From: Acholeplasmataceae bacterium
Lineage (GTDB): Bacteria > Bacillota_I > Bacilli_A > ML615J-28 > CAG-698
Length of the DNA: 39,453 bases
Assembly (NCBI GenBank): GCA_012718985.1
Contig: JAAYBG010000029.1
Coordinates: 1-39,453, forward strand
Direction of reading: 5' to 3'
The notes below the pieces were generated by a model. It saw nothing but the letters and a program-made list of their open reading frames with translations. It had not been told where the DNA came from and ran no database searches. Both the position numbers and the translations under genes were made by a program. Positions 1 through 39,453 of this stretch are shown here, piece after piece (position 1 is the first letter of the stretch; every line of letters starts with the position of its first letter).

Positions 1-78
1 ATACATCATCTTAGTGTATCAAATGATTATATCAACATCGAGAGTCTAAAATCGCTTGGTAAAAGAAACGCAAAATAA
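1..78 (+). CDS. C-terminal fragment of a plus-strand protein cut by the window edge (...IHHLSVSNDYINIESLKSLGKRNAK*)
   Basis: Frame 1 is open from base 1 to TAA at 76-78 and is followed directly by a terminator-like hairpin. Too short to identify. Confidence 0.4.
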   Translation: MHHLSVSNDYINIESLKSLGKRNAK

Positions 79-79
79 A

Positions 80-113
80 AAAAGCATGCTTGATAGAAGC
101 ATACTTTTTATCA
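80..113. terminator. Bidirectional rho-independent terminator between the left-edge fragment and yneF
   Basis: AAAAAAAGCATGCTT-gatag-AAGCATACTTTTT hairpin with A/T tracts on both sides, between convergent genes. Confidence 0.65.
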
Positions 114-121
114 CTGATTTC

Positions 122-352
122 CTATTGATTTTTCGCTTGATTCATCGAAGCCATTACTTGACGAACCTGCTTTTCTGACGGTGTTCTACCCATTTGTTGG
201 AACATTACACGAATCATTTTTTCATTAACAGGAGGGTTTTTTTCTAAGTATTTAGTCATAATCTTGCGCGATACAAAAAAACCTATCACCGCACCGATAA
301 CTAAAAAACCAAAAAATATTAAACACCAAGCCCAAATTTGTAGCTCCCACAT
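122..352 (-). CDS. yneF: YneF/UPF0154 family small membrane protein
   Basis: 76 aa; N-terminal TM helix followed by FFVSRKIMTKYLEKNPPVNEKMIRVMFQQMGRTPSEKQVRQVMASM, characteristic of YneF. Confidence 0.9.
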   Translation of the reverse strand: MWELQIWAWCLIFFGFLVIGAVIGFFVSRKIMTKYLEKNPPVNEKMIRVMFQQMGRTPSEKQVRQVMASMNQAKNQ

Positions 353-471
353 AGTTATTTCACTCCTTTTTTAACACATGTTATTTTACTATAATTTATA
401 AGAAAATGCAAGTATAACAAACATCATCGATCGTAAGTATTCGTTTTCATTACTATTCTAGCAAAAATATC

Positions 472-500
472 TTTACCTATTTCTCTTTTTATAGTATAAT
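472..500 (+). promoter_or_regulatory. Sigma-A-type promoter of the ferredoxin gene
   Basis: TTTACC (472-477), 17-bp spacer, TATAAT (495-500), about 30 bp before the ATG at 530; RBS AAAGGAGG at 516-523. Confidence 0.75.
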
Positions 501-529
501 GTATTTAGGAATTTTAAAGGAGGATTTTT

Positions 530-697
530 ATGCCGAGATTTATTACTGATTCATGTATCGCTTGCGGTACTTGCGCATCTGAATGCCCAGTTGATTGCAT
601 TAAAGAAGGCGATATCTATGTTATTGATACTGAAGCATGTATCGATTGTGGATCATGTCAAGAAGTATGTCCAGTTGAAGCTATTATTGAAAAATAA
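530..697 (+). CDS. 2[4Fe-4S] ferredoxin, clostridial type, 55 aa
   Basis: Manual translation MPRFITDSCIACGTCASECPVDCIKEGDIYVIDTEACIDCGSCQEVCPVEAIIEK*; two CxxCxxCxxxCP motifs; strong RBS and promoter. Absent from the ORF track, apparently because of its length. Confidence 0.95.
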   Translation: MPRFITDSCIACGTCASECPVDCIKEGDIYVIDTEACIDCGSCQEVCPVEAIIEK

Positions 698-705
698 AAC
701 CAACT

Positions 706-733
706 AAAAAAGTAGCCTTTGCTACTTTTTTTT
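706..733. terminator. Bidirectional terminator between ferredoxin and the Nif3-like gene
   Basis: AAAAAAGTAGC-cttt-GCTACTTTTTTTT hairpin between convergent genes; overlaps the last codons of the Nif3-like ORF. Confidence 0.85.
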
Positions 734-1523
734 ATCCGATTATTCTTAACGGATCCGTTTCAGTTTCCGCAACCATTACTTTACCGTGTAGGCTTAGATC
801 TTTTTCTAGGTCTTTTTTTAAGTGATAAAAAACAAATTTTTCTACCCCATGGTTGACTTCAATGATATTCAACCCCAAATACTTGGCATATTGAGCATTG
901 TTCAATTTCACTTCTCCGGTTATTAATACTTGACAACGATTGAAATAAGCCCGCTCAATATCGATTCGATGAGCTCCACTTCCACCAATAACACCTATTC
1001 TATTAATTTTTTGATTCAAATCTCCTAAAACTCTTACTCCTGGTAAACAAAAAGTTTTTTTCACAAACTGAACTAATTCTTTAAGCGTAATTTCTTCAAT
1101 ATCACCAAAACGAAGATAGTTTTGCTTTCCTATCACATTATTATCAACTTTAATATCGGGTATAGCAAGTAGTCCTGCCAAGACATCGTTAACACCACCT
1201 TGACCCACATCTAAATTTGTGTGCATAGCATATACAGAAATATCGTGAGTAAGCAGCAATTTCACAACTTCCCCTTGCTCAGTGCTTAATAATACTTTAT
1301 ATAGTGGTTCAAAGAAAAACGGATGATGAACAATAATAAAATTAGCGTGTTTGCGAATAGCTTCTTTTACTACTTCAACTGATAAATCAAGCGATAGTAA
1401 AATATTGGTAACGATAAAATCATCTCGCCCCACGATTAAACCTATTTTAGGTTGATCAAAATCTTCAGCGTAATCATGGGGAAATCTCTTTTCCAAATAG
1501 TTTATTATTTCTTTTGCCAACAT
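732..1523 (-). CDS. Nif3-like dinuclear metal centre protein (YqfO family)
   Basis: 263 aa; VHHPFFF, MHTNLDVGQGGVND, GGSGAHRIDIERA and ITGEVKLN...VNHGVEK motifs; follows trmK as in many Bacillota. Confidence 0.92.
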   Translation of the reverse strand: MLAKEIINYLEKRFPHDYAEDFDQPKIGLIVGRDDFIVTNILLSLDLSVEVVKEAIRKHANFIIVHHPFFFEPLYKVLLSTEQGEVVKLLLTHDISVYAMHTNLDVGQGGVNDVLAGLLAIPDIKVDNNVIGKQNYLRFGDIEEITLKELVQFVKKTFCLPGVRVLGDLNQKINRIGVIGGSGAHRIDIERAYFNRCQVLITGEVKLNNAQYAKYLGLNIIEVNHGVEKFVFYHLKKDLEKDLSLHGKVMVAETETDPLRIIG

Positions 1524-2158
1524 ATAATTTCATCTAATCTCCTTATTTTTTCTTCAATTGCATCGACTTTCATATCAATAACCGTCAATTTATCGCGTTC
1601 ATGTTTTAATTTATTAATAAAAACAGGACTTCTTTTGCGTAATAATACAGGTCCAAACTTGAGTTCATCTTCACTATAAACCTGTTTTTCGTTTGTGAAT
1701 TCACAAACGATAATTTCATAATATTTCTCGCCCTCATCAACAATATCTTCATCGACAATTCGATAATTATTTTCCATTAAAAACTCTCTCAAATTATAAA
1801 CATTTCGATTTGCCTGAAGAATAAAGCGCTTGATTTCTTTGTTTTGGTTGTTACTTAATATTTTGATAATATTAAAACCACCCATTCCTGAAATAATAAC
1901 CACCTCAACTTCTTCCCAAAGATTTTCTAATCCCTCTCCTAAAGTAAAGATTACTTTACTGGATAGTCCTTCCTGAGTAATATTCTTCAAAGCATTTTTC
2001 AATGGTTGACTTTTATTGTCAATAGCTTGGGCAAACTCAATATTATGATTCTCAAAAGCCTCTAATATTAAATATCCATGATCACATCCTACGTCAGCAA
2101 TCTTTTTGTATGGGTCGATATGTTTTGCAATTGTCTTTAACCGTGTTGATGTCATCAT
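1505..2158 (-). CDS. trmK: tRNA (adenine(22)-N(1))-methyltransferase TrmK
   Basis: 217 aa; MTSTRLKTIAKHI...IADVGCDHGYL SAM-binding motif, ISGMGG motif; downstream of rpoD. Confidence 0.92.
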   Translation of the reverse strand: MMTSTRLKTIAKHIDPYKKIADVGCDHGYLILEAFENHNIEFAQAIDNKSQPLKNALKNITQEGLSSKVIFTLGEGLENLWEEVEVVIISGMGGFNIIKILSNNQNKEIKRFILQANRNVYNLREFLMENNYRIVDEDIVDEGEKYYEIIVCEFTNEKQVYSEDELKFGPVLLRKRSPVFINKLKHERDKLTVIDMKVDAIEEKIRRLDEIICWQKK

Positions 2159-2204
2159 TGCTTCCTTTCTAATAAATAAAGCAGATAGATAAACTATCTG
2201 CTAT

Positions 2205-3521
2205 TTACTTAAATTGACTTAGTCTCTTTTGTCTAGTAGGATGACGAAGCCTTCTAATAGCTTTAGCTTCTATTTGTCTGATACGTTCACGAGTTACTCC
2301 AAATTCTTTTCCCACTTCTTCTAATGTATGTGGTTTCCCATCCATTAAACCAAAGCGTAAACGTAATACTTTTTCTTCTCTTGGAGTTAATGTTTTTAAT
2401 ACTACATCGATTTCTTCTTTATATTTCTCATTAATAGTGTAATCTAAAGGATTAGGTAAATCTGTGTCATGAACAAAATCGCCTAATGTTGAGTCATCTT
2501 CTTCACCGACTGGAGTTTCCAAAGAAACTGGCTCCTGAGCAATTTTTTGAATCTGTTGCACCTTTTCTACCGTGATTTTCATCTCAGCTGCTATTTCTTC
2601 AGGAGTAGGTTCGCGTCGTAAATCTTGGGTTAATTTTCGTTGGGTTCTAACTAACTTGTTAATCGTTTCTACCATATGAACCGGGATTCGAATTGTTCGA
2701 GCTTGGTCAGCAATAGCTCGAGTAATCGCTTGACGAATCCACCAAGTAGCATATGTTGAAAACTTGAAGCCTTTTGTCGGGTCAAATTTAGTAACCGACT
2801 TCATTAGTCCCATATTTCCTTCTTGAATTAGGTCTTGAAATTGCATTCCTCGACCTAAGTAACGTTTCGCAATTGATACAACTAATCGCAAATTAGATTC
2901 AATCAAGATTGCTCTAGCATCTTCACCCTCTTCAATACATAGCTTTAGTTTTTCTTTTTCTTCTTCCGTTACTTCTTTACGCCCTTGCTCGACCATTTCC
3001 ACAATATCTTTAGCGATTAGACCTTGTTGGACAATTCGTGATAACTCTAGTTCTCTGGTTATATTTAGTAGTGGTACTTGACCAATTTCTTTCAAGTACA
3101 TTTTAACGGGATCATCTGCTTGACTACGAGTAACAACAGAAGAGACGATATCTTCAATATCTTTTATTTTAACTTCGTTTTCAATTTCATTCGTGAATTC
3201 AGTAAATTCAGGATCTCCTTCTAATTCACCAATAAACCCGTCAAAATCATCAACAAATTTATCCGAATCAATATCAATCTCATTTGATTCATATGCTTCT
3301 AAATCAGCATCACGAACAATTTCAATGTTTAAACTCTCTAATTCTCTCGTTAGTTCATCAAATGTTTCACTTTCCTCATCGACTATCGCAAGGATACTTC
3401 TTAAAGCGACATAGCCCTTTTTCTTTCCTTCTTCAACAATTTGTTCTAATTCTGGATTTTCATAATTCATTAAATCATTCCTCGCTTTTAACAATTTTTG
3501 TTGTGATTTTCTTTGATTCAA
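2205..3521 (-). CDS. rpoD: RNA polymerase primary sigma factor (start probably ATG at 3470, [10 protein letters not shown]...)
   Basis: Region 2 [74 protein letters not shown] and region 4 [30 protein letters not shown]. The ATG at 3470 has a GAGG RBS and removes the overlap with dnaG. Confidence 0.98.
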
Positions 3522-5253
3522 TAAAGTCGATTATGCCTTTATCATCAATTCCATTATTCTTAAATGCTTCTTTTAGTTTTTCTTGAATTTTCTCGTTACG
3601 AAATTCAAGATTAATTTGTAAGCATTCATCTAAAGTAATGATATTATGTTCGTTTATTTCTTGTAATATTTTTGCCAATATCATTCTTTCCGATTCGTTT
3701 AAACAGTCCATAAAATCATCATTCATCTTATCATTAGTTTTGTAATAATCAAAGATTTTAAATAAAATATTTCGATTATCTGCATCAGCATAAGTAAAGT
3801 TTGTTTTTTCATTTAAAATCAACAAACAAGCATTTTTAGAAGTATAAGCATGATAAACAGCGCATTTTTCATTGGCAATATATCGTCTTTTTGTTGCTGC
3901 TGATTTTACTTTTCGTTCTTTTGGAGTATGAATTGGAGAAACAAATTGAGGTTGTCTCTTCTTTTGGAAATCATCACTTATCGATGTGATTGTAATGTCT
4001 AATTCGTCAGCTACTCTTTTTAAGTAGATTTCAGTTAACGAAGCGATATTGAACATCTTCAAAAAAGCAAACACATTTTGTTTGAATGTTTCGATACTAT
4101 ATAAATCGTTTTTGTTTAACTTTCTTTTTTCTAATTCGTAAAAATAATCTGGAGCACTCAGAGTTTTATTTTCCAAAAAATCATGTAAACTAGTAGTTCC
4201 AAAACGATTTGCATATTCATCAGGATCGAGTCCTTCAGGTAGCAACATCACTTTAATATTGAAATTAGCCCGATGAAACATTTCAATTGCTCTTTTTGAT
4301 GCTTCAATACCGGGATTATCTCCATCAAAACACAAGGTAATATTATTCGTCGCTTTTTTAATTGCTTGAATTTGTTGGTTTGTCAGGGCAGTTCCCATCG
4401 TTGCTATAGCATTTTCAATTTTAGCACGATAAGCAGCAATTACATCCATAAAGCCTTCAAAAATAAAGACATGATTCTTTTGTTTGATTACATTAACCGC
4501 TCGAGAATAATTATATAGAATATTTGATTTTTTAAAAATCACATTCTCATTACTATTAATATATTTAGGCTCATTTTTTTTAGTTTTTTTATAAATTCTT
4601 CCACTGAACCCTATAATATTACCATTAAGGTCATCAATAGGAAACATGATTCTTGAACGAAAAACATCATAATAGGTATTTTCTTTTCCTGCTTTAATCA
4701 ATCCTACTTCCAATAAATTTAATGGTAAATAAGGATTATCTCTTTCAGTTAATGCCTTATACAAGAGATCAAATTCATCGCTTGCCAGACCAATCTTAAA
4801 TCGGCGAACGATTTCTTCATCTAAATGGCGATCATTTAAATATTGAATTGCTTCTTTTCCCTCAATTGAATTCTTCAGGTAAAATTCATAATAATTAGCA
4901 GCATCTTCCATGATTCTTAGATATTTTTGTAAATCCTGATTGACATTATCATCAATGTCAACGGGAATTCCCATTTTTTCGCCCACATACTTGATTGCTT
5001 GCGGGAAACTAAGATTCTTATATCTTTGAATAAAGCCTACTGCATTTCCAGAAGCTCCGCAACTAAAACATTTAAATACTTTTTTGCTTGGGGAAACGGA
5101 TAGAGAAGGATTCGTATCATTATGAAAAGGGCAAATCCCTTTATAATCGTTTCCTTTTTTTTCCAATTTAATATGCTCACCGATAATGGCAACAATATCA
5201 GCATTTTCGGTTATTTTTCTTATCGTTGCTTCGGATATACGCATACTACTCAC
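3475..5253 (-). CDS. dnaG: DNA primase
   Basis: CHC2 zinc finger [50 protein letters not shown]...CFDGDNPG; dnaG-rpoD order. Confidence 0.97.
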
Positions 5254-5255
5254 CC

Positions 5256-6629
5256 CTATTTTAATAAATTATGTAAATAATCAATTAGTTCATCAATTTT
5301 AATCCGTGTTTGTTGCATCGAATCACGCTCACGTACCGTAACCATCTTGTCTTCCAAAGTATCAAAATCAATGGTCACACAAAATGGTGTTCCAATCGCA
5401 TCTTGACGGCGATATCTTTTTCCTATTTGACCACTCGTATCATAGTCACAAACAAACTCTTTAATTAAAAGATTATATACTTTCAAAGCCTCCTCATTTA
5501 ATTTATTTACTAAAGGCAAAACCGCTACTTTTTTAGGAGCCAAAAACGGTTTTAAATGTAAGATTTCTCTTGTTTCACCAGTTTCCAACAATTCTTCTTC
5601 ATAAGCACTTGTTAGAACAGAAAGTAATAGTCTTTCCACACCAAGAGATGGTTCAATCACATAAGGCAAATATTTAGTGTTAGTTTCAGGATCAAAATAT
5701 TCTAGATTTTCTTGAGAATGCTTTTGGTGAACTCCTAAATCATAATCTGTACGATTAGCAATTCCCCATAATTCTCCCCAACCGAAATAGAATAGGAATT
5801 CTATATCAGTTGTTGCTTTTGAATAAAAACTTAGTTCTTCTGCTGTATGATCTCGATAACGAAGTCTGGTTTTATCTAGTCCCATATATTCTAGGAAATC
5901 AAAGCAAAATTGCCTCCAGTATTGAAACCATTCTAAATCAGTACCTGGTTTACAGAAAAATTCAAGTTCCATTTGTTCGAATTCACGAGTACGGAAAATA
6001 AAATTACCTGGAGTGATTTCATTACGAAAACTCTTTCCAATTTGTCCGATACCGAAAGGTAATTTCTTTCTTGTTGTTCGTTGTACATTCTTAAAATTAA
6101 CAAAAATTCCTTGAGCAGTTTCAGGTCGTAAATAGACAATATTCTTCTCATCATCGATAACACCTTGATTTGTCTTAAACATCAAATTAAATTTACGAAT
6201 ATCGGTAAAATTATTAGAGCCACAAGATGGACATTTGATATTATATTCTTTAATATATTCTATCAAAGCTTCATTACTCATGCCATCACCAGTAACTTCA
6301 CCTTTTGTATAATCTTCAATTAATTTATCAGCTCGATGACGAGTACCGCATTTTTTACAATCAATTAAAGGATCGCTGAATCCACCAACGTGACCACTGG
6401 CCACCCATACTCTTGGATTCATTAAAATAGCAGTATCCATCCCTACATTATAAGGTGATTCTTGGATAAATTTCTTCCACCATGCCCTTTTAATATTGTT
6501 TTTTAATTCTACACCTAATGGTCCATAGTCCCAAGAATTTGCTAATCCACCATATATTTCGCTTCCTTGATAAATAAATCCTTGGCTTTTCAAGAAAGAA
6601 ACAAATTTTTCCATACTGATTTCTGCCAT
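5256..6629 (-). CDS. glyS: Glycyl-tRNA synthetase (single-chain class II type)
   Basis: 457 aa; [57 protein letters not shown] and [15 protein letters not shown] motifs. Confidence 0.97.
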
Positions 6630-6710
6630 GATAGAACTCCTTTTCTAGTAAGCAACATATTACATAATCAAATTATTTTGTAAAGAAGAAATATCTCATT
6701 TATAACAAAT

Positions 6711-6735
6711 AAAAAAGTTAGCATTTTTCTAACTT
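6711..6735 (-). terminator. Rho-independent terminator/attenuator inside the region upstream of glyS
   Basis: On minus: AAGTTAG-aaaaatg-CTAACTT-TTTT, 7-bp stem with U-tract, lying between a strong promoter (6798-6826) and glyS. Confidence 0.7.
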
Positions 6736-6791
6736 ATATTAAAATCTATAAAACTTTCCTCTTTCCATTTTCATATTGCTACTATTAGCCT
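6711..6791 (-). ncRNA. Candidate ~80-nt small RNA or attenuated glyS leader
   Basis: Consensus promoter just upstream and intrinsic terminator at its 3-prime end; no obvious ORF except a possible 11-codon peptide (MKMERGKFYRF). Confidence 0.45.
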
Positions 6792-6797
6792 TTGCAT

Positions 6798-6826
6798 ATT
6801 ATACCACATTATGTAAACTTTGTCAA
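6798..6826 (-). promoter_or_regulatory. Consensus sigma-A promoter upstream of glyS
   Basis: On minus: TTGACA (6826-6821), 17 bp, TATAAT (6803-6798); perfect match to both hexamers. Confidence 0.85.
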
Positions 6827-6869
6827 CTCGTTTTCTTTTGAGCGCATTTCAAATTTTAGAATCTGCAAA

Positions 6870-6908
6870 TAAAAAAACTCTATTTATATATTAGGAATAA
6901 ATAGAGTT
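6870..6908 (-). terminator. Terminator of the rnf operon
   Basis: On minus: AACTCTATTTAT-tcctaatat-ATAAATAGAGTT then TTTTT; 12-bp stem, directly after the rnfB stop. Confidence 0.85.
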
Positions 6909-6918
6909 AAAAGTCTTT

Positions 6919-7233
6919 TTATTTTTTTTCCAGTATAGCATTGGCTTCTGTAAGATATTGGCGAATCTGTTCAGCGGTAACGGGTTTAATCGGCTTACAA
7001 TCAGATGGTGATTTTTCCCCACTTACAATTTTCTCAGCAAGTCCTTGACAACCCGGCATTCCACAAGCGCCGCAATTATAACCAGGTAACAATTCTGTTA
7101 CCTTTTCTACTCTTTCGTCCGTCTCTACAAAAAAGAGTTTTGAAAAAACGGCAATTAATACTCCGAAAATTCCTCCGATTCCCGCTAAAATAATCGGTGG
7201 TAAAAAATATTGGATAAAGACATTTAAGAGCAT
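6919..7233 (-). CDS. rnfB: Electron transport complex subunit RnfB, short form (membrane anchor + one Fe-S domain)
   Basis: 104 aa; N-terminal TM helix, then LLPGYNCGACGMPGCQGLAEKI...DCKP Fe-S domain; adjacent to rnfA. The ferredoxin domain is absent. Confidence 0.9.
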   Translation of the reverse strand: MLLNVFIQYFLPPIILAGIGGIFGVLIAVFSKLFFVETDERVEKVTELLPGYNCGACGMPGCQGLAEKIVSGEKSPSDCKPIKPVTAEQIRQYLTEANAILEKK

Positions 7234-7234
7234 T

Positions 7235-7810
7235 TTAGATTACCCCCGTGAATTTCGCGAAAATCATCGCCATAATTCCTGCGCTAATCAAAGCAATCGG
7301 AACTCCTCTAAATGCTTTGGGAACATTACCATTATCAATTCTTTCGCGTAAGGTTGCGAAAATATACATTACTAATAAGAAACCAACTGCAGAAGCAAAT
7401 GAAAATACAAAAGCGGTTAATAAAGTATATTCTTCACTACCTACAATTGTCGCCATACCTAAAACAGCACAGTTGGTTGTGATTAATGGCAAATAGATTC
7501 CCAGGCTTCGATATAAAGGTGGTGATACTTTCTTTACGAACATTTCAATAATTTGCACCAACGCAGCAATAACTAAAATGAAGATGATGGTTTTCATATA
7601 GGTCATTTCAAAAACTACTAAAACATAGTTATATAAAGCCCAGGAAATCACACTCGATAATGTGATAACAAAAACCACCGCTAAACCCATTCCTACAGCT
7701 GAAGAACGTTTGTTAGAGACTCCCATAAATGGACAAGTTCCAAGGAAACGAGATAAAAGAACGTTTTGAATAAGAATTGCACTAAAAGCAAGCGTTAAAA
7801 TTTCTTTCAT
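7235..7810 (-). CDS. rnfA: Electron transport complex subunit RnfA
   Basis: 191 aa; ILIQNVLLSRFLGTCPFMGVS...LGIYLPLITTNCAVLG; RnfA family. Confidence 0.96.
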   Translation of the reverse strand: MKEILTLAFSAILIQNVLLSRFLGTCPFMGVSNKRSSAVGMGLAVVFVITLSSVISWALYNYVLVVFEMTYMKTIIFILVIAALVQIIEMFVKKVSPPLYRSLGIYLPLITTNCAVLGMATIVGSEEYTLLTAFVFSFASAVGFLLVMYIFATLRERIDNGNVPKAFRGVPIALISAGIMAMIFAKFTGVI

Positions 7811-8445
7811 TGTTTTTTCACCTCTTTTTTATGGTTGCGAATCGCGGCAACAATTCCTAGCAATAATCCCAAAATGATAAATGCTCCTGGAGGGCTGACA
7901 AAGAAACTAGTAAAAATTTGTGCTGATTGCTCAGGATTTACAGTTAATCGTAAATCGCCCCAGATGGTAATCGTACCACTAGCAAGGAATTCCCGGATTA
8001 AAGAAATGATAATTAATACAAGAGTATATCCGATCGCCATACCGGCACCATCAATAATGCTATCTAATGGTTTATTTTTTGATGCATACGCTTCTGCTCG
8101 TCCTAAGATAATACAGTTTACAACAATTAATGGAATGAATATTCCTAAGCTTTCATGAAGTGCTGGTAAGAAAGCAGCCATCAGCATCTCTACTAAAGTT
8201 ACTAAAGTAGCAATGACAACGATGAACATAGGAATTCTTATCTCGTTAGGAACAATATTTCTTATCAAAGAAATAATAAAGTTGGAGAATACTAACACGA
8301 ATAAAATAGCAATTCCCATTCCAATCGCATTTTCTACTGATTTTGTAATCGCTAATGTTGGGCATAACCCAAGAACAGAAACTAATATTGGATTTTCTTT
8401 CAATATTCCTTTTGTAAAGTTTTGTAATTTTGTCATATTGAACAC
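7807..8445 (-). CDS. rnfE: Electron transport complex subunit RnfE (ATG at 8436 is an alternative start)
   Basis: 212 aa; KGILKENPILVSVLGLCPTLAITKSVENAIGMG...IFIPLIVVNCIILGRAEAYASKN; RnfE. Confidence 0.96.
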   Translation of the reverse strand: MFNMTKLQNFTKGILKENPILVSVLGLCPTLAITKSVENAIGMGIAILFVLVFSNFIISLIRNIVPNEIRIPMFIVVIATLVTLVEMLMAAFLPALHESLGIFIPLIVVNCIILGRAEAYASKNKPLDSIIDGAGMAIGYTLVLIIISLIREFLASGTITIWGDLRLTVNPEQSAQIFTSFFVSPPGAFIILGLLLGIVAAIRNHKKEVKKQ

Positions 8446-8994
8446 CTAAGATGCTTTCTCAAACAGAGTTTTATTCTCTGTATAGTGCTTAACAGCAATG
8501 ATAAGATTATTTTTAACAGCATTTGATGATACTGTTGCCCCCGATATAATTTCAAAAGAATAATCGGTAATGCTTTCTCCCGCAACACTAAAATCATGAT
8601 TCAATACCTTTGAACCAATACCGACAGTCTCATTATCAGCACTAGCTACTTGGAGATTCACCAATTTATCATCAGTAAGATTGATACCGACTAATGTTAC
8701 GATAGGTCCACCATAGCCATTTGTTGATGTTTGATAGATAACTACTTCAAGACCGTCTTCAACATAACCAAAATAGATTTTTTCAATCCCTTTGTCTAAT
8801 TCATAATTCGTTGTTTCATCAGTAAATCGTTCACATTCAAAATATTCTTCTAATATTTCTTTTAATTCCGCATCTTTTCTTTCAGCAATAATTGGGGCAG
8901 TAATACTATTCACATAGGCCAATAAACCACCAGCAACAATTCCTAAAATAACTAACAATAAACTATATTTTATTGTTTTCGGTAGTTCTTTCAT
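8446..8994 (-). CDS. rnfG: Electron transport complex subunit RnfG, FMN-binding
   Basis: 182 aa; N-terminal TM helix, GYGGPIVTLVGI, ISGATVSSNAVKNNL (covalent FMN-type SGAT motif). Confidence 0.94.
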   Translation of the reverse strand: MKELPKTIKYSLLLVILGIVAGGLLAYVNSITAPIIAERKDAELKEILEEYFECERFTDETTNYELDKGIEKIYFGYVEDGLEVVIYQTSTNGYGGPIVTLVGINLTDDKLVNLQVASADNETVGIGSKVLNHDFSVAGESITDYSFEIISGATVSSNAVKNNLIIAVKHYTENKTLFEKAS

Positions 8995-10718
8995 TATTTC
9001 CCCTCCCCATTTACAATCAATTGATTCGCATAATCTATTGCTAATCGGGCAACTTCAAAATATAGAAGCGATGTTTGTGTTGCTGTTACAACAATTTCTA
9101 TATCATCTAAATTATCTTGGTTCGAAATAATAGCACCTGGTAGTACATCTTCGGGATGAACACCACTCCAATCTGGATAATATGGATTGGTATAAGACTC
9201 TTGAGCAATGGCATTTGATGAAAAAGCGATTATCTTTCCTTTTTTGTTTAAGGTAACGATGAAGGTGACATCACTTCCATATATGGTAGGACGATGAGCA
9301 ACAATTGTTAGAATCGTATTCTCTTCCTCTACTCTTACATCAGTCAAGTAAGGATACTTAGCATAATTCTCTGCTTCAAAAGCGGTAATTTCATTGGTAT
9401 AGGCGGCTAAATATGCTTCAGAGCGATAAACTTTATCCCTGACTTCAACAATTTTTCCACTTAAATCAACAATGACGATTACTTTTTTATTACCCACATA
9501 AGTAGTATACTCAAAATTCTTATTAACATAATCTTGTTTTACACTAGCTACTTCCACATCCTCTGGGGTGAATGTAACCGTATTGGCATAAGAAATAATT
9601 GGATAACTGCTAATACCAATCAATAATAGGGCAATGGTACCATATCTTAATGCTATTTTTGATTTTTTCGGTTCTATTCTCGTTCTAGCAGCAAGGCGAT
9701 CGATAATGACAGTAAATAAATTCATCACGATAATCGCACTACCAACACCTTCTGGCATATTACTCTTATATCTAAATAGAATAGTTAGCACACCCAATCC
9801 AAACGCAAAAATAATTTTTCCGTTTGGAGTTTTAGGAGTAGTCACTGGTTCTGTTGCCATGAATACAGCCCCGAACATTAAGCCACCGCTCAATATTCCA
9901 AACAATGGGTAACGTAGATCCAAAGCATAGCCATTAAAAGCACCGATAATGTAAGTCAGAATGAATACTGTACCTACATAAATAACGGGCACCTGCCATT
10001 TGATTACCTTTCTTACTACTAAATAAACAAATGCTGCGATGCATAACAAAGCGCTTGTTTCCCCTAAAGATCCCGGTATAGTCCCTAACAAGAAATTACC
10101 CAAATTCCCATAAGAACCTACTAACACGTCAATGCTTGCCAAAGGATTAGCACTAAAATTAGTCATTGGCGTTACTCCCGCCATGATTTCAATTTCCGCT
10201 GGGTTAGCTGATCCGCCATGTTTTACTATTACACCATAATAAGCAGCACTAATAAACAAATAGCCCACTAAAGCTGGATTAAAAACATTATAGCCAAATC
10301 CACCAAATAAAATTTTCCCAATAATAGTTGCGAAAAAGCAACCGATGACTAAAACCCAAATAGGTGTATTTACGGGAAGCATCATCGCTAAGATGATTCC
10401 TGGTATAGGGGCAAATGAGTTTTTTACTTTAATAAACGGTTCTTTATCTTTAAAAAAGTATTTATATGTAATAAATTCCAATAACCAACTGGTAAAACCA
10501 CCAATAAATACAAATGCAAGTGGTTTAATCATTGTCCAAAAGGAAACATCATCAAGGTTGATATAAGGTAATAAGCCATTTTTTACCCACCCAAATAGAA
10601 TGAGAGGAATCAGAGCAATCACCAAATCACGCATAACAATGTCGGTACCATATTTTTTACTATCAGCTTTACGGATAAAAGGTTCTTTTCCCAATAAAAA
10701 TCTTCTTTGTTCTGTCAT
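8994..10718 (-). CDS. rnfD: Electron transport complex subunit RnfD with a long C-terminal extension
   Basis: 574 aa; multi-TM RnfD core (KILFGGFGYNVFNPALVGY, PLFGILSGGLMFGAVFMATEPVTTPKTPNGKIIFAFGLGVLT), then about 210 extra residues after the last core helix. Confidence 0.93.
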   Translation of the reverse strand: MTEQRRFLLGKEPFIRKADSKKYGTDIVMRDLVIALIPLILFGWVKNGLLPYINLDDVSFWTMIKPLAFVFIGGFTSWLLEFITYKYFFKDKEPFIKVKNSFAPIPGIILAMMLPVNTPIWVLVIGCFFATIIGKILFGGFGYNVFNPALVGYLFISAAYYGVIVKHGGSANPAEIEIMAGVTPMTNFSANPLASIDVLVGSYGNLGNFLLGTIPGSLGETSALLCIAAFVYLVVRKVIKWQVPVIYVGTVFILTYIIGAFNGYALDLRYPLFGILSGGLMFGAVFMATEPVTTPKTPNGKIIFAFGLGVLTILFRYKSNMPEGVGSAIIVMNLFTVIIDRLAARTRIEPKKSKIALRYGTIALLLIGISSYPIISYANTVTFTPEDVEVASVKQDYVNKNFEYTTYVGNKKVIVIVDLSGKIVEVRDKVYRSEAYLAAYTNEITAFEAENYAKYPYLTDVRVEEENTILTIVAHRPTIYGSDVTFIVTLNKKGKIIAFSSNAIAQESYTNPYYPDWSGVHPEDVLPGAIISNQDNLDDIEIVVTATQTSLLYFEVARLAIDYANQLIVNGEGK

Positions 10719-10722
10719 GATA

Positions 10723-12024
10723 TTACCTCTTCAATAGCAAAGCTTTTGCCTTTGCAACGCTTTCCGTCAATTCAATTCTCGATGGACAAATATAAGAACA
10801 CAATCCGCATTGCATACATTTTTCTGCGTGATACTCTTTTAATAATTCTTTGTCACCAGCATCCAAAGCATTTTTGATTTGCACTGGTGATAAAAATGCC
10901 GGGCAATTTTCCACGCATTTACCACAGCCTAAACAACTATAAACCGTATCATCGATTAATTTCGGCATGACAATCACACTGGTAAGAGCGCGATTTACAA
11001 CCATCGAATCAAAAGGAATACTCTTACCTGTCATTGGACCACCAGCGATGAAATAAGCTTCGCCTAAATCATCGGTATATCCGCCCATTGATTTAATGAT
11101 ATCATTTAGTTTTGTTCCTATTTTCACATAAACATTTTGAGGATTTTTCAGTCCTCTTCCCGAAATGGTAATCATCTTCTCAACAAGTGGCATATTATAG
11201 GTTACCGCCCTATAAATCGCTAATGCTGTAGCAGCATTATTCACAACTGCACCTACTTCACTTGGTAAATTGTTATAGGTTTTCTTTACAATTCTTTGAA
11301 CAAGATACTTTTCCCAACCAGCAGGATATTCATCCTTCACAAAGAACATATTAATATCTGGTTCCGCATCAAAATATGGCTGCATTTTTTTAATTAATTC
11401 GACTTTGTTTTTCTTGATTGCTAAAAATGCTTTATGGGCATCAACAGCCCTCATGATAAACTTTATTCCGGAGATTAATTCGTCCATTTGATTTTTCATA
11501 ATCGTGTAATTATCGCTGATATAGGGCTCACATTCTACGGCATTAATAATAACCGTATCAATAGGACAATTTCCCATATACTTTACATAAGCAGGAAACC
11601 CGCTTCCTCCAAGACCGACGATTCCACAATCTCTTATTTTTTCAATAATTTGTTCGCTCGTCAGTTCAGAAACATTATTTTCTTTAATACTTTCTACTTT
11701 TGTTTCTAAAAAGTCATTTTTAATTTGTATTGTTGGCACCATTTTCCCTGAACTATGCCACATTTTAGTATCAACTGCAACGACTTCACCGCTCACTGAT
11801 GCGTGAATAGGCGAAGAGAATCTTCCCTTCTTCATGGCAATTAATTGTCCTAGTTTTACTTTTTCACCCACATTGACTAATGCTTCACAAACCGTATCTT
11901 GTTCAACAAGCGGAATGTAAACATATTCAGGGTTTAAGTATTCCCCATAGGGTGTCATAGAAGAGAGTTCTTTATGGCCCTTATGTTCACTAATATATAC
12001 TCCTTTTATTTTTGAAAAAATCAC
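10723..12024 (-). CDS. rnfC: Electron transport complex subunit RnfC (GTG start)
   Basis: 433 aa; GIVGLGGSGFPAYVKY, NAVECEPYISDNYTIM, and ferredoxin motifs CLGCGKCVENCP and CMQCGLCSYICP. Confidence 0.96.
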   Translation of the reverse strand: MIFSKIKGVYISEHKGHKELSSMTPYGEYLNPEYVYIPLVEQDTVCEALVNVGEKVKLGQLIAMKKGRFSSPIHASVSGEVVAVDTKMWHSSGKMVPTIQIKNDFLETKVESIKENNVSELTSEQIIEKIRDCGIVGLGGSGFPAYVKYMGNCPIDTVIINAVECEPYISDNYTIMKNQMDELISGIKFIMRAVDAHKAFLAIKKNKVELIKKMQPYFDAEPDINMFFVKDEYPAGWEKYLVQRIVKKTYNNLPSEVGAVVNNAATALAIYRAVTYNMPLVEKMITISGRGLKNPQNVYVKIGTKLNDIIKSMGGYTDDLGEAYFIAGGPMTGKSIPFDSMVVNRALTSVIVMPKLIDDTVYSCLGCGKCVENCPAFLSPVQIKNALDAGDKELLKEYHAEKCMQCGLCSYICPSRIELTESVAKAKALLLKR

Positions 12025-12053
12025 ATTAATCCTCCGTTCTTTACACCTTTCAT

Positions 12054-12062
12054 ATTATAGCA
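12054..12062 (-). promoter_or_regulatory. Extended -10 promoter of the rnf operon
   Basis: On minus: TGCTATAAT (TGn-TATAAT) about 30 bp upstream of the rnfC start; GGAGG RBS at 12035-12031. Confidence 0.6.
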
Positions 12063-12098
12063 CGAATGAAAAAATATTTCTATTTTTTTTATATATTT

Positions 12099-14402
12099 TT
12101 ATTTTACTAAATCAGCGAGAACCCACAGAAATTTTCCCGTTGTATGTCCCCATATTTCTTTATACACTGCATTATTAATAGTAGGCCAATAAGGCGCATC
12201 GAAATCTTCGTACGTACGAATTCCAACTGGTAAGGCTCCAACCATTTGGCCAGAAAATGCGACATATAACGGATGATAATTATAGCCTTCTCCATACATT
12301 CCTGAAGAAGCAAAAGGGTTCTTTCCTAAAATCCATTCCAATTGATTAATCGCTATTTGATATAATTTCTTATCCTTAAAAAACTGGGCTAATAAGGAAA
12401 CAGCTTTCGTTTTGCTCAACAATGTTGCATGAAATCCTCTTCTTGTAACGGCAATCGGAAACCTCCTTAAATATACATTTTCAGCTAATTGAATCCCTGT
12501 TTTGACCTGCGATTTTAAAATATCTAATGCTTTTTCTGGACTTGATATGGTCCGAGCTATTGTAAAATGATCGATATTTATTTTATCTAAATGATAAACA
12601 TGTCCAGGTAATAGATTATAAGGCGCTATCAAATCACAAGTGGTTAGGATATATTCTCTATATAATTCTAAGCCTTTTTTCCATTTTAAGGAATTAGGAT
12701 GGTTAGGAGCCACTTCAGATAAACGCACCAATCCTTGAATAGGGGTTTGTTCATGGCCGCGATGTTCATAAGATAATAGGTATTGGTGTAGCGGATCTTC
12801 ATAAAAGAAGCCACGAAGAGGCTTATCCCACTCAGGATAATCTTGTTGTTGACAAGCAAGAACATCATCAGCATATTTCAAGCCAGATTTTAGATATTGT
12901 TCATCTTTGGTAAGGGCATATAATTCAGCTGCTGCTAATGCACCTTCTCCTGAGGTTTGAGCGACAATACTTGATCCCCATCTTTTTGTATATATTCCTG
13001 CTTCATATCCCTTTTGACCATAATGAAAATCAGCTTTAGCGGTTCTTAAACACCAATCAGCAAAAATAGGATCTTCTTCCTTAAATAATTTATATGCCAG
13101 CGCTTCTGCTGCAGCCGCACAAAAGTTTTCAAATGGACCATTTTCAGCAGTACTACAAATTACGGTTTGATTATCCGGTGTCAGGATATTGTCTCGCCAA
13201 ATTCGGTAAGATACGGCAAGTGCTCGATTACCATCACCAAAACTCGTTCTCAACAGCCAATTAATTCCCACCTTTGCTTCTTCTAAAAGACGTTGATATA
13301 AGGTTTGATCACTCTCTTTCACCCTCAAAGCTAAATCGATAATCGCATGTGCCATTTCAGCTGTACATATTTCAAATTGCGAAACATCACCTGCATCATG
13401 CCAACCGCCGAAATTAGGAACACTTCTTCCATCCTCATGAATAGTACGACAATTTAAATGACAAGCACTATGGACACCAGGAATATCTTCCCCACATCTT
13501 AATAAGCGAAGGAAATTCATACTTTTCCAAAGCGAAGATAAATATGGATTTTCATTAATTACAAATGGTTTTGTCTTTCGAGTATCAATTTGTAAATAAT
13601 ATTCCCCAGAATTCTTAAATTCCGAAAAATCTAACAAATGAAAATTACCAATATCTGTTGTTATTCGTTGTGGTTTCCCGGTAAATACTACTTTGTTTTC
13701 AACATCATAAAGATAGAATTCTTTGCTATTTGTCTTTTCAACAACAGCGATTTTTTCCGCGTCACAAAAAAAGCCACTATGACAATAAGCAATTCTATCT
13801 TGTGATTCCCAACCTAAATCATAATCAGCTTCGACTTTTTCAACGGCAACTTCATCAATATATACTTTTAACATTGGTTCAGCTTCAGGAGGACAGCCTA
13901 TTAAAAATGGAGTAATGCTGATTTTCTTTACTTTGTCGCGATGGATGCGCTCTACTTCCCAGATAACATGATTCCATTGATTAGGGAGTAAACTAGGAGC
14001 ATGAAGAACTTCTTCACCCGTATTCCCAAAAGTAAAGTGAAAATAAAAATTATGATATCCAACAGCATCAATATATATCCAAATCGACACCCGATTATAT
14101 TCTGATAAATCTTGTTCAGGAAAATTGATTACGACCCCACAACTAGGGCGGGGCGATATGTTTTCAATCTTTGTATTTGTTGTGATTAAAAGACTACTTT
14201 GACTATTTTTCTTGACGTTTTGATCAATTTCGATTGTCGCTTGACCGTGTAAGGTGACATTTTCTAAGTTTTGACCACTATAGAGCACTTTTCTTTTTAA
14301 TACTTTTTTTTCTTGCCACCGCTTCTCGGCACAATTAGAAAAATCGTCTTTCATCTCTTTATGAGCAGCTAGACTACTCTTTATTAATTCTTCGACTTTC
14401 AA
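12099..14402 (-). CDS. Glycoside hydrolase family 9-type protein (cellulase-like) with CelD_N-like Ig domain and N-terminal jelly-roll-like domain
   Basis: 767 aa; GGWHDAGDVSQFEICTAEMAHAIIDLAL matches the GH9 DAGD region; QLEWILGKNPFASSGMYGEGYNYHPLYV matches the GH9 ILGKNP region. TTG start with AGGAGG RBS. No signal peptide visible. Confidence 0.85.
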   Translation of the reverse strand: MKVEELIKSSLAAHKEMKDDFSNCAEKRWQEKKVLKRKVLYSGQNLENVTLHGQATIEIDQNVKKNSQSSLLITTNTKIENISPRPSCGVVINFPEQDLSEYNRVSIWIYIDAVGYHNFYFHFTFGNTGEEVLHAPSLLPNQWNHVIWEVERIHRDKVKKISITPFLIGCPPEAEPMLKVYIDEVAVEKVEADYDLGWESQDRIAYCHSGFFCDAEKIAVVEKTNSKEFYLYDVENKVVFTGKPQRITTDIGNFHLLDFSEFKNSGEYYLQIDTRKTKPFVINENPYLSSLWKSMNFLRLLRCGEDIPGVHSACHLNCRTIHEDGRSVPNFGGWHDAGDVSQFEICTAEMAHAIIDLALRVKESDQTLYQRLLEEAKVGINWLLRTSFGDGNRALAVSYRIWRDNILTPDNQTVICSTAENGPFENFCAAAAEALAYKLFKEEDPIFADWCLRTAKADFHYGQKGYEAGIYTKRWGSSIVAQTSGEGALAAAELYALTKDEQYLKSGLKYADDVLACQQQDYPEWDKPLRGFFYEDPLHQYLLSYEHRGHEQTPIQGLVRLSEVAPNHPNSLKWKKGLELYREYILTTCDLIAPYNLLPGHVYHLDKINIDHFTIARTISSPEKALDILKSQVKTGIQLAENVYLRRFPIAVTRRGFHATLLSKTKAVSLLAQFFKDKKLYQIAINQLEWILGKNPFASSGMYGEGYNYHPLYVAFSGQMVGALPVGIRTYEDFDAPYWPTINNAVYKEIWGHTTGKFLWVLADLVK

Positions 14403-14426
14403 TGATTTTCCTCCTATTTAGTGTAT

Positions 14427-14455
14427 ATTATACATCGTTTCCCTCTTAAAGTAAA
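14427..14455 (-). promoter_or_regulatory. Sigma-A-type promoter of the GH9 gene
   Basis: On minus: TTTACT (14455-14450), 17 bp, TATAAT (14432-14427). Confidence 0.7.
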
Positions 14456-14463
14456 TGCTTCCT

Positions 14464-14500
14464 AGTAAAAAAACAGCCTTTTTTAAAAGCTGTTGTTTTA
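14464..14500 (-). terminator. Terminator of the phoH-ybeY-cdd-era-recO operon
   Basis: On minus: ACAGCTTTTaaAAAAGGCTGTTTTTTT hairpin with U-tract just after recO. Confidence 0.8.
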
Positions 14501-14508
14501 ATATTTTT

Positions 14509-15246
14509 TTATTTGATAATCTTACCGAGAATACTGCGGGCACTACTAACATAACCAAGAAAATATTCATAGTAAGCATCTAAAAATTCATTAATCATAG
14601 CCGTATGATTAGGTAGTTGTGCCAATAATTCATCATTAATTTGTTCTATTTTGATATTGTACAGCGTTTGTAATGTTCTTACATAATCTCCTCGATAAAT
14701 CTTTTTTTCATCGCCTGTACATTCCTTACATTTCATTCCTCCACTGTAAAAATCAAAAAACATCAAATCTTCCTTTTTCCCACAGGCAATGCATTTAGAA
14801 AATGTCGGACCAACTCCTAATAAGAATAAAAGTTTTAAACGAAAAATAATTTCATAATAGTGCTCATATTTGGTACTTTCTAATTTTGTTAGGACAAGAT
14901 CAAGGAAGGAAAACAAAGTGGAAAAATCATCGATATGGTCATTTAAATGATAGGTGATATCGAGGATTACCAAGGCGCTTGCCAATTTAGAGGTGTTTTC
15001 TTTAATCTTTATATAGGTATTCACTACCGTTCCAGTTGTCAGGATATCAAAGGAATTGCGTTTGCTTTTACTGATATTAAACCCGATTTTTGTTAGAATT
15101 TGTGAATAACTATAATTCTTACTTCTCAATTTGCTAGAAGCTCGAGCTAGACAAGTATGAGTTCCTTTGGCACTTATGATAGTCAATATTTTCGAGTTTT
15201 CCAGATATTTATTCGCCTTTATCACGATTCCTTCTTCTAATTCCAT
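14509..15246 (-). CDS. recO: DNA repair protein RecO
   Basis: 245 aa; N-terminal EEGIVIKANKYLENSKILTIISAKGTHTCLARAS OB-fold; CIACGKKEDL...GGMKCKEC zinc site; follows era. Confidence 0.93.
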   Translation of the reverse strand: MELEEGIVIKANKYLENSKILTIISAKGTHTCLARASSKLRSKNYSYSQILTKIGFNISKSKRNSFDILTTGTVVNTYIKIKENTSKLASALVILDITYHLNDHIDDFSTLFSFLDLVLTKLESTKYEHYYEIIFRLKLLFLLGVGPTFSKCIACGKKEDLMFFDFYSGGMKCKECTGDEKKIYRGDYVRTLQTLYNIKIEQINDELLAQLPNHTAMINEFLDAYYEYFLGYVSSARSILGKIIK

Positions 15247-15263
15247 TGCTTCTCCTCTAAAAC

Positions 15264-16178
15264 TTATTTTTGTTCTTCGAAAAAGTAACCCATTCTACGT
15301 AATTGTGTTTTTTTATTACGCCAGTTTTCTTCTACCTTTACCCATAATTCGAGATATACTTTTTGACCAACAATTTTTACAATATCTTTACGTGCTTGTG
15401 TTCCAATCTCTTTAATCATCGTTCCTTCACTACCGATAATAATCTTTTTTTGAGAAGGACGTTCGACATAAATAGTTGCCCGGATATTCAACAAATCAGG
15501 ATTTACTTCATCCTTTTCCATCTCTTCAACAACCACTGCCACTGAATGGGGAACTTCTTGTTCTGTCAAGGTTAAGACTTTTTCACGAATGATTTCAGCG
15601 ATGATAAACACTTCAGGACAATCGCTTACCTGATCTTCCGGATAATATTTTGGTCCTGCTTCCAACTGATTACTGATATTTTCAAGAAGCAAATCTACAT
15701 TATCCCCTTGTAAAGCACTAATATAAAAAGTCTCTTCAAAAGGAAAGTTTTTTTGAAACTGAACAACATTTTCCAATAAACGATTTTTATTTTTGATTAA
15801 ATCGATTTTATTCACAACAAGAAAAACAGGGGTACTCATTTTCTTTAATAATTCTAGAACAAATTCGTCTCCTTTTCCATAGTTCCTGGTCCCATCAATA
15901 ATTAATAAAATCAAATCAACATCAGATAATGTTGATATTGATTCTTTATTCATATAATTACCCAGTTCATGTTGTGGTTTGTGAATTCCTGGGGTATCAA
16001 TAAAAATGATTTGTTCTTCCTCTGTGGTATAAATTCCTCTAATTTGATTTCTAGTTGTTTGCGGTTTTTTGCTTATGATCGATATTTTTCGGCCTAATAT
16101 CTGATTAATAACTGTCGATTTTCCCACATTGGGACGACCAATCAAAGCAACAAAACCTGATTTAAATGTTTTACTCAC
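15264..16178 (-). CDS. era: GTPase Era
   Basis: GRPNVGKSTVINQILGRKISIISKKPQTTRNQIRGIYT, DTPGIHKP, NKID, KH domain IIGSEGTMIKEIGTQARKDI. Confidence 0.98.
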   Translation of the reverse strand: MSKTFKSGFVALIGRPNVGKSTVINQILGRKISIISKKPQTTRNQIRGIYTTEEEQIIFIDTPGIHKPQHELGNYMNKESISTLSDVDLILLIIDGTRNYGKGDEFVLELLKKMSTPVFLVVNKIDLIKNKNRLLENVVQFQKNFPFEETFYISALQGDNVDLLLENISNQLEAGPKYYPEDQVSDCPEVFIIAEIIREKVLTLTEQEVPHSVAVVVEEMEKDEVNPDLLNIRATIYVERPSQKKIIIGSEGTMIKEIGTQARKDIVKIVGQKVYLELWVKVEENWRNKKTQLRRMGYFFEEQK

Positions 16179-16581
16179 GTAAATTATCTCCAGAAAAATG
16201 ATAAGGCAATAAATCAGTAATCCTTACCTTCATAATGTCTTGATTAAGATTAGTTAAGATGATTTCAACATCTTCATTCAGTAACTCAGCCATCACTTGT
16301 CGACAAGCCCCACAAGGAGAAACTGGCTTCTTTGTATTCGCTAATACCAAAAATTTACTGATATCTTCTTGACGATATCCTTGAGAATAGGTATAAAACA
16401 AAGTTGTTCGTTCAGCACAGTTTGACAAACCATAAGAAGCATTTTCAACATTGCTTCCTGCAATTATTTTCCCGTCTTTTAGTAAAACAGCAGCTCCCAC
16501 ATTGAATTTCGAATAAGGAGTATACGCATTTTGATAGGCTTTTAACGCTGCTTGATATAATTGTTCAGTTATTTTATCCAC
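16171..16581 (-). CDS. cdd: Cytidine deaminase
   Basis: 136 aa; YTPYSKFNVGAAVLLKDG, NCAERTTLF, PCGACRQVMAEL zinc motifs. Confidence 0.97.
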   Translation of the reverse strand: MDKITEQLYQAALKAYQNAYTPYSKFNVGAAVLLKDGKIIAGSNVENASYGLSNCAERTTLFYTYSQGYRQEDISKFLVLANTKKPVSPCGACRQVMAELLNEDVEIILTNLNQDIMKVRITDLLPYHFSGDNLRE

Positions 16582-17004
16582 TTATTTTCTCCTATAATTT
16601 AATTTATCTAATATTTTTTCTTGCTCGGCAAACATCTTTTTTTCTGCTTCATCATCTTGATGGTCAAATCCTAATAAATGTAAAATCCCATGAACCAAAA
16701 GAAAAGCAAATTCCCGTTCCACACTGTGATTAAATTGCTTTGCTTGCTCGTAAACTTTATCAATACAAATAAAAATATCTCCCAAGTAATTAGCATTCTC
16801 TTCATCATCTGCTTCGAAAGAGAGAATATCCGTAGCATTATCCCGATTTCGATATTGTTTATTTATTTCTTTTATTTGGTTCAGGTTGACTAATATCAAA
16901 GATATTTTCTTCCTCTTCAGTAATTCCTTTTCAAAATCCTTGATTATTTTTCGATAATCAAAAGTGATTTCCAAGGGATAATGATTGAATAAATTTATTT
17001 TCAT
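16582..17004 (-). CDS. ybeY: Endoribonuclease YbeY (rRNA maturation)
   Basis: 140 aa; NKQYRNRDNATDILSFE, HGILHLLGFDHQDDEAEKKM. Confidence 0.97.
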   Translation of the reverse strand: MKINLFNHYPLEITFDYRKIIKDFEKELLKRKKISLILVNLNQIKEINKQYRNRDNATDILSFEADDEENANYLGDIFICIDKVYEQAKQFNHSVEREFAFLLVHGILHLLGFDHQDDEAEKKMFAEQEKILDKLNYRRK

Positions 17005-18071
17005 TTTTTTGCCTCATACCTTTCGATAATCTTGTAAACCAAAGGATGACGCATAATATCCTGTTTTGCAAAACGAATAATAGCAATATTTTTAATATTT
17101 TCCAATAAATCAATGGCTTCTATCAAACCAGAATAATTCTTGTTTGGTAAATCTATTTGAGTGATATCGCCAGTAACAATCATTTTTGAATTATATCCTA
17201 ATCTTGTTAAGAACATTTTCATTTGTAAGAGGGTGGCATTTTGTGCCTCATCTAAAATAATAATAGCATTTTCTAAGGTTCTTCCTCGCATATAAGCTAA
17301 CGGAGCGACTTCAATAGTCCCTTTTTCAATCAATTTATCAACATTCTCTTTCCCTAAACATTCATATAACCCATCATATAAGGGAATTAAATAAGGATCA
17401 ATTTTTTCCTTTAAATCTCCAGGTAAAAATCCCAATTTTTCTCCCGCCTCAACAACAGGTCTAACCAGGATAATCTTCTTTACTTGGTTAGAGCGAAGTT
17501 GATTAATTGCAAATAATACCGCTAAAAATGTTTTGCCAGTACCCGCTGGTCCGATGGCAAAGGTAATATCATTATCTTCCAATGACTTTATATATATTTT
17601 TTGATTTAAAGTGCGCGGATAAATTGCTCTTCCACTATTGGTAGTGAAAAGGATTGTTTTATCCAGATAGAGTTTTGTTAGATCAACAGGGCTTAACTTA
17701 TCCGTATTATTTAAAATGACCATTACATCTGGCAAAGAAAGATTATCGGTCTTTTCAAAAATTCGTTCAAGAACGGTAAAAATACTTTCAATCTTGTTTT
17801 GATATTCTAACTTATCCTCCGCAATTAATACTTCTCCTTGACGGACAATTATATCTAAACCATATTTTTCTTCAACGGCTTTTAAAAATATATTATCAGG
17901 TCCTAGTATCTTTGCTTCATTTTCTAAGTTGAATATTTTATAAACTGATTGATATTGATTCATAATTTTTCCTAAGAGATACAGAGTATCTTCCTTTCCT
18001 AATGGTAGTAATATTATATCACAAAATATTTTTTTTGTTAATAAGAGAGAAAAAGCATCAGCTATCTTCAA
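17001..18071 (-). CDS. phoH: PhoH family ATPase (start may be ATG at 17963, MNQYQSVYKIF...)
   Basis: ITFAIGPAGTGKTFLAVLFAINQL, RPVVEAGEKLGFLPGDLKEKIDPYL, RGRTLENAIIILDEAQNATLLQMKMFLTRLG. Confidence 0.95.
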   Translation of the reverse strand: MKIADAFSLLLTKKIFCDIILLPLGKEDTLYLLGKIMNQYQSVYKIFNLENEAKILGPDNIFLKAVEEKYGLDIIVRQGEVLIAEDKLEYQNKIESIFTVLERIFEKTDNLSLPDVMVILNNTDKLSPVDLTKLYLDKTILFTTNSGRAIYPRTLNQKIYIKSLEDNDITFAIGPAGTGKTFLAVLFAINQLRSNQVKKIILVRPVVEAGEKLGFLPGDLKEKIDPYLIPLYDGLYECLGKENVDKLIEKGTIEVAPLAYMRGRTLENAIIILDEAQNATLLQMKMFLTRLGYNSKMIVTGDITQIDLPNKNYSGLIEAIDLLENIKNIAIIRFAKQDIMRHPLVYKIIERYEAKK

Positions 18072-18144
18072 ATCAATTTTATTGACTATTTTTTCTTATT
18101 TGATTTGTTCTAAACAATTATATTATACCATATAATGGTAATAA

Positions 18145-18174
18145 ACTAAAAAAAAGCCATAAGGCTTTTTTAGT
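18145..18174. terminator. Terminator after rpsU; stem includes the rpsU stop codon
   Basis: ACTAAAAAAAAGCC-ataa-GGCTTTTTTAGT hairpin with poly-T on minus. Confidence 0.85.
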
Positions 18175-18379
18175 TAGAACGACGATATTGTGTCTTTTTC
18201 ATCGCTCTTTTTTTCATTTTTCTAATATCACTTGGTTTTAAATAATGTTCTCTTTTACGTGCTTCTTGAAGGGTACCGCTTCTAGACACGTCACGTTTAA
18301 AGCGCTTAAGTGTTTCTTCAATTGTTTCGTTTTCTCTAACTATGGTCTTTGGCATTTTTGTCCCTCCTTTCGCACTCAT
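18170..18379 (-). CDS. rpsU: 30S ribosomal protein S21 (likely start ATG at 18355, [10 protein letters not shown]...)
   Basis: [51 protein letters not shown]. Confidence 0.97.
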
Positions 18380-18391
18380 AATTACTCAAGT

Positions 18392-18420
18392 ATTATACTA
18401 TATTCTTCAAAATAAATCAA
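18392..18420 (-). promoter_or_regulatory. Sigma-A-type promoter of rpsU
   Basis: On minus: TTGATT (18420-18415), 17 bp, TATAAT (18397-18392). Confidence 0.7.
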
Positions 18421-18465
18421 GAAAAAGTTATCTTTTTTTACACCAGACATCTTCTTAGGGCAATT

Positions 18466-19053
18466 TCATCGGTTTTTTTGAAATATATTTTGGATATAGT
18501 ATTTAAACTGATTTAAGGCTAAAGCTCGATGAGATATTTTATTTTTTTCAGCTAGCGACATCTCTGCAAATGTTTTACGAAACTCGGGTACATAGAATAA
18601 AGGATCATAACCAAATCCAGAAGTTCCTTTTTCTTCTTTTGTGATCGTTCCCGTAATCTTTCCTGTAAAATAATGTTCTTTACCAAAATTATCAATAAAG
18701 CATATTACAGTAATAAAATAAGCTTCTCGATGGGAAATATTCGCCATTCTTTCTAACAATAATTGATTATTTGCAGCATAACTTCCACTTGGAGAGTATC
18801 TTGCGGAATGAACACCAGGTTCTCCGTTTAATGCCGTAACGACTAAACCCGAATCATCAGCAATGACTGGCAAATGATATTTTTGATAATAATATCGAGC
18901 TTTGATTGCAGCATTTTCAGAAAATGTTAATCCCGTTTCTTCTATTTCATCTTCATCCTGAACGTCATCTAGTGTTACTATAGTTACTTCAGGAAGCATA
19001 TTCTTGATTTCAGAAACCTTATGGTTATTGTGAGTAGCAAATAAAATTTTCAT
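18466..19053 (-). CDS. rdgB: RdgB/HAM1 family XTP/dITP pyrophosphatase
   Basis: 195 aa; ILFATHNNHKVSEIKNML, VIADDSGLVVTALNGEPGVHSARYS, GFGYDPLFYVPE, ISHRALAL. Confidence 0.96.
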   Translation of the reverse strand: MKILFATHNNHKVSEIKNMLPEVTIVTLDDVQDEDEIEETGLTFSENAAIKARYYYQKYHLPVIADDSGLVVTALNGEPGVHSARYSPSGSYAANNQLLLERMANISHREAYFITVICFIDNFGKEHYFTGKITGTITKEEKGTSGFGYDPLFYVPEFRKTFAEMSLAEKNKISHRALALNQFKYYIQNIFQKNR

Positions 19054-19061
19054 TTTTCTCC

Positions 19062-20372
19062 CTAAACCAAAGCAACTTTTTTACTCAAAAGCAATTCAAT
19101 AATTTCATCACTTGCATACTCCATCGCATAAGAATAAATGGTAATATGCTTATCATCAATATAATTTACATCAGCTTTATAATCGATGAGTAATTTCACC
19201 ATTTCATAATCGTTTCTTAAAATAGCACGGTACAAATAACTGCGCCCATAAAATATTTCATTGACGTTTGCCTTATGATCTAAGAAAAACTTAATAATTT
19301 CATAATTCTCACAGTAAATAGCGATTAACAAAGCAGATTGATTAAATTCATCGATATTATCAATTCGTGCACCTTTTTTATATAATAATTTTATAATTCG
19401 GAGATTGCTGGAAATGATGGCATAATACATCATTGATCTACCATAATAATCAAAATTATTGACATTTGTTGAAGCGACTTCCTGTAAAAGATATTCATAA
19501 TCCCCACGACAAACAGCACGATGAAGAGAATATTTTAAAAACTTTTCTTTATACTCTTGACTGCGAGAATAATTAGTGAGAAATTCATAATTTTCTTGTT
19601 TGTCAGCACTACTTGCTACTTCAATTGGGGTTAATCCTATATTATTTTTAGCTTGAATATCAAAACCTGCATTGATTAATGCCTTTATTCCAGTAACTGA
19701 ACAAGATTTAGCGGCAATATGAAGTGGTGTTTCTCCAAAAATATTCCTTGAATCGCTAACCATCATATGTCGCAAAATGAAAACTATCATATCATCATTT
19801 CCCACTTTACAAGCATGATGTAGGACATTATCTTTACGGTCATCCACTTCCACTAAACTAGCACCATTGTTTAATAATGTTCTAATAATCACTCTTTTTC
19901 CTGATTTAACACCGTGATGAATTGGTTTCATTCCATTTTGATCCGCAATATTTAGTTTTGCACCATGGGCTAGCAAACTATTTAAAATCTCTTCTTTGCC
20001 ATTTGCAGCTGCAATATGAAGAGGGGCTATACCTTTTTTGTTCTTTGCATTAACTCGTGCTTTTTCAAATAGCAACCTTTCTACTACTTCCGAATTTCTA
20101 AATTGAACTGCTAAATGTAAGGGAGTATCCTCATATCTATTTTGAGCATTTACATTTACTTTTAATTTTAATAATAAATCGACAACCTCATAATAATTAT
20201 TCCTAGCTGCTTTATGAACTAGATTTTCGTTTTTATTGTCTGTGATATTAATATCAAAACCATCTTCATAATATTTTATAATGTAGGTGCAATCATTTCG
20301 CATAACCGCATCAAAAATGTCTTTTGACTGGTTATCGCCAACATCTTTATACAAACGATAAATTGTCTCCAT
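19062..20372 (-). CDS. Ankyrin-repeat protein, about 12 repeats
   Basis: 436 aa built mostly from ~33-aa ankyrin repeats (e.g. DTPLHLAVQFRNSEVVERLLFEKARVNAKNKKG / IAPLHIAAANGKEEILNSLLAHGAKLNIADQNG). No signal peptide; starts 4 bp after HU. Confidence 0.93.
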   Translation of the reverse strand: METIYRLYKDVGDNQSKDIFDAVMRNDCTYIIKYYEDGFDINITDNKNENLVHKAARNNYYEVVDLLLKLKVNVNAQNRYEDTPLHLAVQFRNSEVVERLLFEKARVNAKNKKGIAPLHIAAANGKEEILNSLLAHGAKLNIADQNGMKPIHHGVKSGKRVIIRTLLNNGASLVEVDDRKDNVLHHACKVGNDDMIVFILRHMMVSDSRNIFGETPLHIAAKSCSVTGIKALINAGFDIQAKNNIGLTPIEVASSADKQENYEFLTNYSRSQEYKEKFLKYSLHRAVCRGDYEYLLQEVASTNVNNFDYYGRSMMYYAIISSNLRIIKLLYKKGARIDNIDEFNQSALLIAIYCENYEIIKFFLDHKANVNEIFYGRSYLYRAILRNDYEMVKLLIDYKADVNYIDDKHITIYSYAMEYASDEIIELLLSKKVALV

Positions 20373-20376
20373 AATT

Positions 20377-20676
20377 TCACCCCTTATTTATCCTATTATT
20401 TAAATCTTTGCTCATCGAAAAAGAAATCTTTGTAATTCCCTTTGTATACATCTTACTACCATCAACAGGACTAAAATATCCATAAGGTTTTGTTTTATTC
20501 TTTTTAAATGTCCCAAAATTTGTAATTGACACACTCTCTTGTTCTATCAAGGAAGAAATCAGTTCTTCTACAAAAGCATCGGTTACTTCAGCAACATTTT
20601 TTTTAGTAAGATTCAATTTTTGACTTATTTTTGCTACATATTCCTGCTTTTTCATCGAGATTTCTCCTCTTATCAA
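20377..20676 (-). CDS. HU/IHF-family DNA-binding protein (likely start ATG at 20655, MKKQEYVAKISQ...)
   Basis: KKQEYVAKISQKLNLTKKNVAEVTDAFVEELISSLIEQESVSITNFGTFKKN HU fold; divergent C-terminal arm. Confidence 0.9.
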   Translation of the reverse strand: MIRGEISMKKQEYVAKISQKLNLTKKNVAEVTDAFVEELISSLIEQESVSITNFGTFKKNKTKPYGYFSPVDGSKMYTKGITKISFSMSKDLNNRINKG

Positions 20677-20694
20677 ATTTCAAATAACGCCTTA

Positions 20695-20723
20695 AGTATA
20701 ACATCTAAAAATAGGTAAAACAA
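20695..20723 (-). promoter_or_regulatory. Promoter of the HU-ankyrin-rdgB operon
   Basis: On minus: TTGTTT (20723-20718), 17 bp ending in TGT, TATACT (20700-20695); extended -10. Confidence 0.6.
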
Positions 20724-20782
20724 TATGAAAATACGTTTTTTTTTACTATTTTTTTTCTGTAAATTTACATGAAAAATGTTTT

Positions 20783-20797
20783 ATTAACCTAGTTAAT
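20783..20797. repeat. Short inverted repeat ATTAAC-CTA-GTTAAT upstream of the HU promoter
   Basis: Perfect 6-bp arms in the 20724-20818 intergenic spacer. Confidence 0.5.
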
Positions 20798-20818
20798 GAT
20801 ATTTTTTGAAAAAAATAA

Positions 20819-20843
20819 AATAGCCCTCTTTTTAAAGGCTATT
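20819..20843 (-). terminator. Terminator after der
   Basis: On minus: AATAGCC-tttaaaaagag-GGCTATT followed by TTATTTTTTT. Confidence 0.75.
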
Positions 20844-22146
20844 CTTTCTTTCGTAAGATAAATTTAATCGGCGAACCACTGAAATCAAAAGATTCTCTTA
20901 ATTTATTTTCCAGATAGCGCAAATATGAAAAGTGCATATGTTTTTCATCATTGACAAATAGTACGAATGAAGGTGGCATAACATCTTCTTGAGTTGCATA
21001 GTTTAAGCGTAAACGATTTCCATTAAAAACAGGTGGCTGATTCAACAAAACAGCATCTAATAAAACATCGTTTAAAACGCTTGTTTGAACTCGGCGATTA
21101 AAGTTTTCATAAACTTTTACAATTTCATCCAATAAAGTATGAACTCGTTCTTTTTTGTAAGCTGATAGAAAGATAATAGGAGCAAAATCAAGAAACGGCA
21201 TCTGTGCTTTGATCTTTTCTGTTAATCGTTGCATTGTTTTATCGTCTTTTACAACGATATCCCATTTATTAACGACTATGATGATAGCTCGATTGGCTTC
21301 ACGAGCATATCCGGCAATTCGTTTATCCTGTTCACTTAATTCTTCTGTTCCATCGAGGATTAACACTGCTATATCAGAACGTTCAATTGCTGATAAGGCT
21401 CTTAACACACTGTATTTTTCTGCGTTTTCATAAATCTTGCCTTGTTTTCTAATCCCTGCCGTATCGATCACAACAAATTTTCTCGCATTTCTGGTGAATA
21501 CGATATCGATAGCATCTCGCGTTGTTCCTGGAATTGAACTTACAATTGTTCGTTCTTCGCCTACAATCGTGTTTGATAATGTTGATTTACCGACATTAGG
21601 TTGACCTATCAAACAAAATTTAATCGTTCCCTCTCCGTAAAGGTCTTTTCTTTCTTCTGGCAATAATTCAATTACTCGATCCAGTAAATCACCAATTCCA
21701 ATTCCATGCAAAGCGCTGACTGGAAAAATATCACCAATTCCCAAACTATAAAAGTCATAGGTTAAACCGAGAAGCTCATTATTATCCACTTTATTCACGG
21801 CAATAATAACTGGTTTATTACTACGATACAAAATATTTATCACATCTTCATCTTCTATAGTAATCGATGCTCTCACATCAACCACCATGATAATAACATC
21901 AGCTTCATCGATTGCTAAACTGGCTTGAGCTCTTATTTCTTTAGAAAAGGGCTCATCTTTTAAGATGATCCCTCCAGTATCAATAAGCCTAAATTCTTGA
22001 TTTAGCCATGAAGCTTTACCATAAATACGATCTCTAGTAATGCCACTAGCATCGTCTGTGATAGATACACGATCGCCAATAATTCTATTAAACAAACTAG
22101 ACTTACCAACGTTGGGTCTACCTACAATAGCAACAACTCCACGCAT
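20839..22146 (-). CDS. der: GTPase Der (EngA), double G-domain
   Basis: Two G-domains: GRPNVGKSSLFNRIIGDRVSITDDASGITRDRIYG and GQPNVGKSTLSNTIVGEERTIVSSIPGTTRDAID; KH-like C-terminus. Confidence 0.98.
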   Translation of the reverse strand: MRGVVAIVGRPNVGKSSLFNRIIGDRVSITDDASGITRDRIYGKASWLNQEFRLIDTGGIILKDEPFSKEIRAQASLAIDEADVIIMVVDVRASITIEDEDVINILYRSNKPVIIAVNKVDNNELLGLTYDFYSLGIGDIFPVSALHGIGIGDLLDRVIELLPEERKDLYGEGTIKFCLIGQPNVGKSTLSNTIVGEERTIVSSIPGTTRDAIDIVFTRNARKFVVIDTAGIRKQGKIYENAEKYSVLRALSAIERSDIAVLILDGTEELSEQDKRIAGYAREANRAIIIVVNKWDIVVKDDKTMQRLTEKIKAQMPFLDFAPIIFLSAYKKERVHTLLDEIVKVYENFNRRVQTSVLNDVLLDAVLLNQPPVFNGNRLRLNYATQEDVMPPSFVLFVNDEKHMHFSYLRYLENKLRESFDFSGSPIKFILRKKE

Positions 22147-22154
22147 ACTTTGGC

Positions 22155-24551
22155 CTACTTATTCTTAGATTGTTTTAGGTAATCACCGAAGGTGTTACTC
22201 ATTTTGTCTTGAAGATTCATAGTTGATTTGAAAATCTCTTTTTCGATCTTCTCTTCAGCATCTCGCATGCTTAATACTAATTTATTTCTTTCTGGATCTA
22301 ATACTCTAACTTTTACTTTTATTTCTTGTTCCAGTTCTACACTATTAGGATCGATACTTCTAATTGTTGACTTTGGCAAATATCCTTCAACACCTTGAAC
22401 AGCAACGATAAATCCCTCTGGTAAAATCTTACTGACCTTTACATCAACAATATCACCAACTTTAATTGATAAGGATTCCCATGGATTTTCAACAAGTTGT
22501 TTTTTAGAAAGAATAATGCGTTTCTTTGCAGCATCAATTTCTATAATCTTAACTTCGATTTCTTCATCCACTTTAATACTATCTTCAAGGTTTACATCGC
22601 GTTCCCATGAAAATTCACTCCTTGGAAGGAATCCAGAAACTTCTGGGGCCAATTGCATAACAACACCAGAATTGTTGATTTCTAGTACTTTTCCTATTGT
22701 AAAACTTCCAACAGTTTTATCATTTGTAAATTCTTCCCAGTAGTTAGGGATTAATGCTTTTCGTGATAGTCCGATATGTTCATTTTCAAGTTTAATTACT
22801 TTTACTTTTACTTGATCACCAATGTTAAGAAACTTTTCAACCTTAAAAACGCGATTATGATCAATTTCAGAAATATGTAACAAGCCCTCTACATTTTTGC
22901 CTATTTCAACAAATGCTCCGTATTTTTCGATGTTTTTTACTACACCATCATATACTTGGCCTACTTCTAAAGCTTCCATAAAAGCCTTTTTCTCAGCGCG
23001 AGCATTGATTCTATCCGCTAAAACTTGTGATACAATGATACGAATTCTACCATAGTCCACTCTAATAGGGGCAACAGAAATCTCTTTTCCTACCAAGGTA
23101 GCGATTTCCTCTTCAGGAACTGCAACTTGTGAAGTAGGTAATAAACAAGAAAACTCTTCATATTTCATCAATAAACCAACTTGAATTTGCTTCAAAACTT
23201 TAGCAGTAAAAACGGTATCTCTTTTTAATTCAGCTCCAAATTTTTCTAATTCCTTGCGCTTATTTAATAGAACAGTAGAGAATATAAATTTGCCACCATC
23301 AGGGAAGATTTTTTTGATTGCTACATCAACTTTGTCACCTTCGCAGAACAAATCAATCAAATCCTCATCTTCTTTAATACCTGCAGTATCACGTTTAAAT
23401 AAGAATCCTTCTTGACCATCTTCAAGAGCAATTAAAACACGTTCTTCTTTTGGTTTAATTACCCTATTCCCAACTTTTGTTTCTGGTTGTTCAGGAATTA
23501 CTTCAACAACAGTACCGCTAACAATTTGCAATTCTTTGTACTTTGTTGGTTTTGTTGGTTCTTCTTCGCTTGGCTCTTCCGCTTCAGTAATATCTGGTTC
23601 ATCACCATCTTCTTCTAATGGATTTTCATCTTCAGCCACTGCTTCTGTTTCTACAGTTTCTTCTGGAGCAACTTGTTCTTCCTTTTGTTCTTCTGTTTCT
23701 GTAGTTTCTTCTAGAGCAACTTGTTCTTCCTTTTGTTCTTCTGTTTCTGCAACTTCTTCTGGAGCCACTTGTTGTTTTACTGATACTTCTGTTTCTACAG
23801 TTTCTTCTGGAGCCACTTGTTCTACCAATTCTTCTTTTTGTTCTTTTGTTTCTTCTTGTAATTCAACGTTTTCGTTTTTAAGTTCCTTTTCCATCTTGTA
23901 ACCTCTTTCAAATACTAAACTCATGATCTTTTTGACCACACATTCAACGGATAAATTTGATGAATCTATTTCTATAGCGTCATCTGCTTTCTTTAGTGGG
24001 CTTATTAAGCGCGTACTATCTTTGGTATCACGTTCGATTATTTCCTTGATTGTCGTTTCCAAATCGCCATTTCCTTGATTTTGTTCTAGACGTTCTTTCA
24101 TTCTTCGCCGTGCTCTTTCCTCAACATTAGCATTCAAATAAATCTTCAAATTTGCATGGGGAAGAACAACTGTTCCAATATCTCTGCCATCCATAATAAC
24201 ATTTTTGTTAGCCGCAAAGAATTGTTGTAAAGCTACCATTTTTTTTCTTACATATCCATATTTAGATACCAAAGAAACATGATTTGTAACTTCCAAGGAA
24301 CGAATAGCCTTTGATACATCTTGATTATCAAGGTAGATTTTTTGGCGTTCAAAATCAATTTTTGTATCCTCAAGAAAATTGAATTCTTCTTCGTTTTCTA
24401 AATTGATTTTTAATTGTAAAGCTTTCAAGGTTACCGCTCGATACATCGCTCCAGTATCGATATGTTCAAACTGAAGTTCTTTTGCCACAGCTTGAGCAAT
24501 CGTGCTTTTACCGGAACCCGCAGGACCATCAATAGCAATTTGCCAATTCAT
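22155..24551 (-). CDS. Cytidylate kinase - ribosomal protein S1 fusion (Cmk residues ~1-219; S1 domains C-terminal)
   Basis: 798 aa open frame; Cmk IAIDGPAGSGKSTIAQAVAKELQFEHIDTGAMYRAVTL...MDGRDIGTVVLPHANLKIYLNA; then Glu-rich linker; then about five S1-type domains, e.g. VGQVYDGVVKNIEKYGAFVEIGKNVEGLLHISEI. Confidence 0.93.
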   Translation of the reverse strand: MNWQIAIDGPAGSGKSTIAQAVAKELQFEHIDTGAMYRAVTLKALQLKINLENEEEFNFLEDTKIDFERQKIYLDNQDVSKAIRSLEVTNHVSLVSKYGYVRKKMVALQQFFAANKNVIMDGRDIGTVVLPHANLKIYLNANVEERARRRMKERLEQNQGNGDLETTIKEIIERDTKDSTRLISPLKKADDAIEIDSSNLSVECVVKKIMSLVFERGYKMEKELKNENVELQEETKEQKEELVEQVAPEETVETEVSVKQQVAPEEVAETEEQKEEQVALEETTETEEQKEEQVAPEETVETEAVAEDENPLEEDGDEPDITEAEEPSEEEPTKPTKYKELQIVSGTVVEVIPEQPETKVGNRVIKPKEERVLIALEDGQEGFLFKRDTAGIKEDEDLIDLFCEGDKVDVAIKKIFPDGGKFIFSTVLLNKRKELEKFGAELKRDTVFTAKVLKQIQVGLLMKYEEFSCLLPTSQVAVPEEEIATLVGKEISVAPIRVDYGRIRIIVSQVLADRINARAEKKAFMEALEVGQVYDGVVKNIEKYGAFVEIGKNVEGLLHISEIDHNRVFKVEKFLNIGDQVKVKVIKLENEHIGLSRKALIPNYWEEFTNDKTVGSFTIGKVLEINNSGVVMQLAPEVSGFLPRSEFSWERDVNLEDSIKVDEEIEVKIIEIDAAKKRIILSKKQLVENPWESLSIKVGDIVDVKVSKILPEGFIVAVQGVEGYLPKSTIRSIDPNSVELEQEIKVKVRVLDPERNKLVLSMRDAEEKIEKEIFKSTMNLQDKMSNTFGDYLKQSKNK
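23642..23833. repeat. In-frame tandem repeat, 4 copies x 48 bp (16 aa)
   Basis: The unit starting cttctgtttct... recurs at 23642, 23690, 23738 and 23786, exactly 48 bp apart; encodes QVAPEETVETE...-type repeats in the Cmk-S1 linker. Confidence 0.9.
23892..23908 (-). promoter_or_regulatory. Internal Shine-Dalgarno + ATG at the Cmk/S1 junction
   Basis: On minus: GAAAGAGG-TTACAAG-ATG, in frame (codon 220) exactly where Cmk homology ends and the linker begins. Confidence 0.55.
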
Positions 24552-24608
24552 AACGCACCTCTAAATACACTATATCATTATATCATATCAATTATGAAAC
24601 TTCAAATA

Positions 24609-25346
24609 CTATTTAACATTTTTTGCTTGGCTTTGAACTAACAACCTCTTAATTTCATGAGGTGTCAATTCGCGGATTTCTCCTTCCGCCAATCCCTCAA
24701 CAGTGATTTCACCAAAACTAATTCGTGTTAAACGCTTCACAGGGTGCCCAATAGCAGCCATCATTTGTTTCACTTGATGATATTTTCCTTCACGAAGGAT
24801 AATACCTACTGATGAAGAATTGTTTTTCCTATCAACACTAGCAATATAGGCTTTACATCTTCTTGTTGTATAACCATCAATTTCTACACCTGATTCAAGT
24901 TGCAAAATATCATTTTTAGTTACTTCCCCTTCCACTCGAGCAAGGTATTCTTTAGGTAAAATCGATGTTGGTCCAACTAGAGTGTTCATGAATTCACCAT
25001 CATTGGTAAGTAACAAAACACCTTTGGTATCATAATCAAGTCTGCCAACCGGAAACAAACGATAATTTCTTAACTCTTGAGGTAAAATGGAAATGACAGT
25101 TTGTCGTCCTTTCTCATCATTTGATGAAGAAATGACACCGCGAGGCTTATTCATTACAAAGTAACGTTTTTCCTTAATCTCTAAAACCTTATCTTCTACT
25201 TCAACAATATCATTCCCAGAAATTTTATATCCCATCTCTGTTATGACCTCTCCATTTACTTTAACTTTACCCTCGCGAATCATATCTTCTGCTTTGCGCC
25301 TAGAAGCTATACCACAACGTGCCATATATTTTTGCAATCTCTCCAT
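24609..25346 (-). CDS. rluB: RluB/RsuA-family 23S rRNA pseudouridine synthase
   Basis: S4 domain ERLQKYMARCGIASRRKAEDMIREGKVKVNG; FPVGRLDYDTKGVLLLTNDGEF; EGKYHQVKQMMAAIGHPVKRL. Confidence 0.94.
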   Translation of the reverse strand: MERLQKYMARCGIASRRKAEDMIREGKVKVNGEVITEMGYKISGNDIVEVEDKVLEIKEKRYFVMNKPRGVISSSNDEKGRQTVISILPQELRNYRLFPVGRLDYDTKGVLLLTNDGEFMNTLVGPTSILPKEYLARVEGEVTKNDILQLESGVEIDGYTTRRCKAYIASVDRKNNSSSVGIILREGKYHQVKQMMAAIGHPVKRLTRISFGEITVEGLAEGEIRELTPHEIKRLLVQSQAKNVK

Positions 25347-25413
25347 TTTTTATTTTCTCCTAATTTATTATCAATATACCTTGTTTTATTTTTTTATAAC
25401 AATGGACAAATAA

Positions 25414-25436
25414 AATTCCTCCATATCGGAGGAATT
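25414..25436 (-). terminator. Terminator of the mutS-mutL-miaA operon
   Basis: On minus: AATTCCTCC-gatat-GGAGGAATT followed by TTATTTG; 9-bp stem. Confidence 0.8.
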
Positions 25437-26346
25437 ATCTTTGTTCTAAAAACTGCTGAATCATTTTAATCGCTTCTAAAAGACTATCATCTTGATTATT
25501 ATAATCGATATTAATAAACTGGCATTTCATTTTATTTCTAAACCAAGTTAATTGACGCTTTGCATAATTCCTAGTTTTTTGTTTGATAATCTCCTTTATC
25601 TCTTTTAAAGAAAGGAGTCCTTGTAAATATTGTCCTATTTCCCGATATCCGATATCTTTTATTTTAGTAATATCAATTCCTTCTGCAAGTAAATCCTGAC
25701 ATTCTTTAATCCAGCCAATGGTAAACATCGCTTCTACTCGTTGGTTAATTCTTTCATATAATTCTTCTCTATTTGTATTAAAACAAATAAACAAGCAATC
25801 ATAAATCGGTATATTTTTCGTAATGTTTTCGCTGATTTTTTTTGTTCCTGTCAAGCCAACTTCCAGTGCTCGCAAAACTCTTCTTCGATTACTATAAGGA
25901 ATTTTATCGGCAGCAGCACGATCGATTTCTTGTAATTTTTGATGTAATTCTTTATCACTCATATGATTATACTGTTTGATAAATTCTTCACTACGACTAC
26001 TGGCAGATAAATCATAATCATATAAAACAGCGTTCAAATAAAGTCCAGATCCACCAACAAGGAAAGGAACTTTTTCTTTTTTTAAAATTTCGTCGATTTT
26101 TTTTCGCGCTAATTTTTGATAATCGTAAATCGAAAAGTTTTCCGTGGGATCTAGAAAATCAATTAAATGATGGCGGATAGATGTTGATGAGGTGTCTATT
26201 TTAGCGGTCCCGATATTTAATTTTTTCCTCACTTGCGAAGCATCTGCATTGATAATTTCTCCATCAAATTTAGCCGCTAGTTTTAATGAAATCTCCGTTT
26301 TCCCTACTCCTGTTGGACCAGTTAAAACAATTACTTTTTTATTCAT
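25435..26346 (-). CDS. miaA: tRNA dimethylallyltransferase MiaA
   Basis: LTGPTGVGKTEISLKLAAKFDGEIINADASQVRKKLNIGTAK; VGGSGLYLNAVLYDYD; ATGA overlap with mutL. Confidence 0.97.
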   Translation of the reverse strand: MNKKVIVLTGPTGVGKTEISLKLAAKFDGEIINADASQVRKKLNIGTAKIDTSSTSIRHHLIDFLDPTENFSIYDYQKLARKKIDEILKKEKVPFLVGGSGLYLNAVLYDYDLSASSRSEEFIKQYNHMSDKELHQKLQEIDRAAADKIPYSNRRRVLRALEVGLTGTKKISENITKNIPIYDCLFICFNTNREELYERINQRVEAMFTIGWIKECQDLLAEGIDITKIKDIGYREIGQYLQGLLSLKEIKEIIKQKTRNYAKRQLTWFRNKMKCQFINIDYNNQDDSLLEAIKMIQQFLEQR

Positions 26347-28157
26347 ACAATTCGTTTAAACCATTTCTCAATTTCATAACGGGAAACCTTCACAATAACA
26401 GGTCTACCATGGGGACAAGTAAATGGATTTTCACAATTTGATAACTCTTGTAATAAGTATTCTACTTCTTGTTTATTCACAAATTCGTTCGCTTTGATAC
26501 TTTTTTTACAAGCAAGCGACTTTGCTAGCGAGTCTAAAAATTGGTATTTCTCAGACTTGCGCTGATTAACAATATTTAAAACAATTTCTTCAACAAACTC
26601 CTTTTCTAAACCACGGAAAATCCAATCGGGGATTTCGCGGACCAAATAAGTACCTCCACCAAACTCTTCTAATTTTATCCCTAATTTCTCAATTTCTGCC
26701 ATTTTTTCATTAATTACAATCGCTTCATTGGTAGTGAAAAACAATTTTATTGGGACTAATAATTCATAGTGTTTGGTATTACTGTTTTGTAAATGAAGGA
26801 CGATTTTTTCATAATTGATTCTTTCATTTGCTGCATGCTGATCAATCAAATAAAACAAATCCTCACTTTGAGCTAACAAATAAGTACCAAAAAGTTGCCC
26901 GATGTATTCAAGTCTTGGTAAACGAGAAGACTTTGTTTCTAGTCTTTCCGATGGTGTTTCATCATGCTTTGTAAATGAATATTGTTGTTGGGTGAATGTT
27001 TCTTTTAAAACTTCTATTTCATCGTTAGGATTCTCTTCTTTTTGATCTTCTCCTAAATCCTCTAAATCAGGAGTTTTCGCAGTAAATGTATAGGGTTTTA
27101 CCTCTTCCCGAACGAATATATCATTATGATAAGGTGATTCATTTTCACTTTTATCTAAACTGACTGTCAAATCAACCTCTACAAGAGCGGTTTTGATTGC
27201 TTCCTTGATTAAATTAATCAAACCTTCCTCATTACTAAAACGAACTTCTAATTTAGCTGGATGAACATTGACATCTACTAAGGAAGTATCTACTTTAATA
27301 TTGATTACGCTCAATGGATATCTTCCCGTCATTAAAAGATTATGATATCCAGCAACAACGGCATTGATAATATTATTATTGCGAACTACTCTACCATTGA
27401 CAATGATTGTTATACTATTTCTTGAGGAACGAGTTGTCACAATATTGGATGTATATCCATAAATATGGTAATACCCATCGTTACGATCTATTTTCACCAT
27501 GTTTTTTGCGATATCCATTCCATAAATACTCGCAATCACCTCTAACAAATCATTACTACCATAGGTTTGAACAAGTAATTTTTCATTATTATATAGTTTA
27601 AAAGCTAATTGAGGGTTTGCAAGTGCCATTTTATTAACATAATCAACAATATAACTTAATTCTTGAGCCTCTGATTTTAAATTTTGCAATCGAGCAGGTG
27701 TATTGTAGAACAAATTACGGACTGTGATTTCTGTTCCATGAGGATGAGCAACAACTGCTTCACTAATGATTTCTCCTCCTTTTAGAACAATCATCAACCC
27801 TTTTTCACCTGTTACACAAGTTTTTAATTTAAAATGAGAAACAGCAACGATAGAAGCCAAAGCCTCTCCGCGAAAACCTAATGTTGAGATATTAAAAAGG
27901 TCATTTGGTTTTGCAATTTTACTTGTTGCATGTGGCTCTAGTGCTAGTCTAGCGTCTGTTGCGTCCATTCCAGTTCCATTGTCGCTGACAATAATTTCTT
28001 TTAATCCCGACTCAAGTAAAGAAATATTGATGATTGACGCAGCTGCATCAATTGAATTTTCCACTAGTTCCTTAACAACAGAAGCCGCTCGCTCAATTAC
28101 CTCACCAGCAGCGATTAAATTGGTAGTATGTCGATCAAGTCTAATGATTTTACCCAT
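26343..28157 (-). CDS. mutL: DNA mismatch repair protein MutL (endonuclease type)
   Basis: GHKL motifs IAAGEVIERAASVVKELVENSIDAAA, DNGTGM, TLGFRGEALASI; C-terminal DQHAANERINYE and CPHGRP motifs. TGA stop. Confidence 0.97.
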   Translation of the reverse strand: MGKIIRLDRHTTNLIAAGEVIERAASVVKELVENSIDAAASIINISLLESGLKEIIVSDNGTGMDATDARLALEPHATSKIAKPNDLFNISTLGFRGEALASIVAVSHFKLKTCVTGEKGLMIVLKGGEIISEAVVAHPHGTEITVRNLFYNTPARLQNLKSEAQELSYIVDYVNKMALANPQLAFKLYNNEKLLVQTYGSNDLLEVIASIYGMDIAKNMVKIDRNDGYYHIYGYTSNIVTTRSSRNSITIIVNGRVVRNNNIINAVVAGYHNLLMTGRYPLSVINIKVDTSLVDVNVHPAKLEVRFSNEEGLINLIKEAIKTALVEVDLTVSLDKSENESPYHNDIFVREEVKPYTFTAKTPDLEDLGEDQKEENPNDEIEVLKETFTQQQYSFTKHDETPSERLETKSSRLPRLEYIGQLFGTYLLAQSEDLFYLIDQHAANERINYEKIVLHLQNSNTKHYELLVPIKLFFTTNEAIVINEKMAEIEKLGIKLEEFGGGTYLVREIPDWIFRGLEKEFVEEIVLNIVNQRKSEKYQFLDSLAKSLACKKSIKANEFVNKQEVEYLLQELSNCENPFTCPHGRPVIVKVSRYEIEKWFKRIV

Positions 28158-28164
28158 AAAAATC

Positions 28165-30738
28165 CTACTTCCTTAGTAACCTTTTTAATTCATCTAATAA
28201 ATTAATTGCTTCAAGTGGGCTCATTTCATCGATATTGGCTTCTTTAATTTTATCTAAAGCAATGGTTTCTTTTTCCGTCTTAGAATCATATAGTAATGGT
28301 GTCTGATAATTTTTAATCGATAGTTTATCATGATCATATCTACGATGTGCTTCCAATTTATGTAGTAAATCCTTTGCTCGTAAAATAACATCTAAAGGCA
28401 TGTTGGCTAATTTCGCAACATTGATTCCATAACTCTTATCTACAGCACCTTTTACAACCTTATGCATGAAAACAATCTCACCTTGAACATCTTCTGCTGT
28501 TACATGAACATTCTTTAAACGAGGAAAATCTTTTTCCATCGAAGTTAATTCATGATAATGTGTTGAGAAAAGGGTTTTACAACAAACTTTATTGTGAACA
28601 TATTCTAAAATGGATTGTGCTAAAGCCATACCATCATAGGTAGCGGTGCCACGACCAATTTCATCAAACAAAATTAATGATTTTTCAGTAGCAAAAGACA
28701 ATGCATTATTTACTTCACTCATCTCTACCATAAAAGTCGATTGACCGCTAACAATGTCATCAGCAGCTCCAATTCTGGTAAAAATAGCATCAAATAAAGG
28801 AAGATTAGCGCTGCTTGCACTTACAAAGCAACCAATTTGAGCCATAATTGCTATTAAGGCGATTTGTCTCATATAAGTTGATTTACCACTCATATTCGGT
28901 CCAGTAATTAAAAGAATAAGGTCATCGCCTTTCATTTTTGTATCGTTAGCGATAAAATTATCCTTGTATTTTTCAATGACTGGATGACGACCATTTCTGA
29001 TGTCCAGGATGTTTTCCGTGTTTAATTTTGGTCGTACATAGTTATTTTCTTTAGAAATTTTTGTAAAGCTTTGCATCATGTCGAGTTCAGCTAAAGTTTT
29101 TGCCAATTTTTGCAAACAAACAACATAGTTTTTACAAATATTACGAATTTCAACAAATAGTCCATATTCTAACTCGAGAATTTTTTCTTCTGTTCGTAAA
29201 ATTAAGGCTTCTTTCTCCTTCAATTCTTCGGTAATAAACCTCTCAGCGTTGCTTAATGTTTGCTTTCTAATATAACCAAAGTCATCTTTTACATGAGCAC
29301 AATTACCTTTTGAAATTTCGATGTAGTAACCAAAAACACGATTAAAGCCTACCTTTAGGTTTTTAATCCCCGTTTTTTCTCGTTCTGATGCTTCAAGTGA
29401 TAACAGATAATCCTTACTAGTAGCATTCACATCCCTTAATTTATCTAATTCTATATGATATCCACTTTTAATTACTCCACCATCTTTTGCACTAAAAGGA
29501 GCGTTAGGAGAAATTGCGGAATCAAGCAAACGATATAAATTTATGTAATCGTTGGCGTCTTTTTCTAAATTAAAATGATCATCAATCTTAATCTTTTTTA
29601 ACAATTCCTGTAATCCAGGTAAAATACCTAATGATTTCTTTAATTGTAATAAATCTTTTGGATTGACAGATTCATAAGAAATCTTCCCGACAATCCTTTC
29701 TAAATCATAAACATCTTCTAAGAGTTGGCGCAATTCTTCCGTTTCCAGAAATTTTTTGCGCATATTATCAATAATGTCATATCGCTTTTCTAATCTCTCC
29801 TTGTCCATTAAAGGAAAAACGATATTTTTCTTCAAATACCTGCTTCCCATAGCGGTTTGACATTTATCCAGAATATTCAATAATGTATTTTTTTTATTCT
29901 GAAAGCGTAATGTTTCCAGTAATTCTAAATTTCTTCGCGAAGAAAAATCAATTTTTAAAAATCCATCGATATCATACTTTGATACTTTTTGCATATGAAT
30001 CAAAGTTCGTTTTTGAGTACGAATAATATAATTAATCATTCTCCAAAAGGTTTTTTCTTCTGTTTTATCTAATTCTTCCGCTAATCCTTTTAAGTAACTG
30101 ACTTCATCACAGTCATTTTCTATCGAAACGGTAAGCGGAACAATCGATAATAAGGGACGAATAATATTCTGATTAAAATCATCGCCAATAACAATTTCCC
30201 GACTCTTTAATTTTAAGATTTCAGCAAACAAAAGTTCATCATTTAGTGGTAAATCAGTCAGATAATTTTCTCCTGTTGTTAGATCAGCATAACTCAACAC
30301 GTAACGATTTTTATCATAACTGATGGAAACAAGGAAATTATTGTCTTTTTCCTCTAAGTTCGCCCCTTCAGTGACTGTTCCTGGTGTAACTACTTTGACG
30401 ACTTCACGAGTGACAATTCCTTTTGCTAGTGCAGGGTCTTCTACTTGTTCAACAATAGCTACTTTATACCCCTTTTCTGTCAATTTATCTAAATAAGTAT
30501 TGACAGCATGATAGGGAACACCACACATTGGAACTCTTTCTTCGGTTCCTGCATCGCGACCAGTCAAAACAATTTCTAATTCGTGACTAGCAACAATCGC
30601 ATCATTAAAAAACATCTCGTAAAAATCACCCAAGCGAAAGAAAACTAAGGTATCAGGGTATTGTTCTTTGATTGTTAGATACTGACGCATCATCGGCGTA
30701 TATTGCATTTTGTCAATGTTTTCGTACATTTTTTTCAC
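28165..30738 (-). CDS. mutS: DNA mismatch repair protein MutS
   Basis: FFRLGDFYEMFFNDA mismatch-binding motif; TGPNMSGKSTYMRQIALIAIMAQIGCFV Walker A; LFDEIGRGTATYDGMALA. Confidence 0.98.
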   Translation of the reverse strand: MKKMYENIDKMQYTPMMRQYLTIKEQYPDTLVFFRLGDFYEMFFNDAIVASHELEIVLTGRDAGTEERVPMCGVPYHAVNTYLDKLTEKGYKVAIVEQVEDPALAKGIVTREVVKVVTPGTVTEGANLEEKDNNFLVSISYDKNRYVLSYADLTTGENYLTDLPLNDELLFAEILKLKSREIVIGDDFNQNIIRPLLSIVPLTVSIENDCDEVSYLKGLAEELDKTEEKTFWRMINYIIRTQKRTLIHMQKVSKYDIDGFLKIDFSSRRNLELLETLRFQNKKNTLLNILDKCQTAMGSRYLKKNIVFPLMDKERLEKRYDIIDNMRKKFLETEELRQLLEDVYDLERIVGKISYESVNPKDLLQLKKSLGILPGLQELLKKIKIDDHFNLEKDANDYINLYRLLDSAISPNAPFSAKDGGVIKSGYHIELDKLRDVNATSKDYLLSLEASEREKTGIKNLKVGFNRVFGYYIEISKGNCAHVKDDFGYIRKQTLSNAERFITEELKEKEALILRTEEKILELEYGLFVEIRNICKNYVVCLQKLAKTLAELDMMQSFTKISKENNYVRPKLNTENILDIRNGRHPVIEKYKDNFIANDTKMKGDDLILLITGPNMSGKSTYMRQIALIAIMAQIGCFVSASSANLPLFDAIFTRIGAADDIVSGQSTFMVEMSEVNNALSFATEKSLILFDEIGRGTATYDGMALAQSILEYVHNKVCCKTLFSTHYHELTSMEKDFPRLKNVHVTAEDVQGEIVFMHKVVKGAVDKSYGINVAKLANMPLDVILRAKDLLHKLEAHRRYDHDKLSIKNYQTPLLYDSKTEKETIALDKIKEANIDEMSPLEAINLLDELKRLLRK

Positions 30739-30828
30739 CCGAATTCTTAACTTTTATAATAATCTATATTGATTATATCATATTTTTAGAGAATATAATA
30801 GAGAATAAAAAATCTCTTTTCAAAAAAA

Positions 30829-30851
30829 ACTTATGTCTTTATAACATAAGT
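30829..30851 (-). terminator. Terminator after the lacI-type gene
   Basis: On minus: ACTTATGT-tataaag-ACATAAGT followed by TTTTTTTT. Confidence 0.85.
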
Positions 30852-30857
30852 CTTCCT

Positions 30858-31865
30858 TTAAACAATTTCTTTAACACTATTTCTTTCGGTAATAATCGTT
30901 GGTAAAACAATATTATTTATTTCCAAATCGCCAGCTAGAAGCTTATCGAGTAACATACTGATATTACTTGATATCGCAGGGATGTTTTGTTTAACGCTTG
31001 TTAGTGGAACATCTAGCATAGATGAAAATAACAAGTCATCAAAGCCGATAATGGAAATATCGTGAGGAATTTTTTTCCCTAATTTTTTTGCAGCATGGTA
31101 AAAACCATAGGCCATTAAATCATTGCAGACAAAGACTGCTGTAATATCCTTTTCCATAATCTTTAGTCCTTGATGATAACCACTTTCAAATTTATAATCA
31201 CCGGCAACAATCAGATCTTCATTAATTTCAATGTTTGCATCCTGTAAGGCTTTCTTATATCCTTCGATACGTAATCTTGCGGAATAGGAATTAAGAGGAC
31301 CAGTAATGCAGCCGATTTTAGTATGTCCTTTTTTAATCAAATATTTCACAGCATCGATACTACCATTTAGATTATCTGTAATTACAGATGAACAAAGCAT
31401 TCCTGAGAAAAATCTATCAAAAACAATAACCCCTTTACGAGCATCTATATACTTATTGATATAATCAAATCTATCAACAGCTTCAATCGCCGGACATATC
31501 ACTAATGCATCAACTCCTTTTGAAAATAAAAGATTTGCATATTTTATTTCTTCAGATAATTTATCATTAGTATTGCATAAGATTACACTATATCCTTTCA
31601 AATTCGCTTCTTGTTCGATATTTTTTGCAATTTCAGCAAAAAAGATATTGCTAATATCAGGGATAATTAGTCCGATTGTTTTTGTTTTTTTCGTTACCAA
31701 CCCAACAGCTAATGAATTGGGAATATAATTATATTCTTTTGCTAATTGAAGGACGCGTTTCTTTTTGGCTTCCGAAACACGGACATTTTTTCCATTTAAA
31801 ATTAGCGAAACTGTAGTTGTTGATAGATTGGCTTTCTCACTTAGAAATTTCAACGTAACCGCCAT
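30858..31865 (-). CDS. LacI/RbsR-family transcriptional regulator
   Basis: N-terminal HTH VTLKFLSEKANLSTTTVSLILNGKNVRVSEAKKKRVLQLAKEYNYIPN; periplasmic-binding-like domain TKTIGLIIPDISNIFFAEI...VFVCNDLMAYG. Confidence 0.95.
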   Translation of the reverse strand: MAVTLKFLSEKANLSTTTVSLILNGKNVRVSEAKKKRVLQLAKEYNYIPNSLAVGLVTKKTKTIGLIIPDISNIFFAEIAKNIEQEANLKGYSVILCNTNDKLSEEIKYANLLFSKGVDALVICPAIEAVDRFDYINKYIDARKGVIVFDRFFSGMLCSSVITDNLNGSIDAVKYLIKKGHTKIGCITGPLNSYSARLRIEGYKKALQDANIEINEDLIVAGDYKFESGYHQGLKIMEKDITAVFVCNDLMAYGFYHAAKKLGKKIPHDISIIGFDDLLFSSMLDVPLTSVKQNIPAISSNISMLLDKLLAGDLEINNIVLPTIITERNSVKEIV

Positions 31866-31890
31866 TATAATAGCACCCCTTTAACATAAT

Positions 31891-32805
31891 CTAGTTTTTT
31901 AAATATTCTTCTACCTCTTTTTTAGTTGGAATTGATTGTTGTGCTCCTTGACGGGTAATTGCAATCGCAGAAGCGACGTTCGCGTAATTCAGAGCACTTT
32001 CAAGGCTATTGTTCTCTGCTAGTTTTGCTACCAGCGAACCAATAAAAGTATCTCCTGCTGCTGTCGTATCAACAACATTTACCTTTTTCGCTTTCATATA
32101 ATTGACTTTACTGCCATCATTGAAAACACATCCTTGTTCACCTAAGGTAATAATGACATTTTTAACCCCTTTATTAAGAAAATATTCAACCAAATCCTCA
32201 ATTTTCTGGGAATGGAGATTAGAAATGACATAACTTTCGTTTTCATTAGGGATAAAATAATCGCAATTTTGAAGGATTTGATCATCAAGCGGTAATGCTG
32301 GCGCTGGGTTTAAAACAGTTATCATTTTTAGTTTTTTGGCAAGTGCTAATCCCTCTTTCACAACTTCAATTTTATTCTCCAGTTGAGTGATCAAATAATC
32401 ACCGGGTTTTGCTAATTTCATAAGTATCCTCTCAAAATCAGCATATTCATAACAATAGTTAGCGCCTGTATCTAAAATAATTCGATTATTTTTGTCATTG
32501 ACAATAATGATTGCAACTCCCGTAGGACATTCTTTTGTAACGACATATTTAGTATTTACTTTAACTTTTTTTAAATTATTCTTCAGTTGTTTACCAAAAG
32601 AATCCTTTCCCACTGCTCCAAGCATGATTACATTTCCCCCAGCTTTAGCAGCAGCAACTGCTTGGTTTGCTCCTTTCCCTCCCGGGTTAGAAAAGAAATC
32701 TTTTCCTATCACCGTTTCCCCTGGAATTGGAAAAAGATCACAACTGATACTTAAATCTATATTTAAACTACCCAATATGAATATTTTTTTCATAAAATAC
32801 CTCAA
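31891..32805 (-). CDS. rbsK: Ribokinase, PfkB family (likely start ATG at 32793, MKKIFILGSLNID...)
   Basis: ILGSLNIDLSI, GGKGANQAVAAAKAGG, TLGEQGCVF, DTTAAGDTFIGSL. Confidence 0.93.
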   Translation of the reverse strand: MRYFMKKIFILGSLNIDLSISCDLFPIPGETVIGKDFFSNPGGKGANQAVAAAKAGGNVIMLGAVGKDSFGKQLKNNLKKVKVNTKYVVTKECPTGVAIIIVNDKNNRIILDTGANYCYEYADFERILMKLAKPGDYLITQLENKIEVVKEGLALAKKLKMITVLNPAPALPLDDQILQNCDYFIPNENESYVISNLHSQKIEDLVEYFLNKGVKNVIITLGEQGCVFNDGSKVNYMKAKKVNVVDTTAAGDTFIGSLVAKLAENNSLESALNYANVASAIAITRQGAQQSIPTKKEVEEYLKN

Positions 32806-34193
32806 GCAATCGTCTTTGCCAATTTTACCGTGAATTTAGCAAGTTCTTTGATGCTGATTGATTTATTAGCACGAATGTAGGTTTTTAACTCATCACCAAT
32901 GGGTTTAGTCCATTTTTCTTTTAACGCTTTTTCTTTCCCGATAATACCGAATAGTGTTCCGATTTGAGCAGCGTTACAATCAACGTCATAGCCAATCATC
33001 GCACATACATGCATCGTTTCGTCAAAATCATTGTTTCCAAACCACAGTGAAACAACTTCAGCTGCTGCATTAGGATAAGCATGAATCCAGTTATATTGTT
33101 TATATTTATCGATAATCTTTGTCCAAGCTGCTTCCCAGTCTTTTTCCTGTTCACAAACATCAAGTGAATATTTTACCACCGTATAATATTCGCTTTTTTT
33201 AGGAATATAATGAGCGATAGTTGTTTTCACAATTTCTTTTACATCATTACATCCATAAGCAAGACTCACCAATACCGCATTAAAAATTTCACCAATTACT
33301 CCGTTGTTATAATGAGAAACAACTCCATCCATAAAGGCTAATTCTGCAGCCTTCAATGGATTATTAGGAGCTACCATTCCACAAACAGCACCACGCATTT
33401 GAGCACCAATCCATTCGCAATAAGGGTTGTGTAAAAAGCCGCTTTCAGGAGGATAGATTCCCATTTTTATGTTTTTTAATGCCCATTCTTCTGCTGACCA
33501 ACCATAAGGAATCAAAGCAGTCCATTCTTCAGCAATATCCGCAGAAGTTATTTTTTTCCCTTTTCGTTCCAGTGCTTTTAAAAATGCAATTTCATAGGTG
33601 ATATCATCATTGTATGTGTTTGGTTTACGAACATAATCATAAATCTCACCAAAAGCTTCACGAATGTTTTTCGTTGTATAACCTTCAACTGCTGTTCCAA
33701 TTGCTCCTGCCACTATTTGAGCTAACCAACCATAGTAAGTCTGCGCTAAATAATTTTCATCCATTTTAATTTTTGGATAAATAATATTTTGATTGATATC
33801 TTCCAACACCTTATCAAAGCTATCATAAACACGATATTGCCATGAAGGGTGGTTTTTAATTGGTTTCGCGTTATTGAGAATATTCCATATTCTCCAAGTA
33901 ACTCGGTTCAAAGAAACTATATCATTTTTTTCAAGATATAGCAAACCTTCATCAATTAATTTTTCTGCTTCGGTAACATCATAACCCATATTCCCCATAT
34001 CTGCAATTGCACCGATAATGACTCTTTCAGGAGCATTCGAGCCAGGAACATTGCTTTTCCATTTTGACTTAAGCATAATGTCATCAATTTGTTCGATTTG
34101 TTCGGAAAAAAGCCAACCTTGTTCATCTTCTTCAAGAACAACTGGTTTTGCTTGTTGCATTAATTCAAATTCTCTCTCCCAAGCTTTTTTCAT
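32802..34193 (-). CDS. ADP-ribosylglycohydrolase (ARH/DraG)-family protein with ~150-aa N-terminal extension
   Basis: 463 aa; GAIGTAVEG, NDDITYEIAFLKAL, NPLKAAELAFMDGVVSHYNNGVIGEIFNAVLVSLAYG, YDVDCNAAQIGTLFGIIG match ARH fold metal/ligand motifs; ATGA overlap with the upstream permease. Confidence 0.85.
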   Translation of the reverse strand: MKKAWEREFELMQQAKPVVLEEDEQGWLFSEQIEQIDDIMLKSKWKSNVPGSNAPERVIIGAIADMGNMGYDVTEAEKLIDEGLLYLEKNDIVSLNRVTWRIWNILNNAKPIKNHPSWQYRVYDSFDKVLEDINQNIIYPKIKMDENYLAQTYYGWLAQIVAGAIGTAVEGYTTKNIREAFGEIYDYVRKPNTYNDDITYEIAFLKALERKGKKITSADIAEEWTALIPYGWSAEEWALKNIKMGIYPPESGFLHNPYCEWIGAQMRGAVCGMVAPNNPLKAAELAFMDGVVSHYNNGVIGEIFNAVLVSLAYGCNDVKEIVKTTIAHYIPKKSEYYTVVKYSLDVCEQEKDWEAAWTKIIDKYKQYNWIHAYPNAAAEVVSLWFGNNDFDETMHVCAMIGYDVDCNAAQIGTLFGIIGKEKALKEKWTKPIGDELKTYIRANKSISIKELAKFTVKLAKTIA

Positions 34194-35116
34194 TTTACCC
34201 TCCTACTATTTTTTTGTTTCTTTAATTTACTAATTGAATATATCACTAACGCAAGTATGGTCATCAAATATGGTAATGTATTTAACAATTCATAAGGAAT
34301 ATTCAATGCTGTTTGTGCATTAATCGCAAATGCAGATACTATACCAAAAATAAATGCAAATATAATAGTTAATAATGGTTGCCCTGCCCCCATCGCTTCT
34401 GCTGCCAGACCAATAAAACCACGCCCCGCTATCATACCACTATTGTAAGTAGACAAATAGGACATCGATAAGAATACCCCTCCTAAACCAGCAAAAACAC
34501 CTGCTATAATCAAGGCTATCAATTGGATCTTTTCAATAGAAATTCCTACTGATTTAGCTGCTATAGGATTATAACCAACCGCTTTGATTAATAAACCCAT
34601 TTTTGTTTTGTTTAAAAATGTTGAAATAGAAATAACACTAATGATAGCGATATAGAATAATAAGTTCTGTTCGAATAAAACACCGATAATAGGAATATCC
34701 TTCAAATAAGGAATCTTGATATAAGGTATTGCATAACTAGGAGCACTGGTTGTATCTCCCTTGGTTCCTAGTATTGAATACATAAGGAAAACAACAAATC
34801 CTGTCGCAAAAATATTAAGTGCAACTCCAGTAAGAACAGAACTCGTTTTTAATTTATGAGTACAAATCGATAATAAAATTCCCATTAAAATTCCTGTACC
34901 AATTCCGCCCAAGATACCCCAAATATAGCTTTGGGTGAAGAAACTTATCAAAGCGCCTATTAAAGCTGATACTGACATGCTACCTTCAATATTAATATTT
35001 AATATCCCCGCTTTATTGGAAATTAGAGCAGCTAAAGCAGCAAACAAAATAGGAATTGTCAGTTGAATTGATGTATAGAAAAACTCTTCACTAAATAACA
35101 TTTCAAATATTTTCAT
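34190..35116 (-). CDS. BMP/nucleoside-type ABC transporter permease (YufQ/NupC-like)
   Basis: 308 aa multi-TM BPD_transp_2; LAALISNKAGILNINIEGSM, GLLIKAVGYNPIAAKSVGIS, FIGLAAEAMGAGQP. Confidence 0.92.
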   Translation of the reverse strand: MKIFEMLFSEEFFYTSIQLTIPILFAALAALISNKAGILNINIEGSMSVSALIGALISFFTQSYIWGILGGIGTGILMGILLSICTHKLKTSSVLTGVALNIFATGFVVFLMYSILGTKGDTTSAPSYAIPYIKIPYLKDIPIIGVLFEQNLLFYIAIISVISISTFLNKTKMGLLIKAVGYNPIAAKSVGISIEKIQLIALIIAGVFAGLGGVFLSMSYLSTYNSGMIAGRGFIGLAAEAMGAGQPLLTIIFAFIFGIVSAFAINAQTALNIPYELLNTLPYLMTILALVIYSISKLKKQKNSRRVK

Positions 35117-36261
35117 TATTGTCCCTCACTGCTACTCTTTAAGACTGTTTCTTCTGCATTCTTAAAGATTTTATTTTTATAGCGTGCCATAAAAGCTTGA
35201 CCAGCAACAATAATAATAATGATTGCTTGAATGATTTGAATTAATTCACTTGCTACATCTGTTTGTAAGGACATCAGGGTTGCACCTGTACGCAAATACG
35301 CCAAAAAAAGTGCTGCCAGAGGAGTTAATAGCGGATTGTTGCTAGCCAAAATGGCAACGATAAATCCATCAAATCCATATCCGGGAAGAGCCTTCCAACT
35401 GAACCGTCCATCGATTCCCCCTAGAATTTCTACTGCACCACCTAAGCCTGCAATAGCACTTCCAATTACTTGTGAATAAATAATCGCTGACATAGCGGAC
35501 AAACCTGAAAATTTTGCGAAATTTTTATTGTTTCCTGTAATTCTTATTGTATATCCATATTTTGTTTTATATAAAAATATGGCGGACAATATAACAACAA
35601 CAAGGGCAATAAGGATTCCTGTTGATAAATATGTTCCCTTTAAAAGGATACCTAATCTATTTTCATCAGGAATCAATCGCGTAGCAATATCTCCTGATGC
35701 TTCATCACGAAAATAATTTTGTAGGAAAAACATCCCTACCCATAGCATAATAAAATTCAACATTAAACTAACAACGAATTCATTCACATTGAGTTTTGCC
35801 TTTAAGATAGCGGGAATAAAACCAAAGATGATGGTTACTACAATTGCTGCTAAACAAGCAATTACTATTGCCAGGAAAGAACTCACTGGCAAATAAATTG
35901 CTATCAAAGCTGCAACAAAACCGCCAAGATAAAAGCTACCTTCGCCAATCATATTAAACTGCCCGCACTTCAACATAATAGAAGCAGCAACACCGGCAAA
36001 GACTAAAGGAACAGATGCTCTTAAAATTTCTCCTATCCAAAATTTACTTTTAAAAGGAGAAAATAATAACGCAGTGATTGCTGAAAATGGTTCCTTAGAA
36101 ACGAATAATAAAATCACAAAGGTGATAACTAAAGCGATTAAAATCGCTGTTAACGTTCTAAAAAAATTGAAATATTTTATTTTTTGTCTATAATTAGGAT
36201 TTTTAAACGAGATTACCGCTTTTTTTAACGCTTCTTTTACTACATTTTTTCTCTCAGACAT
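35116..36261 (-). CDS. BMP/nucleoside-type ABC transporter permease (YufP/NupB-like)
   Basis: 381 aa; GVAASIMLKCGQFNMIGEGSFYLGGF, YTIRITGNNKNFAKFSGLS, GYGFDGFIVAILASNNP. Confidence 0.92.
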   Translation of the reverse strand: MSERKNVVKEALKKAVISFKNPNYRQKIKYFNFFRTLTAILIALVITFVILLFVSKEPFSAITALLFSPFKSKFWIGEILRASVPLVFAGVAASIMLKCGQFNMIGEGSFYLGGFVAALIAIYLPVSSFLAIVIACLAAIVVTIIFGFIPAILKAKLNVNEFVVSLMLNFIMLWVGMFFLQNYFRDEASGDIATRLIPDENRLGILLKGTYLSTGILIALVVVILSAIFLYKTKYGYTIRITGNNKNFAKFSGLSAMSAIIYSQVIGSAIAGLGGAVEILGGIDGRFSWKALPGYGFDGFIVAILASNNPLLTPLAALFLAYLRTGATLMSLQTDVASELIQIIQAIIIIIVAGQAFMARYKNKIFKNAEETVLKSSSEGQ

Positions 36262-37786
36262 CTTGCACCTCGTCCATAGACTTTAATCCAAGCATGTATA
36301 AACCTAGTTCTTCTTCGGTAATCTCACTTACATTGGTTATCTTTGCTACTATCTTACCAGCATAAAAGACAATGATTTTATCCGCCAAGCGAAACACTTC
36401 AGATAAATCGGAACTAACCAACAACACGGCTGTTTTATCGCAAGATAAATCCACTATTTTTTTATGGATGAATTCTATAGCCCCGATATCAACACCTCTG
36501 GTCGGTTGATTAGCCACTAAAAGGCTTGGGGTTTTCCTGGTTTCGCGAGCCACAACCACTTTTTGCATGTTTCCGCCCGATAACATCTCCACTTTTTGAG
36601 CTGCATTTTCACACTTGATTTGATAGTTCTTAATCCCTTCTTCAGATACTTCTTCTACTCTTTTTTTGTTGATGAAAATTCCATTACTAACATCTGTTAA
36701 TGCAATAGAAATTAAATTATCAGCAATTGAAGATGCTAAATCAACACCATAAAGAGTTCTATCTTCTGGAATATGAGATTCTCCCATATCTCGAATTTGC
36801 TTAATAGTTTTTTTATTTATATTCTGATTTTTAATCATAACTTGACCTGAATAATCTTGATCAAATCCTGTAATGATATCCACTAATTCTCTTTGACCGT
36901 TTCCTTCAACACCGCATAAACAAACAATTTCACCTTGTCTACAGGTAAAAGAAACATCATTTAAGAGCATTTTACCACTGCTGGTAATTTTTGATAAATG
37001 ATTAACAGTTAAAACGATATCTCCCCTTTTCCTACTGGGTTTATTCACTTCTTGAACAATATCTCTACCTACCATCAACCTTGATATTTCTGCTTCTGAT
37101 AATGCATTAACATCAAACATACCAATAAATCTACCATTTTTCATAATGGTAATCCGATCACAAATTTGTTTTATTTCCTTTAATTTATGAGTAATGATAA
37201 TGATTGTATATTCTTGTTTTTTCAATAATTCTAGTTGAGTAAAAAACTCCTGCGTTTCTTGTGGGGTTAACACAGCAGTTGGCTCATCAAAAATTATTAT
37301 TTTTGCATTTCTTGCCAATACTTTTAAAATTTCTACTTTTTGCTTTTGAACGATTGACAAATTTCCAACTTTTTCTTCTGGATCAATACTCATACCGAAT
37401 TTTTCTGCTAATTTTACCACTGCTTCTTTTGTTTTTTTACGATCTATCATGAAATTCTTGGTAATTTCCTGCCCTAAAAAAATATTTTCAGCAACCGTCA
37501 ATTCATTTACTAGCATAAAGTGTTGATGAACCATACCAATTCCAAAACTATTCGCAACCAATGGAGAAGTGATTTTCACTTCATGGCCATTAAGATAAAT
37601 TTGACCACTGGTTGGTTTTTCTAAACCATATAGTATTTTCATTAGCGTACTTTTACCAGCTCCATTTTCACCAGCAAGCGCATGAATTTCACCAGCAAAA
37701 ATTTCGATAAAAGCATTGTTGTTAGCAACAATGCCATTATCATATATTTTGAAAATATTTGTCATTTTAATTATCGTTTTTTTCAT
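36254..37786 (-). CDS. ABC transporter, duplicated ATP-binding protein (YufO/NupA-like)
   Basis: 510 aa; GENGAGKSTLMKILYG, DEPTAVLTP, second half GVEGNGQREL...LSGGNMQKVVVARETRK...NQPTRGVD. Confidence 0.96.
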   Translation of the reverse strand: MKKTIIKMTNIFKIYDNGIVANNNAFIEIFAGEIHALAGENGAGKSTLMKILYGLEKPTSGQIYLNGHEVKITSPLVANSFGIGMVHQHFMLVNELTVAENIFLGQEITKNFMIDRKKTKEAVVKLAEKFGMSIDPEEKVGNLSIVQKQKVEILKVLARNAKIIIFDEPTAVLTPQETQEFFTQLELLKKQEYTIIIITHKLKEIKQICDRITIMKNGRFIGMFDVNALSEAEISRLMVGRDIVQEVNKPSRKRGDIVLTVNHLSKITSSGKMLLNDVSFTCRQGEIVCLCGVEGNGQRELVDIITGFDQDYSGQVMIKNQNINKKTIKQIRDMGESHIPEDRTLYGVDLASSIADNLISIALTDVSNGIFINKKRVEEVSEEGIKNYQIKCENAAQKVEMLSGGNMQKVVVARETRKTPSLLVANQPTRGVDIGAIEFIHKKIVDLSCDKTAVLLVSSDLSEVFRLADKIIVFYAGKIVAKITNVSEITEEELGLYMLGLKSMDEVQDV

Positions 37787-37793
37787 AGCTATT

Positions 37794-38987
37794 TTATTTT
37801 ACTTTGACATCATCTTCGATAGCGTTGAACTCTGCTAACGTTAAATCATAAGTTGAGTCAACAGTAATTTCTCCGTTAATTATTTTCAGTTCAATTTCGT
37901 CAATCAATTCACGAATTTCTTGAGGAACAATTTGCAGATAATAATCATTCTTTGCCAATCCAATTACCGATTGACCATCAATAATGGTATTTAACCCCAT
38001 TTCAACAACTTTTCCAAACTCTAATGTATTCGCTTGAAATTCTAAAATTGCATTAAATAGCGATAAATCTACCCTTTTTAAAACACTTGTTACAATGCGA
38101 CGAGCCTTATCTAAATCGGCTGTGTCACCAGTTGAAAAATAATGGTATTGATCACTATCGACTCCGATGATATATTTTTTAATTGCTTTCGTTTTATATA
38201 ACTCACTAGCAGCATCAATACAACCTAAACCAGATTGGGATGCAGCTTGGAAAATAATTTCCGCTCCATTATTATATTGACTCAGTGCTTGAGCTTTTCC
38301 AGTAGTACTATCGGTAAATCCACCGACATAAGAGCTATACGTTTCCGTTTTGATATATCCACTCAGTGAATTGATATATTGAATTCCTTGATAATAACCA
38401 ACGGCAAAATCCTTGATAATATCGGATTTTAAACCACCAACAAAACCAGCTTTTTTAACGCCTTGAGTTGGTTGCAACTGTTGTAACCAAGAAGCGGCTA
38501 AAACACCAGCTAGGAAAGAACCTTCATTTTGCATATACTTAATTGAATAAACATTGTTAAAAGTTTTTCCTTTTGCTTCTTTATTAATATCTGCATCAAA
38601 TATAATAAATTTTTTCCCAGGATATAACGGAGCAATTCTCTGGAGTTTTTCTCGCATTTGATCAGTCCCAACAATAATTAAATCATACTTTTCGCTCGAT
38701 TCGCATACCTCTCTTAGCGAAGATTCCCAGTTACTGGTATTTTGACCGATTTCTTTTACTGTAGTTACGATTTCCGGATGGCTATTATTAATCATTTTAA
38801 TGCCTTCATTAGCGGAGTCAAAAAAAGATTTATCGCCTAAATTACCATTGATAATTAAGCATACCTTCGTTATTCCATCAGTACTACCATCATTTATAAC
38901 TTCTTTTTCATCACCACAACCCAAAGTTGAAATAGTAATAAAAACAAATAGAACTAGGATTATTAATCTTATGATTGTTTTTTTCAT
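37794..38987 (-). CDS. BMP-family (PnrA-like) substrate-binding lipoprotein
   Basis: 397 aa; signal with lipobox STLGC; KVCLIINGNLGDKSFFDSANEGIKMI, NEGSFLAGVLAA, GADIIFQAASQSGLG-like region (GAEIIFQAASQSGLGCIDAA). Confidence 0.94.
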   Translation of the reverse strand: MKKTIIRLIILVLFVFITISTLGCGDEKEVINDGSTDGITKVCLIINGNLGDKSFFDSANEGIKMINNSHPEIVTTVKEIGQNTSNWESSLREVCESSEKYDLIIVGTDQMREKLQRIAPLYPGKKFIIFDADINKEAKGKTFNNVYSIKYMQNEGSFLAGVLAASWLQQLQPTQGVKKAGFVGGLKSDIIKDFAVGYYQGIQYINSLSGYIKTETYSSYVGGFTDSTTGKAQALSQYNNGAEIIFQAASQSGLGCIDAASELYKTKAIKKYIIGVDSDQYHYFSTGDTADLDKARRIVTSVLKRVDLSLFNAILEFQANTLEFGKVVEMGLNTIIDGQSVIGLAKNDYYLQIVPQEIRELIDEIELKIINGEITVDSTYDLTLAEFNAIEDDVKVK

Positions 38988-38992
38988 TTTTT

Positions 38993-39012
38993 TACCTCAT
39001 AATTTTGAGATA
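38993..39012 (-). promoter_or_regulatory. 20-bp near-palindrome over the bmpA RBS: SD-sequestering hairpin or operator
   Basis: TACCTCATAATTTTGAGATA matches its reverse complement at 16/20 positions; in RNA, UAUCUCA pairs with UGAGGUA and covers the GAGG SD. Confidence 0.55.
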
Positions 39013-39047
39013 TCTAGCGGAAGACCCATTGCCTTCCGCTACATACC
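39009..39047 (-). promoter_or_regulatory. Leader stem-loop upstream of bmpA (9-bp core, extendable to 14 bp)
   Basis: On minus: GGTAT-G-TAGCGGAAG-gcaatgggt-CTTCCGCTA-G-ATATC; no U-tract follows, so it is not a plain terminator. Confidence 0.6.
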
Positions 39048-39073
39048 AGAATCATTTTCATAAAATAATTTTT

Positions 39074-39453
39074 TTACCAAGTAATGTCTTGTGTCACATA
39101 AGTAATTTCGAATAAATCGCCATCTCTTAATTGTTGTGCACCAACGCCAGCAGAAAACTTGCCATTAATCGTGGTACTCCAAGATGAATAAGTTCCGTTA
39201 CCATTATCTACATAGCCAACACCTGCAATGCTACTTACAAAACTTGAGTAGCCATTTAAGCCGACAATTTCAATGCTTTTTGCTGCACAAGCGGCTTCAA
39301 CTGCCTCATAAGCCATGTGTTTAATGGTTTTTAAAGTAACAGTACCGCTAAATAATGGATCTTTTGTAGGGTCTGGATTACTGATGATTAACTTAACTGT
39401 AATTGTGTAGTTTCCATAATCTTCACTGTAATAATCTTCGGTAGCAGTTGCTG
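39074..39453 (-). CDS. DUF4430-like protein, 5-prime part cut by the window edge
   Basis: The frame upstream of the listed ATG is open to the edge (ATATEDYYSEDYGNYTITVKLIISNPDPTKDPLFSGTVTLKTIKHMAYEAVEAACAAK...); C-terminal WSTTINGKFSAGVGAQQLRDGDLFEITYV resembles DUF4430 domains. Confidence 0.7.
   Translation of the reverse strand, partial: ATATEDYYSEDYGNYTITVKLIISNPDPTKDPLFSGTVTLKTIKHMAYEAVEAACAAKSIEIVGLNGYSSFVSSIAGVGYVDNGNGTYSSWSTTINGKFSAGVGAQQLRDGDLFEITYVTQDITW

Follow-up and report, generated by a model that had tools for sequence, protein, structure and literature searches.

The spacer between the DUF4430 and bmpA genes of a transporter operon in this Acholeplasmataceae genome contains an RNA stem-loop (hairpin 1) that is far stronger than chance would give. 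Sequence comparison establishes that the stem-loop exists, that it lies inside the operon ahead of bmpA, and that it has been retained as a structure in ten genomes. Overall, it is a conserved element at the RNA level, probably an intercistronic stem-loop that stabilizes or insulates, and it is probably not a riboswitch. Our preferred reading, to which we give a probability of roughly 0.5, is that hairpin 1 is an mRNA stem-loop of a LacI-controlled PHP-DUF4430-bmpA-ABC operon which, after endonuclease cleavage, would cap and stabilize the bmpA message, keep the bmpA ribosome site independent, or do both. Under the same reading, selection would have acted on the presence of a stable stem shortly before the bmpA ribosome-binding site and not on its letters.

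An operon with a structured internal junction

The window (the whole stretch of DNA that was analyzed, 39,453 nucleotides) ends inside the DUF4430 gene. The window end overlaps with the last bases of another contig of this genome, C62, which carries the start of DUF4430, preceded by a PHP-domain-like gene (just under the Pfam cut-off) and, farther upstream, by an ECF-S transporter component and obg. The resulting gene order is PHP-DUF4430-hairpin 1-bmpA-ABC-permease-permease-ARH-PfkB-LacI, with these genes in the window:

39074-39453, minus strand: DUF4430 lipoprotein gene, 3′ part, the rest being on contig G000:C62 (Pfam DUF4430 on ortholog P0002; open frame; C62 overlap)
37794-38987, minus strand: bmpA, Bmp/PnrA-family substrate-binding lipoprotein, ATG at 38987 (Pfam PF02608)
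36254-37786, minus strand: transporter ABC ATPase (Pfam ABC_tran, two stretches)
35116-36261, minus strand: permease 1 (Pfam BPD_transp_2)
34190-35116, minus strand: permease 2 (Pfam BPD_transp_2)
32802-34193, minus strand: ADP-ribosylglycohydrolase (ARH)-family protein (Pfam PF03747)
31891-32805, minus strand: PfkB-family kinase (Pfam PF00294)
30858-31865, minus strand: LacI-family regulator, the last gene of the operon (Pfam LacI)

A U-tract, terminator-like hairpin follows lacI (in 30739-30857). At the other end, the palindrome TGGTAAAACGATTTACCA lies on C62 at L084 3624-3641, in front of PHP, whose start is at 3674. The CG-centered 18-bp palindrome TRGTAAAACGTTTTACYA and variants of it, such as TAGTAAAACGTTTTACTA, occur where the operon begins in eight related loci (L039, L040, L075, L076, L077, L078, L081, and L082). 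In the source genome and the relatives, the head palindrome sits directly behind a TTGACA/-10 promoter, and some loci carry two operator copies close together; no head operator above threshold was found in G095. The head palindrome is very likely the operator to which the LacI-family regulator of the operon binds. Since operator and promoter are at the head and the genes and U-tract hairpin follow downstream, hairpin 1 is internal to the operon, about 2 kb from its beginning, with cotranscription implied by the layout.

Operons of this kind (here 30858-39453 on the minus strand plus L084:3674-5401; PHP, DUF4430, Bmp transporter, ARH, PfkB, and LacI) were seen in few genomes, which belong to two orders. 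The gene content suggests that the operon serves to take up and cleave a nucleoside or a compound resembling ADP-ribose. The literature yielded no function for DUF4430 and nothing linking ADP-ribosylglycohydrolase, BmpA, and ribokinase. The PHP-DUF4430 spacer has a second, smaller hairpin in several loci (L047, L063, L062, L040:7160-7208, and L039:14539-14586), with differing letters (UUAACAC GAAAA GUGUUAA, UAAUAU GAGA GUAUUA, and AUAC GAAA GUAU). On the plus strand, an 87-codon open frame (38800-39063) runs antisense to hairpin 1 and the bmpA start and shows no sign of being a gene.

Rereading the sequence confirmed the placement and pairings that the initial annotation gave for the element (38993-39047, minus strand). 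The RNA reads GGUAU-G-UAGCGGAAGGC-aaugg-GUCUUCCGCUA-G-AUAUC-UCA-aaauua-UGAGGUA-aaaaa-AUG. In the core of hairpin 1, UAGCGGAAG (39041-39033) pairs with CUUCCGCUA (39023-39015), and two extra inner pairs (G-U and C-G) bring the stem to 11 bp. A lower extension (GGUAU, 39047-39043, with AUAUC, 39013-39009) continues it across a G.G mismatch. Hairpin 2 pairs UAUCUCA (39012-39006) with UGAGGUA (38999-38993) and covers the Shine-Dalgarno (SD) sequence GAGG (38998-38995). The parts of the junction are as follows, all on the minus strand:

39048-39073: AU-rich linker from the DUF4430 stop to the hairpin, read from sequence, part of it kept in the genus as AAAATGATTCTRGTATG; a candidate endonuclease entry site
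39043-39047: hairpin 1 lower extension, 5′ strand GGUAU (fold), poorly kept in relatives
39031-39041: hairpin 1 stem, 5′ strand UAGCGGAAGGC (sequence, folding, shuffles)
39024-39025: 3′ strand (GU) of the two inner pairs of hairpin 1 (folding)
39015-39023: hairpin 1 stem, 3′ strand CUUCCGCUA (sequence, folding)
39009-39013: hairpin 1 lower extension, 3′ strand AUAUC, common to hairpin 2 (sequence, fold energies)
38993-39012: hairpin 2 (UAUCUCA/UGAGGUA), not kept in G001 and G009
38995-38998: bmpA SD, GAGG (sequence), invariant in four close relatives

The 91 nt around the element fold with -26.9 kcal/mol (z = -5.55), a stability reached by none of 200 shuffles, and the whole DUF4430-bmpA spacer (38988-39073) has a folding z of about -7. 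An 11-bp stem appeared in 0 of 200 shuffles. The remaining spacers of the window all have a z of -2.9 or above, and most of those with structure are U-tract terminators. The hairpin 1 palindrome occurs once in the window, where 0 copies are expected, and once per genome in the source genome and two congeneric genomes; it is therefore not a dispersed repeat, and the flank motif is likewise unique at zero mismatches.

Retention of the stem in ten genomes

Searches across several hundred genomes belonging to the class and to the phylum returned ten loci in which bmpA follows DUF4430. They come from the source genome (G000), two genomes of the same genus (G001 and G002), one of the same family (G009), and six of another order in the same class (G390, G184, G536, G534, G537, and G095). 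The other order has PfkB and LacI ahead of PHP, and the PHP-DUF4430-spacer-bmpA-ABC arrangement is alike as far as the contigs reach. All ten spacers contain a stem of 9 to 16 bp with a small loop (folding z of -2.5 to -7.4). As a control, twelve bmpA loci without the DUF4430 layout gave z values of -2.3 to 0.1 and stems of 6 to 9 bp, with no comparable hairpin. The ten stems are listed by genome:

G000 (source): UAGCGGAAGGC/GUCUUCCGCUA
G002: AGCGGAAGACU
G001: GCGGAAGGCA
G009: AUUUCUAGCGGAAGGC
G390: CCGAGCUCUUG
G184: AUCCGGCUCCCGGU
G536: GGCUCCCGGC
G534: CCCGGCCUCGA
G537: AAGAAUAGUCUC
G095: GGGCGCAGG

The stem letters are unrelated between the two orders, and structure has been kept despite sequence change. 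In G390, G184, G536, and G534, an inner and an outer helix have 95% of cells paired, with six pairs changed on both sides. For these, only four sequences, the covariation score is 0.50, a value that 0 of 500 shuffles reached (0.32 when shuffled; the shuffles do not keep relatedness), and slid versions gave at most 0.18. In the close group (G000, G001, G002, and G009), the core is 95.5% paired, but covariation is weak because 7 of the 11 pairs never vary and only one changes on both sides; there, the sequence of the stem may itself matter too. Hairpin 2 showed no double change. The initial annotation's view of the element as an RNA structure holds, with a stem-loop in 10 of 10 orthologous spacers, divergent letters, and, in one of the groups, pairs changed on both sides.

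The 3′ base of the stem lies 27, 27, 29, 24, 27, 26, 30, and 27 nt from the bmpA start in eight of the ten loci, and 35 nt (G537) and 64 nt (G095) from it in the others. The distance from the DUF4430 stop to the stem ranges from 12 to 54. On these distances the stem appears tied to bmpA and not to DUF4430, with the caution that the p value against random placement depends on how lineages are counted (5e-5 if all ten loci are counted, 0.011 with seven lineages, and 0.24, not significant, with five).

Competing explanations for the junction

The chief rival to the preferred reading is that the stem acts in translation alone, close to where ribosomes bind for bmpA, and it has a modest chance of being correct. 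The stem would keep the spacer compact, with the SD of bmpA exposed in a short open stretch, and would bar ribosomes that finish DUF4430 from running on into bmpA, which would then initiate by itself. An initiating ribosome's footprint has its upstream edge at about the distance seen in the eight regular loci, and the stem itself excludes the SD in most loci. Such a role is harder to reconcile with the spacing in G095 and G537 and with a predicted SD openness that ranges from 0.18 to 0.92.

That the stem is a partial terminator or attenuator without a U-tract, lowering the output of bmpA and of the genes that follow, we consider unlikely. A stable GC-rich stem between genes of one operon, at all ten loci, is what this would look like. 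In an intrinsic terminator, however, the GC-rich stem is followed directly by a U-run; there is none at this site, which led us to reject a U-tract terminator, and no U-rich tail follows the stem in the other nine loci. The source genome does have ordinary U-tract hairpins, for example after lacI, and no second promoter of note was seen ahead of bmpA.

The initial annotation had proposed two mutually exclusive hairpins forming a possible translational riboswitch or RNA switch, with the extension of hairpin 1 competing against hairpin 2 over the SD. The anatomy is correct, but the exclusivity is an overstatement according to the predicted energies. The 11-bp core alone has -17.9 kcal/mol; core plus lower extension has -24.8 kcal/mol and core plus hairpin 2 has -23.9 kcal/mol, about 1 kcal/mol apart. 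The core is compatible with both states and therefore does not exclude hairpin 2; of hairpin 2, only the outer pairs compete, and only with the five-pair extension. This near balance in the source genome, and an SD predicted to be mostly paired there (unpaired probability of 0.18) and in G002 (0.21), are what favor a switch. The relatives do not bear it out. Across the four close relatives, hairpin 2 has 67.9% of cells paired; it is present in the source genome and one close relative, and pairs are missing from it in G001 and G009. For the extension the paired share is 60%, another register scores better, and G001 and G009 use different outer pairings. The predicted unpaired probability of the SD is 0.92 in G001 and 0.49 in G009. 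Since neither the competing pairings nor the SD openness is kept beyond the source genome and G002, the proposed switch is limited, on this comparison, to these two closely related genomes.

An Rfam scan at gathering and relaxed thresholds matched no riboswitch or leader to the element. The same scan detected an L21 leader on contig C62 of the source genome and therefore works. The ten loci showed no loop or internal-loop sequence in common, and neither a kept ligand-binding part nor a kept alternative pairing accompanies the stem. Furthermore, the element's position inside the operon, away from the transcript 5′ end, does not suit a switch in a leader. A translational switch is therefore improbable. 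There is a slim chance that the stem-loop is the site of a dedicated RNA-binding regulator or belongs to an undescribed ligand-responsive class, the recognized form being the GCGGAAG stem found in genus g1 and its neighbor, and that it adjusts output of the bmpA transporter in response to nucleoside supply.

The initial annotation had also raised a LacI operator as an explanation of the palindrome in the DNA, and finding the operator at the operon head answers this point. The half-sites GCGGAAG/CTTCCGC show little or no variation among four relatives in which part of the spacer drifts, and the operon closes with a LacI gene, as might be expected of a DNA site for the operon's repressor or another regulator. 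However, the CG-centered palindrome shared among the promoters of the source genome and eight related loci is the one at the head, not hairpin 1; the hairpin arms are wholly different between groups while the head operator stays alike, and the arms are 9 nt apart, a gap atypical of LacI operators. We rejected hairpin 1 as a LacI operator, and a DNA site of any kind is very improbable.

A tiny open frame, MILVCSGRQWVFR, crosses the hairpin (window 39014-39055, minus strand). That it encodes a leader peptide of genus g1, MILVC(S/G)GR..., whose translation would be coupled to that of bmpA, is a weak lead and barely credible. The frame is open in three species (source, G002, and G001) with synonymous differences in the first codons but lacks a clear SD in two of the three, is absent in G009, and has no matching peptide in the other order.

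Proposed role and known systems

The stem keeps its place and strength despite new letters, lies within an operon, has no U-tract and, in the source genome, follows an AU-rich open stretch, a combination that fits mRNA processing or stabilization. By analogy with characterized operons, we infer cleavage, protection, and unequal expression. An RNase Y-type endoribonuclease would cut the unstructured stretch 5′ of the stem, leaving the stem at the 5′ end of the bmpA-transporter message, where it would block 5′-to-3′ decay. Alternatively, a cut on the other side of the stem would leave it capping the 3′ end of PHP-DUF4430. In consequence, bmpA would accumulate to a level different from that of the preceding genes, and its initiation would be independent of DUF4430 translation. 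Against this reading stand the seven invariant core pairs of the close group, the p value at five lineages, and the 64-nt spacing in G095.

In Bacillus subtilis, RNase Y cuts AU-rich stretches of low structure, often with a structure downstream, and the cggR and glnR hairpins mainly stabilize the cleaved downstream product (PMC11780869). The cggR-gapA and glnRA operons resemble the bmpA operon in having an in-operon stem-loop 3′ of an AU-rich open stretch and 5′ of the gene to be protected (PMC11780869). The bmpA operon is unrelated to them, cleavage in it is putative, and its stem is mostly 24 to 30 nt from the start codon, with sequence turnover in two orders. In the cip-cel operon of Clostridium cellulolyticum, intergenic stem-loops guide cleavage, protect ends, and set transcript ratios, and orthologous stems exist in related species (PMC4423207, PMC10311766). 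These selective RNA processing and stabilization (SRPS) stem-loops, like the bmpA stem, are GC-rich spacer structures that are not terminators and whose orthologues vary in structure and energy; both lie between genes of one transcription unit (implied by the layout for bmpA). In contrast, cip-cel has several stem-loops, 12-gene stoichiometry, and mapped cleavage sites, while the bmpA operon has one strong stem-loop that is known from sequence alone.

ABC transporter operons repeatedly show decay that differs between segments (PMC3446304, PMC5927463). In operons such as malEFG of Escherichia coli and the ribose operon of Bacillus cereus, how much binding protein is made relative to other parts of the same ABC operon depends on RNA structure or on the stability of the segments (PMC5927463, PMC3446304), and we propose that the bmpA operon is similar, although the malE-malF structure comes after the binding-protein gene and that of the bmpA operon before it. 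With translational riboswitch platforms, the element shares a stem near the SD and, in 2 of the 10 genomes, an alternative pairing that covers the SD; it differs from them in having no kept aptamer-like part, in not keeping the alternative pairing, and in being internal to an operon.

Locating the LacI operator at the operon head allows transcriptional control to be told apart from control at the mRNA level. If the preferred reading is true, the junction would be a clear case, in small-genome Bacilli from metagenomes, of an internal operon hairpin kept at one junction while its letters were replaced, and the ten natural stem variants would provide material on how such stems tune the expression of ABC transporters.
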